Shown: positions 1 to 64,000 of the stretch, one piece after another
Layout of the letters: every line of letters begins with the position of its first letter
How positions within the stretch are numbered: position 1 is the stretch's first letter
Origin: Hyphomonadaceae bacterium
GTDB lineage: Bacteria; Pseudomonadota; Alphaproteobacteria; Caulobacterales; Aquidulcibacteraceae
Length of the DNA stretch: 64,000 nucleotides
Assembly (NCBI GenBank): GCA_019753105.1
Contig: JAIELJ010000003.1
Location: 62,001-126,000, forward strand
Reading direction: 5' to 3'
Program-made: the position numbers and the translations under genes
The notes under the pieces: model-generated
What the model was told of the DNA's origin: nothing
What the model saw: the letters and a program-made list of their open reading frames with translations, nothing else
The model's database searches: none

Positions 1-7
1 GCGATGA

Positions 8-994
8 TTACGGAGCAGTGCGGCGCGAAAGGATGACCCGACGCTCGCCTTCGCGTTCGGCCTGCAGATTGAGACTGGTCGACATCAGCTCTATGAACGC
101 TTCGGGATCGGCGTGGACGTAACCGCCGACGCGTTCAGCGCCGAGCGAGGGATCAGAAAGTTCAAATTGCCAGCCCGTCTGTTGTGAGACTTCAGCGATC
201 GCCTGGTTTAGTGTCTCCCCATCAAACGCCAACATGTTGTCACGCCATGCAAGGCGGCGGGGGATTGCTTCGGCGTTGATCTCCACCAGTTCGGCATTGC
301 CTTGTGAAAGCACGATCTCTTCGTTCACCTGCGCGGTGACTGTTGCGCTTTGACCTCCGAGCAGACCTCCGCGGTCGGCGGCGCCGGAGACTGACCCTCG
401 GAGGACAGTGGTGCGGACTGTATCGCCGGCGATGCGCACCACGAACTCCGTGCCGAGCACGCGAATGTCGCCCTGCGGCGTCTCGACGATGAAGGGCCGG
501 CGCTCGTCGTGCACGACATCAAAGAGGGCGGAGCCCGCCGTGAGATGAACGCGGCGTTCGTTCTCTTCGATCGCCACCGATGCTTCGCCGGCGCCGGAGA
601 GCGTGATGGTGGAGCCGTCGTTCAAGGTGATGGTGCGAATTTCGGCGGGTGCGGTGACATAGTGTTGGCCCGGCACCGGCGTAGGGGAGCGCGTGAACCA
701 GTAGAGGCCGCCGATCGCCATCAGTGCGGACGCGGCGATCGCGATGACGGGCCGCGCCCAGCTGTTGTGCCGTGGCGCGATGTCATTCGCGCCGGCTTGA
801 CCTTTGAGCGCTGGATTGCCGGCGATCTTCGACCAGGTGCGCTGGAGCGCTTCAAAGGCGGCCGCGTTGGCGGGATCGGCGCTGCGCCAAGCTTCGAACT
901 CAGCGCGTTCCGCCGCCGACGGCTCGCCGTTCATGCGGACGATCCAATCGCTCGCTTGGCGCTCGGCTTCAGTGAGGGTGCGCCGCCCTGGCAT
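8..994 (-). CDS. FecR-family anti-sigma factor
   Basis: Inner-membrane regulator expected to hold the ECF sigma factor encoded just upstream and release it on a signal from an outer-membrane TonB receptor. At 328 aa it has the family layout: a cytoplasmic N-terminal DUF4880-like part (residues 1-65, with the DWIVRMNGEPSAAERAEFEAW stretch characteristic of sigma binding), one membrane span near residues 79-100 (ALMAIGGLYWF), then a periplasmic FecR beta domain (RTITLNDGSTITLSG, RVHLTAGSALFDV, FIVETPQGDIRVLGTEF). It follows the sigma gene by 11 bp on the same strand. The TonB receptor that usually follows would lie beyond the window edge. Family assignment is secure; the signal is unknown. Confidence 0.93.
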   Translation of the reverse strand: MPGRRTLTEAERQASDWIVRMNGEPSAAERAEFEAWRSADPANAAAFEALQRTWSKIAGNPALKGQAGANDIAPRHNSWARPVIAIAASALMAIGGLYWFTRSPTPVPGQHYVTAPAEIRTITLNDGSTITLSGAGEASVAIEENERRVHLTAGSALFDVVHDERRPFIVETPQGDIRVLGTEFVVRIAGDTVRTTVLRGSVSGAADRGGLLGGQSATVTAQVNEEIVLSQGNAELVEINAEAIPRRLAWRDNMLAFDGETLNQAIAEVSQQTGWQFELSDPSLGAERVGGYVHADPEAFIELMSTSLNLQAEREGERRVILSRRTAP

Positions 995-1005
995 TGATCG
1001 CAGTC

Positions 1006-1506
1006 TTAAAGTTCTGGATCGGCAAGCGCGAGGTGCAATTGCGCCAATGCCTCGGTGATGTAGCGCTGGATGGTGCGGCGGGAGACGCCCATGCGCTGGG
1101 CGACTTCCGGTTGGGTCAGGCCTTCGACCAGATGCAAGAGCAGCGCTTGCTTGAGATGCGGCGCGAGCGCGCTCATGGCCGCGTCAGCGGCGGCCGCTTC
1201 TTCGGCGGCGATCAGCTGAGCTTCGGGATCGGCCGTGTAGGCCGGCGCTATGGTTTCGATATCGGCGTGTGCTTCGGTCTTGGCGTTGGTCTGACGGCGG
1301 ATGTCGTTCAGCGCCAGATTGCGCGCGGTGGCGGCGAGGTATGCGCGCGGAGAGGCGATCTCCTCGACGTTCGCGCCCACGAGCTTGGTGAAGGCGTCCT
1401 GGGTGATGTCTTCGGGAGAGACACGAGGGCCAAAGCGGCGGAGGAAGCGCAACAGGCGAGGGGCTTCCTCTTCGAAGAGGTTGGCCCAGTCGAGGGTGGA
1501 GCTCAT
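1006..1506 (-). CDS. ECF RNA polymerase sigma factor (FecI type)
   Basis: A 166 aa extracytoplasmic-function sigma factor. Region 2 is visible at residues 8-75 (LFEEEAPRLLRFLRRFG, then EDITQDAFTKL and SPRAYLAATARNLALNDIRR). Region 4 is at 110-160 with a helix-turn-helix (LTQPEVAQRMGVSRRTIQRYITEAL). It precedes a FecR gene, the standard pairing for cell-surface signalling. Its ATG overlaps the stop of the upstream 120-residue gene by ATGA, so the two are probably translated together and transcribed from the C-box region. That is unusual, because FecI genes normally lead their operon. Confidence 0.93.
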   Translation of the reverse strand: MSSTLDWANLFEEEAPRLLRFLRRFGPRVSPEDITQDAFTKLVGANVEEIASPRAYLAATARNLALNDIRRQTNAKTEAHADIETIAPAYTADPEAQLIAAEEAAAADAAMSALAPHLKQALLLHLVEGLTQPEVAQRMGVSRRTIQRYITEALAQLHLALADPEL

Positions 1507-1865
1507 GTGGCGCTCTCCCCGGCGAGGAGAGCGGCAAGCTCGTCAATGCGGGAGAGGGGGTAAGCTTCGATCTCGCCGGTGAGATGAGGCTGGTCTTCAG
1601 CAGTGTAGACGATGGCGGCGCGGGTGAAGTCGCCTTGGGCGATCATGTTTGCGAGGTCGCAATAATCGCCTCGGCCGGCAAATTCGATGCAGCGAACAAC
1701 TGCCGTTCGGTTCGCTGGCCCCAGCAACACGAAGTCGATTGCGCGTGGTGACGCCCATACCTTGGCAATCAGCCTCAAGCCGCTCGCATTGAATGCGCTT
1801 TGAATTCGATCCGTTGGTTCTGAGAGCGACACAGTAGAGCTCACCGACGATACCTGCGTCCGCAC
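1503..1865 (-). CDS. Small protein with Mrr/PD-(D/E)XK-like fold pattern
   Basis: Function not recognised. The longest frame gives 120 aa from a GTG directly abutting the C-box repeat; internal GTG codons would also fit and no good ribosome-binding site is visible, so the message may be leaderless. Residues about 42-110 follow the strand-helix-strand order of Mrr-type nuclease cores: an Asp strand (AIDFVLL), a second strand (TAVVRCIEF), a helix (DYCDLANMI), a strand (AAIVYTA) and a closing LSRIDEL. The Lys of the E-x-K signature is absent, so it may be inactive or a different fold. It overlaps the sigma-factor gene by 4 bp and is divergent from the first XRE regulator across a shared operator. 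Confidence 0.55.
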   Translation of the reverse strand: MRTQVSSVSSTVSLSEPTDRIQSAFNASGLRLIAKVWASPRAIDFVLLGPANRTAVVRCIEFAGRGDYCDLANMIAQGDFTRAAIVYTAEDQPHLTGEIEAYPLSRIDELAALLAGESAT

Positions 1866-1896
1866 AATAGGGACTATAGTCCCTGGTGACTATAAG
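1866..1896. promoter_or_regulatory. C-box-like operator, copy 1
   Basis: Contains the perfect 16-bp palindrome AGGGACTATAGTCCCT (1869-1884) followed by a second half-site GGTGACTATA (1885-1894). GACT-N-AGTC palindromes in tandem are the signature of controller-protein operators in restriction-modification loci (for example C.Esp1396I-type sites). It lies between the divergent Mrr-like gene and the first XRE gene, so it could control both. A 29-bp stretch is repeated exactly at 2131-2159. Confidence 0.8.
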
Positions 1897-1919
1897 CCCG
1901 CTTGCGTTTGTTCTGGTCA

Positions 1920-2135
1920 ATGAATTGGCCGCGCATTGTCGGTGCGAACATACGCCGCCTCCGAAAGGATCGAGGCGCGACTCTTGAGGATATCGGTGAC
2001 GCCGCCGAATTGGATGCCGGGTATCTGGGCAAGATCGAGCGAGGTCTAGAGAACCCTTCCCTGAATAAGCTCGTAGCAATAGCTTCTGCGCTGGGCGTGG
2101 ATCTTGGCGTCTTCTTCGAGAGGCCAAGTAAATAG
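1920..2135 (+). CDS. Controller-protein-like XRE regulator, copy 1
   Basis: A 71 aa single-domain HTH_XRE protein starting MNWPRIVGANIRRLRKDRG, with recognition region EDIGDAAELDAGYLGKIERG and the ending of the C-protein/XRE fold (LVAIASALGVDLGVFFERP). Size matches R-M controller proteins (about 75-80 aa). The ATG at 1920 is preferred over a TTG 18 bp upstream because family members start close to this motif. There is no Shine-Dalgarno sequence, as in many leaderless C genes. A C-box precedes it and a second copy overlaps its stop codon, which suggests autoregulation. DNA binding is secure; a true C-protein role is inferred. Confidence 0.85.
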   Translation: MNWPRIVGANIRRLRKDRGATLEDIGDAAELDAGYLGKIERGLENPSLNKLVAIASALGVDLGVFFERPSK

Positions 2136-2163
2136 GGACTATAGTCCCTGGTGACTATAGTCA
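2131..2163. promoter_or_regulatory. C-box-like operator, copy 2
   Basis: Repeats 29 bp of the first operator exactly (AGGGACTATAGTCCCT at 2134-2149). Here the second site is complete: TGACTATAGTCA (2152-2163) is a perfect 12-bp palindrome, whereas in copy 1 it is only a half-site. It overlaps the stop codon of the first XRE gene and sits 20 bp before the ATG of the second, the position expected for an autoregulatory C-protein operator. Confidence 0.82.
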
Positions 2164-2183
2164 TTGTCCCGTCCATTCTCACG

Positions 2184-2390
2184 ATGGACTGGCAGGCCAT
2201 CGTTGGCGCGAATATCTTGAAGCTAAGAAAGCGTCGCGGCCTGAGCCAAGAAGAGCTCGCAGTCGACGCCGAGATCGACGTGACCTACCTCCGGGGCATC
2301 GAACGCGGTCGTCGAAATCCGAGCTTGATGGTCATGGTTCGCCTTGCGGACCAGCTGGGCGTTCACCCAACCAAGCTATTGCAGGATTGA
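2184..2390 (+). CDS. Controller-protein-like XRE regulator, copy 2
   Basis: A 68 aa HTH_XRE protein (MDWQAIVGANILKLRKRRG, SQEELAVDAEIDVTYLRGIERG, ending VRLADQLGVHPTKLL). It is clearly paralogous to the preceding regulator and aligned with it along its whole length. An upstream in-frame GTG at 2151 lies inside the operator, so the ATG at 2184 is preferred. No Shine-Dalgarno sequence is visible. Tandem paralogues, each behind its own copy of the same operator, suggest a duplicated switch; whether they bind each other's sites cannot be told from sequence. Confidence 0.85.
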   Translation: MDWQAIVGANILKLRKRRGLSQEELAVDAEIDVTYLRGIERGRRNPSLMVMVRLADQLGVHPTKLLQD

Positions 2391-2430
2391 ATCGAATGCG
2401 AACCGCGCGATGCGCGGACGCGCTCTTGTG

Positions 2431-2480
2431 AACCGAGCCGCGCAGTGCGCGTCTCGGCCCTTCGGGCTTCGATCGCTTTC
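2431..2480. repeat. Non-coding motif shared with 36668-36713
   Basis: An ACCGAGCC block, a short variable spacer, then GTCTCGGCCC-TTCGGGCTTC and a TCGC tail. A clearly similar stretch occurs at 36668-36713. The block contains nested GC-rich inverted repeats (CGAGCC against GGCTCG-like, CCCTTCGGG). It lies in the gap after the second XRE gene, where no gene is visible. Its recurrence suggests both places belong to the same mobile element. Confidence 0.5.
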
Positions 2481-2548
2481 GCGCTTGTGTGACGGCGAGT
2501 TGCGCACGGACGAACTAAAAAATGTGGGATGAAGGGCTGACGACGTGA

Positions 2549-2974
2549 TCAAGCGGGAGGAAGGTCGAGCTTCACCCCGAAGTATCCGCAATTATCGTGA
2601 CCGCGATCCCACCCGCCAACGATCTTCGCTTGGCATCTTGCCGTGATCTCTGGATGTCCAGCCGCCGCCAACTCCCGCCTGTAGTTGCGTGCGTTCTCGC
2701 GGCTCAGGTATCCGACAACACGTCCGTCTATTCTCACTTGAACCGCTTGGTTGTCGCGCGGGTTCGAGTCTTCGAGAATTAGAATGGCATCGACGATCTC
2801 GTTGCAGCCATCTTCGGTGCGACCGCCAGCGGCGATTTCAATCGCATTCTGATACTGCAACTCGCCCACGACATCGATGGCGAAAAGCCCCGGGCCGGGT
2901 AGGTTGGCTTCAACGAGAATCTGGCGGCTCCCGAACAGCCAGCCAAGCAGCGAATTGTGAGCGCGTGTGATCAT
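2549..2974 (-). CDS. HIRAN-domain protein
   Basis: A 141 aa protein from the ATG at 2974, chosen because it overlaps the stop of the upstream nuclease-like gene (ATGA). Residues about 35-140 fit a HIRAN domain: VVGELQYQNAIEIAA, then AILILEDSNPRDNQAVQVRIDGRVVGYLSRENARNYRREL and a final CQAKIVGGW...YFGVKLDL. HIRAN domains bind 3' single-stranded DNA ends or damaged forks and are often fused or linked to helicases and nucleases. Here it stands alone, with a short hydrophobic N-terminus. Translational coupling suggests it works with the upstream nuclease-like protein. Confidence 0.75.
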   Translation of the reverse strand: MITRAHNSLLGWLFGSRQILVEANLPGPGLFAIDVVGELQYQNAIEIAAGGRTEDGCNEIVDAILILEDSNPRDNQAVQVRIDGRVVGYLSRENARNYRRELAAAGHPEITARCQAKIVGGWDRGHDNCGYFGVKLDLPPA

Positions 2975-3822
2975 CGGCCATACCCCGCCGATTGCTTCCA
3001 ATGTGGAAGCTCTTCCCAAAACATCTTGCCGAACTTATCGAAGCCCGCGCTCTGGAAGATGTCGCTCATTCTCCACGTCGCAAGCTGACCGTGACGAGCA
3101 TAGTAGATTCCAACGTGGCTGAAAGGCTTTTGATATGGGGGATCAATGGCGATCCCGCCGCGACCGTGCAACACCGCGTAACCCGCGAGTTGAAGCACAT
3201 AATCAAAAGCGGCTTCCATGTTCTTCACGACCTTGAAGTCGATCAAGGTGGTGTCCAAAATCAAATCGGCATCGGCGCCGCCGACTTCGCGGGATGCGGC
3301 GAACACGGGATTGAGGAAGCAGATTTCGCGCGCGTCGAATCCCTTCGCGACTTCAAACACTCTCAGCAACGCCGTAAGTTCCGTGGTGACTTCGGGGGAG
3401 GGTTTGAAATCGGGGTCAAATCCATCAGGATAGCGAAGCAGATAATCTGTGTGCGCTAGGAATTGAACGAGTTCGATGGCGCGGGGCGCGTCCGAGCGCA
3501 GCGCGGCGCCGATCTCTTCTCTGGCGCCGAGAATGAGTTTCTTCCACTTGCGAGCCTGGGTCTTCGTGCATCGCCATTCGAGCGCGTTCACGCAGGTTTC
3601 GGCCACCCATGGCCGCGAGTGGATTGTCACACCTTCGGGCAAACGCGAAGCCAAACTGATCCGCGCCAGATAGTCGAATGCCGTTCCGACGAAACTCGGA
3701 TTCTTGGTCAGCGACGGCGCCAGCATGGCCCACGGTCTGATCTTCCTCGCCTCCGCATTGTGCAGAGCCTTAAAGGCATCGCGTATCGGTGTGTGCTTTT
3801 CGAGATAGCGCGTTAGACTCAT
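2971..3822 (-). CDS. Putative PD-(D/E)XK-fold nuclease
   Basis: A 283 aa protein of no named family that I recognise. An N-terminal GTAFDYLARISLA helix (residues 46-58) and a later GGADADLILDTTLIDFKVVK segment (181-200, candidate Asp186, Asp195 and Lys197) followed by a helix with Gln211 (QLAGYAVL) match the order of a PD-(D/E)XK active site. It is first in a two-gene unit with the HIRAN protein and divergent from the 119 aa gene. Together with C-box regulators close by, a DNA-cleaving role is plausible. No methyltransferase recognisable as a restriction-modification partner is present nearby. Confidence 0.6.
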   Translation of the reverse strand: MSLTRYLEKHTPIRDAFKALHNAEARKIRPWAMLAPSLTKNPSFVGTAFDYLARISLASRLPEGVTIHSRPWVAETCVNALEWRCTKTQARKWKKLILGAREEIGAALRSDAPRAIELVQFLAHTDYLLRYPDGFDPDFKPSPEVTTELTALLRVFEVAKGFDAREICFLNPVFAASREVGGADADLILDTTLIDFKVVKNMEAAFDYVLQLAGYAVLHGRGGIAIDPPYQKPFSHVGIYYARHGQLATWRMSDIFQSAGFDKFGKMFWEELPHWKQSAGYGR

Positions 3823-3977
3823 GCGGGGCTCCGGCGAAACTCCAGCATGACACGCGGGGATTGAAATCCCGTTTCGCCCAGCTTCCTGGTTTAAGAAGCG
3901 TGAATGTCGCCGCCGGGGGTTCCGGTTTATTTATCGTTTTCGAGTATGGATGCCCCATTACTCGGAGGCCGCCGCCC

Positions 3978-4337
3978 ATGTTTGGTTTCAAGGCAAGAGC
4001 GCGCGTCCGCGCTCAAAAGGGGGCCGCAGAGTTGGCGGCTTTCGACCGCGAGATTCACAAGCATCTGAGCAACTTCGTTGCCGCGGTGCTCGCCGAATAT
4101 GGTGGGCAAGAGCCGTTTGCGACATGCGCCTATGATCTTCAGCTTGGCATTGACGCCGTGCTTTTGAAGGGCGCGGCCCCGTTCAGCGAGGAATTGAATG
4201 CTGCCGGTGAAGATGTTTCTTCTGGCGGCATGATCGCGGGAGCCGCGCGCGGCACAGCCTACGTGACTGGCAGAGTCGAGGCCAAGTATCTCGACGATAT
4301 GCGGTTCAGGATGAACAAGCACACAGCCGGCGCGTGA
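3978..4337 (+). CDS. Hypothetical protein
   Basis: A 119 aa soluble protein starting MFGFKARARVRAQKG. The ATG at 3978 has a clear GGAGG (3964-3968) nine bases upstream, which decides the start over longer frames. Composition is mixed alpha with a helix at 20-45 (ELAAFDREIHKHLSNFVAAVLAEYGG by eye) and no signal peptide, metal-binding Cys cluster or known motif. It is divergent from the nuclease-like gene and ends 16 bp before a truncated XRE remnant. Function unknown. Confidence 0.6.
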   Translation: MFGFKARARVRAQKGAAELAAFDREIHKHLSNFVAAVLAEYGGQEPFATCAYDLQLGIDAVLLKGAAPFSEELNAAGEDVSSGGMIAGAARGTAYVTGRVEAKYLDDMRFRMNKHTAGA

Positions 4338-4353
4338 TCATAGAGGGGGCATC

Positions 4354-4410
4354 GTAGCGGTAGCCTCTGCGCTGGGCGTAAGTCTTGACGTCCTCTTTGA
4401 TAGGGCCTGA
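4354..4410 (+). pseudogene. 3' remnant of a controller-like XRE gene
   Basis: Eighteen codons plus stop (VAVASALGVSLDVLFDRA) match the C-terminus of the first XRE regulator (VAIASALGVDLGVFFERP), and the DNA is similar over about 57 nt (roughly three quarters identical by eye). No upstream HTH, start codon or C-box accompanies it. It is therefore a broken copy, lying on the far side of the nuclease/HIRAN/119 aa block from the intact copies. Confidence 0.75.
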
Positions 4411-4435
4411 GCATCTGCGCGGCGAAGCTGACGCC

Positions 4436-4798
4436 TCACGGTTCGAGTTCCCAACCTTTGCCCCAATGTTTGACGCTCTTGCCTGACCGGCTCTTTCCCT
4501 TCGGCCAGTATATCCGCCTATACTTGTGTCCCTCAAACTCAACGATCACGCCTGAATTGGCGTTGGGCGCGATCGCATCGAGCTTCGCGAAGAGTTCTTC
4601 CTGGGGAGTTCTCTCGATGTCGCCTTGCGCCTTTAACGCTTCAGCCAGTTCATCGACGCGCTTTCGGGCATTCACGCGCTGCGTGTGAAATTTGTTGGGA
4701 TTGTTGCTGCTGTCGTTGGCCCATGCGTTGTCCCAACGCTCAACTTCGGCCTTTGCGCATTCCAGGTTTTGAAGCGTGACACGGGGGTTGTCGCTCAT
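4436..4798 (-). CDS. Hypothetical protein co-operonic with TcmP
   Basis: A 120 aa charged protein, probably helical in the first half (NLECAKAEVERWDNAW, RVNARKRVDELAEALKAQG) with a small basic beta-rich C-terminus (VIVEFEGHKYRRIYWPKGKSRSGKSVKHWGKGW). Its ATG overlaps the stop of the TcmP gene (ATGA), so it is translationally coupled and likely part of the same unit. I do not recognise a family. The basic Trp/Lys-rich tail could bind nucleic acid, which is inference only. Confidence 0.7.
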   Translation of the reverse strand: MSDNPRVTLQNLECAKAEVERWDNAWANDSSNNPNKFHTQRVNARKRVDELAEALKAQGDIERTPQEELFAKLDAIAPNANSGVIVEFEGHKYRRIYWPKGKSRSGKSVKHWGKGWELEP

Positions 4799-5946
4799 GC
4801 CTGCCTCAACCGGATGATGTCTTCATCGCGAGGCTTGCGGTTGCCGCCACCCCAGGTGTTTTCAATGCGGCCGCTTTTTGCGAGCGTGACGCAAATATCT
4901 TTTACGTTGGTCTCGCGCAGCATGTAGGCCTGCAGGAGGCCGACAACGACGCTAGAGAAGGCGAACGGGCCATAGAGCGGTAGTGTCTCCAATAGATCGT
5001 TGGTGGCTAACACCATTTGCTCTTCGACGATCTGGTCGATCGAACCTTCGACGATCTGCGCCTCGTGCGAAGAAAATAGATCGAGAAGGCCAGTTTTGTT
5101 TTCGCGCTTTCGTTCCTTTGCGGCGACGCGGTTCTTCGCGTGCTCACGTAACGCGTCGTATTCGGTCTGGCGAAAGGTAATCAGGCCCTTTTTGTCCTTT
5201 GTGGCGTAGGCGATAAAGAAATGTGGGCGTTCGTCGGTCGCCTTGTCGATCTTCGTGGAGACGACAAAGTCAAAATTGCCGGCGCTCTGCAGTGTCGTGC
5301 GGAAGAGCTTCTCAACGGCTAGGCCGCGCGGCAGGTTCGGATCAAGCCGATCACGCCAGCCGGGGCCGCCCAGGATCGGGTCGAGGGAGGCAATCGTCGC
5401 CTCGTCTTCGCTATGGGCGAAGCGGTTGACGAATTCATACATGAAATTGATCAGCACCTCGCATTTGGGGCGCGTGAACAGCGTTTTGATTTTCTCGAAC
5501 GGATAGCCGGTCCAGCCAGTTGGATCGATGAAGATCAGCGGGAACGACGTGCCGATGAAAGCTTGGATCTCGTCAACTGCGTCCTCGAACTTGCCCGAGT
5601 GCGTTCTGATCTCAAAGTCGGCCTCCGGTCGGTTGAATGGCGCGACCGCATCGTGCAACTGCGCGAATGCTTCGGCATTGGCTTCGGAGAAGAAGCAGCG
5701 GATTTTGGGCCGGCGCTGATTAGGACGCTCAGAGATCTTCGCCTGAGCATCCTGCAGGACAGAGATTGCGATCATGAACGAAGAATCTGCGAAGTCCTCT
5801 GTCCGGGTTTCCCATGGGCCAGAGAAGCCATCGACGTATGTTACGTCAAAATAAGGCAGGACCTTAAACGCGAGCGCCTGCAAATAGCGTTTCAGAATGA
5901 AGTGCTTGGCTTGAGTTTGCTCGCGCCCGACATAGGCGTCGCTCAC
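4795..5946 (-). CDS. tcmP: Three-Cys-motif partner protein TcmP (paralogue A)
   Basis: A 383 aa protein with the TcmP signature: an N-terminal KHFILKRYL helix, a Rossmann-like glycine loop YVDGFSGPW (residues 37-45) and a second acidic loop IFIDPTGWTGYP (138-149), where methyltransferases carry a DPPY-like motif. The C-terminal third ends in a domain that may be a winged helix (LPLYGPFAFSSVVVGLLQAYMLRETNVKDICVTLAKSGRI). TcmP proteins are known only as partners of three-Cys-motif proteins, and one lies 12 bp upstream here. The function of the family is unestablished; a nucleotide or nucleic-acid modifying role is inferred. Confidence 0.85.
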   Translation of the reverse strand: MSDAYVGREQTQAKHFILKRYLQALAFKVLPYFDVTYVDGFSGPWETRTEDFADSSFMIAISVLQDAQAKISERPNQRRPKIRCFFSEANAEAFAQLHDAVAPFNRPEADFEIRTHSGKFEDAVDEIQAFIGTSFPLIFIDPTGWTGYPFEKIKTLFTRPKCEVLINFMYEFVNRFAHSEDEATIASLDPILGGPGWRDRLDPNLPRGLAVEKLFRTTLQSAGNFDFVVSTKIDKATDERPHFFIAYATKDKKGLITFRQTEYDALREHAKNRVAAKERKRENKTGLLDLFSSHEAQIVEGSIDQIVEEQMVLATNDLLETLPLYGPFAFSSVVVGLLQAYMLRETNVKDICVTLAKSGRIENTWGGGNRKPRDEDIIRLRQA

Positions 5947-5958
5947 GTGTCGGCCTTT

Positions 5959-6717
5959 CTACTCCGCTGCGATTTGGGCGGCGCGCTTGTTCGCGCTCGA
6001 CTTAGGATATTGGTTCCATTCCCGGCCCTTGAGCAAGCGTCCGCCAGATTTCGGGCGCACGCCGCCCCATTGCTTAAAGAAGAACGCGACCTTCTGTGCT
6101 CGGCATTGCTTCAGGATTTCAAGCGCCCAGGCCTCTTCCATTGGCCGGCTGCGCGGTCCGCTCTCGCCGCCGACGATCGCCCAATTGATGCTGGTGAGAT
6201 CAACCGCGCCGACCGGACCTAGCAGCGGTTCGAACGAGATGAACTTGGTAGACGCTTGCGCGGCACGTAGGTGTTTGATCCTCACAGTGTTCTTCGCGTC
6301 TTCGACCGACACGCCAAGCCAAATATGCGGCGGAGCCAAACCGTCGCCGTAGCGATGCTTTAAGTAGCGCGTCAGCAACGAGCTGCGTTTCGTCAGCACT
6401 TGGAATGTATGCCAGTCGGCATGCTCCATCGTGTCAAAGACTTTGTCGATGAACGCGCGCGGCACTTCCTTATGGAAAAGGTCGGACATCGAGTTGACGA
6501 AGATCCGCTTTGGCTTTTTCCACGAAAGCGGCTGGGTCACCCGCTCCGGTCTGAGCGTGAGATCGAAGCCCGTTTCAAATGGATGGTTAGGCACGCCTCG
6601 GAATCGCTCCGAGAAGCGTTCAGCGTAACAGAAGTCGCAGCCGGCCGTCAGCTTTGTGCACCCTGTCACAGGGTTCCACGTCGCATCGGTCCATTCGATT
6701 TCGGTCACCGTCGACAT
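5959..6717 (-). CDS. Three-Cys-motif protein, phage Gp37/Gp68 family (DUF5131)
   Basis: A 252 aa protein starting MSTVTEIEWTDATWNPVTGC. The family Cys motif is C-x6-C-x2-C (Cys20, Cys27, Cys30, in TKLTAGCDFCYAERF), reminiscent of a radical-SAM cluster loop but with different spacing. Further conserved blocks are SMSDLFH, FQVLTKRS, WLGVSVED, FISFEPLLGP, WAIVGGESGP and FFFKQWGG. Those match the DUF5131 family almost end to end. It leads a three-gene minus-strand unit with TcmP-A and the 120 aa protein. Chemistry is unproven; Fe-S-dependent nucleic-acid or nucleotide modification is inferred. Confidence 0.92.
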   Translation of the reverse strand: MSTVTEIEWTDATWNPVTGCTKLTAGCDFCYAERFSERFRGVPNHPFETGFDLTLRPERVTQPLSWKKPKRIFVNSMSDLFHKEVPRAFIDKVFDTMEHADWHTFQVLTKRSSLLTRYLKHRYGDGLAPPHIWLGVSVEDAKNTVRIKHLRAAQASTKFISFEPLLGPVGAVDLTSINWAIVGGESGPRSRPMEEAWALEILKQCRAQKVAFFFKQWGGVRPKSGGRLLKGREWNQYPKSSANKRAAQIAAE

Positions 6718-6935
6718 GCGGATCATTCTAGAACATAATACGAACAAATACTAGCGGTTCGTGTGCGCCAAGCCGAATAAGCAGGCGGCGCGCGCATCGT
6801 CCAGGATTGGTTTTGCGAGCGAAAAATTCGAGCGAGCAAGTCACAGCGTGACGAAAGCGACCGAAGCATTTCATTAACTATACGCGCGCAGCGTTTGAGA
6901 CTTTTTAACAAGGGCGACTGATCGGAGGAGAGGGC

Positions 6936-8177
6936 GTGGTCGCCAAACCATACGAATGGGAGCACGGCGCGGTCCTCGAGGACCACACCGCACGCAAACA
7001 CAAAATTCTCCGCGAGTATTCGCGGCAATACACAATTGTGCGCTGTCAGCTGCCGCAGCAAACCAAATTCAGGCTCGCAATCATCGACGGCTTCGCGGGA
7101 GCTGGCCGCTACGCGTGCGGCAGCCCCGGCTCGCCCATCATCTTGATCGAAGAGCTGCGTTCTGCGCTTGAGGTCATCAACGTTGGCCGCGCCGTGCAGA
7201 ACCTTCCGCTTGTCGATATCGAGTGCCTCTTCATCTTCAACGACGCCGATCCCGCCGCTATCGAGCTCTTGAAAGAGCGGTGCGCGCCGCTACTGGCCGA
7301 AATCAAGGAAGAGGCGGCCCGGCTTCACGTCGCCTGCCACTACATGACTGGTCCGTTCGAGTCGTCGTACCCAGCCATGAAGAACCTGATCGCCCAGGGC
7401 CGCTATCGCAACGTGCTCTTCAATCTCGATCAATGCGGCTACTCAAAGGTTGAGATCGAGACCCTGGCAGACATCATGACGGCGACGCATTCGGCCGAGA
7501 TTTTCTTCACGTTCTCGATCGAGCCCTTGCTCGCATTCCTGCACAAGCGTGACCCTTTGAAGCTCGCGCGCCAGTTGCGGTGCGTGGGCGTCACCAACTC
7601 GGATCTGAAAGACATTGACGTTCTCATGAGCCATCAAGGATGGCTCGGTGCGGCCGAGAAACTGGTCTTCGACCAATTTGCGACCTGCGCGCGGTACGTC
7701 AGTCCGTTCTCGATTCATAACCCAGGCGGTTGGCGCTATTGGCTGATCCACTTCGCCAACAGCGCCCGCGCACGGCAGGTCTACAACGACATTCTCCACG
7801 ACAATTCGACTAGCCAAGCACATTTCGGCCGCTCTGGACTTAACATGCTATCATACGATCCGAGCGAAGAGGGCGCGCTCTATCTATTCGACATGTCGGG
7901 CCGTGAGGCCGCGCGCGCGCAACTCGTTGAAGATATTCCGCGCCTCATCACCGATTGCGGCGACGCGCTGGGCGTGCGCGAATTCTACGAGACCATCTAC
8001 AACGCGACGGCCGCCCACACAGACGACATTCACACTGCGATCATGGTGTGTGAAGACCTTGAAGTGCAGACCGAAGCCGGGGGCGTGCGTCAGAAAGCCA
8101 ACACGATCGATGTGCGCGACACGATTCGCTTGAAGGCGCAGCGCACTTTCTTTCCCATGTTTCTACAGCCAAAGTGA
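6936..8177 (+). CDS. TcmP-family protein (paralogue B)
   Basis: A 413 aa protein from a GTG with a strong GGAGG (6924-6928) seven bases upstream. It shows the TcmP N-terminus (DHTARKHKILREYSRQY), the loop AIIDGFAGAGRYACGSPGSP (residues 48-67) and the second acidic loop VLFNLDQCGYSKV (160-172; Asp165 stands where paralogue A has DPTGW). The C-terminal part (VREFYETIYNATAAHTDDI...DTIRLKAQRTFF) resembles the tail of other TcmPs. It is divergent from the three-Cys-motif gene across 218 bp. Two unlike TcmPs sharing one three-Cys protein is unusual. Family confident, function unknown. Confidence 0.85.
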   Translation: MVAKPYEWEHGAVLEDHTARKHKILREYSRQYTIVRCQLPQQTKFRLAIIDGFAGAGRYACGSPGSPIILIEELRSALEVINVGRAVQNLPLVDIECLFIFNDADPAAIELLKERCAPLLAEIKEEAARLHVACHYMTGPFESSYPAMKNLIAQGRYRNVLFNLDQCGYSKVEIETLADIMTATHSAEIFFTFSIEPLLAFLHKRDPLKLARQLRCVGVTNSDLKDIDVLMSHQGWLGAAEKLVFDQFATCARYVSPFSIHNPGGWRYWLIHFANSARARQVYNDILHDNSTSQAHFGRSGLNMLSYDPSEEGALYLFDMSGREAARAQLVEDIPRLITDCGDALGVREFYETIYNATAAHTDDIHTAIMVCEDLEVQTEAGGVRQKANTIDVRDTIRLKAQRTFFPMFLQPK

Positions 8178-8206
8178 CTTGATGTTCTGAGGTCGATTGT
8201 CTGGAG

Positions 8207-9130
8207 ATGCCAAAGTCGAGAAACATGCTGGATGTGCTCTCCGGCGTCGTCTCCGATGCTTTGCTCGGCGTTGGCTTCCCGCAAGGCCTTCGGGGGCGTC
8301 AGCTGTACTCGGTAGCGGATTTCAGCGGGGCGCACTCTAACGTGGGTTACGACACCTATGCCTTCTTGGTTTTTGATCTCGATCGAAACGAGTGGTGGTT
8401 GACCGCCCAGCGCGCCTTTCGTTCGGAGGCACTCAAGAGCCGGCGGAGGATGTCGTTCAAGAACCTGGGCGATCGAGCACGACGACGTGCCCTCAAACCA
8501 TTTTTGATGGCTGCGGAGGAGATTGAAGGTGCGCTCATCGTGTTCGCAATCAAGAAAGATCACGGCTCCATGTTCATTACGTCGCCGAGCGCACGAGAGG
8601 ATGATGCGCTCAAAATGTGGAAGCCCACGGTACGCGAACATTTGATGCGCGTTTTGCACTTGGGTGCGTTGGTGATCGCTAGAGTTTCCGCCCCTGGCCA
8701 AGATTTGATGTGGATCACCGACCAGGACGAGATTGCCTCGAATGATGCTCAGCTCACAGAGATGACGACACTTTTTGCGAACATATGGGGGAATATTACC
8801 GACCATTCCTTGGGTCATTTGCGCTGCGGGACCACCAGATCGGATGACGGTAGCCTCGTGCTGGAAGATCTCTGTGCGATACCGGATCTCGCCGCGGGCG
8901 CATCCTGCGAGTTGTTGTCGGTGATGGCACGAGAGCAACTCTTCCCGGTGAAGGGGCTGGTTACGCCGCTTCGACCGTCCGGGTTTTCGCCGAAGACCAT
9001 TGTCATAAGTAACTGGTTGGCCGATCGGACAAGACCGCTTAAGCGGATCATTGTTGTTCTTGATGCGGACGGGACGAACGACGCGGGCCGCGTAACTCAC
9101 CTTAGGCTTGAACCAATCCCGTCTCTATAA
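8207..9130 (+). CDS. Possible RNase H-fold (DUF3800-like) protein
   Basis: A 307 aa protein 29 bp downstream of TcmP-B, probably in the same transcript. An early strand with an acidic loop (YSVADFSG, Asp38), a central Lys/Arg-rich helix block, WITDQDEIASND and a late AIPDLAAGA (compare the QLADLIAG of DUF3800 proteins) are spaced like the acidic residues of an RNase H-fold enzyme. Overall identity to any family is not obvious to me. Nuclease activity is a hypothesis; what is seen is a soluble, conserved-looking ORF with normal codon use. Confidence 0.5.
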   Translation: MPKSRNMLDVLSGVVSDALLGVGFPQGLRGRQLYSVADFSGAHSNVGYDTYAFLVFDLDRNEWWLTAQRAFRSEALKSRRRMSFKNLGDRARRRALKPFLMAAEEIEGALIVFAIKKDHGSMFITSPSAREDDALKMWKPTVREHLMRVLHLGALVIARVSAPGQDLMWITDQDEIASNDAQLTEMTTLFANIWGNITDHSLGHLRCGTTRSDDGSLVLEDLCAIPDLAAGASCELLSVMAREQLFPVKGLVTPLRPSGFSPKTIVISNWLADRTRPLKRIIVVLDADGTNDAGRVTHLRLEPIPSL

Positions 9131-9441
9131 TTTTGAGCGCTTCTGCGTGACGACGCGTTGGCAGCTGGCGCAATATTGCCTGTTCGAGTGTCCATCCAAA
9201 AGTCGGCGCCTCGGCTATATCCCGAAGGCTCCTGCGCGCGCATTACTTCCCTCATGCCGGACTTCCCTCATGCCGGATCCGCGCGCGCTTTTTCCCACAT
9301 CGCCCGCGCGTCCGCCGCTGTCGAGGGACGCTTCGCTCTAAAGCCCTCGACAGCGCCGGCCTGAACGCGGGCGAACGGGAAGGGGTCGCGCACGCGGCCC
9401 CGGCGAGCAATAACGCAGCCGGGAAGCCAGTGAGGCTTTCC
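9131..9441. other. Gene-free leader of the maintenance module, with a 12-bp-stem hairpin
   Basis: No gene is supported here. The notable structure is an inverted repeat, CGCTGTCGAGGG (9316-9327) and CCCTCGACAGCG (9344-9355), with a 16-nt spacer. The stretch GGGACGCTTCGCTCTAAAG (9325-9343), which covers the spacer and the edges of both arms, recurs exactly inside the SSB-like gene at 14454-14472. It lies about 90 bp before the ParB-like gene and lacks a T-run, so a regulatory or partition-site role is more likely than a terminator. Confidence 0.5.
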
Positions 9442-11430
9442 ATGACACAAGCAATCGCCACAGCTGACGAACACGCCGTTCAGACCGGCGTCGTTCTCAT
9501 TCCGCTCAACAAATTGAAGAAGTCGCCGAAGAATGCGCGCAAGACCCCGCATGCGAAGGCCGAGATCGAGGCGCTCGCGGCGTCCATCCATGCCAAGGGC
9601 ATGCTGCAGAACCTGGTGGTCGAGCCAGAGCTGGATGATGGAGGCGGCCGCACCAGCTTCTATCTGGTGCAGATCGGCGAGGGCCGGCGCTTGGCGCAAG
9701 TGTTGCGCGTCAAGCGCAAGCAGATCCAAGACAGCGAGCCGATCCGTTGCGTGATCGACACTGCGAACGATCCTCTGGAGATTAGCCTCGACGAGAACGT
9801 GACGCGCTCGCCCATGTCGGTGATGGACGAAGTCGAAGCCTTCGCAAGCTTGGTCGATGGCGGCATGAATGCCGGCGATATCGCGCGCCGCTTCGGCTGC
9901 ACGGTGCGGCTCGTTGAGCAGCGTCTGGCGCTAGCTCGGCTGTCGCCAAAGATTCGCGCGGCCTACCGGAAGGGCGATATCAACCTCGATGTCGCGCGCG
10001 CCTTTGCGATCAATGACGATCACGCCGCCCAAGAGCGCGTGTTTCGGCAATTCGCCAAGCCGATCACCCACGCGGCAAGCGTCCGCAATGCGCTGACGGC
10101 CGGGCGAATTCCTGCGCATGACCGCCTCGCACGCTTTGTCGGCGCCGAAGCGTATGAAGCGGCGGGCGGCGTCCTCGTTCGCGATCTCTTCGAGCCCGAC
10201 ATCGTCTTCTTTGACAACGGCGACCTGCTGCAGCGTCTCGCCAGCGAGAAGACTGACGCCATGCGCGCGTGTCTGGCCGAGGAAGGCTGGGGCTGGGTCG
10301 AGGTGCAGCTCGGGCACGGCCAGGTCGAAGGCTGCGCCGGCGAGCGCCTGCATCCGATATCGCGCAAGCTGAAGCCAGCGGAGCGCAAGAACGTGGAGGC
10401 GCTGGAGGCGCGCATCGCCGAACTCGACGAGAAGCTGCAAGAGGCCGACGACGATAATCCGCTCTGGGCCGAGCGCGACGAGGTCGAAGCGAAGCTGGAC
10501 GCCGTGCAGGAGGCGACGCGGAGCTACGACAAGAAGCTGGTGCCGCACGCCGGCGCCGTCGTCTCAGTTGATCGCGATGGACGGCCCGTTATCACGCGCG
10601 GGTTGATCAAGCGCAGCGATCTGAAGGCGATCACGAAGCTGCAACAGGCCGAGGCCAAGCCAGTCGCGGAGGACGATGGCGTCGAGAGCAATTCCGACGA
10701 GCCTCAGACGGTCGAGTCCGCAGGCCCTCGGTTGACCAAGGCGCTGGTCGAGCGATTGACCGAAGCGCGTACGCGCGGGCTGCGCGCAGCACTTGCGCAG
10801 AACACGCACGTGGCGTTGGGCCTCATGGTCTATGTGCTGATGCGCCAGAGCGCAGATCGGGCCGCCGTTCCTGGCGTCGCCATCACGTCGCGTCCGATCG
10901 GTTTCGATGACGATGATGCATTCGAGCAGGCCCGCTCTGCGTTTGCCGAGCGCGCGCCCGAGGAGGAAGCCACGCTGCTTGCCTCGTGCCTTGAGCAATC
11001 CGTGGAGCAATCGCTTGAAGCACTCGCTGTATTCATGTCGGAGACGATCGACCTGACCCACGGCGGTCTTTTGCGCGAGGATAAGCGGCTGCAGCGCATG
11101 GGCGATTGTCTCGCTGCGGCGCTCGACCTCGACATGCGCCGCCATTGGGAAGCCGGTGAAGACTTCTTTGAAGCGGCGCCGAAATCGTTGGCGATTGCAG
11201 CGCTTGAAGCCGCCCCGTCGGTTACAAGCCTTGGCAAGGAGGAACGTCGCGGCATGATCGCGGCGTTCGGCAAGATGAAAAAGGCCGACCTTGCGCGCAC
11301 TGCCGCGCAGGCGCTCAAGGATACCGGCTGGTTGCCGGACCTTCTTGTCACGCCGACGCGTGAGGGCGCCTTCGCCGTCACTGCTCGTGGCGAGCGGGCC
11401 TTGGCCGAGAGCGACGCTGCGGCCGCTTAA
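9442..11430 (+). CDS. ParB/RepB-type protein of a conjugative element
   Basis: A 662 aa protein from the ATG at 9442 (GTGAGG upstream; the GTG at 9430 is part of that region). The N-terminal ParB/sulfiredoxin-like domain is clear: VVLIPLNKLKKSPKNARK, IEALAASIHAKGMLQNLVV, IGEGRRLAQVL and LDENVTRSPM. It is followed by a HTH (MNAGDIARRFGCTVRLVEQRLALARL). A long charged and coiled middle (residues 310-400) and an alpha-helical C-terminus follow. It heads the element-maintenance cluster. Long ParB-like proteins of this kind accompany ArdC and Toprim genes on alphaproteobacterial plasmids and ICEs. Confidence 0.9.
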   Translation: MTQAIATADEHAVQTGVVLIPLNKLKKSPKNARKTPHAKAEIEALAASIHAKGMLQNLVVEPELDDGGGRTSFYLVQIGEGRRLAQVLRVKRKQIQDSEPIRCVIDTANDPLEISLDENVTRSPMSVMDEVEAFASLVDGGMNAGDIARRFGCTVRLVEQRLALARLSPKIRAAYRKGDINLDVARAFAINDDHAAQERVFRQFAKPITHAASVRNALTAGRIPAHDRLARFVGAEAYEAAGGVLVRDLFEPDIVFFDNGDLLQRLASEKTDAMRACLAEEGWGWVEVQLGHGQVEGCAGERLHPISRKLKPAERKNVEALEARIAELDEKLQEADDDNPLWAERDEVEAKLDAVQEATRSYDKKLVPHAGAVVSVDRDGRPVITRGLIKRSDLKAITKLQQAEAKPVAEDDGVESNSDEPQTVESAGPRLTKALVERLTEARTRGLRAALAQNTHVALGLMVYVLMRQSADRAAVPGVAITSRPIGFDDDDAFEQARSAFAERAPEEEATLLASCLEQSVEQSLEALAVFMSETIDLTHGGLLREDKRLQRMGDCLAAALDLDMRRHWEAGEDFFEAAPKSLAIAALEAAPSVTSLGKEERRGMIAAFGKMKKADLARTAAQALKDTGWLPDLLVTPTREGAFAVTARGERALAESDAAAA

Positions 11431-11500
11431 CGTCTCTCACAATCCAACTTCAGCGCCGCCGGTCCTGCCGGCGGCGTCATTCTTTTCCGGAGCAAATTCC

Positions 11501-12406
11501 ATGAACACGCAATCCGTGCGCGATGGCGCACGCCGTGATGTTGCAGCCGAGATCACGGCAAAAATTCTGCGCGAACTCGAGTCAGGCGTTCTGCCGTGGC
11601 GCAAGCCTTGGGATGGTGCGCGCACCGGCCTTGTGCTGCCGCGCCGCGCCACCGGCGAAAGCTATCGCGGTGTCAACGTCATCATCCTCTGGAGCGCCGC
11701 GATGGAGCGGGGCTACGCTTCGCCCTATTGGTTGACCTTCAACCAGGCTGTGAAGCTCGGCGCTCATGTGCGCAAGGGCGAACGCGGCGAGGTCGCCGTC
11801 TATTACGGGCAGGGGAAGCGCAAGCGGCTGGACGAAGGGGGCGCCGAGGTCGAGGACGCATTCCGCTTCCTGAAATGGTACGTCGTCTTCTCCGCCGATC
11901 AGATCGACAATCTTCCCGCGCGCTTTCATCCCGCCCCGGTCGCGGCGGACGTATTGCGGATTGTTGAGCACGAAGCCTGGTTCGAGAAGCTTGAGATCGC
12001 GCGGATCGCCACGCGCGACATCGCTTGCTACATCCCGAGCCGTGACGTCATCGGGATGCCGTCGGTCGCGGCCTTCGACACGGCCGAGGATTATGCGGCA
12101 ACGCTCAACCATGAGAGCGTGCATGCGACCCTCGCGCCACATCGCGTCGGGCGCGACATGGGAAAGAAGTTCAGCCAGCACGCGCTGGCGGCCGAAGAGC
12201 TGGTGGCTGAAATTGGCGCGAGCCTCTTAGGGGCGCATTTGCGGCTGCCCCCGCATCACATTCACGACCACGCTTCCTATATCGGTCATTGGATGAAGCT
12301 GTTGGCCGACGATAAGCGCGCGTTTCTCACCGCCGCCGCACAGGCGCAGGTCGCGGTGGATTGGCTGCTGGCGAAGAGTCCTTCGCCCTTCGCCGAGGAG
12401 AGGTGA
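11501..12406 (+). CDS. ArdC-like antirestriction protein (ssDNA-binding plus zincin domain)
   Basis: A 301 aa protein. The N-terminal ssDNA-binding domain of the ArdC/TraC-primase type (residues 10-120: VAAEITAKILRELESGVLPWRKPW, YRGVNVIILW, PYWLTFNQAVKLGAHVRKGERG) is followed by a metallopeptidase-like domain with an H-E-x-x-H motif (NHESVHAT) and a downstream Glu-containing helix (AAEELVAEIGASLLGA). ArdC proteins protect incoming DNA from restriction during conjugation. It starts at an ATG 70 bp after the ParB-like gene and lies 6 bp before the Toprim gene. Confidence 0.93.
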   Translation: MNTQSVRDGARRDVAAEITAKILRELESGVLPWRKPWDGARTGLVLPRRATGESYRGVNVIILWSAAMERGYASPYWLTFNQAVKLGAHVRKGERGEVAVYYGQGKRKRLDEGGAEVEDAFRFLKWYVVFSADQIDNLPARFHPAPVAADVLRIVEHEAWFEKLEIARIATRDIACYIPSRDVIGMPSVAAFDTAEDYAATLNHESVHATLAPHRVGRDMGKKFSQHALAAEELVAEIGASLLGAHLRLPPHHIHDHASYIGHWMKLLADDKRAFLTAAAQAQVAVDWLLAKSPSPFAEER

Positions 12407-12412
12407 TTTCCG

Positions 12413-13303
12413 ATGTCGCGGCTTGAGCGCATCGTTGCGGCATGCGGCGGCATTCTGTTGGATGGCGGCGCACGCGCGCTCATTCCGGGCCCCAATCACA
12501 GTCACAAGGACCGCTCCGTCTCGCTTGCCGAGACCGACGAGGGGCGCATCCTCATTCATTGCTTCAGTCCGAAAGACGATTGGCGCGACGTGCGCCGCGC
12601 ATTAGCCGATCTAGGCTTGCTCGATGATGAACCGCGCGGCGATCAACGCGGCGCGCGCTGGTCGGCTTCGAAGATTGCGGCGCAGCCTGCCAGTGAAGAA
12701 CGGATCGCGCGGGCGCAGCGGATTTGGGACCAGAGCCGGCCCATCAATCGGACCGTGGCGACGGCCTATCTGCGGCGGCGGGCAATTCCTGAATCCGCGT
12801 GGGATACGCCCGCTTTGCGATTTCATCCCAACATGACGAGCCTCGATGATCGTATCAGGCGCCCGGCCCTCGTCGCTGCCATTTCCGATTCTTCCGGCGC
12901 GCTGCAGGGCGTGCAGGTGACTTTGCTCACCGCGCATGGGACTGCGAAGGCCACCGTGGCGACGCCGCGGCGCGTGATCGGCAAGCTCATGGGCGGCGTC
13001 GTGCGCCTGCATGAAGCCCGTGACGAACTCGCTATCGGTGAAGGTGTCGAGACGATGCTATCTGCGTCGGGTGATCTCGCCGCGCCTGCTTGGGCCGCGC
13101 TCACGGCCGATAATCTCAGTCGCTTCACCCTGGTTGTGCGGGCCAAACGGCTCGTCATCGTCGCCGACAACGATGCGGCAGGGATGCGCGCGGCGGAATT
13201 GCTGCGGGAGCGCTTGCCTGCTCACGTGCGTCCCGAAATCGCGTCCGCGCCCGACGAATTCAACGATTGGAATGACTGGGCGCGCGCGAAACAAGGAAGC
13301 TAG
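12413..13303 (+). CDS. Toprim-domain primase-like protein
   Basis: A 296 aa protein. The N-terminus resembles the DNA-binding region of phage/plasmid primases (CGGILLDGGARALIPGPNHSHKDRSVSL, LIHCFS, DDWRDVRRALADLGLL), although the usual four zinc Cys are not present. The C-terminus carries a Toprim fold with a catalytic Glu in LAIGEGVETMLSA and the acidic DND in VIVADNDAAGMRAAELL. It probably helps initiate replication or convert transferred single strands. It overlaps the convergent 181 aa gene by 4 bp at the 3' end. Confidence 0.88.
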   Translation: MSRLERIVAACGGILLDGGARALIPGPNHSHKDRSVSLAETDEGRILIHCFSPKDDWRDVRRALADLGLLDDEPRGDQRGARWSASKIAAQPASEERIARAQRIWDQSRPINRTVATAYLRRRAIPESAWDTPALRFHPNMTSLDDRIRRPALVAAISDSSGALQGVQVTLLTAHGTAKATVATPRRVIGKLMGGVVRLHEARDELAIGEGVETMLSASGDLAAPAWAALTADNLSRFTLVVRAKRLVIVADNDAAGMRAAELLRERLPAHVRPEIASAPDEFNDWNDWARAKQGS

Positions 13304-13845
13304 CGCAGTATGTCGGCGATCTCTTCCTCCGACGTGACGGCCCTGGCGTAGGTCAGAAACAAATCCAAGGCGCGCTTTGGATCGGGCTTTTCGAAAAAGC
13401 GCACGTTGTCGCCATAGCCGACGGGCGCCTCATCGAGGCCGTGCTCGAACACGGCCATTTCGCCCCACTTCGACACCACGCGGGGGCCGTCGACGTCGTC
13501 GATCATGCCCACGTGGCGCCATGTATCGCCCTCGAAATACATGACCAAAGCGCCCATCGATGGCGCGTCCTGTTCCTCGATATGATCAGCTAGCCAGTCT
13601 GCGAATTCTTTTCCGGCAAACACAGGCGGTTCGAACGCGAGCGCCACTCTTCGATAGGTATCCTGGGTATCGAGCCCCAGCGCATAGGTCATGCACGACC
13701 CGTCGAAGCGGGATTCTCGAAAGCGAATCGTGTGCTGGCTGCCTTCGCGCAAACGTTCGATAGCGTCGCGATGTTCGAGCGAAGTCAGTTCGCTGTCACG
13801 CCCTGGCAGCGCGCGCCTTAAATCTGCGTCTGCCAGTGCGCGCAT
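13300..13845 (-). CDS. CHAP/NlpC-like hypothetical protein
   Basis: A 181 aa protein of uncertain family. A Cys at DGSCMTYALGLD, a later WRHVGMIDD and VVSKWGEMAVFEHGL give the Cys...His spacing and Trp-Gly signature of small papain-like (CHAP/NlpC-like) folds that often occur in Alphaproteobacteria. No signal peptide is present, so it would act in the cytoplasm. It points against the surrounding maintenance genes. Peptidase or amidase activity is inferred from pattern only. Confidence 0.55.
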   Translation of the reverse strand: MRALADADLRRALPGRDSELTSLEHRDAIERLREGSQHTIRFRESRFDGSCMTYALGLDTQDTYRRVALAFEPPVFAGKEFADWLADHIEEQDAPSMGALVMYFEGDTWRHVGMIDDVDGPRVVSKWGEMAVFEHGLDEAPVGYGDNVRFFEKPDPKRALDLFLTYARAVTSEEEIADILR

Positions 13846-14159
13846 CAGTGCATCTCCCGCTCACTAGCGACGTGGAATCGCGACGGCGATCCACTTGCGC
13901 CTCGCGCTTCACCTTACCGCGCCGCCGCAAGCGTCGCCCACGCCGTCGCCCATGTCCGCCCGGCCGTCGCCGCCGGCAAGGAGAAAATCGTTTCCCCGCC
14001 CGCGTTCCGCGGCTTCGGCCCGCGTGCGTTCCGCACACGGGCGCGGGCCCCACCATTTTCACCTTGCCCGCGCCGCCTCATGGCCGGGCGCAAAGAGCGC
14101 CGTCGCGGGCGACGCCCGCGGCCCCGGGATCAGCCGGGAACGCTTTCGAGGACAAGCTC
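13846..14159. other. Gene-free GC-rich leader of the SSB-like gene
   Basis: Very GC-rich and full of short palindromes (for example around GTCGCGGGCGACGCCCGCGG near 14103-14125). Open frames run through it on both strands, but their composition is Arg/Pro/Ala-rich noise and none has a recognisable protein. It ends with AGGACAAGCTC ahead of the SSB-like ATG. No promoter hexamers stand out. Confidence 0.6.
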
Positions 14160-14510
14160 ATGACCAACCGCGTCACCATCATCGGCAAACTTGTGGATGC
14201 GCCGAAAGTCCGCAGCTTCGAGCAAAAGGGCGGCACGATCGAGATCGTCTCGCTCTGGCTTGAAGTGAAGGACGAGAACCGCACCGACCGCTTCACCGTC
14301 GAGATCAACGATCCGAAAGCCGCAGCTACGGCCAAAGCGATGCGCAAAGACGTGATCGCCGAAGTGTCGGGCAAGCTCCGTCACGACCGTTGGAAGGACA
14401 AAGGCACGGGCCGCTGGACCGGTAAGGTCTTCATCGCCATCGATCCGGGCGAGGGGACGCTTCGCTCTAAAGGCATTGCAGCCGAGACCGCGCAATCGGA
14501 AGCGGCGTGA
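14160..14510 (+). CDS. Single-stranded DNA-binding-like OB-fold protein
   Basis: A 116 aa protein, shorter than housekeeping SSB and without its acidic C-terminal tip. It starts MTNRVTIIGKLVDAPKVRSF and follows the SSB strand pattern (IEIVSLWLEVKDE, DRFTVEIND, ADVIAEVSGKLRHDRW-like segment, GRWTGKVFIAID). The ATG at 14160 is within the expected context; upstream in-frame sequence is compositional noise. In an ArdC/Toprim/DUF2958 neighbourhood it likely coats transferred DNA or modulates the antirestriction set. Confidence 0.85.
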   Translation: MTNRVTIIGKLVDAPKVRSFEQKGGTIEIVSLWLEVKDENRTDRFTVEINDPKAAATAKAMRKDVIAEVSGKLRHDRWKDKGTGRWTGKVFIAIDPGEGTLRSKGIAAETAQSEAA

Positions 14511-14567
14511 GCCCGACTAGCTGCTGCGCCCTGGCGCAGCAGCGCTCTCTTTTGAGTGAGTCTTCAC

Positions 14568-14918
14568 ATGACCCAAGAATTGATCCTGCGCCACGAGCGC
14601 GCGATGATGCTCGCCCATGGCGCCCGCAGCGCCGCCGGCGAGGACTTTGATCCCAAGCCCGTCGTCAAGCTGTTCACGCCGGACGGCGCCTGCACTTGGC
14701 TGTTGAGCGAACTCGATCCCGAAGATCCTGACATTGCCTTCGGGCTCTGCGATCTCGGCATGGGCTTTCCCGAACTGGGTTCGGTTCGCATCTCGGAACT
14801 GGAAAGCGTGCGCGGCGGACTTGGGCTTCCGATTGAGCGTGATTTCTCTTTCGCGCCCAACAAGACGCTCAGCCAATACGCGGATGCCGCAAGGAAGGTG
14901 GGCGCCATTCGCGCCTAG
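14568..14918 (+). CDS. DUF2958-family protein
   Basis: A 116 aa protein with the DUF2958 blocks: DPKPVVKLFTPDGACTWLLSELDPED, AFGLCDLGMGFPELGSVRISELESV and LGLPIERDFSFAPNKTLSQYADAAR. DUF2958 proteins are almost confined to conjugative elements near ArdC genes; biochemical function is unknown. The ATG at 14568 is preferred over 14556 because the conserved N-terminus is MTQELILRHER. It is the last gene before the tRNA-Thr, ending 21 bp from the tRNA 3' end. Confidence 0.9.
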   Translation: MTQELILRHERAMMLAHGARSAAGEDFDPKPVVKLFTPDGACTWLLSELDPEDPDIAFGLCDLGMGFPELGSVRISELESVRGGLGLPIERDFSFAPNKTLSQYADAARKVGAIRA

Positions 14919-14939
14919 AAGTCTCGTCGCAAGATGGAG

Positions 14940-15012
14940 GCCGCCTAAGTGATTCGAACACTTGACCTCCGCATTACAAATGCGGCGCTCTTACCAACTG
15001 AGCTAAGGCGGC
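14940..15012 (-). tRNA. tRNA-Thr (TGT anticodon)
   Basis: Read on the minus strand it folds as a full cloverleaf: acceptor GCCGCCT/AGGCGGC with all seven pairs, D-arm GCTC/GAGC, anticodon arm CCGCA-TTTGTAA-TGCGG (anticodon TGT), T-arm AAGTG-TTCGAAT-CACTT. The CCA end is not encoded. Its 3' end faces the maintenance module and its 5' end is 14 bp from the stop of the dsbA-like gene, so it may depend on read-through or on a promoter inside that gene. A 3' tRNA end next to element genes is the usual position of an integration site. Confidence 0.95.
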
Positions 15013-15026
15013 CCTGCTGACGCTTC

Positions 15027-15785
15027 TCAATTGTTCGCGGCTTCGACCTCCGCCCGAACGAGATCGTACAATTGCTGCGGTCCAAAACTCGGCAGAGGCT
15101 CGCCGTTGACGAAGAACGTCGGCGTTCCCCTGACGCCGAGCGTGGTGGCATCGGCAATGTCCTGATTGAGCGCTGCGGTGATACGCGGCGATTGCATCGC
15201 CGCTCTCGCCCGCGCCTGATCAAGTCCCGCCGCCTCGGCCGCCGCCCAAGCTCTTTCGAGCTGCGGGCCGCCATGTGTCGCCCATTGCGGCTGTTCGACG
15301 AACAACGCTTCAAGCACTGGCTCGAACACATTCTGCCGCCGCGCCGTTTCGAGAATTCGCACCGCCTCTTCGGAGCCTTCGTGGAGCGGTGTGTAGCGCA
15401 GGACCAGGCGCACATCGTTTGGATATTGCGCCATGATTTGTTTCACGATCGGGTAGAAGGCGCGGCACGCCTCGCAGGAGGGGTCGAAGAACTCGACGAT
15501 CGTGACCGGCGCGTTGCGCGGGCCGATGACGGGCGAGTGTTCGCGCACATAGACGTCCCACCTCGGCGCGGCGGGAGCAGGCGCCTCGGCGTCGGCGAGG
15601 ACCTCAGCAGCCGGCGTTTCCGCATCAGCGGTTATGGCTGGCGCATCAGGTTGAACGGAGGGCGCCGAAATGATTGGCGCCGGCGGCGGCGCGTTCTCTT
15701 GGCGGCTTGTGTAGAAAGACGCAGCGATGGCGAACGCGGCGATGGCCAAACCGGCTATGGCCAGCACGATGGTGCGTCTGTTCAT
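15027..15785 (-). CDS. DsbA-like periplasmic thiol oxidoreductase
   Basis: A 252 aa protein anchored or exported by an N-terminal hydrophobic segment (IVLAIAGLAIAAFAIAASFY, residues 5-24), followed by a Pro/Ala-rich linker and a thioredoxin fold of the DsbA/DSBA-oxidoreductase type: VTIVEFFDPSCEACRAFYP holds the CxxC (Cys-Glu-Ala-Cys) and GVRGTPTFFVNG carries the cis-Pro loop. The ATG at 15785 overlaps the dsbB-like stop (ATGA). Paired with DsbB it forms a disulfide-forming module, here embedded in a metal-resistance operon. Confidence 0.92.
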   Translation of the reverse strand: MNRRTIVLAIAGLAIAAFAIAASFYTSRQENAPPPAPIISAPSVQPDAPAITADAETPAAEVLADAEAPAPAAPRWDVYVREHSPVIGPRNAPVTIVEFFDPSCEACRAFYPIVKQIMAQYPNDVRLVLRYTPLHEGSEEAVRILETARRQNVFEPVLEALFVEQPQWATHGGPQLERAWAAAEAAGLDQARARAAMQSPRITAALNQDIADATTLGVRGTPTFFVNGEPLPSFGPQQLYDLVRAEVEAANN

Positions 15786-16234
15786 TGGGACCTCCGGCGA
15801 ACCAGCACGAGCAGCACGATGATCGCGGAAAACGCGATCACTGAAAGAACCGGAATGGGCGCCCACCCGAAGAGGGTCATGTTCACGCCGGTGCAGGAGG
15901 GCCCCGCGACGCATTGCACGATCGGCTCTGGGATAATGCCGACATGGAGGAGCGCGTGGTACAGCGCGATAAGTCCACCGATTGCGGCCAGCGGCAGCGC
16001 ATAGCGCCACACGCGTGTATCTGAAGTAACGCACGCTATCAGCAGAATGACGGCAAGGGGAAACATGAAGGCGCGCTGAAACCAGCAGAGATGGCATGGC
16101 GCTTGGCCCATGATCTCGCCGATGAAGAGCGCGCCGAGTGTGGCGGCGAGTGCGACCAGCCAAGCCGCGAGCAGCAACCACCAAACGCGCCGATCGCCAT
16201 CGCCCTTCGCTACGGCGGGGTTCGTCTCACTCAT
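15782..16234 (-). CDS. DsbB-like disulfide bond oxidoreductase
   Basis: A 150 aa inner-membrane protein with four predicted membrane segments. The first periplasmic loop carries CHLCWFQRAF (the DsbB CxxC) and the second pair is in QCVAGPSC. These are the two redox-active Cys pairs that pass electrons from DsbA to quinone. Start chosen at MSETNPAVAKG because it overlaps the stop of the preceding methyltransferase gene by 4 bp. It is 4 bp overlapped with the DsbA-like gene, so all three are coupled. Confidence 0.92.
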   Translation of the reverse strand: MSETNPAVAKGDGDRRVWWLLLAAWLVALAATLGALFIGEIMGQAPCHLCWFQRAFMFPLAVILLIACVTSDTRVWRYALPLAAIGGLIALYHALLHVGIIPEPIVQCVAGPSCTGVNMTLFGWAPIPVLSVIAFSAIIVLLVLVRRRSQ

Positions 16235-16944
16235 GGACGTTTCTTCCCCAACGCCATCAAGGTCCAACCAAAACCGGCGCGGGCCAACGCGTTTTCAACG
16301 GTTCGGCCGAGCACTGCCCGCAAGGCGCGCTTACTTTGCCGGCCGGCGATGAGCCGCATCGGGCCTTTGCTCGCGACGGGCGTCAGCGCGGTGATCTCGC
16401 GCACCTCGAAATGCGGCGCCAGCAATGCGGCGAGTTCGTCGCGATCGAACCAGTGTCGCAAATTTCCAGGACGCGGTTGCTCGACCGTGTTGAACCGCTC
16501 CAGAATCGGCCGGTTTTGCGTCGCCAGCATCAACACTCCGCCCGGGCGCAGCAGAGCGTTGAGCTTTGCAACGAAGGCGGCGTGATCGGCGACGTGGGAC
16601 AACACTTCGACGCTGACCACGACATCGAAGGCAGCGCGACCGAAATCGAGCGCCATGAAGTCGCCGGCGATGAAGCGGACATCCGGGACGCGCTGTCTGG
16701 CGCGCTCCAGCACATGCTCCGACAAATCGGTGGCGGTGACACGGCCAAAAGGCTTGAGCGAAGGGCAGAGCCAGCCCGCGCCGCACCCGACTTCGATGAT
16801 ATCGAGATCGGTGCAATTGAGCTCCGCGAGCCAGCCCACAATCATTCTGCGTTGATCGAGCGATACATCGCCCAATCTTTGTTCGCGATGGGAAGCGTTC
16901 CACGCGTCCCAGAAATCGCGTTGTAACTCGATGGACTGGTTCAC
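16231..16944 (-). CDS. Class I SAM-dependent methyltransferase (UbiG/COQ3-like)
   Basis: A 237 aa soluble protein. Motif I is IIEVGCGAGWL (residues about 48-58), motif II acidic loop VTATDLSEHVLERA, post-I GDFMALDF, and motif III region LLRPGGVLMLATQN, which is the 3-demethylubiquinone-like arrangement. The substrate cannot be told. It begins the DsbB/DsbA sub-cluster with 4-bp overlaps, so it may modify something in the same resistance response. Membership of the metal operon is by position only. Confidence 0.85.
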   Translation of the reverse strand: MNQSIELQRDFWDAWNASHREQRLGDVSLDQRRMIVGWLAELNCTDLDIIEVGCGAGWLCPSLKPFGRVTATDLSEHVLERARQRVPDVRFIAGDFMALDFGRAAFDVVVSVEVLSHVADHAAFVAKLNALLRPGGVLMLATQNRPILERFNTVEQPRPGNLRHWFDRDELAALLAPHFEVREITALTPVASKGPMRLIAGRQSKRALRAVLGRTVENALARAGFGWTLMALGKKRP

Positions 16945-17026
16945 GGCTCGATGCTTCCTCGTGGCGAGCGGGTGCGAGGAACCAGCGGCGCCGAGGTCAC
17001 TCCGGCGCCGCGGCCCTCAGGCTCCG

Positions 17027-17380
17027 TTATTGGATTGTGAAGTGCAGCGTGCCTTCCATGGCGTGACCGTCGCCCGTTCCGCTCCAATGCACCTCGTAGG
17101 CGCCAGATGAGAGGGCGGGCAGCGGGATGGAATATGTCGCCGCAGCATTGGCCGAGGCGGTGAATGCGAGGGGAATGACGGTGTGACCCGGCCCGTGCAC
17201 TTGTACTTCGGTGAGCACAATAGCGTGCTCGAACGTGAGTGAAAGCGCACCCGGTGCGGCGGCGAGCACTGCATCGTCGGCAGGCACGGACACCACTTCG
17301 CTAGAATCGCCGTGCGTTTGTTGCGCCAATGCCGGGGTGGCGCAAAGCGCCAGCGCTGCCGCCAGAACAAGATGTTTCAT
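17027..17380 (-). CDS. CopC-domain periplasmic copper-resistance protein
   Basis: A 117 aa protein with a signal peptide (MKHLVLAAALALCATPALAQ, cleavage after ALA). The mature part has CopC features: PGALSLTFEHAIVLTEVQV and LSSGAYEVHWSGTGDGHAMEGTLHFTIQ. Possible ligands include a His after the signal peptide (THGDSS) and His in GDGHAMEG. The ATG at 17380 is preceded on the minus strand by GGAGGACACC. It likely carries Cu in the periplasm. Shortest member of the operon. Confidence 0.85.
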   Translation of the reverse strand: MKHLVLAAALALCATPALAQQTHGDSSEVVSVPADDAVLAAAPGALSLTFEHAIVLTEVQVHGPGHTVIPLAFTASANAAATYSIPLPALSSGAYEVHWSGTGDGHAMEGTLHFTIQ

Positions 17381-17435
17381 GGTGTCCTCCTTGGTTGACC
17401 CAGCCGTGCTGTTGAAAAATTCGCTGTCGCGTGGC

Positions 17436-18083
17436 TCACGCCTCGATCTCCGCATGCTCTCGCGCGGCTACCGGCAGCAGGTCGGCCGGATCGGTCAGCG
17501 CGCCGCTCTGACGCAGTTCGACGTGGACATGGTTGGTGATGCCGCGCGGATAACGCGCGCTTAGATCCTGCGCACGCCCGATTGGGGCGCCGGCTTCGAC
17601 GACCGCGCCCAGTTGCACGATTGGGCCGACATAGAGCACGCGCACATCGCGTCCGGTGACCGCGTCGGCCAGTTCGACATAGCGATAGCGTTCATCGCCG
17701 CGATAGGCGAAGCCGATGCGTTCAACCACGCCGGAAATTGGCGCGCGTACGATCTCACCGGGCTCTGCCACATAATCGGCGCCGCGATGCCGGCGCGCGC
17801 CAGCGGCGCGCGAGGCGCCGAAGAAGCCCGCGCCATAAGCGTCCTCGCCGCGTAGATCGTGACCAGTCGGATTGGCCAGTGTCGGACGCGCAGGTATTGT
17901 CTTGTGAGCCGATGAAGGCGCTTTCGATGCGTCGAGCGCTGTCGGCGTAAGCGCTACATCGGCGGCAAACGCCCCGCCGACGCAGCCTGCCAAGGCAAAG
18001 GTGGTGAACAAAGTTGCGGCCGCGCCCCGGGGGGCGGGGAAAGCAACGCGGCCGCGCCGCCGGTCATGAGAGGATGCGCTCAT
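17436..18083 (-). CDS. M23-family (LytM-like) metallopeptidase
   Basis: A 215 aa exported protein with an N-terminal hydrophobic segment containing LFTTFALAGCVGG, possibly a lipobox. The C-terminal LytM domain shows HRGADYVAEPGEIVRAPISGVVERIG (His and Asp ligands), VLYVGP, VEAGAPIGRAQ and NHVHVELR (H-x-H). The domain is a cell-wall endopeptidase or its inactive regulator. The ATG overlaps the P-type ATPase stop (ATGA), and such peptidases recur in Caulobacterales metal-resistance islands. Role in metal tolerance is not explained. Confidence 0.85.
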   Translation of the reverse strand: MSASSHDRRRGRVAFPAPRGAAATLFTTFALAGCVGGAFAADVALTPTALDASKAPSSAHKTIPARPTLANPTGHDLRGEDAYGAGFFGASRAAGARRHRGADYVAEPGEIVRAPISGVVERIGFAYRGDERYRYVELADAVTGRDVRVLYVGPIVQLGAVVEAGAPIGRAQDLSARYPRGITNHVHVELRQSGALTDPADLLPVAAREHAEIEA

Positions 18084-20497
18084 GTGGCGGACTCCCGATA
18101 GGCCAAAAGACGCAGCGCATTCGCCACCACCAGAAGGGTCGAGCCTTCGTGGAAGATGATCGCCGCACCGATCTGCAGGCCGAAAATGGTGGAGGGGATA
18201 AGAAGGGCTACAACGCCGAGGCTCGCCCACAAATTCTGCTGGATGATGCGCGTCGTTTGGCGGCTGAGCCCCACCGCGAATGGCAAGTGCGCGAGATCGT
18301 CGGCCATCAAGGCGACATCGGCGGTTTCGAGCGCAACATCGGAGCCGGCCGCACCCATGGCGACGCCGACATTGGCGTTCGCCAGCGCCGGAGCGTCATT
18401 GACCCCGTCGCCGATCATGGCGACGCCGCCGGCTTCGGCCTTAAGCGTGTTGATAGCCGCTACTTTCTCATCCGGCATCAGCGCGCCGAACGCCTGATCG
18501 AGGCCAATGCTCGCGGCGACCGCGTCGGCGACGCGCTGGTTGTCGCCGCTCAACATGACCACGCGCCTGATGCCGAGACGGCGCAAACGCTGAACCGTCT
18601 CTTTCGCCGAGGCGCGTTCGGTGTCCATGACGCCGAGCACGCCCAAATAACGCGCGCCGCGGCGCGCGACCATCACGGTGCGCCCGGAGGCTTCGAGATT
18701 GCTGACGATGAGCCGCAGCTCGTTTGGCATCGGGGCAGCGCCTGATTCGAACAGACCCGGCTTGCCGATCTGGACGACCGCGCCGTCAATGCGCCCTTGG
18801 ATGCCCTTGCCGGTGATGCTCTCCACCGCTTCCGCTTGCGGGATCGCAACTTCGCCGAGGCGCGTTGCGCCGTCGCGCACGATCGCACTGGCGAGGGGAT
18901 GATCGCTGCTGCGTTCGATCGCGACCGCGATGCTCAGCAATTCCTGTTCGGTGACGCCCGTGAGGGGCTTCACGTCGGTGAGGTAGGGCTTGCCCTCTGT
19001 CAGGGTGCCAGTCTTGTCGAAGGCGATGGCGCTGACGCGCCCAAGCGCTTCGAGTGCGGCGCCGCCTTTAACGAGCACACCGCCGCGCGCCGCGCGCGCG
19101 ACACCGCTCAACACCGCGCTGGGCACTGAGATGGCGAGCGCACAGGGGCTGGCCGCGACCAGCACCGCCATCGCACGATAGAAACTATCGGCGAATGGCT
19201 CGTCGATGACGACCCAAGCAAAAAGAAGTGCGCCAACCAGAACCAGGACGCACGGCACGAAGATGCGTTCGAACTTCTCGGTGAAGTTCTGCGTCGGGGA
19301 TCGCTGAGATTCCGCTTCCGCCACCAAAGTGACGATGCGCGCCAACATGCTTTCGGTGGCGAGGCGGGCAACGCGCACATCGAGCGCGCCCGCGCCATTG
19401 ATGGCGCCGGCGAATACCCTGTGCTGTTCGGGCGCTTTCGAGAAATCGGGATAGGCGTCGGCGCTGGCGGCGGCTTGCTTTTCCACCGGCGCGCTCTCGC
19501 CGGTGATCGGCGCTTGGTTGACCGCGCTTGCGCCGGCGACGACGACGCCATCGGCCGGAATACGCTCGTTGGGCCAGACCAAGATGATGTCGCCGACCTT
19601 GAGATCGGCGACCGCGACGTCTTCGACAGCGTCGCCGCGCCGCAACTGCGCGCGATCGGGCGCCAATTCCCCGAGCGCTTCGATCGCGCGCTTGGCGCGC
19701 CCCATGGCCCAATTCTCGAGCGCATGGCCGAGACTGAAGAGGAAGAGGAGTAGCGCGCCTTCGACCCAAGCGCCAAGCGCCGCTGCGCCCAGGGCCGCCA
19801 CCAGCATCAGCGAGTCGATGCGGAACTGGCGATGGCGCAGATTGTCGAACGCTTCCCGGGTCGTGAAGTAACCGCCCAGCAGATAGGCGATGATGAAGCC
19901 CGCAAGCGGCAACATCTCCACGCCCGCGCGCTCTAGGAGCCAGCCGGCGGCTAACGCCGCACCCGAGCCCAGCGCAAATATCAGCTCGGTGCGCTCGCCG
20001 AACAGCCCGCCATGTTGGTGCTCGTGGGCTTTACCGCTCTGGTTTTGGCCGGACGCGCCTGGCGAGGCAACTTTGCTTTCAAGCAGCGCGAGCACGCGGG
20101 CTTCGTCGATGAGTTTGGGATCGAATTCGACCAAGACTTCGCCGCTGTCGAACTGGTCGACATTGAGGACGCCCTTGGCGTCCCGCAACTGCGTCAATTT
20201 CTTCTTAGACGCATCCTGCGGCGCCGCCACGACGGCGTGGCTCCGTTGCCGGCCCACCTGGATCCCCATTTGCGCGGCGGTGGCGCGCACCTTTGCGGGC
20301 GTGGTGCGGGCGGGATCATAGTGGACGCAGATCTTCAACGGCCCGCGATTGGGATCGTTGATTACGTGCGCTTGGCTGACCGCTGCGATCGTCTGCACGC
20401 GTTTGGTCAAATCGAGCGCGCACCGTTTGCAGCGCCCGGCCGATGGCGACCGCAACAAACCGGCGACATCCATTCGTTGTTTCTTGGCGTTCGCCAT
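18080..20497 (-). CDS. P1B-4-type heavy-metal-translocating ATPase
   Basis: An 805 aa cation pump from the ATG at 20497. Two degenerate metal-binding domains occupy residues 20-145 (CKRC at 23-26; a His-rich AHEHQHGG at 157-164). Six to eight membrane spans follow. The actuator TGES is at 332-335, the membrane SPC motif at 450-452, phosphorylation DKTGT at 494-498, SSDHPLA and GDGVNDAP downstream, and a C-terminal membrane HEGSTLLVVANALRLL. SPC with HEGxT identifies the P1B-4 group (Zn, Cd or Co export; CzcP/CoaT-like). It is coupled by ATGA to the M23 gene. Confidence 0.95.
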   Translation of the reverse strand: MANAKKQRMDVAGLLRSPSAGRCKRCALDLTKRVQTIAAVSQAHVINDPNRGPLKICVHYDPARTTPAKVRATAAQMGIQVGRQRSHAVVAAPQDASKKKLTQLRDAKGVLNVDQFDSGEVLVEFDPKLIDEARVLALLESKVASPGASGQNQSGKAHEHQHGGLFGERTELIFALGSGAALAAGWLLERAGVEMLPLAGFIIAYLLGGYFTTREAFDNLRHRQFRIDSLMLVAALGAAALGAWVEGALLLFLFSLGHALENWAMGRAKRAIEALGELAPDRAQLRRGDAVEDVAVADLKVGDIILVWPNERIPADGVVVAGASAVNQAPITGESAPVEKQAAASADAYPDFSKAPEQHRVFAGAINGAGALDVRVARLATESMLARIVTLVAEAESQRSPTQNFTEKFERIFVPCVLVLVGALLFAWVVIDEPFADSFYRAMAVLVAASPCALAISVPSAVLSGVARAARGGVLVKGGAALEALGRVSAIAFDKTGTLTEGKPYLTDVKPLTGVTEQELLSIAVAIERSSDHPLASAIVRDGATRLGEVAIPQAEAVESITGKGIQGRIDGAVVQIGKPGLFESGAAPMPNELRLIVSNLEASGRTVMVARRGARYLGVLGVMDTERASAKETVQRLRRLGIRRVVMLSGDNQRVADAVAASIGLDQAFGALMPDEKVAAINTLKAEAGGVAMIGDGVNDAPALANANVGVAMGAAGSDVALETADVALMADDLAHLPFAVGLSRQTTRIIQQNLWASLGVVALLIPSTIFGLQIGAAIIFHEGSTLLVVANALRLLAYRESAT

Positions 20498-20645
20498 GGT
20501 TGTGCTCGCGCCTAAAGCCGCGCCGGGTGCGCATTGAGAAGACGCGCCATGCCGTGCGGGGACCACAATGGACGCGCCGCGCCAACGACATCGTCGAACA
20601 GGGACAAACGAGATTGGTTGACGCGACGGCGATGAAGACGGATTT

Positions 20646-21176
20646 TCATGGCGCAGCGCCCTCGATCGCAATGGCGGTTGCAACCGCACTCATGACCGCA
20701 GCGATACGCAACGCTGCTTGCACGCGCTCAAGCGGCACATTGCGCTTGTGCAATTCCGCTTCGTGGACGTTCAGGCACACATCACACTTGCGCACTGCTG
20801 AGACCGCAATCGCCCACAATTCGAAATCGATCTTGTCGACGTCGCTTTGTGAAAGCGCGCTCATGGCAAGAGCCGGCGGCCGGCTCCTGTAGTCGTGGTT
20901 GTTGAGCTGATTGATCGCCGCGTAATAGACCGTGTTCATCGCCATGATCGTCGCCGCCGATTTCGCGGCGGTTCGCGCTGCCGGCGACAGACGGGTCGAA
21001 GTATCCTCTTCGATGGCGCGGATGAGGGGCGCTGATCCCGTCGCACAAGCGCAGGCGAGCAGACATCCCCACTTCTGCTGCTCGGTTAAGACCTGCTCTT
21101 CGACCAACGTGATGAGATTGTGTTTTTGGTCGGCGGCGTAGGCGGGCAGTGCGTCGCGGATCGAGGTGAGCGTCAT
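20646..21176 (-). CDS. AhpD-type alkylhydroperoxidase
   Basis: A 176 aa all-helical protein of the carboxymuconolactone decarboxylase/AhpD family. The proton-relay and redox motif is E...AVRKCDVCLNVHEAEL (CxxC plus His). The N-terminus (IRDALPAYAADQKHNL) matches AhpD proteins. It would reduce peroxides with lipoyl or thioredoxin-like partners. It sits between the CzcA-like pump and the P-type ATPase, so it probably deals with metal-induced oxidative stress. Confidence 0.9.
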   Translation of the reverse strand: MTLTSIRDALPAYAADQKHNLITLVEEQVLTEQQKWGCLLACACATGSAPLIRAIEEDTSTRLSPAARTAAKSAATIMAMNTVYYAAINQLNNHDYRSRPPALAMSALSQSDVDKIDFELWAIAVSAVRKCDVCLNVHEAELHKRNVPLERVQAALRIAAVMSAVATAIAIEGAAP

Positions 21177-21217
21177 TTAGGACCTACCTTTCATCGTCGT
21201 GTGGGGAGCCTTGAGCG

Positions 21218-24200
21218 TCATTCGGCTTGCGCCGGTGCGCCGTCGCTCGAATAGGCCGTCGGCATTTCGCCGGCGCGTGCGCGGTGGCCGCTCTTCAGCA
21301 TGAGCCGGCAGATTGCGGGCAAGACAAAGAGCGTGAGCAAGGTCGCCGTGATGAGGCCCCCGATCACCACCGTGGCCAAAGGCTTTTGCACCTCGGCGCC
21401 AGTGCCGTGCGCAATCGCCATCGGCACAAAACCGATCGCGGGCACGATGCCGGTCATCAGCACGGCGCGGAATTTTTCGATCATGCCTTCGCGAATGGCC
21501 TGGTCGAGCGGCATGCCGAGATCGAGACGCTTATTGATGCCGGTCATGACGACAAGGCCGTTGAGGACGGCAACGCCCGCAAGACAGATAAAGCCGACTG
21601 CGGCCGAGATCGAAAACGGCATGCCGGTCAGGAAGAGGGTGTAGACCCCGCCCGCCAGCGCCAGCGGCACCGCGGTGAACACAGCGCCTGCGGCGCGGAA
21701 GGTGCCGAGCGCCATATAGAGAATGCCGAAGATCAGCACGAAACATGCCGGCACGATGAGCGACATGCGTTGCGAGGCCGATTGCAGATTCTGGAATTGG
21801 CCGCCCCACTCAAGATAGGCGCCAGTCGGCAAGTCGACTTCACTGACACGGCGCTGTGCTTCAGCGACGAATGAGCCGAGGTCGCGGCCGCGAACGTTCG
21901 CCTGCACGACAACGCGGCGGCTGCCGTTCTCACGGCTGACCTGGTTTAAGCCTTCAGAGAACGTGAAGGTCGCAACCTCGCGCAGCGGGATCGATTGGCG
22001 TGGTCCTTCGCTCGTTTCCGGCAACATCACCGGCAGCGCGCCGACAGCGTCGAGGTCGTCGCGCACTGCGTCTGGCAAGCGAACCACTACGTCGAAGCGC
22101 CGGTCGCCTTCAAACACCAGACCGGCTTCGCGCCCGCCCATGGCGGTTGCGACCGTGTCAGTGACCTCCTGCAGTGAGAGACCATATCGGGCGATGGCGT
22201 CGCGGTCGAAGGCGACGTCAAGCGTGGGGAAGCCGCCCGTCTGTTCGACTTTGACGTCAGCGGCGCCGTCGATCGATTGCAGCACGGTGGCAATGCGCCC
22301 CGCGGCTGCGCTCATCTCGGTCAGATCCTCGCCATAGAGCTTGATCGCCACATCGCCGCGCACGCCGGCGATGAGTTCGTTGAAGCGCATCTGGATCGGC
22401 TGCGTGAACTCATAGGAATTGCCGATGAGCTGCGTGAGGCGAGCCTCCATCCGCGCGATCAGTTCGGCCTTCGGTTCGTTGGGATTGGGCCATTCCGAAC
22501 GGGGCCTGAGGATCACGAACGAGTCCGAAATGTTGACCGGCATCGGGTCGGAGGCGACCTCCGCCGTGCCGGTCTTCGAGAACACAAAGGCGACCTCTGG
22601 AAACTCGGAGATCGTTTGCTCGACGCGCGCCTGCATTGCGGTCGATTGCTGCAGCGAGGTTGACGGTATGCGCACCGCCTGGATGGCGATGTCCTGCTCA
22701 TCGAGCTGGGGAATGAATTCCTGGCCCAATGTGAAGAAGAGGAGGACCGCCGCCAAGAACACGCCAACGCCTCCTGCAATCACCGTCTTCGGCTTGCGAA
22801 GCGCAAAATCGAGACCAGGCAGATAGCGGTTGTGCGCGATCTCGATCGCTTTCACTTCCTTCTCGGCCACCTTGCCGCGGATGAGGAGCGCCACCATCGC
22901 CGGCACAAACGTCAGCGAAAGAACGAAGGCCGCGGCAAGGGCGAGCATCAACGTGATCGCCATCGGCGAGAACATCTTGCCTTCGACGCCCGAGAAGGTG
23001 AGGAGCGGCGCAAACACCAGGAAGATGATCATCTGACCGAAAATGGTCGGCTTGATCATCTCCCGGCTTGCTTCCATCGTCTCGTAGAGACGCTCTTGCA
23101 GCGTGAGCAACCTGCCTTCGTGATGCTGGCGCTCGGCCAATCGCCGCAAGCAATTCTCGATGATGATGACCGAGCCATCGACGATAAGGCCGAAATCGAG
23201 CGCGCCCAGGCTCATGAGATTGCCGGAGACGCCAAAGACATTCATGCCGATCGAGGTCATCAGCATCGAGAGTGGGATGATGAGCGTTGCGATCACCGCC
23301 GCGCGCACATTGCCCAAGAGCAGGAAGAGCACGACGGCAACCAGAAGCGCGCCTTCGGCCAAGTTGCGCTCAACCGTGGCGATGGTGGCGTTCACGAGCT
23401 TTGAGCGGTCATAGACCACTTCGGCGACAATGCCGGGCGGCAGCGTGCGCGAGATCTCAGCAAGGCGTTCGGCAGATGCCGCAGCGACCGTGCGGCTATT
23501 GCCGCCGGTCAGCATCAGCACCGTGCCGACGACGACTTCCTGGCCGCCCGAGGTGGCCGCACCCGTGCGCAGATCGCCGCCAACGGCAACGTTGGCGACA
23601 TCACGCACCGTGATGGGCACGCCGTCGCGCGTCGCCACCACCGCTTCGGAGATTTCCTCAAGCGTGCGGATGCGCGCATCGGCGCGGATCAGGAAGGATT
23701 CGCCGCCTTGCTGGATGAAATTCGCGCCGACCGAGAGATTGGCCCGCTCCAACGCGTCGGCGAGTTCGGAGAACGAGATGCCGTAGGCGGATAAGGCGCC
23801 CGCATCAGGCTCGACGACATATTGTTTTTCATAGCCGCCGATGGAATCGACGCCAGCGATGCCCGCCACCGAACGCATTTGCGGGCGGATAATCCAATCT
23901 TGGATCGTGCGCAGATAAGCGGCTTGCGCCACCGTGTCAGTGAGGCGCTCGCCTTCGACGGTCAGATAAGAGCCGTCGGCCTGCCAGCCCGGCTCGCCGG
24001 GCGCTGCACGCGCGCCTTCGGCGTTGGGGTCCGCATAATGGACCGTCCACATCAGCACTTCGCCGAGGCCGGTTGAGATCGGCCCCATTTGCGGCTCGAC
24101 GCCTTCGGGCAAACTTTCGCGCGCTTGCGTCAGCCGCTCGGCCACTTGCTGGCGGGCGAAATAGATATCGACGCTGTCGTTAAAGACGACGGTGACCTGG

Positions 24201-24472
24201 CTGAAGCCGTTCCTGGAGATTGAGCGCGTATTCTGAAGTCCGACAATGCCGGACATCGCGGTTTCGACCGGATAGGTGACGAGGCGCTCAACGTCGAGCG
24301 GGCCAAATGCGGGCGCGACCGTGTTGATCTGCACTTGCCGGTTGGTGATGTCGGGCACCGCATCAATCGGCAGGCGCACAATGTTGAAGACGCCGATGCC
24401 GGCGATGATGAGGACAATCGCCATGACAGCCCAGCGGGCTTTGACGGCGAGTTCGATGAGACGGCTAATCAT
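21218..24472 (-). CDS. CzcA-type heavy-metal RND efflux pump
   Basis: A 1084 aa inner-membrane proton antiporter, full length for the HME-RND family with 12 spans and two large periplasmic loops. Recognisable blocks: RLPIDAVPDITNRQVQINT, ISRNGFSQVTVVF, the TM4 signature DFGLIVDGSVIIIEN with its Asp residues, and QEFIPQLDEQDIAIQAVRIPSTS. The last matches Zn/Cd/Co (CzcA/CzcA-like) rather than Cu (CusA) members. It is third in a CzcC-CzcB-CzcA order on the minus strand. Confidence 0.95.
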   Translation of the reverse strand: MISRLIELAVKARWAVMAIVLIIAGIGVFNIVRLPIDAVPDITNRQVQINTVAPAFGPLDVERLVTYPVETAMSGIVGLQNTRSISRNGFSQVTVVFNDSVDIYFARQQVAERLTQARESLPEGVEPQMGPISTGLGEVLMWTVHYADPNAEGARAAPGEPGWQADGSYLTVEGERLTDTVAQAAYLRTIQDWIIRPQMRSVAGIAGVDSIGGYEKQYVVEPDAGALSAYGISFSELADALERANLSVGANFIQQGGESFLIRADARIRTLEEISEAVVATRDGVPITVRDVANVAVGGDLRTGAATSGGQEVVVGTVLMLTGGNSRTVAAASAERLAEISRTLPPGIVAEVVYDRSKLVNATIATVERNLAEGALLVAVVLFLLLGNVRAAVIATLIIPLSMLMTSIGMNVFGVSGNLMSLGALDFGLIVDGSVIIIENCLRRLAERQHHEGRLLTLQERLYETMEASREMIKPTIFGQMIIFLVFAPLLTFSGVEGKMFSPMAITLMLALAAAFVLSLTFVPAMVALLIRGKVAEKEVKAIEIAHNRYLPGLDFALRKPKTVIAGGVGVFLAAVLLFFTLGQEFIPQLDEQDIAIQAVRIPSTSLQQSTAMQARVEQTISEFPEVAFVFSKTGTAEVASDPMPVNISDSFVILRPRSEWPNPNEPKAELIARMEARLTQLIGNSYEFTQPIQMRFNELIAGVRGDVAIKLYGEDLTEMSAAAGRIATVLQSIDGAADVKVEQTGGFPTLDVAFDRDAIARYGLSLQEVTDTVATAMGGREAGLVFEGDRRFDVVVRLPDAVRDDLDAVGALPVMLPETSEGPRQSIPLREVATFTFSEGLNQVSRENGSRRVVVQANVRGRDLGSFVAEAQRRVSEVDLPTGAYLEWGGQFQNLQSASQRMSLIVPACFVLIFGILYMALGTFRAAGAVFTAVPLALAGGVYTLFLTGMPFSISAAVGFICLAGVAVLNGLVVMTGINKRLDLGMPLDQAIREGMIEKFRAVLMTGIVPAIGFVPMAIAHGTGAEVQKPLATVVIGGLITATLLTLFVLPAICRLMLKSGHRARAGEMPTAYSSDGAPAQAE

Positions 24473-24510
24473 GAAAGCGAAATCCGGTCAGGATGAATAA
24501 GGAGTGGTGC

Positions 24511-25509
24511 TCAGTGATCGTGCGAGGCTGAGCCCTTGCCGATTTCGGCTTTCACGAGGAACGCGTTTTCGGAGACGTAGATTTCGCCGGGCGCCAAGCC
24601 CGCCGTGATCTCGACCGTGTCGCGGCCAGCGCGGCCAAGCGTGACGGCGCGCGCTTCGTAGGTGTCTTCTGATACGCGCACGAACACGACAGTGCGCCCT
24701 TCAAGCGTCTGCACCGCGTCGCGCGCCACCGCGATCGGCACTTGCTGTTCGGTCAGCACCACAGAGGCGCGCACGGCCATGCCCGGGCGAAGCGGCGAGC
24801 CTTGCGGAATGGTGAGTGGGGCGCGTGCAAGCAGGGTCTGGCTATGCGCGTCAGCGGTCGGCAGCACGCTGGCGATCCGCGCCTCGATGCGCGTTGCGCC
24901 ATCAAGACCGGTAATCAGCACGCTCTGTCCGGGGGCGACGCGGCCGATGTCGCGCGTGACGACGTTCAATTCCGCTTGCAGACGTGAGAGATCGCCGACC
25001 ACGAAGAGTGGATCTTCACTGGTGACATCGCCAATGTTGGTCTGCCGCTCCAGCACCACACCCGAAATTGGCGTGACAATGGAATAGGTCTGCAAGCTCT
25101 CCGCACTTTCGACCCGCGCGAGCGTCTGGCCGCGCTGCACCATATCGCCGATGTTGTGGGTGACGGCGCGCACAGGTCCAGGGTAGGGCGCATGCACTTC
25201 GGCGCGCGCCGCCGGTTGCAGCATGATGCGTCCGGTCAGGTTGAGCGTTTCCTGAATTGCACCAGGTCCTGCGGTTGAAACGACGATGCCCGAGGCTTCA
25301 GCAGATGCTGCCGGAATGGTGACCCGTTCTGCGCCGCCTTCCTCGCCCTCGGCGTGTTCTTCGCCTTCTGCGTGCTCTTCACCTTCCGCGTGGCCGGCTT
25401 CGGCCGCGACACGCTCGGGCTCGGCTTCGCTGTTCCCACATGCCGAGAGGCCAAGCGCCAGGATGAGCGCGAGGGGAGCGGCGGCTAACTTCATTCTGAA
25501 GGTTGTCAT
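24511..25509 (-). CDS. CzcB-type RND periplasmic adaptor
   Basis: A 332 aa membrane-fusion protein, probably a lipoprotein (LALGLSACGNSEAE, lipobox LSAC). Directly after the anchor is a His/Glu repeat (GEEHAEGEEHAEGEE), a likely low-affinity metal sponge. Barrel-sandwich and beta-barrel regions follow (VHAPYPGPVRAVTHNIGDMVQRGQTLARVES, VTPISGVVLERQTNIGDVT, LRPGMAVRASVVL). It lacks a long helical hairpin, as do some CzcB proteins. Overlaps CzcC by ATGA. Confidence 0.93.
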   Translation of the reverse strand: MTTFRMKLAAAPLALILALGLSACGNSEAEPERVAAEAGHAEGEEHAEGEEHAEGEEGGAERVTIPAASAEASGIVVSTAGPGAIQETLNLTGRIMLQPAARAEVHAPYPGPVRAVTHNIGDMVQRGQTLARVESAESLQTYSIVTPISGVVLERQTNIGDVTSEDPLFVVGDLSRLQAELNVVTRDIGRVAPGQSVLITGLDGATRIEARIASVLPTADAHSQTLLARAPLTIPQGSPLRPGMAVRASVVLTEQQVPIAVARDAVQTLEGRTVVFVRVSEDTYEARAVTLGRAGRDTVEITAGLAPGEIYVSENAFLVKAEIGKGSASHDH

Positions 25510-26825
25510 TGGTGTTGCTCCTCGATGGGCAACGCTTCGCCGAAGCGCGCCGTGAGGCGGTCAAGCGCCGCCTCGTTGGAATGATAAGAACGAAGGGAAT
25601 CGACGCGGTTCTGGCGCGCGTCGGACAAAGCGCGCTGGGCTTCCAGCACGTCGAGATAAGAAAACGCCCCGCGATTATAGCCGTCCTGCGCCAGCGCAAG
25701 CGCCCGCTCGGCTTGCGGGATCACGTCTTCTTCGGTGGACTGAACGGCTGCGGCATCGGAAGCGATCGCACGCTCAAGCGCGGCGTATTCGCGTGCGAGC
25801 GTTCGGCGCGCCGCGTCGAGTTCGAATTCGGCCCGCCGCTGCTCGGCGCGCGCGCGTGCGACCGCGCCCTGATTGCGGTCGAATACGCCAAGCGGGATCG
25901 AGACGCCCGCAACCAGCGCGCCATCGCCGTCACGATCCTCAAAGCGGCGATAGCCAAGACTCAAGGTTGGGTTCTGCCAGGCCAGCGAACGCTCGACGCT
26001 GACCGCCGCGCCGAAGCGATCGCGCTCGGCGGTCAAACGCGCAATGTCTGGCGCTGAATCGTCTATCGGACTGTGCTCGTGGTCGCTGGCGCGTGGTAGG
26101 GTGAAATCGGCGGCGATGAGCGTGAAGCCCTCGTCGCCGCCGATGAAGGATGCGAGCCCGGCGCGCGCCGTTGCGGCTTCCGCTTGCGCGCGCGTCAAGG
26201 CGATGCGCGCTTCCGCCAAACCCGCATCGGCGCGCGCGCCCGCCATCAATGGATCGCGTGCGGCAGCGACCCGGCGCGCGACCGAGCTGCTTAGAGCCTC
26301 GGCCGTCGCCAACCGCTCGCGCGCGATGACGACCAATTCTTCGGCCGCAAGCGCATCATAATAAGCAGATTGCACGTCACGGATGAGGTCGAGGCCACGC
26401 AGGATGTGGTCGAGTTCGGCGCCGTGGAGTTCGCGGTCGGCGAGACGAACCCGGGCGCTACGGCGGCCCCCCAGTTCCACTTCTTGCGAGAGGCTAAAAG
26501 TTGTCTCCGCGCCATCGAAACCGCGCAGATCGTCCCGGCCATTGAAGTTCTCGACTTCGGCGTCGAGTGTCGGATTGGGGCGCACGCGCGCTTGGCGCAG
26601 GCTCCCTTGCGCCGCCTCGACACCCGCATTGGCCGCGCGCAGACCAGGATCTGCATCAACCGCGCGCGCGATAGCATCTTGCAACGTGAGCGGCGCTGCC
26701 TCCTGAGCGAGGGCCGCCGGTGTGATGACCGGCGCCAACGCAAAGAGCGGCGCGACCAGGGAAGCCGACGCGAGATGGCGCAGAATGCGCGCCGAGCGCC
26801 GTAAAGAACGGTGGTTTTCGGGCAT
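25506..26825 (-). CDS. CzcC-like TolC-family outer-membrane channel
   Basis: A 439 aa outer-membrane efflux protein with N-terminal export signal (residues 10-40, ending PAALAQEAAP) and two repeats of the OEP family, each starting with LTLQDAIARAVDADPGL and a QARVRPNPTLDAEVENF / WQNPTLSLGYRRFEDRD pair. It begins the CzcCBA unit. The ATG at 26825 is 53 bp from the upstream small gene. Confidence 0.93.
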   Translation of the reverse strand: MPENHRSLRRSARILRHLASASLVAPLFALAPVITPAALAQEAAPLTLQDAIARAVDADPGLRAANAGVEAAQGSLRQARVRPNPTLDAEVENFNGRDDLRGFDGAETTFSLSQEVELGGRRSARVRLADRELHGAELDHILRGLDLIRDVQSAYYDALAAEELVVIARERLATAEALSSSVARRVAAARDPLMAGARADAGLAEARIALTRAQAEAATARAGLASFIGGDEGFTLIAADFTLPRASDHEHSPIDDSAPDIARLTAERDRFGAAVSVERSLAWQNPTLSLGYRRFEDRDGDGALVAGVSIPLGVFDRNQGAVARARAEQRRAEFELDAARRTLAREYAALERAIASDAAAVQSTEEDVIPQAERALALAQDGYNRGAFSYLDVLEAQRALSDARQNRVDSLRSYHSNEAALDRLTARFGEALPIEEQHQ

Positions 26826-26878
26826 GAAAGATCCGCGATGCGTGAATGATCACGCGCCGCGGAACTGCCCACGGCGCG

Positions 26879-27241
26879 TCAGATGATCGCGGGAGCCTTT
26901 GGTGGCCGGTCGAGACCTTCGGGCGCGCTCAAGGGCGCTGCGTCGACACTAAGCGGCACGCGCACGCGCAATGACGCCTGCTCTACGAAGGCCGTGTTGT
27001 GCATCGCCGGGGCGACGCTGGCCGTGTGCGCCGCACAGCAATGATGCGCCGGCTGGTACGGGGCGTCTGGATATTGGTCTTGGTCAGACGATGTCTGCGT
27101 GAGATCGACGCCGTTCAAAGCATCATACGTGATTGATGCTTGCGCCAAGTCCGCAGCAGCATGAGCGGGTGACGATTCTTCGAACATGACGAAAGCCAAG
27201 AGCGCGATGCAGAGCATCGCGACCCAGCGCCTCCAGTTCAT
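26879..27241 (-). CDS. Small exported Cys/His protein of a metal operon
   Basis: A 120 aa protein starting MNWRRWVAMLCIALLAFVMF, a signal peptide ending near SSPAHAAADL. The mature part contains PYQPAHHCCAAHT, a compact His-His-Cys-Cys-x2-His cluster that could bind metal. No named family is recognised, but small proteins of this type precede czcCBA genes in related bacteria. It ends 53 bp before czcC. A periplasmic metal carrier or sensor is inferred. Confidence 0.7.
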   Translation of the reverse strand: MNWRRWVAMLCIALLAFVMFEESSPAHAAADLAQASITYDALNGVDLTQTSSDQDQYPDAPYQPAHHCCAAHTASVAPAMHNTAFVEQASLRVRVPLSVDAAPLSAPEGLDRPPKAPAII

Positions 27242-27264
27242 GTCACCCGAAGCTTGCACGTACT

Positions 27265-27885
27265 TCATCCCACAGGAATCGCCGCAGATTCGCGGCGCGC
27301 CTGCCTATATACGGCCCACGAACCGCTGACGAACAGTAAACACATGATGGCGCCCACAGCGAAATCAGGCCAGGGCGATCGTGTCGCAGCCGTCGCCGCA
27401 GCTGCGAGTATGACCAAAATGTTGCCGAGGGCGTCGTTTCGCGAGCAGAGCCAAACCGAGCGAAGGTTTGCGTCCCCGTCACGCATTGGAAGCAACATTA
27501 TAACAGCGCCCAGATTCACCGCTAAGGCGAGCGCGCCGATAAATCCCATTGGCGTGGCTTCCGGCGGCGTGGGAGACAACAGCTTTGCAACAGCCATTGC
27601 GATGATGATGGCGCCCATCGCGAGCATAGCGGCGCTCTTCACCATCGCCGCGCGCGTGCGCACGTGCACTGAACGACCGATGGCCCAGAGCGTCACGCCG
27701 TAGGTCGCCGCATCCGCCGCGAAATCGAGCGCGTCGGCCTGCAACGCCAGCGACCCAACAGCGTGTCCGCCAATCGTTTCCACGAAAAACATCGCCGCGT
27801 TAGCTACGAGCACGATCCAAAGGATACGGCGCGCGCGCGTATCGACAGGATCTGGTCCAACCTTTCCGCAACAATCCTCGCTCAT
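27265..27885 (-). CDS. Cation diffusion facilitator family transporter (short form)
   Basis: A 206 aa inner-membrane protein with five or six membrane spans and the CDF metal-site motifs SLALQADALDFAADA (Asp pair in TM2) and WLCSRNDALGNILVILAAA (Asp in TM5). A Cys/His-type N-terminus (SEDCCGKVG) precedes the first span. It ends just after TM6, so the C-terminal cytosolic dimerisation domain of typical CDFs is missing. Probable Zn/Co/Cd exporter. ATGA overlap with the upstream methyltransferase. Confidence 0.88.
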   Translation of the reverse strand: MSEDCCGKVGPDPVDTRARRILWIVLVANAAMFFVETIGGHAVGSLALQADALDFAADAATYGVTLWAIGRSVHVRTRAAMVKSAAMLAMGAIIIAMAVAKLLSPTPPEATPMGFIGALALAVNLGAVIMLLPMRDGDANLRSVWLCSRNDALGNILVILAAAATAATRSPWPDFAVGAIMCLLFVSGSWAVYRQARRESAAIPVG

Positions 27886-28547
27886 GACCGGGCTCCGTTC
27901 GCGCGGTAAAGAGAGATCGATCCCGTAGGCGTTGCGATCACCTCTGCTTCTGACACATCAGCGAAGCCCGCCTCAGCCATGAGGCGCGGCAAAATTCCTT
28001 CGGCGTTCGGCGTTGTGTTGGTCTTGCCGTCGAGCATCTGAACTTGCCCGAAGAGAATCCGCATCAATGGCGTGCGCTGCAAGCCATAATCGGCGATGTG
28101 CGCTTCTCCATCCGGCTGCAGCAGCGCGCGCATCGCTGCGAGCGCGGCGCGCTTTTCATCCATCGGCACTTGGTGGAAGACGAGACTTGACACGACTTTG
28201 GTGACGCCCCGATCGGCGAAGCGGTCAGTCTCTCGCGCAAAGCCTTGCTGAAACTCAATCGCCAACCCCGCGCGTTGCGCTCTTTTGGCAGCGCGCGCTA
28301 GAACCCCTGCGTCGGGGTCCAAACCAATCACCGTCGCATCCGGCGCTGTTTGCTTGATCATCAATGCAAGCGCGCCCGTGCCGCAGCCGACATCCACGAT
28401 GACATCGCGCGCCCTCGGCGATATCTGTCTGAGCAATGCGCCGCGCCAGCGCTGCTCGCGCGTGAGCAGCGCGATCGTGCTATCGTAGAGCGGGGTCAGC
28501 GCCGCGTGTCCAAGCGCGGGAGTAAAGGAGTTTGCGCCACTGCTCAT
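27882..28547 (-). CDS. Class I SAM-dependent methyltransferase
   Basis: A 221 aa protein starting MSSGANSFTPALGHAALTPLYDSTIALLTRE. Motifs: VIVDVGCGTGALALMIKQ (I), VIGLDPDAGVLARAAKRA (II), and a QPDGEAHIADYG strand in the C-terminal half. The N-terminal TPLYD segment resembles methyltransferases with MerR-regulated or arsenite-type neighbours. Substrate unknown. Coupled by 4-bp overlaps on both sides (ICMT-like and CDF genes). Confidence 0.88.
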   Translation of the reverse strand: MSSGANSFTPALGHAALTPLYDSTIALLTREQRWRGALLRQISPRARDVIVDVGCGTGALALMIKQTAPDATVIGLDPDAGVLARAAKRAQRAGLAIEFQQGFARETDRFADRGVTKVVSSLVFHQVPMDEKRAALAAMRALLQPDGEAHIADYGLQRTPLMRILFGQVQMLDGKTNTTPNAEGILPRLMAEAGFADVSEAEVIATPTGSISLYRANGARS

Positions 28548-29188
28548 GAGGCGCTCACGTGGCGCCGGCCAAACCAACGGCCGACTTCAGCGGCGTAACG
28601 CTCATAAGCGTCGCCATGTTTTTCGCGCATCGCTTCTTCTTCGATCCGCACTTGCACGAGCGCCAGCGTCCAGGTCGCGGCGAGGCCTGCGGCGGTCAGA
28701 AGGTGGGGCGACCACAAGAACAGCGCAAACATCGCGCCGATCATGCCAACAAAAATCGGATTGCGGGACCAGCCGAAAAGACCGTGGGCGACAAGGGCTC
28801 CTGGTCCCTCGGCTGGAACGCCAATGCGCCATGAGGCGCCCATCTGCAGCTGCGCGGTGGCGATGATGAGAACCGAACCGGCAAACACGAGGGCCGAAAC
28901 CCATTTTAGCGCCGCCACGTCCGCCCACGCAGGGCGGCCGAGCGCCGCCTCCCAATCGGGCGTTAGCCACGCGGCGAGCGCCGAGGCCAGGGCGAGGGCG
29001 GTCGCCAGCTTCCAGTTGCGTTCAGCGACGCCCTGGATCGCGGCGTGGCGGCCAAAACTGAACGCCTTTACGCCGTGCTTGCGCTCGACGCTGAAAAGGC
29101 GAAGCGCCGAGATGGCGATAATGGCCAAAAGCGCGACCAGGGGGAGCCAGGAAGGGGGCATCAGGACACTCTCGAAATCCAACGCCAC
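28544..29188 (-). CDS. Isoprenylcysteine methyltransferase-like (ICMT) membrane protein
   Basis: A 214 aa membrane protein with about five spans. The C-terminal block GLFGWSRNPIFVGMIG, then RIEEEAMREKHGDAYERYAAEVGRWF is the ICMT/PEMT signature (R-N-P then E-E...Y..Y...RW). In bacteria these enzymes methylate small substrates and several occur in metal-resistance clusters. The GTG at 29188 is used; an ATG at 29161 is an alternative. It is the first gene after the MerR-type operator. Confidence 0.85.
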   Translation of the reverse strand: MALDFESVLMPPSWLPLVALLAIIAISALRLFSVERKHGVKAFSFGRHAAIQGVAERNWKLATALALASALAAWLTPDWEAALGRPAWADVAALKWVSALVFAGSVLIIATAQLQMGASWRIGVPAEGPGALVAHGLFGWSRNPIFVGMIGAMFALFLWSPHLLTAAGLAATWTLALVQVRIEEEAMREKHGDAYERYAAEVGRWFGRRHVSAS

Positions 29189-29197
29189 ACCCTCTAC

Positions 29198-29218
29198 ATC
29201 CTCTAGTCACTAGAGGAT
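29198..29218. promoter_or_regulatory. MerR/CadR-type operator
   Basis: Perfect inverted repeat ATCCTCTAG (29198-29206), spacer TCA, CTAGAGGAT (29210-29218). It matches the CadR/PbrR/ZntR operator form, where the dyad lies between -35 and -10 of a promoter with a long spacer. It sits in the 41 bp between the divergent merR and ICMT-like genes and so could control both directions. Confidence 0.8.
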
Positions 29219-29229
29219 CAAGGGCGAAA

Positions 29230-29706
29230 ATGCTGACTATAGGCGCGGTCTCCAAGCGAACCGGAATCAAGATACCGACCATTCGCTTCTACGAAGCCGA
29301 AGGCCTCATCGACCCGCCACACCGCAGCGACAGCGGACGGCGGCTTTACACTGAGGCCGACGCGCAGCGGCTTTCTTTCATTCGTCATGCACGCGCGCTC
29401 GGGTTTGAGTTAAGCGACATCCGGTCATTGCTTGACCTGTCGGACCATCCAGACCGGCCATGCGGTGAAGCCGACGCGATTGCCCAGCGCCACCTTGAAG
29501 ACGTGGAGGCGCGCATTGCTCAGCTACTGGCGCTGAGACACGAACTTGCGCGCATCGCCACGCCTTGCGACGCCGGCTCGGCCTCCCGATGCCGCGTGAT
29601 CGAAACCTTGGCCGATCATGGCGCTTGCGCTGGAGATCACGCTCCGGCGCGGGGCGGTTCGATCAAGAGAAATGCGCGCCGGCCCCGCGCCGCGTCCAAG
29701 GGATAG
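29230..29706 (+). CDS. MerR-family metal-responsive regulator (CadR/ZntR-like)
   Basis: A 158 aa protein. The N-terminal HTH is complete (LTIGAVSKRTGIKIPTIRFYEAEGL, then RRLYTEADAQRLSFIRHARALGF). A dimerisation helix follows, and a metal loop with Cys78 (RPCGEAD), Cys113, Cys121 and Cys133 plus His residues. The Cys78/Cys113/Cys121 spacing matches Cd/Zn/Pb sensors rather than copper CueR. It is divergent from the resistance operon and overlies its operator. Confidence 0.93.
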   Translation: MLTIGAVSKRTGIKIPTIRFYEAEGLIDPPHRSDSGRRLYTEADAQRLSFIRHARALGFELSDIRSLLDLSDHPDRPCGEADAIAQRHLEDVEARIAQLLALRHELARIATPCDAGSASRCRVIETLADHGACAGDHAPARGGSIKRNARRPRAASKG

Positions 29707-29831
29707 CGCAACTCGGCGCGTATTGAGGTTGATCGGAACTCCGCCTTGGCGGCGCGAAAATGTTGTGCCGTGGTTAATTCGCTGCAACCAGGTGCGCTGC
29801 GTTGACGAATTAAAGACCGCTGACCAGTATT

Positions 29832-30185
29832 ATGGACCTGATGCGTCGGATTTGGCTTTCCTTGCTGACTGCTTTCGCCCTCGCGGCGAGCGGCGTTTCC
29901 GCGTCGGCTGCTGAAGCGTGCCCCATGCAGCAGGCAATGGAAGTCCAAGCCCAGCATGATTGCTGCCCTGATCAAGGCGGCGACAAGAACCAACCCCAGC
30001 AGCAGCACGACATGGACGGCTGCATGATGGGGATGTCGTGCCGCACGGCGCCGGCTGTTGCGCCGACCTTTGCACCCATCGCGCTGCCGAATGCGACCAT
30101 TCGTTTGTCGCAGCCGATCTCAAGTGAGCCTGCCAATCTGAGCGGGCCGCTCCAGCAACTCTTCCGCCCACCACGAACCATCTGA
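29832..30185 (+). CDS. Small exported metal-rich protein upstream of cus genes
   Basis: A 117 aa protein with a signal peptide (IWLSLLTAFALAASGVSASA). The mature part is rich in Cys, His and Met: EACPMQQAMEV, QHDCCPDQGG, QQQHDMDGCMMGMSC. Such a cluster fits a periplasmic Cu(I)/Ag(I) chaperone or sponge. The tail (residues 75-117) is low in ligands. No named family is recognised. It precedes the CusC-like gene by 71 bp on the same strand. Confidence 0.75.
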   Translation: MDLMRRIWLSLLTAFALAASGVSASAAEACPMQQAMEVQAQHDCCPDQGGDKNQPQQQHDMDGCMMGMSCRTAPAVAPTFAPIALPNATIRLSQPISSEPANLSGPLQQLFRPPRTI

Positions 30186-30256
30186 CACCGGAATAAGAGC
30201 GCTCGCGCGCGTGCGCGCCTGCGCTTGGGCATGTCCCATTTTCCTTGGAGTCAGAC

Positions 30257-31489
30257 ATGCACAAAGCATGGCTATTGGCCTGCGCCGTTGGCTTGGCGCC
30301 GGCTGCACACGCACAAGATTTGAGTTTCACCGACGCGCTTGAGCGCGCCGCAACCGATGGGCCGACGATCGTGGCGCGAAGCGCTGCATTGGAAGCAGCG
30401 ACGCGCGGCATCGGCCCCGCCGGCGCATTGCCCGATCCCGAACTGGTGCTGGCGCTCGACAACGTCCCGGTTACCAGAGCTGACCGCTATCGCCTGAACC
30501 GCGATGAGATGACGATGCAGCGCGTCGGCATCATGCAGGAGATGCCGAGCTTCGCCGAACTGGGGGCCCGGCGCGCCATGGCGCGCGCCGAAGCCGAGCG
30601 CGCGGGCGCAGGCCTTGAACTGGGGCGCCTCGAAGCGCGCTTGGGCGCAGCCCAAGCCTGGATCGGGCTCTATTACGCCGAGCGGCGCGTTGCCGTGCTG
30701 GAGCGTTTGACGCAAGACGCCCACGCCTCAGCTGAAGCGGCGCGCGCCCGGCTTGGCGCGGGCGCAGGCAGCGTCGATGAAGCGATTGCCGCTGAAGTGG
30801 AGGCGGCGCGCATTGAAGATCGCGGCGCACAAGCCGCCGCTGAAGTAGCGGCGATGCGCGCCGAATTGAGACGCTGGATCGGGGATGCAGCAGATGAACC
30901 GCTGAGTGATGCGGCGCCTGTATTCCACATCGACGCCGAGATGTTGCGCCATCACCTCCGCCGCCATCCGGCGCTTGCCGCTTACGACGCCGAAGGTGAG
31001 GTGGCGCAAGCTGGCCTGCGCGCGGCGCGCGCCGAACGCTGGCCCGACTGGTCGTGGGAAGTTTCCTACGGGCGGCGTGATCCGGCGCTTGAGGACATGG
31101 CGTCCGTGGAAGTGCGGGTAGGGCTGCCGCTCTTTCAAGCCTGGCGCCAAGGTCCGCTGATCGATGCGCGGCGCGCCGATGTCGCGCGCGTCGGCGCCGA
31201 GCGCGACGCCTCAGTGCGAGAGCACGAAGCCATGCTCGAAGCGGGTCTTGCGCAACACGCGGCGCTCACGGCAAGCGTAATGCGGGCGCGCGATGTTCGT
31301 CTGCCCCTATCGCGTCAGCGCGCCGAAGCCGCATCTGGCTCGTTTGCAGCTGGAAGTTCAAACGCAAGCGCGCTGATCGCGGCGCGCCGCGATGCGCTGG
31401 AAGCGGAGTTGGACTTAATCGCGCTTGAAGAGCGGCTCGCGCTCACCGGCGCTGCACTCACGCTCCAATACGCGGAGGCCGCGCCATGA
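30257..31489 (+). CDS. CusC-like TolC-family outer-membrane channel
   Basis: A 410 aa protein with signal peptide (MHKAWLLACAVGLAPAAHAQ). The OEP pattern is visible (LSFTDALERAATDGPTI, PDPELVLALDNVPV, LPLFQAWRQGPLIDARRADV). GGAG lies six bases before the ATG at 30257, which decides this start over the upstream frame. Its stop overlaps the adaptor start (ATGA). Forms the outer-membrane part of the copper/silver pump. Confidence 0.9.
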   Translation: MHKAWLLACAVGLAPAAHAQDLSFTDALERAATDGPTIVARSAALEAATRGIGPAGALPDPELVLALDNVPVTRADRYRLNRDEMTMQRVGIMQEMPSFAELGARRAMARAEAERAGAGLELGRLEARLGAAQAWIGLYYAERRVAVLERLTQDAHASAEAARARLGAGAGSVDEAIAAEVEAARIEDRGAQAAAEVAAMRAELRRWIGDAADEPLSDAAPVFHIDAEMLRHHLRRHPALAAYDAEGEVAQAGLRAARAERWPDWSWEVSYGRRDPALEDMASVEVRVGLPLFQAWRQGPLIDARRADVARVGAERDASVREHEAMLEAGLAQHAALTASVMRARDVRLPLSRQRAEAASGSFAAGSSNASALIAARRDALEAELDLIALEERLALTGAALTLQYAEAAP

Positions 31490-32961
31490 GCGACACTCAG
31501 CCTATTCGCTTGCGAGGCCTTGCGCCCTTCATCATTGGCGGCGCACTCGTGCTCGCTCTCGTGGGCGCCGGCGGCTATTGGCTGGGCGCGCGCCGCGATG
31601 CGCCGTCCGCTATCAGTGGCGAACGTCAAGTGCTCTATTGGTACGATCCGATGCGGCCGGACGTGCACTTCACCGAGCCGGGCCGCTCGCCATTCATGGC
31701 AATGGATCTGGTCCCGCGTTACGCCGACGAAGGCGAAGCGGCAGCGGGCGTGCGCATCGATCCGGGTGTTGCGCAAAATCTTGGCGTGCGTCTTGCGGCG
31801 GTTGAGCGCTCGAACGTGGCGCGCTCGGTCGTCGCTGCGGGGATCATAAGTTTCAGCGAACGCTCTCTTGCCGTGGTGCAGGCGCGCGCGGGCGGCTTCG
31901 TCGAACGCGCTTATGGGCGCGCTGTCGGCGACGTCGTGCAGGCAGGTGCGCCGATCGTCGATATTCGCGTGCCGGAATGGATGGCGGCGCAGGCGGAGTA
32001 CCTCGCACTGCGCAATGCGGGCGGCGATCTGGCTTCTGCCGCGCGCCGGCGCCTCGCCATGCTCGGCATGCCGGCCTCGCTGCTTGAGCGGGTTGAGCGC
32101 GACGGCGCGCCGCGCCCGGTATTCACTGTGACAGCGCCGGTGACTGGCGCGATCACCGCGCTCGATATCCGCCAAGGCATGAATGTGATGCCGGGCGCGT
32201 CGCTCGCAACCATCAACGGCCTTTCGCCGGTGTGGCTGATTGCGTCGCTGCCGCAATCTGATGCTGGCCTTGCGCGGCCAGGTGCGCGCGTCAGCGCGAC
32301 ATTGCCTGCTTATCCTGGCGAGACGTTTTCGGGCCGCATTGAAAGCGTGCTGCCTTCGGCGAACCCGGCCACGCGCTCGATCGAAGTGCGCATCGCGCTT
32401 GCCAATCCTCAAGGGCGCTTGCGCCCCGGCATGACCGCCGAGGCGCGGCTAGAGGAGAGAGGTGAGTCCGCGCTCGTCATTCCAGCCGAAGCGGTCATTC
32501 GCACGGGTGCGCGTTCGATCGTCATCGTTGTGCAGGAGGATGGCAGCTACGCGCCGGTCGAAGTCGCGCTCGGCCGGAGCCAGGGCGATTCCATCGCTAT
32601 CGCGTCGGGTCTGAGCGAAGGCCAACGCGTTGTCGCTTCAGGCCAGTTCCTGATCGATTCAGAGGCGAACCTCTCCGGCGCTGTGGCGCGGCTCAACGCC
32701 TCGCGCGCTGCGCCAGAGCCTGCCGCCAACGCCGTGCACGAGGCGTTGGGACGCATCACCGCAATCGCAGGCGCCCAGGTGACGATCGCGCATGGACCGG
32801 TCGCCAGTTTGAATTGGCCGGCCATGACCATGCAGTTTCGTTTGGGGCGTGCAGAGATGGCGCGCGGTTTGGCCGTTGGCGATTCCGTTGCGTTCCGCTT
32901 CCACGAAAGCGATGGCGCGCACGTCATCGATGACATGCGCGAGACGGGACGCACGCCATGA
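31486..32961 (+). CDS. CusB-type adaptor with C-terminal CusF domain
   Basis: A 491 aa membrane-fusion protein: TM anchor ([20 protein letters not shown], residues 16-35), an N-terminal YHS-like/HMBD segment ([18 protein letters not shown]...[11 protein letters not shown]), barrel domains ([54 protein letters not shown]) and a C-terminal CusF-like domain (residues 415-491) with [12 protein letters not shown]. Fusing the copper chaperone to the adaptor puts Cu(I)/Ag(I) next to the pump. Coupled by ATGA to CusC and CusA. Confidence 0.94.
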
Positions 32962-35900
32962 TCGGCGCCGTCATCCGCTGGTCCGTCGCCAATCGCCTAA
33001 TCGTGGTGTTGGCCGCGCTCGTGCTCGCAATTGCGGGCGCGATCGCGGTGCGCACCACGCCGGTCGATGCACTGCCTGATCTCTCGGACGTGCAGGTGGT
33101 CATTCGCACCACCTATCCAGGCCAGGCGCCGCAGATCGTCGAAGATCAGGTCACGTACCCGCTGACGACGACAATGCTGTCGGTGCCGGGCGCACGCACG
33201 GTGCGAGGGTATTCCTTCTTCGGGGACAGCTTCGTCTATGTGATCTTCGAGGACGGGACCGATCTCTATTGGGCGCGCTCGCGCGTGCTCGAATATTTGA
33301 GCCAGGTGCAAACGCGTTTGCCGCCGACGGCGCGCGCTTCGCTGGGGCCCGATGCGACGGGCGTGGGCTGGGTTTATCAATACGCGCTCATCGATCGCAC
33401 CGGCCAACACGATTTGAGCCAGTTGCGCAGCTTGCAGGATTGGCTGCTTCGGTTCGAATTGAAGAGCGTGCCGGGCGTCGCCGAAGTCGCTTCGATCGGC
33501 GGCATGGTGCGCCAATATCAGATCGTCCTCGATCCCGAGCGCATGGCCGCCTACGGCATCTCGCAACAGCGCATCGCCGACGCCGTGCGCGCCGCCAATG
33601 GCGAGACCGGCGGCGGCGTCGTTGAGATGGGCGAAGCCGAGCACATGGTGCGCGCCTCCGGCTATCTGCGCACGCTCGAAGACTTCAATTCCATTCCTCT
33701 GGGCGTCGGGGCGACGGGGGCGCCAGTTCGTCTGAGCGATGTCGCCTGGGTGCAACTCGGTCCAGAAATGCGCCGCGGCATCGCTGAATTGAACGGGGAG
33801 GGCGAAGTCGCGGGCGGGGTTGTGGTGATCCGCGCCGGCGAGAATGCGCGCTCGGTGATCGAAGCGGTGCGCACGCGGCTGACCGAGCTTGAGCGCAGTC
33901 TGCCAGCGGGCGTGGAAGTTGTGACGACCTATGACCGCTCATCGCTGATCGACCGCGCCATCGAGAATCTGACCGGCAAGCTCCTAGAGGAATTCATCGT
34001 CGTTGCGCTCGTGTGCGCGCTTTTCCTGTTTCACATCCGCTCCGCCATGGTGGCGATCGTCACGCTGCCGCTGGGCGTCGCCACAGCTTTTCTGGTCATG
34101 CGTCTCCAAGGCGTCGACGCCAACATCATGTCGCTCTCCGGCATCGCCATCGCTGTCGGCGCCATGGTCGATGCGGCCATCGTCATGGTCGAGAACGCCC
34201 ACAAGAAACTTGAACGATGGCGCGACGACCATGACGGCGAGATGCCGCAAGGCGCCGATCATTGGCGCGTCATCACCGACGCGGCAGTCGAAGTGGGCCC
34301 AGCACTTTTCTTCAGCTTGCTCATCATCACGCTCTCCTTCCTGCCGGTCTTCACCTTGCAGGCGCAGGAAGGGCGGCTCTTTGCGCCGCTCGCCTTCACC
34401 AAGACTTATGCGATGGCGGCCTCGGCCGCTTTGGCGGTGACGCTGACGCCGGTGCTGATGGGCTATTGGATCAGAGGTCGCATTCCGCACGAAGATGCGA
34501 ACCCGGTGAACCGTTTCTTGGCCGCTCTCTATCGGCCGGCGATCGAGTTCACTTTGATCAATCCGAGGGTCATTCTCCTCGTTGCGCTTGTTGCCTTCGC
34601 GACCACCGCCTGGCCGCTCTCGCGCCTCGGCGGCGAGTTCATGCCGATGATGGATGAGGGCGATCTCCTCTACATGCCGACGGCGCTGCCTGGGCTCTCC
34701 GCATCGGAGGCCTCTGAACTTTTGCAGCAGACCGACCGTCTCATCCGCACCGTGCCCGAAGTGGAAAGCGTGTTCGGCAAAGCGGGGAGAGCCGAGACCG
34801 CGACTGACCCCGCGCCTTTGGAAATGTTCGAAACGACGATCCAGTTGCGGCCGCGGTCGCAGTGGCGTCCCGGCATGACGCCCGAGCGCCTGATCGAGGA
34901 ACTCGACCGTGTGGTGCAAGTGCCTGGGTTGACCAACGTTTGGGTGCCGCCAATCCGCAACCGTATCGATATGCTTGCGACCGGCGTGAAGAGCCCGATC
35001 GGCGTCAAGGTCAGCGGGCCTGATTTGGCTTCCATCGATGCCGCCGCGCGCGCGATCGAGACTGCGGCGCGCGGCGTGCCTGGCGTATCGTCGGCGGTGG
35101 CCGAGCGCATCACCGGCGGGCGCTATGTCAATGTCGACATCGATCGCTTCGCGGCGTCGCGCTACGGGCTGAACGTCGAAGACGTGCAGATGGTCGTCTC
35201 CGGCGCCATTGGCGGGGAGAATATCGGTGAAGTGGTCGATGGCCGTGCACGTTATCCGATCAATCTCCGATATCCGCGCGAAGTGCGCGACACCCTTGAG
35301 CGCCTGATCGCGCTGCCGATCGTCACCAATGAAGGCTTGCGCCTGACGCTTGGCGAAGTCGCGCGGATCGAAATTGCGGATGGTCCATCGATGATCCGCA
35401 GCGAGAATGGCCGACTCTCGGCCTTCGTCTATGTCGACGTGCGCGGGCGCGATCTGGCGTCGGTGGTGGGTGATTTGCAGCGCGCGGTCGCGCAACAACA
35501 ATTGCCGGCCGGCGTCAGCGTCGCTTATTCGGGACAGTTCGAATATCTGACGCGTGCGGCGGAGCGGCTTACGATTGTTGGACCGGCGACGCTGTTGATC
35601 ATCTTCCTGCTGCTCTACGCGACGTTCCGGCGTTTCGATGAAGCGGCGATCGTGATGGCGAGCCTGCCGTTCGCGCTGACTGGCGGGATCTGGCTCGTCT
35701 ATCTCCTAGGCTACGACTTCTCCGTCGCCGTTGCCGTCGGCTTCATCGCGCTAGCGGGGCTTGCCGCCGAGTTCGGCGTCGTCATGCTGATCTATCTGAA
35801 GAACGCGCTCCAAGAGCGGATCGACCGCGGCGAAGAGATCACGCCCGCGCTCGTCGCCGAAGCGGTTCGCGAAGGCGCGCTGCTGCGCTTGCGCCCCAAG

Positions 35901-36134
35901 GCCATGACGGTCGCCGTCATTCTCGCCGGCTTGTTCCCAATCTTGTGGACAGGCGGCGCAGGCGCGGAAGTCATGCGCCGGATTGCGGCGCCCCTGGTCG
36001 GGGGCATGCTCTCTGCGCCGCTCTTATCCTTGTTCGTTATTCCCGCGGCCTATCTTATGATCCGGCGCCGCGAGATCGAGCGCGCTGCGCTCGCTCCATC
36101 ACCAGACCGGATCGCCACCCAGAGGGGAAGTTGA
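32958..36134 (+). CDS. cusA: CusA-type Cu(I)/Ag(I) RND efflux pump
   Basis: A 1058 aa HME-RND transporter, full length. [20 protein letters not shown] at the N-terminus, [20 protein letters not shown] in TM4, [24 protein letters not shown] in the second half and repeated Met in the porter region support copper/silver rather than zinc. The start overlaps the adaptor stop by 4 bp. It is the pump of a separate complex from the Czc-type one on the other strand. Confidence 0.95.
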
Positions 36135-36136
36135 CC

Positions 36137-36487
36137 ATGCTGAGAGCCATCATCATTCCGATCGCCTTGCTGGCCGCGGCGTGTTCGCCGCCGGCGTCAG
36201 AACCGGCGGCGAAATCCGACATGGACGGGATGAACATGAACGAGCCTGCGGCCGCGGCGGCGGGACCGGTCAGCGGCACGGGCGTCGTCACGCAAGTGGA
36301 CGCCGCCGCTGGCACCATTACATTCAATCACGAGGCGATGGCGGCGATAAACTGGCCGGCCATGACGATGCAATTCACCGCCGAAGATCCATCCATCCTG
36401 CAAGGCATTGCCGTCGGCGACCGGGTCAATTTCGAGCTCAAGAGCGCGTCAGAAACCGGCATCGTCACGATGGTTCAAAAGCAATAA
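36137..36487 (+). CDS. CusF-like periplasmic copper-binding lipoprotein
   Basis: A 116 aa protein with a lipobox (IALLAAAC, Cys16), a linker with DMDGMNMNE and a CusF OB-fold containing NWPAMTMQF, the Trp and Met ligands that cap Cu(I)/Ag(I) in CusF. It starts 2 bp after the CusA stop. Two copies of the CusF function exist here: this protein and the domain at the end of the adaptor. Confidence 0.9.
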   Translation: MLRAIIIPIALLAAACSPPASEPAAKSDMDGMNMNEPAAAAAGPVSGTGVVTQVDAAAGTITFNHEAMAAINWPAMTMQFTAEDPSILQGIAVGDRVNFELKSASETGIVTMVQKQ

Positions 36488-36493
36488 GCCAAG

Positions 36494-36523
36494 CGCCGCC
36501 GCTCGCGTGTGTGAGCGGCGGCG
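36494..36523 (+). terminator. Possible end-of-operon hairpin
   Basis: An 11-bp stem, CGCCGCCGCTC (36494-36504) and GAGCGGCGGCG (36513-36523) with an 8-nt loop, begins 6 bp after the CusF-like stop. No T-run follows, so it could be a transcript end that needs help, or an mRNA-stabilising structure. The rest of the gap to 36774 holds no gene. Confidence 0.45.
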
Positions 36524-36667
36524 GCTGTGCGCAGGCCTCAGTCCGTTTCCGCACACCCACCCGCGCCGGCGCGCGGCAGCTCGACGTAGTTTCTTCTCGC
36601 TGGTTACACGCATTGTGATGGGCGACCCGCCGGCTACCCGCCGGCGGCCGGGCTCTCGTGCTCGCGC

Positions 36668-36713
36668 ACCGAGCCCGCTTTGCGGTCTCGGCCCTCCGGG
36701 CTTCCATCCCTGT
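36668..36713. repeat. Second copy of the motif at 2431-2480
   Basis: ACCGAGCCCGCTTTGCG, then GTCTCGGCCCTCCGGGCTTC and ATCCCTGTCGC, matching the earlier copy with the same order of blocks. It lies in the gene-free stretch between the Cus cluster and the toxin-antitoxin pair. Confidence 0.5.
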
Positions 36714-36774
36714 CGCAAGGCCCCGCCCACCCGCCCTTAAAGTTCAATGTCGCCTGTCCTCAGAGAGCGCGGCC

Positions 36775-37209
36775 TTAATCTTCAGTGCGGCGCACCACCA
36801 GGCCAGGTACGCGTTTTGCGAGTTCTGCCATTGCGCTTTGCTTAGCGGCGTCGAGCAGCTTCTGCGGAATATAGCCGTAAAGCGCATCGCCCGGATTGCT
36901 CCCGGGCACGGGCCGAAGATCGGGACCAGGCCAAACGAATCGATTGAGCGTGGCGATGCTGATCCAGGATTGGTCGGCGTCGAGACCCAAGTGTGCGCGA
37001 ACGCGCGCGGGCACCTCTATTGCGGGCGCGCCTTGTTCGGGTGGGAGCGTCGTTATGGGGGCGACGACGACTTCTTCGCCCTCCGCCAAAAGAACGAGCA
37101 CCACGACGGGACGATCCTTCACGCCTTCGTCCTGGCCGCGCTCGGCCTCATGTTTCCAGAGGAAGCTATAATGCAAGACCATGCCGGCTTGCGGCGCTGT
37201 CGGAATCAT
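36775..37209 (-). CDS. PemK/MazF-like toxin
   Basis: A 144 aa protein with the PemK/MazF fold pattern: MVLHYSFLWKHEA, KDRPVVVLVLL and VVVAPITTLPPEQ and, at the C-terminus, a helix (LAKRVPGLVV). KDRPVVVL stands where endoribonuclease toxins have KxRPxLVL. It follows the antitoxin gene by 12 bp on the same strand, the usual order. RNA cleavage is inferred from family; residues are partly divergent. Confidence 0.7.
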   Translation of the reverse strand: MIPTAPQAGMVLHYSFLWKHEAERGQDEGVKDRPVVVLVLLAEGEEVVVAPITTLPPEQGAPAIEVPARVRAHLGLDADQSWISIATLNRFVWPGPDLRPVPGSNPGDALYGYIPQKLLDAAKQSAMAELAKRVPGLVVRRTED

Positions 37210-37221
37210 GGCGCAGGATCG

Positions 37222-37518
37222 TCACGCGCCCGGTCGGGCGTTGTCATCCATCAAGTGATCGAGCGCGACGGCCTCCGGCGTGGGCGGGCCGTTGGCGAGC
37301 GCTTGAAAGAGTTGGGCAGCCTCGTCAGAGGTGGTCTCGTTTAGCACCACGACCCGCCGGAACGAGGCCCGCATGCGCTCATATTCCGTCGCCGAAAGCA
37401 CGACCAACTCGTCGCGGCCATATCTGGTAACCACGACCGGCGCCCGCTTGGCGGCGTCCGTGTAACGGCCGAAATTGTTCTGGAATTCCGCCGCGGAGAT
37501 CTTGGTTGTCGCGCTCAT
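37222..37518 (-). CDS. Phd/YefM-type antitoxin
   Basis: A 98 aa protein starting MSATTKISAAEFQNNFGRYTDAAKRAPVVVTRYGRDELVVLSATEYERM, the Phd/YefM N-terminal DNA-binding fold. The C-terminal tail (LFQALANGPPTPEAVALDHLMDD) would wrap the toxin. The ATG at 37518 is used; an in-frame ATG at 37554 lies beyond the operator and is unlikely. An inverted repeat precedes it, as expected for autoregulation. Confidence 0.85.
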   Translation of the reverse strand: MSATTKISAAEFQNNFGRYTDAAKRAPVVVTRYGRDELVVLSATEYERMRASFRRVVVLNETTSDEAAQLFQALANGPPTPEAVALDHLMDDNARPGA

Positions 37519-37523
37519 GTCAG

Positions 37524-37550
37524 CTAAGTTAGCTAACATCCCCAACTTAG
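37524..37550. promoter_or_regulatory. Antitoxin operator
   Basis: Inverted repeat CTAAGTT (37524-37530) and AACTTAG (37544-37550), with a perfect GTTAGCTAAC palindrome (37528-37537) in between. It lies 6 bp before the antitoxin ATG on the minus strand, the normal place for Phd/toxin autorepression. Confidence 0.65.
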
Positions 37551-37705
37551 TCAAGATGTAGGGGAGAAAAGTAGGGGACTCACGGCCCTCTCCCCTATCA
37601 ACGACGCCTCAGAGGCGCGGCGCGAGCGCGTTGTCTGCTGGACTTCTTTGAGGTTGGCCGACCAGAGCGCTGAGCCGCGGTCCGGAACCTGCTTGGATAG
37701 GCGTC

Positions 37706-38317
37706 ATGCCGAGGCGCCTGCAATCCATCCTGCTGCTAGCCGGCGGCGTGGCCGGCGCGCTGGCGACGGCGGCGCTCGCGGCGCCGCGCGACCTCGTGCT
37801 CTACAATCACAGCCCATCCGTGCCAGAGGGGTTCTACGTCCGCACCAACGCGCCTGCTGCCGTCGGCGCCTTCGTCACCGTCCGGGCGCGCGACGTGGCG
37901 CCCGAGCAGGCGGCCAGTCGCGGCTTCGATGACGCCTCCGATCGCTTCATCAAACGTGTCGCCGCCGCCGCTGGCGCCCGCGTCTGCGGCGACGGCCAGC
38001 GCGTCGTCGTCAGCGGCGACAACATCATCGTCATCGGCGCCGACGATGAGCAGCAGCAGCAGCACGCCGCCGGCGACGGCCATCACGACGGTGGTGGTGG
38101 TGATGATGATGATGATGATGATGAGGGTCATCGTCGTGCTGCCGCTGTTCGTGTTCTTCATGCTGTTGATGATGCCGACGTCGTCGGCTGGCGCGGATGC
38201 CGCGTTTTGGCTGAAGGTGAAGTTCTCCTCTTAGGCGACACCGCTGACAGCTTCGACGGACGCTATTGGGGTCCAGTGCGTGTCGAATTGATCGAAGGCG
38301 TATGGCGCAGATTCTGA
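37706..38317 (+). CDS. TraF/S26-family conjugal signal peptidase with acidic insertion
   Basis: A 203 aa membrane peptidase of the TraF type, used in conjugative pilus maturation. An N-terminal membrane segment (residues 7-26) precedes NHSPSVPEGFY with the catalytic Ser38, and DRFIKRVAAAAG with Lys83. The ending DSFDGRYWGPV is typical. Between the two halves sits a low-complexity stretch (residues 113-145): four Gln, four Gly, seven Asp and a His-rich part, coded by CAG, GGT and GAT runs. Family members have a shorter loop there, so the insertion looks recent. Confidence 0.88.
   Translation: MPRRLQSILLLAGGVAGALATAALAAPRDLVLYNHSPSVPEGFYVRTNAPAAVGAFVTVRARDVAPEQAASRGFDDASDRFIKRVAAAAGARVCGDGQRVVVSGDNIIVIGADDEQQQQHAAGDGHHDGGGGDDDDDDDEGHRRAAAVRVLHAVDDADVVGWRGCRVLAEGEVLLLGDTADSFDGRYWGPVRVELIEGVWRRF
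38051..38125 (+). repeat. Trinucleotide microsatellites inside the TraF gene
   Basis: Four CAG units (38051-38062), a non-repeat stretch, four GGT (38090-38101) and seven GAT units (38102-38122). All are in frame, so unit changes would lengthen or shorten an acidic loop without breaking the protein. Confidence 0.85.
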
Positions 38318-38571
38318 TCGTCTCACCTACGTGAGATGACGGCATGCAACGCGCGGCAACATCCGCCAACGACGCTTTTCTGCATGACGAACGATGTGCT
38401 GGTAGAAGACGAAATTTGGATGCGGCGATGATGTGGTGGAGAGCAAGATAAAGTGTGCGGCAGGTTTTCGTCTGACGCTTGCAGCGCCTGGATTTTTCAT
38501 GCGGCAACGCGGAGTCTGGAGCGGCGAAACGCGCTGCATCGGCGCAATTTCAACGACGAACGCCGCCGCAT

Positions 38572-40344
38572 ATGCCAAAGGCATCGATCTCAGAGCTATT
38601 AGCCGCTTCGCCACTCATGCGGCCGAATGAACGCGACCATGGTCTCAATGCGGCGCGTGATGTTCAAGTCTTCCGCAACGACGATGGTCTCAAGGGCAAG
38701 GTGCAGAAGGGTGCGCGGTCGCCGAACGCGCGGAGCGGCGGCCTCGGTGCGAAGCTCTCAAAGCTTATGTCCGAGCGCAAAGGCAGCGGTCGGCGCGCTC
38801 GCCTCACTGGCGGGAAAACCGCATTCGTCTCCGATGTCCGTCAGCGTGTTGTCGCCACGGTCTTCTATAAGGGGCATGGTGGCGGCGCCGCTGGCAGATT
38901 GATCGCCCACGGCAAGTATCTGGAACGCGATGGCGCCGGCGCTGAGGGCGAGAGGGGGCAGTTCTACGACCGTGAGCATGACGAGGTCGATGCGCATCCG
39001 CGCTTGGAGGAATGGGCGGAGGCGGACAAGCGACACTTCAGGCTGATGCTGGCGCCCGAGAGCGGCGCGCGCATCGAAGACCTTAAAGACTTTACCCGCG
39101 CCACCATGGCGCGGATGGAGCGCGATCTGGGCTTCGAACTCGATTGGGTCGCGGTCGACCATCACAACACCGACAATCCGCACGTCCACATCATCCTTCG
39201 TGGCCGCCGGCGCGACGGGCCCGAACTCGTCATTCCGCGCGACTATGTCGGCAGGGGCTTGCGCCACGCGGCGCGCGACGTTGCGACTGAAATGTTGGGC
39301 GCCCGCGGACCCGACGATGAGCGGCTCGCCCTGGAGCGAGAGACGCGGGCGGCGCGGCACACGCGTCTCGATCAATTGCTGGAAGCCGAGATCAAGGCGA
39401 ACCGCTCGGTTCGTATCCAGGCCATCGGCCGGAAGTTGGAACCGGTGCTGCGCGCAGCATTGCGCAATCGCGTGCGCGAGCTGGCGCACATGGGTCTGGC
39501 GCGAGAGGAGAAGCGCGACCGCTTCCGGTTTCAACCGGATTGGAGCGGACGCCTGAATGAGATCGGCCGAGGTCTGGACATTCGCCGCAGGCTTGGCCGG
39601 GAATTGGCGCCGGGCGAGGGCAAGCTCAGTCTCTATTCGCCAAGGATGGGCAGTTTTACCGGCGACGTGATCGAGACCGGGCGGTGCGGCGACGGGCCCG
39701 GCAAGGCCTACGCGATCGTCCGCAGCCCAGCGCACGGCCCCGTGTTCGTCAACGTCCGCGCCCGCGCGGTCGCCGGCATCGAACCTGGGGGTCTGGTCGC
39801 CATCGAGCCGCACAAGCACAAAGGACGCGGCAATCGGGTCAAGGTGCAGACGTTGTCGGCGATGCCGCTCAACACCCAAGTGGACGCGCGTGCGGAGACC
39901 GAACTCGACCGCGAACTCGTGCGGGCGATGGCAGGTGAGGTTGGCAAGCTCCCGTCTACGCCGGAGGTGAAAGACGCGTTGGCTCAGCGGATCGCATGGC
40001 ACGAACGCGAACGGAGCGGCGTGCGCGATTTGGCGGGACGGTTCGAGTTTGCGCCTGAAGCCCTAAAACGGCTTCGCGAAGGAGAACTCGCGCACGAGAC
40101 GCAAGTCTTCGCCAAGCAGCTTGGCAAGCGCGCGCTTGCCATCAATGACGGACTGGAGCGCGATTGGTCGGTGCGCGGTTTCAAAACGCTGCATCAGGGC
40201 CGTGTCGCGCTCCTTGAGCGCAATGATGGCGTGGCATTGGCGCCGCTGGCGGCAGGCCAACAGCTTGCCGTCGGCAAGAACTACTCGATCTCAATTTCGC
40301 TCGGAAAGGCCAAGGTCACGCCTTCACTCGGTCTTGAACGCTAA
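38572..40344 (+). CDS. Relaxase (DUF3363, MOBP-like)
   Basis: A 590 aa conjugative relaxase from the ATG at 38572 (MPKASISELLAASP). The relaxase domain has KYLERDG, LGFELDWVAVDHHNTDNPHVHIILRG with the metal-binding H-x-H, then IPRDYVGRGLRHAARDVATEMLGARG. The C-terminal DUF3363 region runs from about residue 300 (YSPRMGSFTGDVIETGRCG, IARSPAHGPVFV-like). It nicks oriT and is covalently carried with the strand; the site itself is not visible here. Follows the TraF-like gene by 254 bp with no gene between. Confidence 0.93.
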   Translation: MPKASISELLAASPLMRPNERDHGLNAARDVQVFRNDDGLKGKVQKGARSPNARSGGLGAKLSKLMSERKGSGRRARLTGGKTAFVSDVRQRVVATVFYKGHGGGAAGRLIAHGKYLERDGAGAEGERGQFYDREHDEVDAHPRLEEWAEADKRHFRLMLAPESGARIEDLKDFTRATMARMERDLGFELDWVAVDHHNTDNPHVHIILRGRRRDGPELVIPRDYVGRGLRHAARDVATEMLGARGPDDERLALERETRAARHTRLDQLLEAEIKANRSVRIQAIGRKLEPVLRAALRNRVRELAHMGLAREEKRDRFRFQPDWSGRLNEIGRGLDIRRRLGRELAPGEGKLSLYSPRMGSFTGDVIETGRCGDGPGKAYAIVRSPAHGPVFVNVRARAVAGIEPGGLVAIEPHKHKGRGNRVKVQTLSAMPLNTQVDARAETELDRELVRAMAGEVGKLPSTPEVKDALAQRIAWHERERSGVRDLAGRFEFAPEALKRLREGELAHETQVFAKQLGKRALAINDGLERDWSVRGFKTLHQGRVALLERNDGVALAPLAAGQQLAVGKNYSISISLGKAKVTPSLGLER

Positions 40345-40577
40345 ATCGTATTTCGTGTTGCTGGCGAAAGAAGGCAATCGCGTCGATGCCACACGGCGCC
40401 ACAAGGTACAACGCGGATCACTGCCGGTCGGATACGCGGCGCCATGTGGTGATGAACGCGCTTACAAATGCGTAGCGCGACCGAGGTCCGCGGACGTTGA
40501 ACAAGCGCCGCAGCTTCGATCAACTCAGCGGATAAACACGTTGTTTGACGCGCAGTCTCGGAAAAACTGGCCGCGTT

Positions 40578-41042
40578 ATGTCCAGTTCTCTCCAACTTGG
40601 TCTCTTCGACGATGTGGTGATCGCAACACCGGCGACGCCGCCGAAGGCAAGCGTCCCGCCGATCACGCTCAACGCGCAACCCGTCGTTCGCCTAAGCCTT
40701 GGTCCGAAGCTCGGCGCTCGCCCACGGCGGCGATCGCCGCCGTCGCGACGGCTCACCGAACGCGACATGCCCGGATATTCCAACGAAGAGATCGCTGCGG
40801 TCGATCGCATTCTCGCGGAAATGAAATCGGATCGCTTGTTCCTTGGCTACAAGGACATTCAGGATCTCTTTGGCGTTTCCAAAGCCACCGTGAATCGGCG
40901 AATGAAAGAGGGGCTGGTTCCTGGTGTGACAATCCAAGACGGTGTCGTGCGCAGGGATGGCGGCGTTCGCCGGTTCAGCCGCGAACAAGTCAAATGGTTG
41001 CTGCTCGCCGTGCGCTCCAATTCGGGTGCACGTGTCGGGTAG
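40578..41042 (+). CDS. Excisionase/AlpA-like HTH protein
   Basis: A 154 aa protein. The first 65 residues are basic, Pro-rich and disordered; the C-terminal 80 contain a winged-helix of excisionase type: LGYKDIQDLFGVSKATVNRRMKEGLVPGV and RRFSREQVKWLL. Three genes upstream of a serine recombinase, it probably acts as recombination directionality factor or local regulator. The start MSSSLQLGLFDDV at 40578 is preferred to 40545 since the upstream part is compositionally odd. Confidence 0.7.
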   Translation: MSSSLQLGLFDDVVIATPATPPKASVPPITLNAQPVVRLSLGPKLGARPRRRSPPSRRLTERDMPGYSNEEIAAVDRILAEMKSDRLFLGYKDIQDLFGVSKATVNRRMKEGLVPGVTIQDGVVRRDGGVRRFSREQVKWLLLAVRSNSGARVG

Positions 41043-41083
41043 AGCGGTAGGGGCGATGGCCTCCTAGTTAAGCGGAGCCGAGC

Positions 41084-41299
41084 ATGAAAGATTTCGAGAC
41101 TTCCACGACCGCGAACGATGGCGCCGTGGCCGCCGCCGATCTCGAAAGCGGGCCTTATGCTGCTATTCTTCCACTGGTTCGTTTGCTGGCCCGCCAAGCC
41201 GCCAGAGATGATTATGCGCGCGCTCTTGAAGCCGCGCGCGCGAAATCCTACCCAACTTTAGAGCCTCCAGACGCACACGAGACCATCGAGGAAAGCTAG
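41084..41299 (+). CDS. Small hypothetical protein ahead of the recombinase
   Basis: A 71 aa acidic, mostly helical protein (AAILPLVRLLARQAARDDYARALEAARA). No motif is recognised. It ends 2 bp before the recombinase ATG and lies 41 bp after the HTH gene, so the three are likely one operon. Similar short genes commonly sit upstream of large serine recombinases in alphaproteobacterial elements. Confidence 0.6.
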   Translation: MKDFETSTTANDGAVAAADLESGPYAAILPLVRLLARQAARDDYARALEAARAKSYPTLEPPDAHETIEES

Positions 41300-41301
41300 A
41301 C

Positions 41302-43020
41302 ATGCGTGCAGCGATCTACGCTCGATATTCTAGCGATTTGCAAAGTCGCGCCTCGATCGAAGATCAAATCCGGCTGGCGCGCGAACACGCGGATCGGCAA
41401 GGCTGGGCGATCGCGGAAGTCTATACCGACTACGGCATCTCGGGGGCCTCGATGATGCGCCCGGGGCTGCAAGCGCTGTTGGCGGACGCGCAGCAGCGCA
41501 AGTTCGACGTCGTGCTGTCGGAAGCGCTCGATCGCATCAGTCGCGACCAAGGCGACACCGCTAATATTCACAAACGCATGCGCTTCCACGGCATCCAAAT
41601 CTACACGCTCTCCGAAGGCTGGGTCGACATGATCCAGGTCGGATTCAAGGGCATGATGAACCAGATGTTCCTGACGGAGTTGGCCGCCAAGGTTCGGCGC
41701 GGCCAACGCGGCCGCGTGGAGATCGGAAAAGTCACCGCCGGACTAGGATATGGCTACGAGGTGGTTCGCGAGTTTGACGCCAGGGGCGAGCCCGTTCGTG
41801 GCGAGCGGCGCATCAAACCGGATGAAGCCGCGATCGTCCTTCGCATCTTCAAAGAATTCGCTGCGGGCCGCACCGCCAAGTCGATCGCCAAGAGCTTGAA
41901 TGAGGCCGGCGTCCGCTCACCCTCTGGAAGCGGTTGGTCGTATAGTTCGATACTCGGCAACCGCAAGCGCGGCACCGGCATCATCAACAATGAGATGTAT
42001 GTCGGCAGAATCGTTTGGAACCGCTGCCGCGAAGACCGTGATCCAGATACTCATCAGCGCATCGTGCGGGTGAACCCACAGGAGAGCTGGATCATCCACG
42101 AAGCCGAGCATCTGCGCATCATTGATCAATCGCTCTGGGATCGGGTCAAGGCGCAGCAGGATCGCCGCGTCGCCGTTGATGGGGCTTACTGGAAGCACCG
42201 CCCCGTCAAATATCTCATCTCCGGCATCGTCGAGTGCGGTGTCTGCGGCGGCGCCTATACCAAGTACGCGAGAGAGCATTTCCGCTGCTCGACGTATCAG
42301 AACAAACGACTCTGCTCCAATCGGCTGGCTATGTCGAAGACCCGCCTAGAGGAGGTGATCTTTCTCGGGCTCCGGAATTACCTTCTTGATCCCGAACTCC
42401 TCGACGCCTTCAGCACTGAATATCGCCGAGCACTCGCCGCAGCGCAGAAGGCGGTGAGGTCAAATCGCAGCGTGCTGGAACAAGAGCTCAACAAGGTTGT
42501 GGCCAAACGGGACAAGCTCATCGAAGCGATTGGCGCGGGCGCAGTGGATGCGCGTGAGGTGAAGGCCGACCTCGATGCGGCTGTCAAACGGCGCGACGCC
42601 ATCAAAGCCCAGCTGGCCGCCGCAGACATAGAGCCCACGCTGATCGAGCAGGGCATGGGAGAGCGCTATCGCACCGCCGTCGCGCAACTCATCGAAGGCT
42701 TTGCGGACGAAGAAACGCAAGAGGAGGCGATGCGCTGCATTCGCTCGCTCATCGAAAGGATCGTTGTCAGACCCAACACCACCGGCGACGATCTAGATGT
42801 CGATCTGCACGGCGCCCTCGCGTCAATACTGATGTTGGCAGTCGAAGATGAGTCCGCGTTCTTGGGCAAAAATGTCACGGATTTGGGCGTGAAACGCGTT
42901 GAGGCGACACCGGCAATTGGCAAATCAAATCAGCGAAATGGAGCAAGGGGTCGGACAGCCAAAGTCCCGGTCAAACGTGTGTCCCAGGCAGGACTCGAAC
43001 CTGCAACCAGACCGTTATGA
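41302..43020 (+). CDS. Large serine recombinase (integrase)
   Basis: A 572 aa protein. The catalytic domain starts MRAAIYARYSSDLQ with nucleophile Ser10, followed by IEDQI, DYGISGASMMRPGLQALL and LSEALDRISRDQGD. Then come the recombinase domain (AEKSIAKSLNEAGVRSPSG-like, QSLWDRVKAQ), a zinc ribbon (ECGVCGGAYTKY...CSTYQNKRLCSN) and a coiled coil (residues 375-440). The last codons (QAGLEPATRPL) are read from the reverse complement of a tRNA gene, so its 3' end lies inside the attachment site. It integrates or excises the element. Confidence 0.95.
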   Translation: MRAAIYARYSSDLQSRASIEDQIRLAREHADRQGWAIAEVYTDYGISGASMMRPGLQALLADAQQRKFDVVLSEALDRISRDQGDTANIHKRMRFHGIQIYTLSEGWVDMIQVGFKGMMNQMFLTELAAKVRRGQRGRVEIGKVTAGLGYGYEVVREFDARGEPVRGERRIKPDEAAIVLRIFKEFAAGRTAKSIAKSLNEAGVRSPSGSGWSYSSILGNRKRGTGIINNEMYVGRIVWNRCREDRDPDTHQRIVRVNPQESWIIHEAEHLRIIDQSLWDRVKAQQDRRVAVDGAYWKHRPVKYLISGIVECGVCGGAYTKYAREHFRCSTYQNKRLCSNRLAMSKTRLEEVIFLGLRNYLLDPELLDAFSTEYRRALAAAQKAVRSNRSVLEQELNKVVAKRDKLIEAIGAGAVDAREVKADLDAAVKRRDAIKAQLAAADIEPTLIEQGMGERYRTAVAQLIEGFADEETQEEAMRCIRSLIERIVVRPNTTGDDLDVDLHGALASILMLAVEDESAFLGKNVTDLGVKRVEATPAIGKSNQRNGARGRTAKVPVKRVSQAGLEPATRPL

Positions 43021-43052
43021 GCGGCCGGCTCTAACCATTGAGCTACAGGCCC
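42981..43052 (-). tRNA. tRNA-Ile2 (CAT anticodon) with non-matching acceptor stem
   Basis: Minus strand: 5' half GGGCCTG, D-arm GCTC/GAGC, anticodon arm GGCCG-CTCATAA-CGGTC, T-arm GCAGG-TTCGAGT-CCTGC are all normal and match tRNA-Ile2. The 3' acceptor strand is CTGGGAC, which pairs with only 4 of 7 bases of the 5' strand. The change begins just past the T-arm on the recombinase side, as if the 3' end came from the integrated element. The tRNA overlaps the last 40 bases of the recombinase gene. Confidence 0.7.
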
Positions 43053-43136
43053 GTAGCTTCCGAGGCGCCGAAGCGCCGAGCCGCTTAGCATCGGGCGGCG
43101 GCGCCCGAAAGGGCGGTTTGGCGTTATGCTGCGCGC

Positions 43137-44381
43137 ATGAGTGAAGTCTTCGACGTGGTGGTTATCGGCGCGGGCGCTGCGGGCGTCGGCGCAGGACGGC
43201 GGCTGGCCAAGGCTGGCGCGTCGTTTCTGCTGCTGGAGGCGCGGGATCGGATTGGCGGGCGCGCGTGGACAATTGGCGGCGCGTGGCCGGTCGATCTCGG
43301 TTGCGGCTGGCTGCACTCTGGCGACGTCAACGTGATGACGGCGATTGCGGAGGCGCTGGGTCTACACGTTAACCGCACGCCCGCGCCGTGGCAGCGCCAA
43401 AGCGAGGAGCACGAGATCAAGGCGGCGGAGCAGGCGCGTTTTCGGGAGTCGTTCAGCGCGTTCGAGGCGCGGATCGAGGCGTTGGCGGAGAAAAATCCGC
43501 CGGTCGCCGCGAGCGCTTATCTGGAGCCAGGCAATCCCTCGAACGCTTTGATTGATGCGGTGTTTGGCTTCATCAGCGGCGCATCGTTGGATCAGATCGA
43601 TGCGCGCGATTATGCGCGCTACCAGGATACGGGCGTGAATTGGCGCGTCAGCGAAGGCTATGGCGCGCTCTTCGCCAAGATTGCCGCGCCCCTACCGGTT
43701 CGGATGGCGACGCGCGTGCGGTCGGTGCGCGCGGGTGTGGGCGGCGTCGTGCGTGTTGAGAGCGATCGCGGCGTTATCGAAGCGCGCAGCGTGATCGTGA
43801 CGGCGCCGACATCGACACTGGCGCGGATAGATTTTGAGCCAAGGCTCGGTGACAAGATCGAAGCCGCGGCGGCGCTGCCTATGGGCGCGGCGGAGAAGCT
43901 CTATTTTGCGTTGGCGCAGCCGGAGGAGTTCTTGGTCGATAGCCATCTCTTCCCGCGCGCCGATAATCCGGTGATGGGCTCGTACCATATGCGGCCCATG
44001 GGGCGCCCATTGATCGAGGCGTTCTTCGGCGGCGATCTCGCGCGCGGTCTCGCGGAAGCGGGCACGGATGCGATGACCGACTACGCGCGCGAAGAACTCG
44101 CCGGGCTGCTCGGCTCGAATTTTCCTTCGCGGCTCACCTTTATCGCGGCGTCCGGCTGGGCGCGCGATGCGGATGCTTTGGGCTCGTACTCGTACGCCAA
44201 GCCGGGCTTTGCCGACATGCGCGCTGTTCTGGCGGAGCCGCGTCCGCCGCTCTTCTTCTCAGGCGAAGCGTGCTCACGCGCGCGCTACTCGACGGCGCAT
44301 GGCGCGTTTGAGACGGGCCAAGATGCAGCCGAGCAAGCGCTCGCGTTTCTCGGCTATTCCGAGCCGTCGCCGCGTGCGTAG
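43137..44381 (+). CDS. FAD-dependent amine oxidase-like oxidoreductase
   Basis: A 414 aa flavoprotein. The Rossmann dinucleotide motif is VVVIGAGAAGVGAGRRLAKAGASFLLLEARDRIGGRAWT, the signature of monoamine oxidase/polyamine oxidase proteins; further blocks are DLGCGWLHSGDVN, and the C-terminal FFSGEACSRARYSTAHGAFETGQDAAEQ. Substrate unknown. First clearly chromosomal gene after the tRNA, with its 3' end convergent with and overlapping the TIR gene by 28 bp. Confidence 0.9.
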   Translation: MSEVFDVVVIGAGAAGVGAGRRLAKAGASFLLLEARDRIGGRAWTIGGAWPVDLGCGWLHSGDVNVMTAIAEALGLHVNRTPAPWQRQSEEHEIKAAEQARFRESFSAFEARIEALAEKNPPVAASAYLEPGNPSNALIDAVFGFISGASLDQIDARDYARYQDTGVNWRVSEGYGALFAKIAAPLPVRMATRVRSVRAGVGGVVRVESDRGVIEARSVIVTAPTSTLARIDFEPRLGDKIEAAAALPMGAAEKLYFALAQPEEFLVDSHLFPRADNPVMGSYHMRPMGRPLIEAFFGGDLARGLAEAGTDAMTDYAREELAGLLGSNFPSRLTFIAASGWARDADALGSYSYAKPGFADMRAVLAEPRPPLFFSGEACSRARYSTAHGAFETGQDAAEQALAFLGYSEPSPRA

Positions 44382-46072
44382 CCGACGATTGCCGCGCGAA
44401 CGAAATCGTCGAAATTTATCGAGTCAAGTTCTGGCGGGTGCTTCGCCCAAGGCGGGCCGTCGAGCATTTGCACCGTTATGTCTGGCTTGCCGCTATTGCG
44501 GCGCCGGCGGGTAATGGCGTGCTCGGTTTCCTTTTTTACCCACTCGGATTCAGCAGCGTTCTTCGACCAGCAGACGTGGAAGAGATCGGCGCGGTCAATC
44601 TCGCGGCGCAGGCGCGGATGCCATTCTTCGCCGGACTTGAGCGAGGCGCGATCCCAGAAATGCTCGACGCCGGCGGAGGCGTAAGCGGTCGCGATGGCGG
44701 CGACGGTTTCGCGGTCTTTGCTTGAATAAGAGAGGAAAACGCGCTTGTGGCGCTTCAAGCGCACGCGATCGCCGTCGTGGGGCTTCTTGTTCGGTCCGGT
44801 GACGTTTCGGGTGAAGGCGAGCACGCCGATTTGCGCGTCATTGATGAAGACGCGGGCGAGGAACACGACCTGCTTTACGCCTTCATCGGCCTCAGCCGAG
44901 AAGTTGAAATCAATCGGCTCGCCTTGCCATGACCGGCGTTGCACGGCGCCATCGCAAGCTGCGCCACGGACTTCCAGCGATACGCCGATGCTTGCGCCGA
45001 GCGCTACATCGCCCAGTGGCATGCCTTGCGGCGCAGCATCGGTGCGCGGGTCGAGCTTCTTCGCGGCTTTGATGACGGCGTTCAGATCTTTCGGCTGGTG
45101 CACGACGATGCGCACGAGTTCGGGCGTGCCGCGGCGAAGTTTTTTCGGTGCGAACGCGGTCGCATCTGCCGGCGCGCTCGATGCGCTGGCGCCGACTGGC
45201 GCAGATCCTGGCGTTGAACGCTTGCGTGGAGGTGAAGCGCGCTCATCGTCCAGCGTTTGCGGCGCTGGCGCGGGCGGTGCTTCGGGTGGCGCTGCCGGCG
45301 CGGGCGCTTCGGGTTCGGTGACCTGACGCGGCGGTTCCGGCGCCGGCGGCGGCTCTGCAGCTTGCGGCGGCGGCGCGGGCGGTTCTGCGGCGGGCGCTTC
45401 GGGCGCTGCGTCGGCAGGTGATTGTTCGCCGCCGGCGCCAAAGCTCTCCTCGCGTTCGAACTCCGGCTCTGGCAGGGGCTCGATGGTGATCGCACGCTCG
45501 TCGATCGGCGGCGCTTCTTCGGTTGGCGCGTCTTCATTGAGACCGCCGAGCAATTCGCCTTCGTCCGCGGCTTTAGGGTCTGCGGCTTCAGGGTCTACGG
45601 CTTCAGGCGCGCCATCCTCCTCGACGGGCGGCGCAGCTGTTACAGGGTCTTCGGCGTGCGTCTCCGGCTCGACCGGTGGCGGCTCCGGTGTTGGCGCGGG
45701 TGGCGGCGTTTGGGTCTCAGGCTGACGCTGTTGCGCGAGTGCGGCGGCGCGGGCGCGGGCGTCTGCGAGCGGCATGACCGGCCAAGATTCCGGGAGGAAC
45801 GCGAACGCCGCGCGCGCCTCGGCATCGACTATGATGAGTTGTGCGCGCTGCAAATGCGTCGCTAGGGTTTGCAGGAACGCGACGAAGCGCTCGTCCGCTG
45901 CGGCGGCGTTGCTTAGCAGCAGCCCAACATTTGCCGCGCTCGCAAGCGCGGCGGAGGTTGCGTCTGGATCGCCGATCGTATCGGTTTCGATCACCTCAAG
46001 GCTGAAGCCGTAGCCGATCTCGCGCGCGGCGGCCGCATCGGCAGGCGCTGCAACCAGATAGCCGTTCGACAT
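44354..46072 (-). CDS. TIR-domain protein with long Pro/Glu-rich linker
   Basis: A 572 aa cytoplasmic protein. The C-terminal 130 residues form a TIR domain (KRVFLSYSSKDRETVAAIA, FWDRASLKSGEEWHPRLRREI, DLFHVCWSKNAAESEWVKKE, the last two being the boxes around the catalytic-Glu region). The middle (about residues 325-440) is an Ig-like beta domain with VELGASIG-type repeats, and residues 120-310 are a Pro/Glu/Ala linker. The N-terminal 115 residues are Ala-rich and of unknown fold. Bacterial TIR proteins often cleave NAD; whether this one is a defence effector is open. Confidence 0.85.
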   Translation of the reverse strand: MSNGYLVAAPADAAAAREIGYGFSLEVIETDTIGDPDATSAALASAANVGLLLSNAAAADERFVAFLQTLATHLQRAQLIIVDAEARAAFAFLPESWPVMPLADARARAAALAQQRQPETQTPPPAPTPEPPPVEPETHAEDPVTAAPPVEEDGAPEAVDPEAADPKAADEGELLGGLNEDAPTEEAPPIDERAITIEPLPEPEFEREESFGAGGEQSPADAAPEAPAAEPPAPPPQAAEPPPAPEPPRQVTEPEAPAPAAPPEAPPAPAPQTLDDERASPPRKRSTPGSAPVGASASSAPADATAFAPKKLRRGTPELVRIVVHQPKDLNAVIKAAKKLDPRTDAAPQGMPLGDVALGASIGVSLEVRGAACDGAVQRRSWQGEPIDFNFSAEADEGVKQVVFLARVFINDAQIGVLAFTRNVTGPNKKPHDGDRVRLKRHKRVFLSYSSKDRETVAAIATAYASAGVEHFWDRASLKSGEEWHPRLRREIDRADLFHVCWSKNAAESEWVKKETEHAITRRRRNSGKPDITVQMLDGPPWAKHPPELDSINFDDFVRAAIVGYARGDGSE

Positions 46073-46201
46073 CGCCGTTCCCCCAAAACAACAGGCGGCG
46101 CTTTTAGGGCGCGCCGTGCACGCCGGGCAAGCGAAAGCGCCCCGCGCCTGTTTCAACTGGCTCCAAAATGAGCCAAAAAGAAGCCACTTGAGGAGAATCC
46201 C

Positions 46202-46510
46202 ATGCGCGTTGCCGCCGCCTTGATCGCTACCGCTGCTCTCGCGGCCTGCCAGACGCCTTGCCCGTCGCCGCCCACCGAGACGACCAACGCAACTTATGAA
46301 TGCGAAGACGGCTCAGAGCTGCGCGTCGCCTACACGTTCAATAGCGCCACCGTCGTCCAGGAAGGTTACACGACTGTCGCATTGCCTTCACGCATCACGG
46401 GCGCGGCGTTCCGCTATGCCGAGGGCGGCGCGACGCTGCGCGGGCGGATGAACGAAATCGAGTGGACGCGCCCGGGGGCCGAAGAAACCGTCTGTGAGCA
46501 GACGAGCTAA
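46202..46510 (+). CDS. MliC-like lysozyme-inhibitor lipoprotein
   Basis: A 102 aa lipoprotein (lipobox AALAAC). The mature domain has the MliC pattern: YECEDGSELRVAYTF, YTTVALPSRITGAAFRYAEGGATLRGRMNEIEWTRPGAEETVCEQ. It includes the YECEDG loop and a C-terminal Cys, which likely forms a disulfide with the loop Cys. These proteins block C-type lysozymes at the cell surface. Confidence 0.85.
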   Translation: MRVAAALIATAALAACQTPCPSPPTETTNATYECEDGSELRVAYTFNSATVVQEGYTTVALPSRITGAAFRYAEGGATLRGRMNEIEWTRPGAEETVCEQTS

Positions 46511-46605
46511 AGCTTCCCGCATCGCGTGCGAGTGCTACATTAGCTGAGAGCCGGGGATGATATTGCGCGCGCGAGGGCGGTGTGCGCATGAACGGAGTGT
46601 TATTT

Positions 46606-47106
46606 ATGAAAGCCAAACTTCTTTGCGTCGTGTTCGCGGGCGCGCTCGCGCTCAGCGCATGCGAGACCACCGGCGGATATGGCGGCGGATATAGCGGCGG
46701 GCGCACGCAGCTCTCGCAGTGCACGCGTAACGCGCTGATTGGGGCCGGCATCGGCGCTGTCGCCGGCGCGGTCGTTGGCGACGAGGATAATCGTGGTGAG
46801 AACGCCGCGATCGGCGCCGTCGTCGGCGGCGCGGCGACATATGGCGTTTGCCGCTGGCTTTCGGCGCGCGAACAGCAACGTGTCGAGAACGCCTATTATC
46901 AATCGCTCAATTCGGGCGGACCGGTGCGCGATACATGGCAAAGCGATAGCGGTTCGACGCGTTCGCTCTCGGTTGGTTCGCCAGTTGAGACGAGCCCGAC
47001 GTGCCGGCGTGTCAGCGCTACGATCGATGATCCGCAGTACGGCCGTCAGCAATTGCCGCCGGAAACCTTCTGCCGCAATTCGAGCGGCCAGTGGGTGCCA
47101 GCATAA
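46606..47106 (+). CDS. Glycine-zipper lipoprotein
   Basis: A 166 aa protein from ATG 46606 with GGAG eight bases upstream. Lipobox ALSAC, then a Gly/Tyr-rich stretch and a 2TM glycine zipper (IGAGIGAVAGAVVGDEDNRGENAAIGAVVGGAATYG). The C-terminal third has PTCRRVSATIDDPQYGRQQLPPETFCRNSSGQW, a motif of RcsF/Rick-17kDa-antigen-like envelope proteins. Probably an outer-membrane structural lipoprotein. A good terminator follows. Confidence 0.88.
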   Translation: MKAKLLCVVFAGALALSACETTGGYGGGYSGGRTQLSQCTRNALIGAGIGAVAGAVVGDEDNRGENAAIGAVVGGAATYGVCRWLSAREQQRVENAYYQSLNSGGPVRDTWQSDSGSTRSLSVGSPVETSPTCRRVSATIDDPQYGRQQLPPETFCRNSSGQWVPA

Positions 47107-47130
47107 AAACGGGCGCGATCTGAACAATGA

Positions 47131-47160
47131 AAAGGGCGGCTTGTAAGAGCCGCCCTTTTT
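47131..47160. terminator. Rho-independent terminator, likely bidirectional
   Basis: Stem AAAGGGCGGCT (47131-47141) and AGCCGCCCTTT (47148-47158), 6-nt loop, followed by TTTTG. It closes the glycine-zipper gene on the plus strand and the hemerythrin gene on the minus strand, since A-rich bases precede the stem. Confidence 0.9.
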
Positions 47161-47171
47161 GTTGGTGGCGC

Positions 47172-47678
47172 CTAGTTGCTGCGCTTGGCCGCTTTCATCA
47201 GTTCGTCTTTGCGCATCTGCATCTCCTCGCCGAGCGCATCGAGATCGAGATCAGCTTTCTTCGCCTTCGCGAACATGCCGTCGCGTTGCTCTTCTTCTTT
47301 GACGTGATGCTTGATCATCTCTGAGAGGACTTTGACTTTCGCGTCCCAATGATCGTCGCCAGGCTTGCCGGCTTCAATCTCCTCAATCAGCTTCTTGGCG
47401 CCGTCATGCTCGACATCGGCTTCGTCCATAATGTCGAGTTCCAGGCCTGCGTCACGGCAGGCCGGGTAGAAAATCTCTTCTTCGATCTGGGTGTGGACGG
47501 TCAGCGCCAAGCAGATCTGGTTCGCGAGCTTTTGCTTCTTCGCAGCGCTATTGGTGTTCTCGAAACCCTCGAACCAGCCTTCGACTTCGCGGTGGTCCTC
47601 TTTCAACAGCTTGATCGCGTCCGGCGCGGCTTTGCCTTTTGCAGATTTGCGCTTGGTCTCGGATTGGGTTGTGGGCAT
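47172..47678 (-). CDS. Hemerythrin HHE-domain protein
   Basis: A 168 aa four-helix protein. The diiron ligands appear as LLKEDHREVEGWFEGFE, LTVHTQIEEEIFYPACRDAG, VEHDGAKKLIEEIE and IKHHVKEEEQRDGMFAKAKK, the HHE pattern. A basic N-terminal tail (TKRKSAKGKA) is unstructured. Likely handles O2, NO or iron. Expressed from the minus strand with a terminator 13 bp after its stop. Confidence 0.92.
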   Translation of the reverse strand: MPTTQSETKRKSAKGKAAPDAIKLLKEDHREVEGWFEGFENTNSAAKKQKLANQICLALTVHTQIEEEIFYPACRDAGLELDIMDEADVEHDGAKKLIEEIEAGKPGDDHWDAKVKVLSEMIKHHVKEEEQRDGMFAKAKKADLDLDALGEEMQMRKDELMKAAKRSN

Positions 47679-47744
47679 GAAATCCTCCTGTTCTCACAAG
47701 AACGGAGGCGGTGTGGCTTTGTTCCGGTTAGCTATGCGCCAACC

Positions 47745-47776
47745 AAAAAACGCCGCGGCTTTTGAGGGCCGCGGCG
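47745..47776 (-). terminator. Terminator of gcrA
   Basis: On the minus strand, CGCCGCGGC, an 8-nt loop and GCCGCGGCG (47751-47776) is followed by TTTTTT (47745-47750). It lies about 37 bp past the gcrA stop. Confidence 0.9.
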
Positions 47777-47812
47777 TCTAGTCATTCCACGAGGGGTAAT
47801 GAGATTGCGCGC

Positions 47813-48319
47813 TTACATCGCAAAGCGAAGCATGCGGCGCAGTTCGTCTGGCTGGCCTTGTGCGCGACGCTTCTTGGCCTGTGAGGGCTGGTAAGCGAGG
47901 CGCGCGTGATCGGCGCAGTACGGGCCGCCGCTCGAGCCGCGGCCGCAGAAGGCGAAGCTCGGGTCGGTCGGATCGCCGATCGGGTACTTGCACATGGAAT
48001 CCGAGAGCGTGAGCACTGAGGCGGCCTTGCCGTCCTCAAACTTCACCGGCTCCAGATCCGGAATGACGACCAGCGGCCGCTCCGAGATCGCCCGCATCGG
48101 GCGCGGCGCGCTCGGGCCCATAATCCGCGGACGAGCCGTGCGGACCGGGCGCTTGGCCGGACGTGACGGTGTCGCTCTACCGGCAAGCCCAAGTCTGTGG
48201 ACTTTTCCGATTACGGCGTTGCGGGTGACCCCGCCAAGTTGTTTAGCAATCTGACTGGCGGACAAACCTTCCGCCCATAGCTTACGCAGCAGCGTCACAC
48301 GCTCTTCAGTCCAACCCAT
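47813..48319 (-). CDS. gcrA: GcrA-family cell-cycle regulator
   Basis: A 168 aa protein. The N-terminal DNA-binding domain MGWTEERVTLLRKLWAEGLSASQIAKQLGGVTRNAVIGKVHRLGLAGRA is nearly the GcrA consensus; a sigma-interacting C-terminus has CKYPIGDPTDPSFAFCGRGSSGGPYCADHARLAYQ. GcrA activates S-phase genes by binding sigma70 RNA polymerase at CcrM-methylated GANTC promoters in Caulobacter-type bacteria. The conserved MGW start at 48319 is chosen over longer frames. DnaA-box-like and GANTC sites lie upstream. Confidence 0.95.
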   Translation of the reverse strand: MGWTEERVTLLRKLWAEGLSASQIAKQLGGVTRNAVIGKVHRLGLAGRATPSRPAKRPVRTARPRIMGPSAPRPMRAISERPLVVIPDLEPVKFEDGKAASVLTLSDSMCKYPIGDPTDPSFAFCGRGSSGGPYCADHARLAYQPSQAKKRRAQGQPDELRRMLRFAM

Positions 48320-48419
48320 AGCAAGCCCCTTGCCCTTGGCCCCGCCCATTTCTGACGGGGTTATGACGATCATAACTCTCCCGAAAGGTGAGGAAGTCAA
48401 CTAATAGGTATGTCAGATT

Positions 48420-48453
48420 TGTGGATACACCATATGCAGTGGTTTTATCCCCA
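48420..48453. promoter_or_regulatory. DnaA-box-like pair upstream of gcrA
   Basis: TGTGGATAC (48420-48428) and TTATCCCCA (48445-48453, reverse orientation) are each one base from the consensus DnaA box TTATCCACA and its complement. They lie about 100 bp upstream of the gcrA start. A GAATC site (48474-48478) and a GATTC site (48595-48599) fit CcrM methylation. In Caulobacter, gcrA is DnaA-activated. The remaining gene-free bases from 48320 to 48602 show no other feature. Confidence 0.55.
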
Positions 48454-48602
48454 AAACGATCCCGAATCATGAACATCTTCTCCACCGGATGCCCTGGGCC
48501 TTGCGGCGCATTATCTGTATGCGCGACAGGGGCTTGAGGCCGTTGCTCATGGTTAACGGGCGCTCACAACCGTTAAGAATTTATGAAGAGACCTGATTCT
48601 CG

Positions 48603-49415
48603 ATGGACACCTCAGTCACTACGACACCGCTGACATCGCGCCGCTACGGGGCGGTGAACTGGCTTGGCCTGCAGACGCTGATCCAGCGCGAGGTGCAGCG
48701 TTTTTTGAAGGTCGGGGCGCAGACCGTGTTCGCGCCGCTGATCCAGACTTTGCTGTTCATGATGGTGTTTGGCCTGGTGCTTCGGGACGGCAATTGGCCG
48801 GGTACGGAGCGCGCTTACGCTGACGGCTTGGCGGCGGGTCTCGTCATGATGTCGATCATCTCGAACGCTTTTCAAAACTCATCGTCGTCGATCGTGATCG
48901 CCAAGGTTCAGGGCAATTCGGTCGACTTCCTTATGCCGCCTCTGAGCGCGCTTGAGTTGACGATCGCATTCATCGTCGGCGCTGCGGCGCGCGGGATTTT
49001 GGTGGGCGCTGCGTCCTTGATTGCGGTCGCGTGGCTGGCGAACATCGTGCCGGCGGAGCCGTTGTGGGCGATCTATTTTGCGATCGTCGCATCAATAATC
49101 TTCGGCGCGATCGGTTTGCTCGGCGGCGTGTGGGCCGACAAGTTCGATCACCTCGCAGCGGTGACGAACTTCATCATCGTGCCGCTGACGTTTCTCTCCG
49201 GCACGTTCTACTCGACCGATGCGCTGCCCGAACCCTTCCGCACCTTCTCGCACTACAATCCGGTGTTCTTCCTGATCGATGGTTTCCGGCACGGCTTCAT
49301 CGGCTCGCACGATGCGCCGTTGGTTGTGAGCGCACTTGCGTCGCTCGGCTTGGCGCTTGTGCTGTGCTGGGCGTGCTGGGCAATGCTGAAGAGCGGGTAT
49401 CGGTTGCGGAGTTAG
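48603..49415 (+). CDS. ABC-2-type transporter permease
   Basis: A 270 aa inner-membrane protein with six spans. NWLGLQTLIQREVQRFLKVGAQTVFAPLIQTLLFMMVFGLVL starts the ABC2_membrane domain, and LTFLSGTFYSTDALPEPFRTFSHYNPVFFLIDGFRHGFIG is its C-terminal signature. The likely substrate is a cell-surface polysaccharide or drug; no ATPase gene is adjacent, so its partner is elsewhere. Good start with GATTCTCG context; the promoter region is the gcrA upstream gap. Confidence 0.9.
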   Translation: MDTSVTTTPLTSRRYGAVNWLGLQTLIQREVQRFLKVGAQTVFAPLIQTLLFMMVFGLVLRDGNWPGTERAYADGLAAGLVMMSIISNAFQNSSSSIVIAKVQGNSVDFLMPPLSALELTIAFIVGAAARGILVGAASLIAVAWLANIVPAEPLWAIYFAIVASIIFGAIGLLGGVWADKFDHLAAVTNFIIVPLTFLSGTFYSTDALPEPFRTFSHYNPVFFLIDGFRHGFIGSHDAPLVVSALASLGLALVLCWACWAMLKSGYRLRS

Positions 49416-49420
49416 TGCGA

Positions 49421-49804
49421 CTATCGCTGAAAGTGCCGCAATATATACTGTATGTTTTCGCGCAGTCCGAACTCGTCACCTTGAGCGTATTGTGCATGGC
49501 CGTCGATCCCACGGTGAAGAATTGTATTCATCGTGGGATGGGCGCCTGGTCGTGATGCTTCGATGCAATGCTGAACGCCTTCCTGCGCCGCCGATGGCGT
49601 ATAGTGCAACACATCCTCGAACACGGCGACGGCAGTGAGGTGCGCTTCATCCGCCCCTTGCCCTTTGGACATTGCGTAAGCAGTGAGCATTCCGAACAGG
49701 AACGTGCCTACGAGTGCCTGAGTCAGCTGGTCGCTCTCGTCGAAATCGACTTCCGACGCAGCGAGCAAGTCAGCGGCCATTTGATGCGCTGTGAAATCGT
49801 TCAT
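49421..49804 (-). CDS. Hypothetical protein
   Basis: A 127 aa helical acidic protein (SDQLTQALVGTFLFGMLTAYAMSKGQG, VFEDVLHYTPSAAQEGVQHCI, GDEFGLRENIQYILRHF). No signal peptide and no catalytic motif recognised. It is between a convergent permease gene (5 bp) and the esterase gene (13 bp). The compact helical pattern recalls small immunity-type proteins, but I would not assign it. Confidence 0.6.
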   Translation of the reverse strand: MNDFTAHQMAADLLAASEVDFDESDQLTQALVGTFLFGMLTAYAMSKGQGADEAHLTAVAVFEDVLHYTPSAAQEGVQHCIEASRPGAHPTMNTILHRGIDGHAQYAQGDEFGLRENIQYILRHFQR

Positions 49805-49817
49805 GACGCGCGCGATC

Positions 49818-50825
49818 CTAGCTCAACACCTGCGCCAGCTTCGGCAAGAAAATATCCATCCGATAATCCACTTCAGTGTGATCGTCGTCGAATTCTTCGT
49901 ACGTATAGGCGATGCCTGCCGCGTCGAGCTTCTTCGCAAATCTGCGCATGCCGAAATGGATGCGGAATTGGTCGGACCAGCCGCAATCCATGTAGATGAG
50001 CTTTAGCTTGCGCAGGTTTTCGCCCAAGCTGTCGAACATCACGACGGGGTCGTGCTTCATCCAATTGTTCCAGCGCTCGGGAATGAGTTCGCCGGTGCGC
50101 GGATCGAGCGGCAGGCGCATGTTGCGGAATTGCGTGGGATCGGGGTCGTAGAAGGCGCCCATCGCGAGATCCATGAGGATCATGCGGTCTTTGTCCTTCA
50201 TCTTCGGCTTGGCTTCGACGTGTTTGACCCATTTCTCGATCGAGTAATCGAAGGGCCTGAGCGCATCGACATCGTCGTAGAGCGTTGGGATGAAGAGCGC
50301 GTCGAAGCCCATGTCGCCGGAATTGATGGCGATGGCGCTCCAGAAATCGCTGCGGTTCATGCCATGCCACGCCGCCCCATAGCCGCCTGAGCTTTTGCCG
50401 AAGACGCCGCGCTTGCCTGCGCCGCCGCATGAGAATTGCGCTTCCACCGTCGGCACGATTTCATCGCAGACATAATCGGCGTAACGGCCGGAGCCGGCGC
50501 TGTTCAGATATTGGTTGCCGTAGAGCTTGGTGAAGCAGTCGGGGAAGGCGACGATGGCGCGCGCCATGCCTTCGGCTACGAGCCGATCGAGCCGCTCGGG
50601 CACGTTCTCGCCGCCTGGCTTCCAATTGGTGTGGTTCATGCCGCTGCCCCAATAGCCGGTGAGGTCGACGAGCAGCGGCAGCCGCTCGGTGGCGCTCCAG
50701 CCGGGCGGGGTCCAGACGTGCAGCTCGCGCTCAGTTGGATCGCCGAGCGGGTTGCCTTCCAGAACGACGGATTTGTGGACGATGCGGTGCAGCACGCCGC
50801 GCGGCAGGGTGTGGTTTTTTCTCAT
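49818..50825 (-). CDS. Alpha/beta-hydrolase esterase (esterase D/enterochelin-esterase type)
   Basis: A 335 aa cytoplasmic esterase starting MRKNHTLPRGVLHRIVHKSVVLEGNPLGDPTERELHVWTPPGW. The nucleophile elbow is VFGKSSGGYGAAWH (G-x-S-x-G around Ser), with LLVDLTGYWGSG, ARAIVAFPDCFTKLYGNQYLNS and a C-terminal acid/His region (YTYEEFDDDHTEVDYR). The ATG at 50825 is preferred to 50861. Likely acts on an ester-linked small molecule; substrate unknown. Confidence 0.88.
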   Translation of the reverse strand: MRKNHTLPRGVLHRIVHKSVVLEGNPLGDPTERELHVWTPPGWSATERLPLLVDLTGYWGSGMNHTNWKPGGENVPERLDRLVAEGMARAIVAFPDCFTKLYGNQYLNSAGSGRYADYVCDEIVPTVEAQFSCGGAGKRGVFGKSSGGYGAAWHGMNRSDFWSAIAINSGDMGFDALFIPTLYDDVDALRPFDYSIEKWVKHVEAKPKMKDKDRMILMDLAMGAFYDPDPTQFRNMRLPLDPRTGELIPERWNNWMKHDPVVMFDSLGENLRKLKLIYMDCGWSDQFRIHFGMRRFAKKLDAAGIAYTYEEFDDDHTEVDYRMDIFLPKLAQVLS

Positions 50826-50908
50826 GAATGAGGTGATGATGCCCGCCGCTTGACCTGACAAGCGGCGCGGCTCAGAACCGCGCCTTTCTTTTTCCAGAGA
50901 GCGCCAAA

Positions 50909-52102
50909 ATGCCCGCCGCAGAAAGCCACATCCTCCCGGTCTATGGTCCGCCGGAGCAGAACTTTGTGCGCGGCGAGGGCTGCTGGATCTGGGACGATAA
51001 GGGCGACAAATATCTCGACTGCATCGCCGGTATCGCGGTGAACGCGCTGGGCCACGCAGCGCCGGTTCTGGTGAAGGCGCTGACCGATCAAGCCGGCAAG
51101 CTCTGGCACACGTCGAACATGTTCAAGATTGCGGGCCAAGAAGAGCTCGCGGCGAAGTATGTGCGCGATAGCTTTGCTGACGTCGTCTTCTTCACCAACT
51201 CAGGCACTGAAGCGATTGAAGGCGCGTTGAAGACGGCGCGCAAATATCACACCGCCAACGGCAATCCCGAGCGCGTTGACATTATCGGCTTTCAAGGCTC
51301 GTTCCACGGTCGCTCGTATGCGGCGATCAACGCGTCGGGCAATCCGAGCTATCTCGACGGCTTCGGCCCGCGTTTGCCGGGCTTCATCCAAGTGCCGTTC
51401 GGCGATCATGATGCGCTGAAGGCAGCGGTCGGGCCGACGACGGCAGCGGTGATCATCGAGCCGGTGCAAGGCGAAGGCGGCGTGCGCGCCGTGCCGGAGC
51501 AATGCTTGCAAGGATTGCGTAAGCTCGCCGATGAGCAGGGCTTTCTGATCATCTTCGACGAAGTGCAATCGGGCGCCGGCCGCACCGGCAAGATGTGGGC
51601 GCACCAATGGAGCGGCATCACGCCGGACATCATGGCTGTCGCCAAGGGCGTCGGCGGTGGTTTCCCGATGGGCGCATTCTTGGCGACGCGCGAAGCCGCG
51701 AAAGGCATGGTCAAAGGCGTGCATGGCACGACGTTCGGGGGCAATCCGCTGGCCATGGCCGTCGGCAATGCTTGCTATGACGAATTGTCGAAGCCGGAAT
51801 TTCTGGAGCGCGTGAACGCTGTTGCGAACCAGCTCGGCCAAGCGCTCGAAGGCCTGAAGGATCGCCATCCGCATCTGGTGGTCGATGTGCGCGGCAAGGG
51901 TCTGCTGCGTGGCTTGAAGCTCAACGTCGATCCGAAGCTCATCCAAGAGAAGCTGCGCGATCGCAAAGTGCTGGTTGGCGTCGCCGGTGACAACGTGCTG
52001 CGCTTGGCGCCGCCTTTGGTGATCAACGAAGCTGAGATCAGCGAAGCTGTGAACGCGATCGACGCAGTGCTTGCGGCGCAGATGGCTGAGGCCGGCGCTT
52101 GA
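50909..52102 (+). CDS. argD: Acetylornithine aminotransferase
   Basis: A 397 aa class-III PLP aminotransferase. [79 protein letters not shown], and the PLP lysine in [17 protein letters not shown] are all present, as is [15 protein letters not shown]. It converts N-acetylglutamate semialdehyde to acetylornithine. It overlaps argF by 4 bp. Position next to argF, hslO and apaG is typical of Caulobacterales. Confidence 0.95.
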
Positions 52103-53037
52103 GCAGCGCGCCGCGTCACTTCCTTGATCTGAGCGCGCTTTCGAAAGCCGACGTGCGCGCGATCTTGGACGAAGGCCATCGCCGCAAAGCAGCGCGCGCG
52201 GGTTGGCCGAAGGCGAAGCGCGATGAAGATGCGCCGCTCGATGGCTATGCGCTGGCGATGATCTTTCAGAAGAACTCGACGCGCACGCGCGTCTCGTTCG
52301 AGATCGGCTTTCAGCAGCTTGGCGGCGTGCCGATTGTGCTGAATGCGGCCGATACACAGCTCGGGCGCGGCGAAACGGTTGAGGATACTGCGCGCGTGCT
52401 GTCGCGCATGGTCGATGCGGTGATGATTCGCGCCAACAATCACCAGGATGTCGTGAACTACGCTGCAGCGTCCGACATTCCGGTGGTGAACGGCCTCACC
52501 GATCTTTCGCACCCGTGCCAGATCCTTGCTGACATCATGACGATCGAAGAGCGGCTCGGGAACGTGAGCGGCAAGACGATCGCTTGGCTGGGCGACGGCA
52601 ACAATGTCTGCGCGTCGTTTGTGCACGCGGCGGAAAAGCTCGATTTTTCGCTGCGGATCGCGACGCCGAAAGAGTATGCGCTGCGCTCGCAAGAGGTTGC
52701 GGCGGCAAAGGCGGCTGGCGCGAAGGTTGATGTGTCGAACGATCCGGAGCGCGCGATTGCGGGCGCGGATGTGGTTGTCACCGATACGTGGGTGTCGATG
52801 GGCGATACCGATAAAGCCGAGCGCATGGCCGCGTTCCCGCCGTTTGCGGTGAACGAAGAACGGATGGCGCGCGCGGCGAAGGATGCGCTCTTCCTGCATT
52901 GCTTGCCGGCGCATCGCGGCGAGGAAGTCACAGACGCGGTGATGGATGGTCCGCAATCGGGCGTGTGGGACGAAGCGGAAAACCGCATTCATGCGCAGAA
53001 GGCCGTGCTGCTCTGGTGTTTGGGCAAATTGCCCTGA
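52099..53037 (+). CDS. argF: Ornithine carbamoyltransferase
   Basis: A 312 aa enzyme. [14 protein letters not shown] carries the STRTR carbamoyl-phosphate loop; further markers are [39 protein letters not shown] and [13 protein letters not shown] (the HCLP motif). It makes citrulline from ornithine. Starts at a TTG that overlaps the argD stop, consistent with coupling; no better start is visible downstream. Confidence 0.95.
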
Positions 53038-53069
53038 ATCCAGGGTAAACACGCAAGCGACCGCCGTGG

Positions 53070-53099
53070 ATTCCAGATCATGCTGCGCATGTCTGGAAT
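53070..53099. repeat. REP-like palindrome between argF and hslO
   Basis: ATTCCAGA (53070-53077) and TCTGGAAT (53092-53099) with inner CATG/CATG pairs form a long hairpin around CTGCG. Intergenic palindromes of this type are common in Caulobacterales and may affect mRNA stability. No T-run. Confidence 0.55.
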
Positions 53100-53151
53100 G
53101 ACTCAAAGAAGGTTGCCGAATGAGCGCGTTGGCCCCATCTGTCGCGCTTCC

Positions 53152-54048
53152 ATGACCACCACCGACGACATCATCGCGCCGTTTAGCCTCGACAATTCGC
53201 CCGTACGCGGACGCATCGTGCGTTTGGGCGCGGGGGCGCTCGATCCGATCTTGCGGCGGCACGATTATCCGTGGCCGGTGGCGCTGTTGCTGGGCGAGGC
53301 GTTGGCGCTGGCGGCGCTTGTTGGCTCGTTGTTGAAGGCGGACGGGCGCTTGGTGGTGCAGGCGCAGGGCGAGGGGCCGGTGACGCTGCTCGTTGCAGAG
53401 CATGGCGCGGGCGGTTTGCGCGGCTATGCGCGCCTAGCCGAGGGTGCAGCGGAGCAACTCTCGCACGCGAGCGGACGCATGACGCCCGCGGCGTTGCTGG
53501 GCGCGGGGCACATGGTGCTGACGCTTGATCTCGGCGCCGGGCACGAGCCCTATCAGGGCATCGTCGCGCTCGAAGGTGAAACGCTGGCGCAGTGTGCGGA
53601 GAATTTCTTTCGCGTGAGCGAGCAGACCGATACCGCGATCCGTTTGGCTGTCGGTGAAGTCGTCACGCGCGATGCGCCGCCGACATGGCGCGCAGGCGGT
53701 GTGCTGTTGCAGCGTGTGGCTGGAGACGCTGCGCGCGGTGATACCGAGGAAGACTGGCGCCGCGCGACGATCCTGTTTGCGAGCGTGCGCGATGAGGAGC
53801 TGCTTGATCCTGCGCTGTCGTGCGACCGTTTGCTTTACATGCTCTTCCACGAAGAGGGCGCGCGCATGGGCGAGGCCACGGTGCTCGATGATCGCTGCTC
53901 GTGCAACGCCGATCGGCTGACGTCCCTGATGAAGCAATTTCCGCGCGATCAGCTTGAAGATTTGGTGGAGCCGGATGGCGCGCTGCACGCGCGTTGCCAG
54001 TTCTGCTCGCGCGAATACGCAATCGCGCCGGAAGCCGTGGGGCTTTAG
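53152..54048 (+). CDS. hslO: Redox-regulated chaperone Hsp33
   Basis: A 298 aa chaperone. DDIIAPFSLDNSPVRGRIVRLG at the N-terminus, GLRGYARLAE and GEEDTWRR-like helices, and a C-terminal zinc redox switch: LDDRCSCNADRL (CxC) with ARCQFCSREY (CxxC). When oxidised it loses zinc and becomes an active holdase. The ATG at 53152 fits the conserved N-terminus; an upstream frame extension is unlikely. Its 3' end overlaps the cupin gene by 4 bp. Confidence 0.93.
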   Translation: MTTTDDIIAPFSLDNSPVRGRIVRLGAGALDPILRRHDYPWPVALLLGEALALAALVGSLLKADGRLVVQAQGEGPVTLLVAEHGAGGLRGYARLAEGAAEQLSHASGRMTPAALLGAGHMVLTLDLGAGHEPYQGIVALEGETLAQCAENFFRVSEQTDTAIRLAVGEVVTRDAPPTWRAGGVLLQRVAGDAARGDTEEDWRRATILFASVRDEELLDPALSCDRLLYMLFHEEGARMGEATVLDDRCSCNADRLTSLMKQFPRDQLEDLVEPDGALHARCQFCSREYAIAPEAVGL

Positions 54049-54590
54049 CGCCGATCGATCAGCACAGCCAATAACAACGCCGGCCCGCCATGGGCGGTCC
54101 AGCCGTGGCTCGTACCGCGCTGGATGACGATTTGGCCCGGTTTGATGCGGGTTTCGGTGTTGTCGAGCACGAGTGAGGCATCGCCTGAGATCAGGCAGAT
54201 GATGTCGAGCGTCGGTGTTTGGTGCATCGCCGGATGGCGATCCTGATCGCGCAGTTCGTGCTCGGCGCCGAAATCGGCGAAGCGTTGACGCGCAGCGGCG
54301 CGGATCATTTCCGGCGGCGCACCTTCTGGCGTTGGCTGGATCATGAACCAACGCACTTTCACTTTGCCGCTGTCGGGCGAGAGAACGGACGTCGCTTCGC
54401 CGCGTTCGGCGTGATCTTTCTGATCGATCGCACCGCTGACGGCTTCGTGCCAAATCTCCGCGAGACCGCCCAAGTTCGGATCGCCGATGCCGCCGGAGGG
54501 CGGGCCGTCGATGATGATGGTGGAGCTGCCGTCTTTATCGTCGCCGGTGATGATGCGGCGCATCTGGTCTTCGAAGCCGGCAAAGATCAT
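54045..54590 (-). CDS. Cupin-domain protein
   Basis: A 181 aa protein. The C-terminal half is one cupin barrel: HQTPTLDIICLISGDASLVLDNTETRIKPGQIVIQRGTSHGWTAHG, with the PG box and an H-x-W second motif. The first half (GPPSGGIGDPNLGGLAEIWHEAV) is a second, degenerate barrel region. Similar proteins appear in alphaproteobacterial genomes as uncharacterised dioxygenase-like proteins. Its ATG overlaps the ApaG stop region. Confidence 0.8.
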   Translation of the reverse strand: MIFAGFEDQMRRIITGDDKDGSSTIIIDGPPSGGIGDPNLGGLAEIWHEAVSGAIDQKDHAERGEATSVLSPDSGKVKVRWFMIQPTPEGAPPEMIRAAARQRFADFGAEHELRDQDRHPAMHQTPTLDIICLISGDASLVLDNTETRIKPGQIVIQRGTSHGWTAHGGPALLLAVLIDRR

Positions 54591-54982
54591 CAGTTGGCCA
54601 ATCTAGAAACGTGTGGGCTGTCGAGCGCAAAGAGCGGCACGGCGATGTCGAACGCTTCGCCGTTCGCGCGCTGCATGGAATAGGCGCCGGACATGACGCC
54701 CGATGGCGCTGCGAGTGGGGCTGCACTCGTGTAGCGGAAGCTCTCGCCGGGCGGGATCGTGGGCTGTTGGCCGATGACGCCGGCCCCGCGCACTTCCTGC
54801 GTCAGGCCGTTTTCGTCGGTGATTTTCCAGAAGCGGGAGAGCAGCTGGACACTGTCAGCCGAGCGGTTCTCGATTTCGATCGTATAGGCCCAAACGAAGC
54901 GGCCCTCGCCCGGAGAACTTTCCTCCGGCAGGAATTGCGGCTCGACCCGCACCACTAAGCCTGACGTTTCCTGCTCGTACAT
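54590..54982 (-). CDS. apaG: ApaG protein
   Basis: A 130 aa beta-sandwich. RFVWAYTIEIENRSADSVQLLSRFWKITDENG, VRGAGVIGQQPTIPPGESFRYTSAAPLAAPSGVMSGAYSMQ are the ApaG blocks, with the conserved GVIGEQP/GSFRYxS features and typical length (about 125-130 aa). Linked in other bacteria to CoA/ApaH metabolism and Co2+ resistance; function not established. Confidence 0.93.
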   Translation of the reverse strand: MYEQETSGLVVRVEPQFLPEESSPGEGRFVWAYTIEIENRSADSVQLLSRFWKITDENGLTQEVRGAGVIGQQPTIPPGESFRYTSAAPLAAPSGVMSGAYSMQRANGEAFDIAVPLFALDSPHVSRLAN

Positions 54983-55042
54983 GACGCCATTCTATCCGGG
55001 CGGCGGGGTCAAACGCCAGCCGGGTAATGCTACAAGCGAATC

Positions 55043-56050
55043 ATGACGAGCCACGGCGTCCTCCCCGATACTGAACTGAAGCGCGCGATCGCCCAAAACT
55101 GGATCGTGGCGGACGACGCGTTTCTGCCCGATCAGCTACAGCCCGCGAGCCTCGATCTGCGGCTGGGCGAGACCGCGTACCGCTTGCGCGCGAGCTTTCT
55201 GCCGGGCGCAGGCGCGAAGGTGCTCGATCGGTTGGACGATGAACTCGTCATGCACAAAATCGATTTGCGCGGTGGCGCAGTGCTGGAGACGGGCTGTGTC
55301 TATCTCGTGCAAGTGCAGGAGCAACTAGCACTTCCGAAGCACATTCACGGCGCCGCCAATCCGAAAAGTTCAACTGGCCGCGTTGATGTGTTCACGCGCC
55401 TCATACTCGACGGCGCAACGTCGTTTGACTACGTTCCAGCGGGTTATCACGGCCCGATGTGGGCGGAAATTTCTCCGTGCACGTTCTCTGTATTGGTGCG
55501 CACTGGCACGCGCTTAAGCCAAATGCGCCTGCGCCAAGGCGAGGCGGTGGTGAAGCGCGAAATCGATTTCACGATGGATCTCGCGATGAGCGGCCCGGTG
55601 GGCTTCCGCGCGAAGCGACACTCCGGCGTCATCGATGTCGATCGCATTGCTGCGTACGACCCACGCGATTTCTGGGAGCCGATGGAAGCGCGACGTGGCC
55701 GGGTCGTGCTTGAGCCTGGTCAGTTCTACATCTTCGCATCGAAGGAAAATGTGATCATACCAGCGGACGAGGCCGCTGAGATGGCGCCCATCCGGCCCGA
55801 GCTCGGCGAGTTCCGCGCGCATTATGCCGGCTTCTTCGATCCGGGCTTTGGCATCGCGCCGAATGAGGGGCGCGCCGTGCTCGAGGTCCGCTCGCGAGAT
55901 GTGCCGTTCTTCGTTGAGGACGGCCAACCCGTCGGCAAGCTGGTGTTCGAGCCGCTAAGCGGAAGTGTCGAACGGCTCTATGGAGAGTCAGGCTCCTCCT
56001 ATCAGGGCCAAAAACTCAAGCTTTCCAAGAACTTCGCTTCCTGGCGCTGA
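55043..56050 (+). CDS. dcd: dCTP deaminase, two-domain type
   Basis: A 335 aa enzyme, longer than single-domain Dcd (about 190 aa) and made of two dUTPase-fold halves, as in Caulobacterales. First half: LQPASLDLRLGETAYRLRASF, GAANPKSSTGRVDVFTRLI (catalytic Ser/Arg region), GYHGPMWAEISP. Second half: GFDPGFGIAPNEGRAVLEVRSRDVPF, GQPVGKLVFEPL. It deaminates dCTP to dUTP for thymidylate synthesis. Divergent from apaG over about 60 bp. Confidence 0.93.
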   Translation: MTSHGVLPDTELKRAIAQNWIVADDAFLPDQLQPASLDLRLGETAYRLRASFLPGAGAKVLDRLDDELVMHKIDLRGGAVLETGCVYLVQVQEQLALPKHIHGAANPKSSTGRVDVFTRLILDGATSFDYVPAGYHGPMWAEISPCTFSVLVRTGTRLSQMRLRQGEAVVKREIDFTMDLAMSGPVGFRAKRHSGVIDVDRIAAYDPRDFWEPMEARRGRVVLEPGQFYIFASKENVIIPADEAAEMAPIRPELGEFRAHYAGFFDPGFGIAPNEGRAVLEVRSRDVPFFVEDGQPVGKLVFEPLSGSVERLYGESGSSYQGQKLKLSKNFASWR

Positions 56051-56069
56051 CAAAGACCCAGTCCATTTG

Positions 56070-56165
56070 GACAAATAACAGCGTCTTTTAGGAAAAGAAC
56101 ATCGTCTTTATGGAAAAGGTGCTTGACATTTAGTGCCCACCTATGACAAATACCCTTGTCACTTA
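56070..56165 (+). promoter_or_regulatory. Promoter with repeated operator-like motifs upstream of a small XRE operon
   Basis: Two direct repeats (GTCTTTTAGGAAAAG near 56083-56097 and GTCTTTATGGAAAAG near 56104-56118), a TTGACA -35 (56123-56128) with an ACAAAT -10 candidate 17 bp on, and an inverted repeat TGACAA/TTGTCA (56144-56161) just past it. The last could be bound by the XRE protein encoded in the operon. Exact boundaries of the -10 are uncertain. Confidence 0.5.
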
Positions 56166-56181
56166 GACAAAGGGGTTTTCC

Positions 56182-56289
56182 ATGAAGTTCAGGTTTGCCG
56201 GCCGGTTAGCGAGTTTGGTTCTCGCCGCCGTCCTGTTTGCGCCGATCGCCGTTTCGGTGGCCGGCCAAGCTGCTCAGATCATCGCTTAA
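56182..56289 (+). CDS. 35 aa hydrophobic peptide
   Basis: Short ORF of 35 codons (MKFRFAGRLASLVLAAVL then FAPIAVSVAGQAAQIIA) with the profile of a single membrane span or signal peptide. It lies 11 bp before the 303 aa membrane-protein gene and has its own AAAGGGG upstream. Codon use is ordinary. It could be a membrane-anchored partner or a leader; no homologue is recalled. Confidence 0.6.
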   Translation: MKFRFAGRLASLVLAAVLFAPIAVSVAGQAAQIIA

Positions 56290-56300
56290 GGGAGGGAGAG

Positions 56301-57212
56301 ATGGCTCGTTCTCCTGCAAACGACGCATCGCCAACGGTTCAGGGCAATGGCGTCATCACGTTGGCGGTAGTCGGCGCATTGCTCGCTGCGACCGGCGCGC
56401 CGGCTGCCGAGACTCTGGCAGACCTCGTCGCTTGGGGTGTGCCGGAGCCGATCGCACGCGCTGCGCTTTATGTTGTGCCGGTCGTCGGCATCGTGGCAGC
56501 GGTGGTTGTGGGCCGGATCCTTGGCAAAGGCCGCTCGCGCGGCGTGCGCTGGATTTTGTACGCGGTGCTGGGCGCGTTCGCCGGCTTTTTGCTCGGACGC
56601 TGTCTTGATCTGTTCGCTGGTCTGCCAGGCCTGCTGGCGATGGCGGTTGGACCGCTCGCCGAGCCGGACGGGATTAGCATCATCATTTGGGCGATCGGCG
56701 GATTGTGCATTGCGCTTGGCGCGATGGTCGGCGCAATCGGCCTCGTCGGTCAGCCGGCCGTCAGCGCTCTTCAGGTTGAAGAGACTGATCCTGAATGCGT
56801 CGAGGTCCACAAGAACGAACGCGGCGTGTTTGCGCTAAGTGGGTTCGGTATGGCGACGCTCGGTATCGCATGCGCAGCTTTGGCTGTGTCGCGCCAAGCG
56901 GGTGAGACCGAGCGGCTTCTTCCTGTGCTCGTCGCTTTCCTGGCGGCCCTGTTGAGCATGGGCGCCAATTACGCACTCTGGCGCGGTTTCGATGAAATGC
57001 AGCGTCGGCACGTCGTGAATGGATACTCCACGTCAGCCATCGTGGTGACCTTGGGCGCGTTCGCTTGGGCCGGACTAGAGGCGCTTGGCTTAGCCCAACC
57101 GGCCGATGCAGCTGGCGTGTTTGCAGCGATGATCATCGTCCAATTGGTGGCGACATCTTGGGTCACGTCGTCGGTGATGGGGCAAACCGGCATGTTCGGT
57201 AAGCCCGCATGA
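56301..57212 (+). CDS. Polytopic membrane protein of an XRE operon
   Basis: A 303 aa protein with about eight membrane spans (VITLAVVGALLAATGAPA, LYVVPVVGIVAAVVVGRIL, WILYAVLGAFAGFLLGRCL, IIIWAIGGLCIALGAMVGAIGLVG, and four more). No transporter motif is seen. GGAGGGAGAG precedes the ATG at 56301. Four-base overlap with the following XRE gene suggests a membrane protein/regulator pair. Function unknown. Confidence 0.8.
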   Translation: MARSPANDASPTVQGNGVITLAVVGALLAATGAPAAETLADLVAWGVPEPIARAALYVVPVVGIVAAVVVGRILGKGRSRGVRWILYAVLGAFAGFLLGRCLDLFAGLPGLLAMAVGPLAEPDGISIIIWAIGGLCIALGAMVGAIGLVGQPAVSALQVEETDPECVEVHKNERGVFALSGFGMATLGIACAALAVSRQAGETERLLPVLVAFLAALLSMGANYALWRGFDEMQRRHVVNGYSTSAIVVTLGAFAWAGLEALGLAQPADAAGVFAAMIIVQLVATSWVTSSVMGQTGMFGKPA

Positions 57213-57418
57213 GGAACCGCCTGAGAGTGCTCCGCGCAGAGCGCGAATGGAGCCAGGCGGATCTCGCCGAGAAACTCGGCGCATCACGCCAAACCATCAA
57301 CGCCATTGAGACAGGCCGTTACGATCCTTCTTTGCCGCTCGCATTCAAGATCGCGCGTCTGTTCCAATTGCACATCGAGCAGGTCTTTTTCGACGACGCC
57401 GTGGAAGCGGCTGAGTAA
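57209..57418 (+). CDS. XRE-family transcriptional regulator
   Basis: A 69 aa HTH protein: MRNRLRVLRAEREWSQADLAEKLGASRQTINAIETGRYDPSLPLAFKIARLFQLHIEQVFF. It matches the short YozG/Cro-like regulators that often accompany membrane proteins. It overlaps the membrane gene by ATGA and probably regulates this operon through the motifs near 56144. Confidence 0.92.
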   Translation: MRNRLRVLRAEREWSQADLAEKLGASRQTINAIETGRYDPSLPLAFKIARLFQLHIEQVFFDDAVEAAE

Positions 57419-57444
57419 AGTTCAACCAAAAAGGAGTGGGTGTA

Positions 57445-58326
57445 ATGTTGAAACGTACTTTTCTAGCGGTGGCGGCGTTTGTTGCGTTTAGCGCACCAGC
57501 CTTTGCGCAGCAGGCTATCGATCCCGCGCTCTTCGTCGTGCGCGATGCGGACTCGACGATGTATCTCTACGGCACCGTCCACGTGCGTCCAAACGGCGCC
57601 GATTGGGGCGATGACGATGTCCGTGCAGCGCTCGCAGAGTCGCAGGAAATCTGGACCGAAGTCTTGATGACGCCTGAAACCGACGCGCAGACGCAGCAAT
57701 TGGCGATGCAGTACGGCGCAGCGCCAGCCGGGCGGCCATTGTCGAGCTGGATTACGGTCGAGCAGAACGAGCGTCTCAATGCGTTGACGGGGCGCATCGG
57801 CATCCCGACTGGCGCGCTTGAGCAATTTCAGCCTTGGCTGGCCTCGCTCACGCTGACGATCGTGCCGATCATGCAAGCGGGCTATAACCCGACGTCCGGT
57901 GTCGACCGCCAGATCGATGCCTATGGCGACGCGAACGGCAAGACGATGCGCGCGCTGGAAACGGCTGAGCAGCAGCTCGGGTTCTTCGCCAGCTTCTCTG
58001 ACGATCTGCAACGCCAGTTTCTGCTGGAATCGATCGATCAGAGCGAAGAAGGCGTTGCGCTGATCAATGCCATGACCGCCGCGTGGGACCGTGGTGACCT
58101 CGAGAGCCTCGAAGCGACGGTGATCACCGATACGCGCACTCAGTATCCCGAGCTCTACAATGTGATCTTCGTGCAGCGTAACAACGCCTGGATGGAAGTG
58201 CTGGTGCAGGAAATGAACGGCTCGGGCGTGGACTTCGTGGCCGTTGGCGCCGGTCACTTGCTCGGCTCCGAAGGTTTGGTCGAGCAGTTCCGGGCGCGCG
58301 GTTTCACCGTCGAACGCGTGCAATAG
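57445..58326 (+). CDS. TraB/GumN-family protein
   Basis: A 293 aa exported protein (signal peptide MLKRTFLAVAAFVAFSAPAFAQ). Conserved TraB/GumN blocks: MYLYGTVHVRP with a GxxH, a central helix with TIVPIMQAGY, GVDRQIDAYGDANGKTMRALETAEQQ and the C-terminal VGAGHLLGSEGLVEQFRARGFTVER. Members are thought to be periplasmic peptidase-like proteins. AAGGAGTGGG lies before the ATG at 57445. Confidence 0.9.
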   Translation: MLKRTFLAVAAFVAFSAPAFAQQAIDPALFVVRDADSTMYLYGTVHVRPNGADWGDDDVRAALAESQEIWTEVLMTPETDAQTQQLAMQYGAAPAGRPLSSWITVEQNERLNALTGRIGIPTGALEQFQPWLASLTLTIVPIMQAGYNPTSGVDRQIDAYGDANGKTMRALETAEQQLGFFASFSDDLQRQFLLESIDQSEEGVALINAMTAAWDRGDLESLEATVITDTRTQYPELYNVIFVQRNNAWMEVLVQEMNGSGVDFVAVGAGHLLGSEGLVEQFRARGFTVERVQ

Positions 58327-58352
58327 GGCTCTGAACCTATCGATTTGAATTG

Positions 58353-58381
58353 GACCGCTGGCCTATGGCCAGCGGTCTTTT
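58353..58381 (+). terminator. Rho-independent terminator
   Basis: GACCGCTGGCC (58353-58363), TAT loop, GGCCAGCGGTC (58367-58377) then TTTT. It ends the TraB-like gene. Converging histidine-kinase transcripts meet it from the other side. Confidence 0.9.
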
Positions 58382-58641
58382 CATTTGCCCGGCAGCGTAA
58401 GCTTGGCTGAGAAACCGCGCGGCGTGCGGTTGGCGAATTCCAAGCGGCCGCCATGCGCTTCGGCGATCGCTTGCGCGATGGCGAGGCCGAGGCCTGCGCC
58501 GCCGGTTTCGCTGCTGCGCGCTTCGTCCGCGCGGAAGAAGGGCGCGGCAAGGCGCTCCAACTGATCGGGCGCCACGCCCGGCCCCTCATCAGTGACGTCA
58601 ACCACCGCTTCGCCGCTCGCGCCGCGATAGACGCGCATCAC
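58381..58641 (-). CDS. Histidine kinase, C-terminal ATPase fragment (frameshifted)
   Basis: 86 codons holding the second half of the HATPase_c domain: VDVTDEGPGVAPDQLERLAAPFFRADEA (G1 and F boxes) and GGAGLGLAIAQAIAEAHGGRLEF (G2). The preceding N box is in the other frame at the end of the neighbouring ORF. If one base is restored near 58657, the reading becomes ENA.YGGGGVMRV, the normal HK sequence. It therefore looks like the broken 3' half of the kinase gene, not a separate protein. Confidence 0.8.
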   Translation of the reverse strand: MMRVYRGASGEAVVDVTDEGPGVAPDQLERLAAPFFRADEARSSETGGAGLGLAIAQAIAEAHGGRLEFANRTPRGFSAKLTLPGK

Positions 58642-59774
58642 GCCGCCACCGCCATATTGGCATTCTCGGCGAGATTGCGCAGTGCGCGTGCGATTTCGCT
58701 AGGGCGGCATTCGGCGGTCACCGGTGTTGGCGCATCCGCTGTCGCGTCGATGCCCATGTCTTGGAGTTCGCCGCAGAGTGTGCGCGTGATTTCCGCCAGA
58801 TCGACTTGCGCGCGCGCTTCGTCGCTGGCGCCGGCGCGGGCGAGTGCGAGCGCTTGTTCGGTCAGGCGTTCCATTTCTTCGACCGATGCAAGCAGGCGTT
58901 GGCGCGTCGCTTCGTCATCGACCAGTTCGGCGCGCAGGCGGATGGCTGTGATCGGCGTGCGCAGATCGTGGCTGAGCGCCCAGAGCATTTGGCGTTGGCG
59001 ATTGAGCTGGCGGCCCAAGCGTTGCGCCATGGCGTTGAAGGCGGTCGATGCGCGGCGCACGTCGGCGGGACCGCTAACCGGTGCTTCGACTTGCGTTTGC
59101 CCCGAGCCCAAAGCCTGCGCGGCGCTTGTTAAATCCGCCAACGGGCGGCCGATCTGGCGCGAGACGAGCGCTGCGCCGATGCCGACGATGATCACAGTCA
59201 CAAGCGCGCCTGCGAGCGCGCTCAGAGGTGCGGGACGAGGGCCGGGGAGACGCGCGCGCGCGTTAAGCCAAGAGCCGCCGCCAAGATCGACGGCGATCTG
59301 GACTTCCGTCGACTGCACGATCGGCGCGTCATCGCGCGGCCCGCGTTCGCCCGGCTCACTGTCCGGCCCGTCGAATGCGCCACGCTCGCGCCGCCAGCGC
59401 CGGGATGGGCCTTCGACGGTGCGGGCGCGGGCGAAAACATCAATGTCGTCCAGTTGAGTAGCGATGGCGCGGGCGATGCGGCCGCCTGCGCCCGGTCCGC
59501 TTTCGCTGACGATTGGCTGGGTTTCCACGTGATAGCGGATCGAGAAATCGCGAATGCCTTCAGCGAGGAACGGGCGTTGGCCGGGAGGCGTCGCGCGCAG
59601 GCGTTCGGCGGTGTAGACGACGCGCTCGATGACGCCCGTCTCGGCGGCGCGCCGAAGTGCGGCGCCGCGCTCGTTGGCGTAGATGAAGAACGCCGCCGCG
59701 TATGAGATGAACACTGCGACAACGGTGACGAGCACCAGCCGTCCGGTCAGCGTATTGAGCGGGTTCAGGTTCAC
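58638..59774 (-). CDS. Sensor histidine kinase, truncated by a frameshift
   Basis: 378 aa with two membrane spans (residues 10-32 and 186-207), a periplasmic sensor loop of about 150 residues, a HAMP domain (205-255) and the phospho-acceptor SHDLRTPITAI (His269). The N box (RALRNLAENA) is reached at the end, but the frame then shifts (NMAVAA stop) where a normal kinase has YGGGG. The rest of the ATPase domain continues in frame +1. GTG start overlaps the response-regulator stop. Confidence 0.85.
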   Translation of the reverse strand: MNLNPLNTLTGRLVLVTVVAVFISYAAAFFIYANERGAALRRAAETGVIERVVYTAERLRATPPGQRPFLAEGIRDFSIRYHVETQPIVSESGPGAGGRIARAIATQLDDIDVFARARTVEGPSRRWRRERGAFDGPDSEPGERGPRDDAPIVQSTEVQIAVDLGGGSWLNARARLPGPRPAPLSALAGALVTVIIVGIGAALVSRQIGRPLADLTSAAQALGSGQTQVEAPVSGPADVRRASTAFNAMAQRLGRQLNRQRQMLWALSHDLRTPITAIRLRAELVDDEATRQRLLASVEEMERLTEQALALARAGASDEARAQVDLAEITRTLCGELQDMGIDATADAPTPVTAECRPSEIARALRNLAENANMAVAA

Positions 59775-60493
59775 CGTTTTTCGACCGGCGCAGTAAAGAC
59801 GTAACCGCCACCCCAGACCGTCTTGATCAGCTTCGGCGTGCGCGCATCGACTTCGATCTTGCGGCGCAGGCGGCTGACTTGCGTATCGACAGCGCGGTCG
59901 AAGACATCGGTGCCGCGCTCGAAGGCAAGATCGAGCAATTGCTCGCGCGTCAGCACGATCTTGGGGCGCTGTAGGAAGGTGAGCAGCAGGCGATACTCGC
60001 CTGTGCTGAGTTCGTGAGCGACGCCTTCATCGTCGACGAGTTCGCGCTCAGCAAGCTTCAGCGTCCAGCGATCGAAGCGAAGCGCGTCTCCTGTCGGCGC
60101 TTCAACATCCGGCGGCAGCGCATGCGTGCGGCGGAGTACGGCATCGATACGGGCCATGAGCTCGCGCGGATTGAAGGGCTTCACGACATAATCGTCGGCG
60201 CCGACTTCGAGGCCGATAATGCGGTCCAGTTCTTCGGCGCGGGCAGAGAGCAGGATGACAGGGATGTGGTTGGTTTCACGAATGTGCCTGCAGAGCGAGA
60301 GGCCGTCTTCGCCAGGCATCATGATGTCGAGTATGACAAGATCGACGCGGTTTTCCTTGATCGCCTTGCGAGCCGCCTCAGTGCTATCGACCGCTGTCGC
60401 GCGTCGGCCGTTCTTTTTGAGGAACTGGGCCAGGGACTCACGGATCTCGCGATGATCGTCAACGACGAGAATATGGGGGTCTTCCACGGTCAT
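59771..60493 (-). CDS. OmpR-family response regulator
   Basis: A 240 aa protein. Receiver: ILVVDDHREIRESLAQFL (acidic pair), LVILDIMMPGEDGLSLCRHIRE (phosphorylated Asp), LLSARAEELDRIIGLEVGADDYVVKPFNPREL (Lys). Winged-helix DNA-binding domain: VDDEGVAHELSTGEYRLLLTFLQRPKIVLTREQLLD...DRAVDTQVSRLRRKIE. It acts with the adjacent histidine kinase, overlapping its start by 4 bp. Confidence 0.95.
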   Translation of the reverse strand: MTVEDPHILVVDDHREIRESLAQFLKKNGRRATAVDSTEAARKAIKENRVDLVILDIMMPGEDGLSLCRHIRETNHIPVILLSARAEELDRIIGLEVGADDYVVKPFNPRELMARIDAVLRRTHALPPDVEAPTGDALRFDRWTLKLAERELVDDEGVAHELSTGEYRLLLTFLQRPKIVLTREQLLDLAFERGTDVFDRAVDTQVSRLRRKIEVDARTPKLIKTVWGGGYVFTAPVEKR

Positions 60494-60669
60494 TGGTCTT
60501 GATGTGCGGCGTCGTTGGGCAAAAATCTACAGAGCGCGCGTGCCGGGTTTGTGCCAAAGCTTGGCAGGACGGGGGCGGCGACACATTTTGACGAGAACGT
60601 GGCCCTGTGCCGCCACAAGACTGCCCAGGTCGGCCCGCTTGGTGGCCTGGCATTTTCAGGGGACGATTC

Positions 60670-61158
60670 ATGCGGTTGAAGACTTTGGCGTTGGCGGGTT
60701 GCGCGGCTCTGGCTGTGACCGCGTGCGCTTCCGGCGGCGGACGCGAAGGGTCAACCCGCGATCCGATCCGGGCGCTGCTCTCGGGCGACGCGCTCATGTT
60801 CGTGAGCTTCGACGCCAACGGCGATCTGAGCGTCAGCCGCGACGAGCTTGAAGCGGGCATCACGCGTGAACTCGCGCGCATCGATACGAGCGGCGATGGC
60901 ACGATCTCGCCGATTGAGTTCCAGACGTGGGCGAACGCCGTGCTCGGCGGCGGCCAAATGGGGCCGTACCGGCTCGATTTCGACCGCAATGTCGACAACA
61001 CGATTACGCGCGAAGAGTTCGAAACCGAAATTCGCGCACGCTTTTCCGATTACGATGAGAACAACGATGGCGCAGTGACGCGCAGCGAAATGGTCCGCCT
61101 CGTGGGCGCGGCGCGCCCGCCGACGCAGCGCCGCGAGCCTCTTCCGCCGATGCGCTGA
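60670..61158 (+). CDS. EF-hand calcium-binding lipoprotein
   Basis: A 162 aa protein with lipobox AVTAC and four EF-hand-like loops: DANGDLSVSRDEL, DTSGDGTISPIEF, DRNVDNTITREEF and DENNDGAVTRSEM. Each has the D-x-[DNS]-x-D/N-G spacing of calcium loops. Likely a periplasmic calcium sensor or buffer. It is divergent from the two-component operon and upstream of an RNA candidate and a second EF-hand gene. Confidence 0.9.
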   Translation: MRLKTLALAGCAALAVTACASGGGREGSTRDPIRALLSGDALMFVSFDANGDLSVSRDELEAGITRELARIDTSGDGTISPIEFQTWANAVLGGGQMGPYRLDFDRNVDNTITREEFETEIRARFSDYDENNDGAVTRSEMVRLVGAARPPTQRREPLPPMR

Positions 61159-61208
61159 AAAAGGGCGCTGACAAGAATCGGCGCCAAAACGTCGCGCAGC
61201 GAGAAACC

Positions 61209-61236
61209 TTGGACACATCTCGCGCGTACCTATGTG
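61209..61236 (+). promoter_or_regulatory. Promoter of the 61.24-61.36 kb RNA candidate
   Basis: TTGGAC at 61209-61214 and TATGTG at 61231-61236, 16-bp spacer. The predicted start (about 61243) falls just before the first hairpin (61245). Good fit to a housekeeping sigma promoter except for one or two bases. Confidence 0.6.
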
Positions 61237-61242
61237 TACTTG

Positions 61243-61366
61243 GAAGCGAGCCAACCCTCCCCCCGAGGCTCGCTGATCCGGCGGCGCCCTATCCCTCCCC
61301 CCAAAGGGCGCCGCACAAACAAGGCGGCCAGCGCACCCCTCCCTCGCGCTGGCCGCTCTTTTTTTG
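61243..61366 (+). ncRNA. Candidate triple-hairpin small RNA with anti-Shine-Dalgarno loops
   Basis: Three consecutive hairpins: AGCGAGCC/GGCTCGCT (61245-61274), GCGGCGCCCT/AGGGCGCCGC (61281-61314) and GCGGCCAGCGC/GCGCTGGCCGC (61324-61356). Loops of 14, 14 and 11 nt all hold a pyrimidine run containing CCCTCCC, complementary to Shine-Dalgarno sequences. Eight T follow the third (terminator). This is the plan of alphaproteobacterial multi-loop anti-SD regulators of the ar15/cuckoo type. No protein frame is credible here. Family membership is inferred. Confidence 0.72.
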
Positions 61367-61484
61367 TCCGGCGTTCCGACAAACTTTGTCGCAACCGCGA
61401 CCAACGGGCGAAACAGCCGCGTTCTATTCCGAGATCATGAGGGAATACGGCCGCGCATCCCCGGCGGCTATGAGGAGTAGGTTC

Positions 61485-62102
61485 ATGCGCAAATTTTTGT
61501 TCGCCGCTGCTGGCTTCGCGGCGCTCGCTGGCGCGGCCGGTTTGGCGCTGGCTCAGGACGCCAGTGCGCCGCGCGAACGCGGAGCGGCGTTCTTTCAAGC
61601 TGACGCCAATAGTGACGGCGCGGTCACGCGCGCGGAATTCGATGCGTCCCGCACCGCGCGCTTTGCGCAGCTCGACGCCAACAACGATGGCCAACTGACC
61701 CGCGAAGAACGACGCGCCGAGCGTGGCGATCGCGGCCGTCATGGCCGACGCGGCGGTGGTCCGCACATGCTCGGCCGCGCCGACGCCAACAATGACGGCA
61801 ATATTACTCGCGAAGAGTTCTTGGCGCGTCCGACTGAAATGTTCGCGCGTCTCGATGCAAATAGCGACGGCGTGATCTCTGCCGCCGAGCGGCCGGAACG
61901 CCCCGAGCGTGGCGAGCGCCCGAACCGGGGCGAACGCCGCGAACGCGCCAACCCCGACACGAATGGCGATAGCCAGCTCTCGCAGGCTGAATTCGTCGCT
62001 TCCGGTGCGGGCATGTTCCAGCGTCTCGATGCGAACAGTGACGGCCGTGTGACGCGGGAAGAAGCCGCCGCCGCGCATCCGCACCGCCGCGGGCGCGACT
62101 AA
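61485..62102 (+). CDS. EF-hand protein, exported
   Basis: A 205 aa protein with a signal peptide (FAALAGAAGLALAQ) and six EF-hand-like calcium loops (DANSDGAVTRAEF, DANNDGQLTREER, DANNDGNITREEF, DANSDGVISAAER, DTNGDSQLSQAEF, DANSDGRVTREEA). An Arg-rich spacer separates loops 2 and 3. The ATG at 61485 is chosen because the residues before it do not form a signal peptide. Together with the upstream EF-hand lipoprotein it suggests periplasmic calcium handling. Confidence 0.9.
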   Translation: MRKFLFAAAGFAALAGAAGLALAQDASAPRERGAAFFQADANSDGAVTRAEFDASRTARFAQLDANNDGQLTREERRAERGDRGRHGRRGGGPHMLGRADANNDGNITREEFLARPTEMFARLDANSDGVISAAERPERPERGERPNRGERRERANPDTNGDSQLSQAEFVASGAGMFQRLDANSDGRVTREEAAAAHPHRRGRD

Positions 62103-62206
62103 GCGGTGAGGCGCGGGCCGGGATGTTGGCTCACCCGGCCCGCGCTGCTCGGGCGTATATGGGGAAGGGGCTTGCCGCCGCGACCGCGCCGGCCATGTGA
62201 GGATGG

Positions 62207-63778
62207 ATGATGTTCGCCGGACTGAAGCAGAAAGCTCAGGAACTTTGGGAAAAACGCCCAGGGCTTTTGCGCGGCCGTAGCCTGTTCATTACAGGCGGCG
62301 TGGCTTTGCTTGTGCTTGTCGTTGGCATGAATGTGCTGGGCGGCGATAGCGACGCGGAACCGTATCGGACGGCGGCGATCGATCGCGGCGCGATTACGCG
62401 TGTGGTGAGTGCTACCGGTACGCTGCAGCCCTTGGTCTCGGCCAATGTCGGCTCGACGGTTTCTGGCCCAGTCGTTGAAGTGCTCGTGGATTTCAATTCC
62501 CAGGTCCGTGCGAACCAGGTGTTGGCGCGGCTCGATCCGACGCCGTTCCAGCAGCGTATCGTGCAAGCGCAAGCTTCTCTGGCGCAGGCGCAAGCGCAGG
62601 CGGCGGTCGCGAATTCTGACTATCAGCGTTATGTGCTGCTCCAGCAGCGGGGCTTTGCCTCCGAGCAATTAATGACGCAACAGCGCGCGGCGCGTGACAC
62701 TGCGCGTGCGGCCGTGGCGCAAGCGTCGGCGCAAGTGGCGTCGGCGCGCACGGATTTGGAGCGCAGCGTCATCCGCTCGCCGATCGACGGTGTTGTGGTA
62801 GACCGGCAAGTGAACGTCGGCCAATCGGTGGCGGCGAGCTTGCAGGCGCCGACGCTCTTTATCATCGCGCAGGATCTTTCGCGGCTGCAGGCGAATATCA
62901 CGGTCGATGAAGCCGATATCGGCTTTGTCGATGAAGGCCAGCAAGTACGCTTTACCGTCGACGCTTTTCCGGATCGCGAGTTCGAAGGCCGCGTCAGCCA
63001 GGTGCGCCAGCAGGGCGCGTCGGAGCAGGGTGTGGTGAGCTACACGGTGGTTGTCGAGGCAGACAATCCGGGCCGCGCGCTGCTGCCCGGCATGACGGCG
63101 AATGCCGAGATCATTCTTGAGCAACGTGAAGACGTGTTGCGTCTGCCGAACACAGCGCTGCGCTTCCGTCCGGCTGATCCGGAGATCGCCGCACAAGGCC
63201 AAGCGCTGGCGTCTGAAGGGGCGCGGAGCGGAGGAGAGCGCCAGCAAGGCGCGCAGCGAGAACGCGCGCAAGGCCAAGGCGGTGGCGAAGGTCAGCGCGG
63301 TGGTGGACGAGGCGGGCGCGGCGTGGCGCAGCTTGCGGAATCGCTGGAGCTGAACGAACAGCAACAAGAACAAGCGCGCACAGCGTTTCAGAACGCGATG
63401 GCCGGCGCGCAATCCGGTGGCGGCGGCGATCGCCGGGCGGCGATGCGGCGCATGCGCGATCAAGTGATCCGCGAGCTTGAGCCGACGTTCAGCGCGCGCC
63501 AGCGCGAATTGTTGGCGCAACTGCGTCAAGGCGGTGGCGCGCAACGCGAGGTGCGCCAAGAGGCGGTGGTCTGGGTGCTGCGCAACAATCGTCCAGCGCC
63601 CGTGCAAGTGGAGATCGGCGTCGCCGACAATGGCTACACGCTCATCCACAGCGGCTTGAACGAAGGCGATGAAGTCATCATTGGCGGCGGTCCGCGTGAT
63701 GAGAGCCAACAAGGCGGTCCGTTCGGCGGCAGCGGCGGGCGTGGCGGCCCCGGCGGCGCGCGCATTCGGGGCGCGTGA
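62207..63778 (+). CDS. MacA-like RND/ABC periplasmic adaptor with inserted Gly/Arg-rich and helical region
   Basis: A 523 aa membrane-fusion protein. Anchor FITGGVALLVLVVGMNVLGG, barrel-sandwich VVSATGTLQPLVSANVGSTVSGPVVEVLVD, helical hairpin (residues 107-185), beta-barrel LLPGMTANAEIIL. After the barrel, residues 335-450 are an insertion absent from MacA: a Gly/Gln/Arg-rich linker, then a helical piece (LELNEQQQEQARTAFQNAM, QVIRELEPTFSARQRELLAQL) resembling the LTxxQ repeat of Spy/CpxP-like proteins. Its stop overlaps the ABC gene start (TGATG). Confidence 0.88.
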   Translation: MMFAGLKQKAQELWEKRPGLLRGRSLFITGGVALLVLVVGMNVLGGDSDAEPYRTAAIDRGAITRVVSATGTLQPLVSANVGSTVSGPVVEVLVDFNSQVRANQVLARLDPTPFQQRIVQAQASLAQAQAQAAVANSDYQRYVLLQQRGFASEQLMTQQRAARDTARAAVAQASAQVASARTDLERSVIRSPIDGVVVDRQVNVGQSVAASLQAPTLFIIAQDLSRLQANITVDEADIGFVDEGQQVRFTVDAFPDREFEGRVSQVRQQGASEQGVVSYTVVVEADNPGRALLPGMTANAEIILEQREDVLRLPNTALRFRPADPEIAAQGQALASEGARSGGERQQGAQRERAQGQGGGEGQRGGGRGGRGVAQLAESLELNEQQQEQARTAFQNAMAGAQSGGGGDRRAAMRRMRDQVIRELEPTFSARQRELLAQLRQGGGAQREVRQEAVVWVLRNNRPAPVQVEIGVADNGYTLIHSGLNEGDEVIIGGGPRDESQQGGPFGGSGGRGGPGGARIRGA

Positions 63779-64000
63779 TGATGGCAACGCTGATCGAAGC
63801 CAACAATCTCGTAAAGCTCTACCAAATGGGCGACGAGACCGTGCACGCGCTGGACGGCGTCTCGTTCAGCGTGCCGCGCGGTGATTATTGCGCCATCGTC
63901 GGCCCGTCAGGCTCCGGCAAGTCGACGATGATGAACATTCTCGGCGGCTTGGATACGCCGACGAGCGGGCGGATCGTGATTGACGGCGCCGATATCGCTG
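63778..64000 (+). CDS. MacB-type ABC exporter ATP-binding protein, cut by window end
   Basis: The first 74 codons are seen: ATLIEANNLVKLYQMGDETVHALDGVSFSVPRGDYCAIVGPSGSGKSTMMNILGGLDTPTSGRIVIDG. The Walker A (GPSGSGKST) is complete; the signature and Walker B lie outside. This is the LolD/MacB type ATPase that pairs with a MacA adaptor, exporting a macrolide, lipoprotein or peptide. The rest is beyond the window. Confidence 0.93.
   Translation, partial: MMATLIEANNLVKLYQMGDETVHALDGVSFSVPRGDYCAIVGPSGSGKSTMMNILGGLDTPTSGRIVIDGADIA

What the first reader, a model, noticed from the sequence alone, without database searches (positions are those of the whole stretch)
61209..61366. Candidate anti-Shine-Dalgarno small RNA made of three hairpins
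Seen: a promoter-like TTGGAC...TATGTG, then three perfect stems of 8, 10 and 11 bp with loops carrying a CCCTCCC-type run, and a T8 terminator. Known: alphaproteobacterial ar15/cuckoo-type RNAs use CCUCC loops to block ribosome-binding sites, and the pattern is repeated in tandem hairpins. Inference: this is a translation regulator in a lineage where it may not be described. It lies between two EF-hand genes.
Basis: partly seen in the sequence, partly recalled or inferred. Interest (0 to 1): 0.8.

Follow-up and report, generated by a model that had tools for sequence, protein, structure and literature searches.

The report
Three-hairpin RNA that mimics ribosome tail
Between two calcium-binding-protein genes lies a conserved gene for a small RNA whose three loops look made to cover ribosome-binding sites of other messages; it is a divergent cousin of a known bacterial RNA family and sits inside what may be the control circuit of a neighbouring sensor system.

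Summary
Window 61236-61365 (+) has three perfect stems (8, 10, 11 bp), CCCTCCC in every loop and a terminator T-run (T7, not T8). It folds far better than shuffles (z -6.3) and passes Rfam's cut-off for alphaproteobacterial ar14 (63.9 bits; cut-off 58.8). The right relatives are ar14/NfeR1 and the 'cuckoo' class, not ar15.

In the genus, 21 of 27 genomes with the neighbouring response regulator carry the RNA at the same place, between two EF-hand genes; one has a remnant and five lack it there. Those six form one clade, so loss fits. Stems covary strongly while loops stay C-rich. None of the 20 other copies reaches any Rfam cut-off, and the defining CCUCCUCCC occurs in 1 of 20 carriers: a divergent variant that standard annotation misses.

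New here: palindromic boxes (GACAMACTTTGTCGC-like) recur before EF1, the RNA and EF2, suggesting control by the adjacent OmpR-type two-component system. Best reading: a trans-acting anti-Shine-Dalgarno repressor under that system. Expression, operator binding and targets are inferred. Of two candidate targets followed, one (VWA/YfbK) keeps GGGAGGG in 17 of 19 carriers, the other (nuoI) in 1 of 19.

The parts
61236..61365 (+). sRNA gene (transcript start inferred at about 61236-61241; end at the T-run)
   Evidence: RF02344 ar14 63.9 bits over 61236-61361; genus model R2 126.7 bits (the window is one of its 17 sequences); fold z -6.3
61242..61279 (+). hairpin 1 (8 bp + outer 3 bp), loop AACCCTCCCCCCGA 61253-61266
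   Evidence: covariation helix 1, 11 of 11 pairs with changes on both sides
61281..61314 (+). hairpin 2 (10 bp), loop ATCCCTCCCCCCAA 61291-61304
   Evidence: helices 2 and 3, 10 of 10 pairs with changes on both sides
61324..61356 (+). hairpin 3 / terminator stem (11 bp), loop ACCCCTCCCTC 61335-61345
   Evidence: helix 4, 100% of cells paired in 17 orthologs, 2 of 11 pairs with changes on both sides
61359..61365 (+). terminator T-run (T7)
   Evidence: terminator survey of the window by script; the tool scan with loops of at most 8 did not list it
61209..61214 (+). -35-like TTGGAC
   Evidence: a GACACA-like block is roughly conserved in the alignment of 20 carriers; not found by the strict scan
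61227..61236 (+). -10-like region (TACCTA 61227-61232 or TATGTG 61231-61236)
   Evidence: TA at 61227-61228 kept in 18 of 20 carriers
61168..61185 (+). operator-like box upstream of the sRNA, degenerate in this genome (CTGACAAGAATCGGCGCC)
   Evidence: the same place in relatives matches the EF2-box matrix; 19 of 20 EF1-sRNA gaps at p<=0.05. In the window's own gap the best-scoring site was another one (61181-61198) with a score of only 1.4 (9 of 300 shuffles)
61378..61392 (+). palindromic box upstream of EF2 (GACAAACTTTGTCGC)
   Evidence: pattern found in 22 of 26 genus loci; the only copy without mismatch in the genome
60550..60567 (-). operator-like box 1 between the response regulator and EF1 (TGTGCCAAAGCTTGGCAG on +)
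60578..60595 (+). operator-like box 2 between the response regulator and EF1 (GCGACACATTTTGACGAG)
60670..61158 (+). EF-hand protein 1 (162 aa)
   Evidence: Pfam EF-hand models over cut-off
61485..62102 (+). EF-hand protein 2 (205 aa)
   Evidence: Pfam EF-hand models over cut-off; NCBIfam XopAW and lanmodulin models only below their cut-offs
59771..60493 (-). OmpR-type response regulator, proposed to bind the boxes
   Evidence: Pfam Response_reg and Trans_reg_C; best NCBIfam model OmpR, below its cut-off; 27 of 30 genus genomes
58638..59774 (-). partner histidine kinase (HAMP, HisKA)
   Evidence: Pfam; EnvZ-like by NCBIfam, below cut-off

Best explanation
It is a free-standing sRNA gene of about 125-130 nt. 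SHOWN by sequence: three hairpins with C-rich, anti-Shine-Dalgarno-like loops, a terminator, synteny and compensatory change across a genus, and recurring operator-like boxes. INFERRED: the neighbouring EnvZ/OmpR-type kinase-regulator pair binds the boxes before EF1, the sRNA and EF2 and drives them together; the RNA then pairs through any of its loops with GGGAGG-type ribosome-binding sites of other mRNAs, many perhaps of envelope proteins, and blocks their translation, as NfeR1 does in Sinorhizobium. It would be the repressing arm of a regulator whose other outputs are EF-hand proteins.
For: ar14 hit over the Rfam cut-off. 21 of 27 regulator-bearing genus genomes have it in the same gap. 18 of 20 carriers fold with three pyrimidine loops, 2 with two, against 0-1 of 200 shuffles each. 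On 17 of the 20, 92.5% of cells pair, 23 of 32 pairs change on both sides, covariation 0.483 against 0.159 shuffled (0 of 500) and at most 0.106 when slid. Boxes at p<=0.05 in 25 of 26 RR-EF1 gaps and 19 of 20 EF1-sRNA gaps, against 1 of 26 and 6 of 26 coding controls. The box without mismatch occurs once in the genome, at this locus. GGGAGGG close before ATG: 40 sites against 9 for the reversed pattern; two of five scanned products are TonB-receptor plugs. A VWA/YfbK gene keeps GGGAGGG in 17 of 19 sRNA carriers and 0 of 3 genomes without the RNA. Known precedent: NfeR1 silences ntrB at its ribosome-binding site (PMC10746234, passages).
Against: No expression data. The box before the sRNA is degenerate in the window's own genome (best score 1.4), and 6 of 26 RR coding controls also pass, so the box test is not fully specific; with two mismatches the box is no commoner in the genome than its reversed control (11 against 17). 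Beyond the box the sRNA and EF2 promoters show no similarity (0.29 against 0.29 shuffled). GGGAGGG before ATG may simply be a strong Shine-Dalgarno. nuoI keeps it in 1 of 19 sRNA carriers and 1 of 5 genomes without, and pairs better on average in those without (-19.1 against -11.5 kcal/mol). The VWA site is nearly kept in genomes without the RNA (GGGGAGG, GGAGGG). Fold energy is unremarkable in two carriers (z -1.6 and -2.1). No terminator was seen between EF1 and the RNA, so EF1 read-through could also supply it.
Confidence: 0.6

Rival explanations
1. It is a 3'-UTR-derived RNA of EF1: transcribed with EF1, ended by hairpin 3 and perhaps cut free by RNase, with the same pairing function.
For: No terminator was seen between the EF1 stop (61158) and the RNA. 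Precedent: CcsR1-4 are processed by RNase E from the ccaF1 transcript (figure legend of PMC10253847).
Against: An operator-like box (19 of 20 gaps) and a conserved TA at -10 distance lie between EF1 and the RNA, which suggests a promoter of its own.
Confidence: 0.2
2. It acts only in cis, as a strong terminator and insulator between EF1 and EF2, or as a leader of EF2; the C-rich loops are incidental.
For: C-rich loops also occur in other terminators of the order (loci L220, L221, L227) and in one terminator elsewhere in the own genome, so C-rich terminator loops may be a lineage habit. Some relatives do without the RNA in the EF1-EF2 gap.
Against: Two extra hairpins with C-rich loops, each kept by compensatory change in a non-terminator position, are not needed to terminate. 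EF2 has its own box after the terminator, so the RNA is probably not an EF2 leader.
Confidence: 0.14
3. The region is coding: the 297-aa frame 61209-62102 (TTG) is an N-terminal extension of EF2.
For: The frame is open through the RNA.
Against: The distance from box to hairpin 3 varies by amounts that are not multiples of 3 (136, 137, 139, 140, 144, 147, 148, 150 ... nt); change follows base pairing; a T-run and a box interrupt.
Confidence: 0.03

Closest known systems
alpha-r14 / NfeR1 (Smr14C2, RF02344), Sinorhizobium and relatives
   Same: Length (123-nt model), three hairpins, aSD-type motif in every loop, divergent stems; the window passes the Rfam cut-off; description of NfeR1 from passages
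   Different: Loops are CCCUCCC(CCC) and the like, not CCUCCUCCC (1 of 20 carriers has it at all; 0 of 20 inside a folded loop); the gene lies in a two-component/EF-hand locus, while NfeR1 is under LsrB and NtrC (passage); the other 20 copies reach no Rfam cut-off
Cuckoo RNA class / CcsR1-4 (RF02791), Rhodobacter
   Same: Tandem hairpins with CCUCC-type loops
   Different: CcsR1 scores 27.7 against a cut-off of 65.3; CcsR lie in an operon with ccaF1 under an RpoH promoter (legend); here the upstream gene is an EF-hand gene
alpha-r8 / SisA-D (Caulobacter)
   Same: C-rich seed pairing with 5' UTRs (UUUCCUCCCU; passages)
   Different: SisA-D carry one single-stranded seed beside a weak hairpin, not three loop seeds; four copies with unrelated promoters
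6C RNA (RF01066)
   Same: Two hairpins with C-run loops
   Different: 36.0 bits, below its cut-off of 47; a lookalike (its home in actinobacteria is recalled)

Membership tests
ar14 (RF02344) | Score at or above Rfam gathering cut-off (58.8) | tested here: met
   63.9 bits, whole model 1-123. But none of the 20 other copies of the same gene in the genus is over any Rfam cut-off (true copies seen score 27-55 bits)
ar14 (RF02344) | Three hairpins, third one a terminator | tested here: met
ar14 / cuckoo | Identical ultraconserved CCUCCUCCC in each loop (as described in PMC10746234, passage) | tested here: not met
   Absent from the window RNA; in 1 of 20 carriers anywhere in the RNA, CCCUCCC in 19 of 20; inside a folded loop 0 of 20 and 16 of 20
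ar14 / cuckoo | Hypervariable stems with conserved loops | tested here: met
   mean stem identity 0.35, 0.40 and 0.53 for hairpins 1 to 3, over the 18 of 20 carriers with exactly three hairpins in that script; both-side changes
ar14 (RF02344) | Common descent with rhizobial NfeR1 | tested here: inconclusive
   No intermediate series found; the class search (11 of 289 genomes, only the window's over the cut-off) scored at most 11 candidates a genome and cannot show absence
ar14 (RF02344) | Hfq-independent, silences mRNAs by pairing at the ribosome-binding site | not testable with these tools
   needs experiments
CcsR1 (RF02791) | Rfam cut-off 65.3 | tested here: not met
   27.7 bits
ar7 (RF02342) | Rfam cut-off 60 | tested here: not met
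   36.5 bits
ar15 / AbcR | Any match to an ar15 model | tested here: not met
   no ar15 listed at E up to 1 in a scan of all 4227 families; that Rfam holds an ar15 model is recalled

The most novel reading that the evidence does not exclude
A cuckoo-like anti-Shine-Dalgarno RNA has been recruited as the translation-blocking arm of an EnvZ/OmpR-type two-component system whose other local outputs are two EF-hand proteins, so that one signal both raises EF-hand proteins and broadly lowers translation of mRNAs with GGGAGGG sites; its loops have drifted from CCUCCUCCC to CCCUCCC to suit that set, and one clade has lost it.
Probability: 0.33. Interest if true: 0.58.

Novelty: new variant of a known kind. 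Interest (0 to 1): 0.42.

Why it matters
It extends the three-hairpin anti-Shine-Dalgarno RNAs to a genus where 20 of the 21 copies found lie below every Rfam cut-off, so that standard annotation misses them. It also ties such an RNA to a local regulator with testable operators, and offers a natural experiment: relatives with the RNA, with a remnant, and without it.

Tried and rejected
Second copies in the own genome: a 22.8-bit ar14 hit (L002) is a two-hairpin stretch whose T-run lies on the other strand; a 13.2-bit hit (L003) has no such loops; a 37.3-bit R2 hit on C1 is one terminator with a C-rich loop. None is a second gene. R2 matches at about 44 bits or less were treated as noise, because the antisense strand of a true copy already scores 42.3; this is a judgement, since one of them (L217, 44.3 bits, in G014) does have a long CCCTCCCCCC loop.

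Promoter duplication: the idea that the sRNA promoter is a copy of the EF2 promoter was tested beyond the box and failed.

Box regulon elsewhere: with two mismatches the pattern is no commoner than its reversed control (11 against 17), so no wider regulon can be claimed.

The sRNA beside this kind of regulator outside the genus: 34 loci with related regulators, 29 of them with an EF-hand match in the fetched stretch, gave 4 weak matches (13-23 bits) to the single-sequence model R1; the two whose alignments I saw lack the C-rich loop set. R1 is insensitive, so this is no proof of absence.

Is the CCCUCCC loop unique? No: of ten class or order loci printed, six carry CCUCCUCCC two or three times, one (L146) has three loops with CCCTCC-type runs and no CCUCCUCCC, two (L148, L149) were probably read on the wrong strand by my script, and one (L150) came out empty.

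Targets: only two of 40 candidate sites were followed across the genus (VWA/YfbK and nuoI, chosen by hand); one is conserved, one not. The VWA site in genomes without the RNA, where a start could be placed, is GGGGAGG (G006) or GGAGGG (G021; also G012, which has no regulator match); in G045 no start could be placed: too few to decide.

16S tail: the own genome's 16S match stops at model position 873 with a short piece to 902, so the anti-Shine-Dalgarno of this organism was not read; CCUCC there is recalled knowledge. An early matrix took 4 of its 15 boxes from the RR-EF1 gap and was replaced. Rows dropped: L037 (same sequence as L136 at this place) and L134 (remnant) before the carrier counts (as I quote them); L143 (fragment) and L037; L118 and L119 (four hairpins by the loose rule) before the identities; L126, L133, L136 fell outside the E threshold of A6 (17 of 20 aligned). 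G024 (L232) was found later and is in the 21 and, not in the 20 of the other counts.

Full report
WHAT WAS CHECKED. The stretch 61209-61366 was read and folded. It holds three perfect stems of 8, 10 and 11 bp, a CCCTCCC in each loop, and a T7 run. Minimum free energy is -71 kcal/mol, z -6.3, with 0 of 200 dinucleotide shuffles as stable. The strand is set by the T-run after hairpin 3 on the + strand.

WHAT IT IS. Rfam ar14 (RF02344) matches 61236-61361 over its whole length at 63.9 bits, above its cut-off of 58.8. ar7 (36.5), 6C (36.0), CcsR1 (27.7) and Scr3202 (24.3) match below their cut-offs; no ar15 is listed at E up to 1. In the own genome it is the only ar14 match over the cut-off.

CONSERVATION. 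With the same Rfam model, 22 of 41 genomes (own included) have a match at E<=0.01, but only the window's own is over the cut-off, and some of the weak ones look spurious (L021, L022, L025). The adjacent response regulator was used as an anchor: 27 of 30 genus genomes have it at E<=1e-90. Of those 27, 20 show the RNA between EF1 and EF2 (or EF1 and the adaptor gene where EF2 is missing, L136) in the anchored loci; G024, whose anchored locus is cut off, has it too, giving 21 of 27. G009 keeps a remnant (L134) and G042, G010, G045, G006 and G021 lack it there. A tree of regulator plus kinase puts the five and the remnant in one clade among RNA carriers (support 0.90; the nodes nearest the root of the genus are weak, 0.03-0.68), which reads as one loss rather than a gain. 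A genus model (R2) finds exactly these 21 at 48.9 bits or more, and nothing else above 44.3 bits in 60 family genomes. In 150 genomes of the order, three outside the genus score 45.1, 47.9 and 49.7; each shows two hairpins with C-rich loops, and the two best follow what looks like the end of a reading frame, so they are not this gene but may be related in kind. None of the 20 other copies reaches any Rfam cut-off.

STRUCTURE IS SELECTED. Each of 20 carriers was folded alone: 18 have three pyrimidine loops and 2 have two; 0 or 1 of 200 shuffles reach that number; energy z values run from -1.6 to -7.1. On 17 of them aligned to a single-sequence model, 92.5% of cells pair (69.7% shuffled; 29-50% when slid by 1-3 columns), 23 of 32 pairs have changes on both sides, and the covariation score is 0.483 (0.159 shuffled, 0 of 500). 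This alignment was fitted to the structure and leans to it; the separate folds do not. The loops stay C-rich while mean stem identity is 0.35-0.53. CCUCCUCCC, described as ultraconserved in alpha-r14 (PMC10746234, passage), is in 1 of 20; CCCUCCC is in 19 of 20, in a folded loop in 16 of 20. By contrast six of ten loci printed from elsewhere in the class (L144, L145, L151-L154) carry CCUCCUCCC two or three times each; L146 has CCCTCCC-type loops instead.

THE LOCUS. Order: kinase and regulator (minus strand), EF1, RNA, EF2, RND-type adaptor, ABC ATPase (the last by eye, cut by the window end). A palindromic box, GACAMACTTTGTCGC-like, lies before EF2. A matrix from 22 EF2 boxes finds a site at p<=0.05 in 25 of 26 RR-EF1 gaps and 19 of 20 EF1-RNA gaps, against 1 of 26 EF1 coding and 6 of 26 RR coding controls. 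The one miss in the EF1-RNA gap (L140) has a box just inside the stretch matched to the end of EF1, which the script left out. The window's own upstream box is degenerate. The EF2 box is the only one without mismatch in the genome, and with two mismatches the pattern is no commoner than its control. Related regulators elsewhere often lie beside an EF-hand gene too (28 of 80 loci show an EF-hand or adaptor match), but R1 found no convincing RNA in 34 loci. That the regulator binds these boxes is inference from position and palindromy.

HOW IT LIKELY WORKS. By analogy with NfeR1, which silences ntrB at its ribosome-binding site through redundant loops (PMC10746234, passages; PMC7143759, passages), the CCCUCCC loops should pair with GGGAGG-type sites. 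GGGAGGG-N2-8-ATG occurs 40 times in the genome against 9 for the reversed pattern. Of 30 sites fetched, 20 open frames are at least 60 aa; several look secreted or like lipoproteins by eye, and of 5 scanned, two are TonB-receptor plugs, one a VWA/YfbK protein, one a PhoD phosphatase and one unmatched. Two targets were followed. The VWA site keeps GGGAGGG in 17 of 19 RNA carriers, in the remnant genome, and in 0 of 3 without the RNA; nuoI keeps it in 1 of 19 carriers and 1 of 5 without, and pairs better in those without. Genomes without the RNA have GGGGAGG or GGAGGG at the VWA site where the start could be placed. This is a lead, not proof.

COMPARISON. It works like, and by the Rfam score of the window's copy is filed as, ar14; but the loop motif that defines the class in print is not met and common descent with rhizobial copies was not shown. 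So: a divergent variant of the ar14/cuckoo kind. The paper on the cuckoo class (Reinkensmeier and Giegerich 2015) is not held; what I say of it is recalled or taken from passages of others. PMC12559287 was seen as abstract and passages, PMC3927594 and PMC10253847 as passages, PMC13171946 as abstract and outline. Searches for a description in this group; their listings showed none.

Noticed in passing
window 58381-58641 and 58638-59774 (-): The histidine kinase is split over two frames that overlap by four bases; the second frame looks like the ATP-binding end (by eye). Frameshift, assembly error or two genes was not decided.
   Followed up: no
L220, L221, L227 (another family of the order): What looks like the end of a reading frame is followed by two C-rich loops (CTCTCCCCCC-type), the second in a terminator: perhaps a 3'-UTR RNA with the same loop chemistry.
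   Followed up: partly
L016 (= L223), L017, L225 (genus g3 of the order): Three-hairpin RNAs with two long C-rich loops (CCCTCCCCTCCCCCC-type) and a plain terminator loop (GCAA/GAAA): another cuckoo-like RNA below the Rfam cut-off (L017's second stem folds poorly).
   Followed up: partly
L217 (G014, contig C69): A 44.3-bit R2 match with a CCCCTCCCCCC loop, away from the EF-hand locus: a possible second RNA of this kind in one genus member.
   Followed up: partly
L002 1501-1610 (own genome, contig C10): A terminator whose loop reads GGGAGG, complementary to the sRNA loops, followed by a second hairpin with GGGAGGGGG: a conceivable sponge.
   Followed up: no
window 61437-61445 and EF2 leaders of relatives: A GAGGGA, GAGGGG or AGGGAG string lies in the EF2 leader in 10 of 20 RNA carriers; it could pair with CUCCCU-type loops.
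   Followed up: partly
L233-L254, VWA/YfbK leader: The GGGAGGG ribosome site lies between GGACG and CGTCC in several genomes and could be shown in a hairpin loop, which would allow loop-loop contact; the folds vary and do not all agree.
   Followed up: partly
L038-L083: OmpR-type regulators related to this one lie near EF-hand genes in Sphingomonas, Roseibium, Methylobacterium and others.
   Followed up: partly
L044 4864-4967 (Sphingomonas koreensis): Between the EF-hand match and the regulator lies a terminator whose loop reads ACTCCTCCA: a single C-rich loop at the like place.
   Followed up: no
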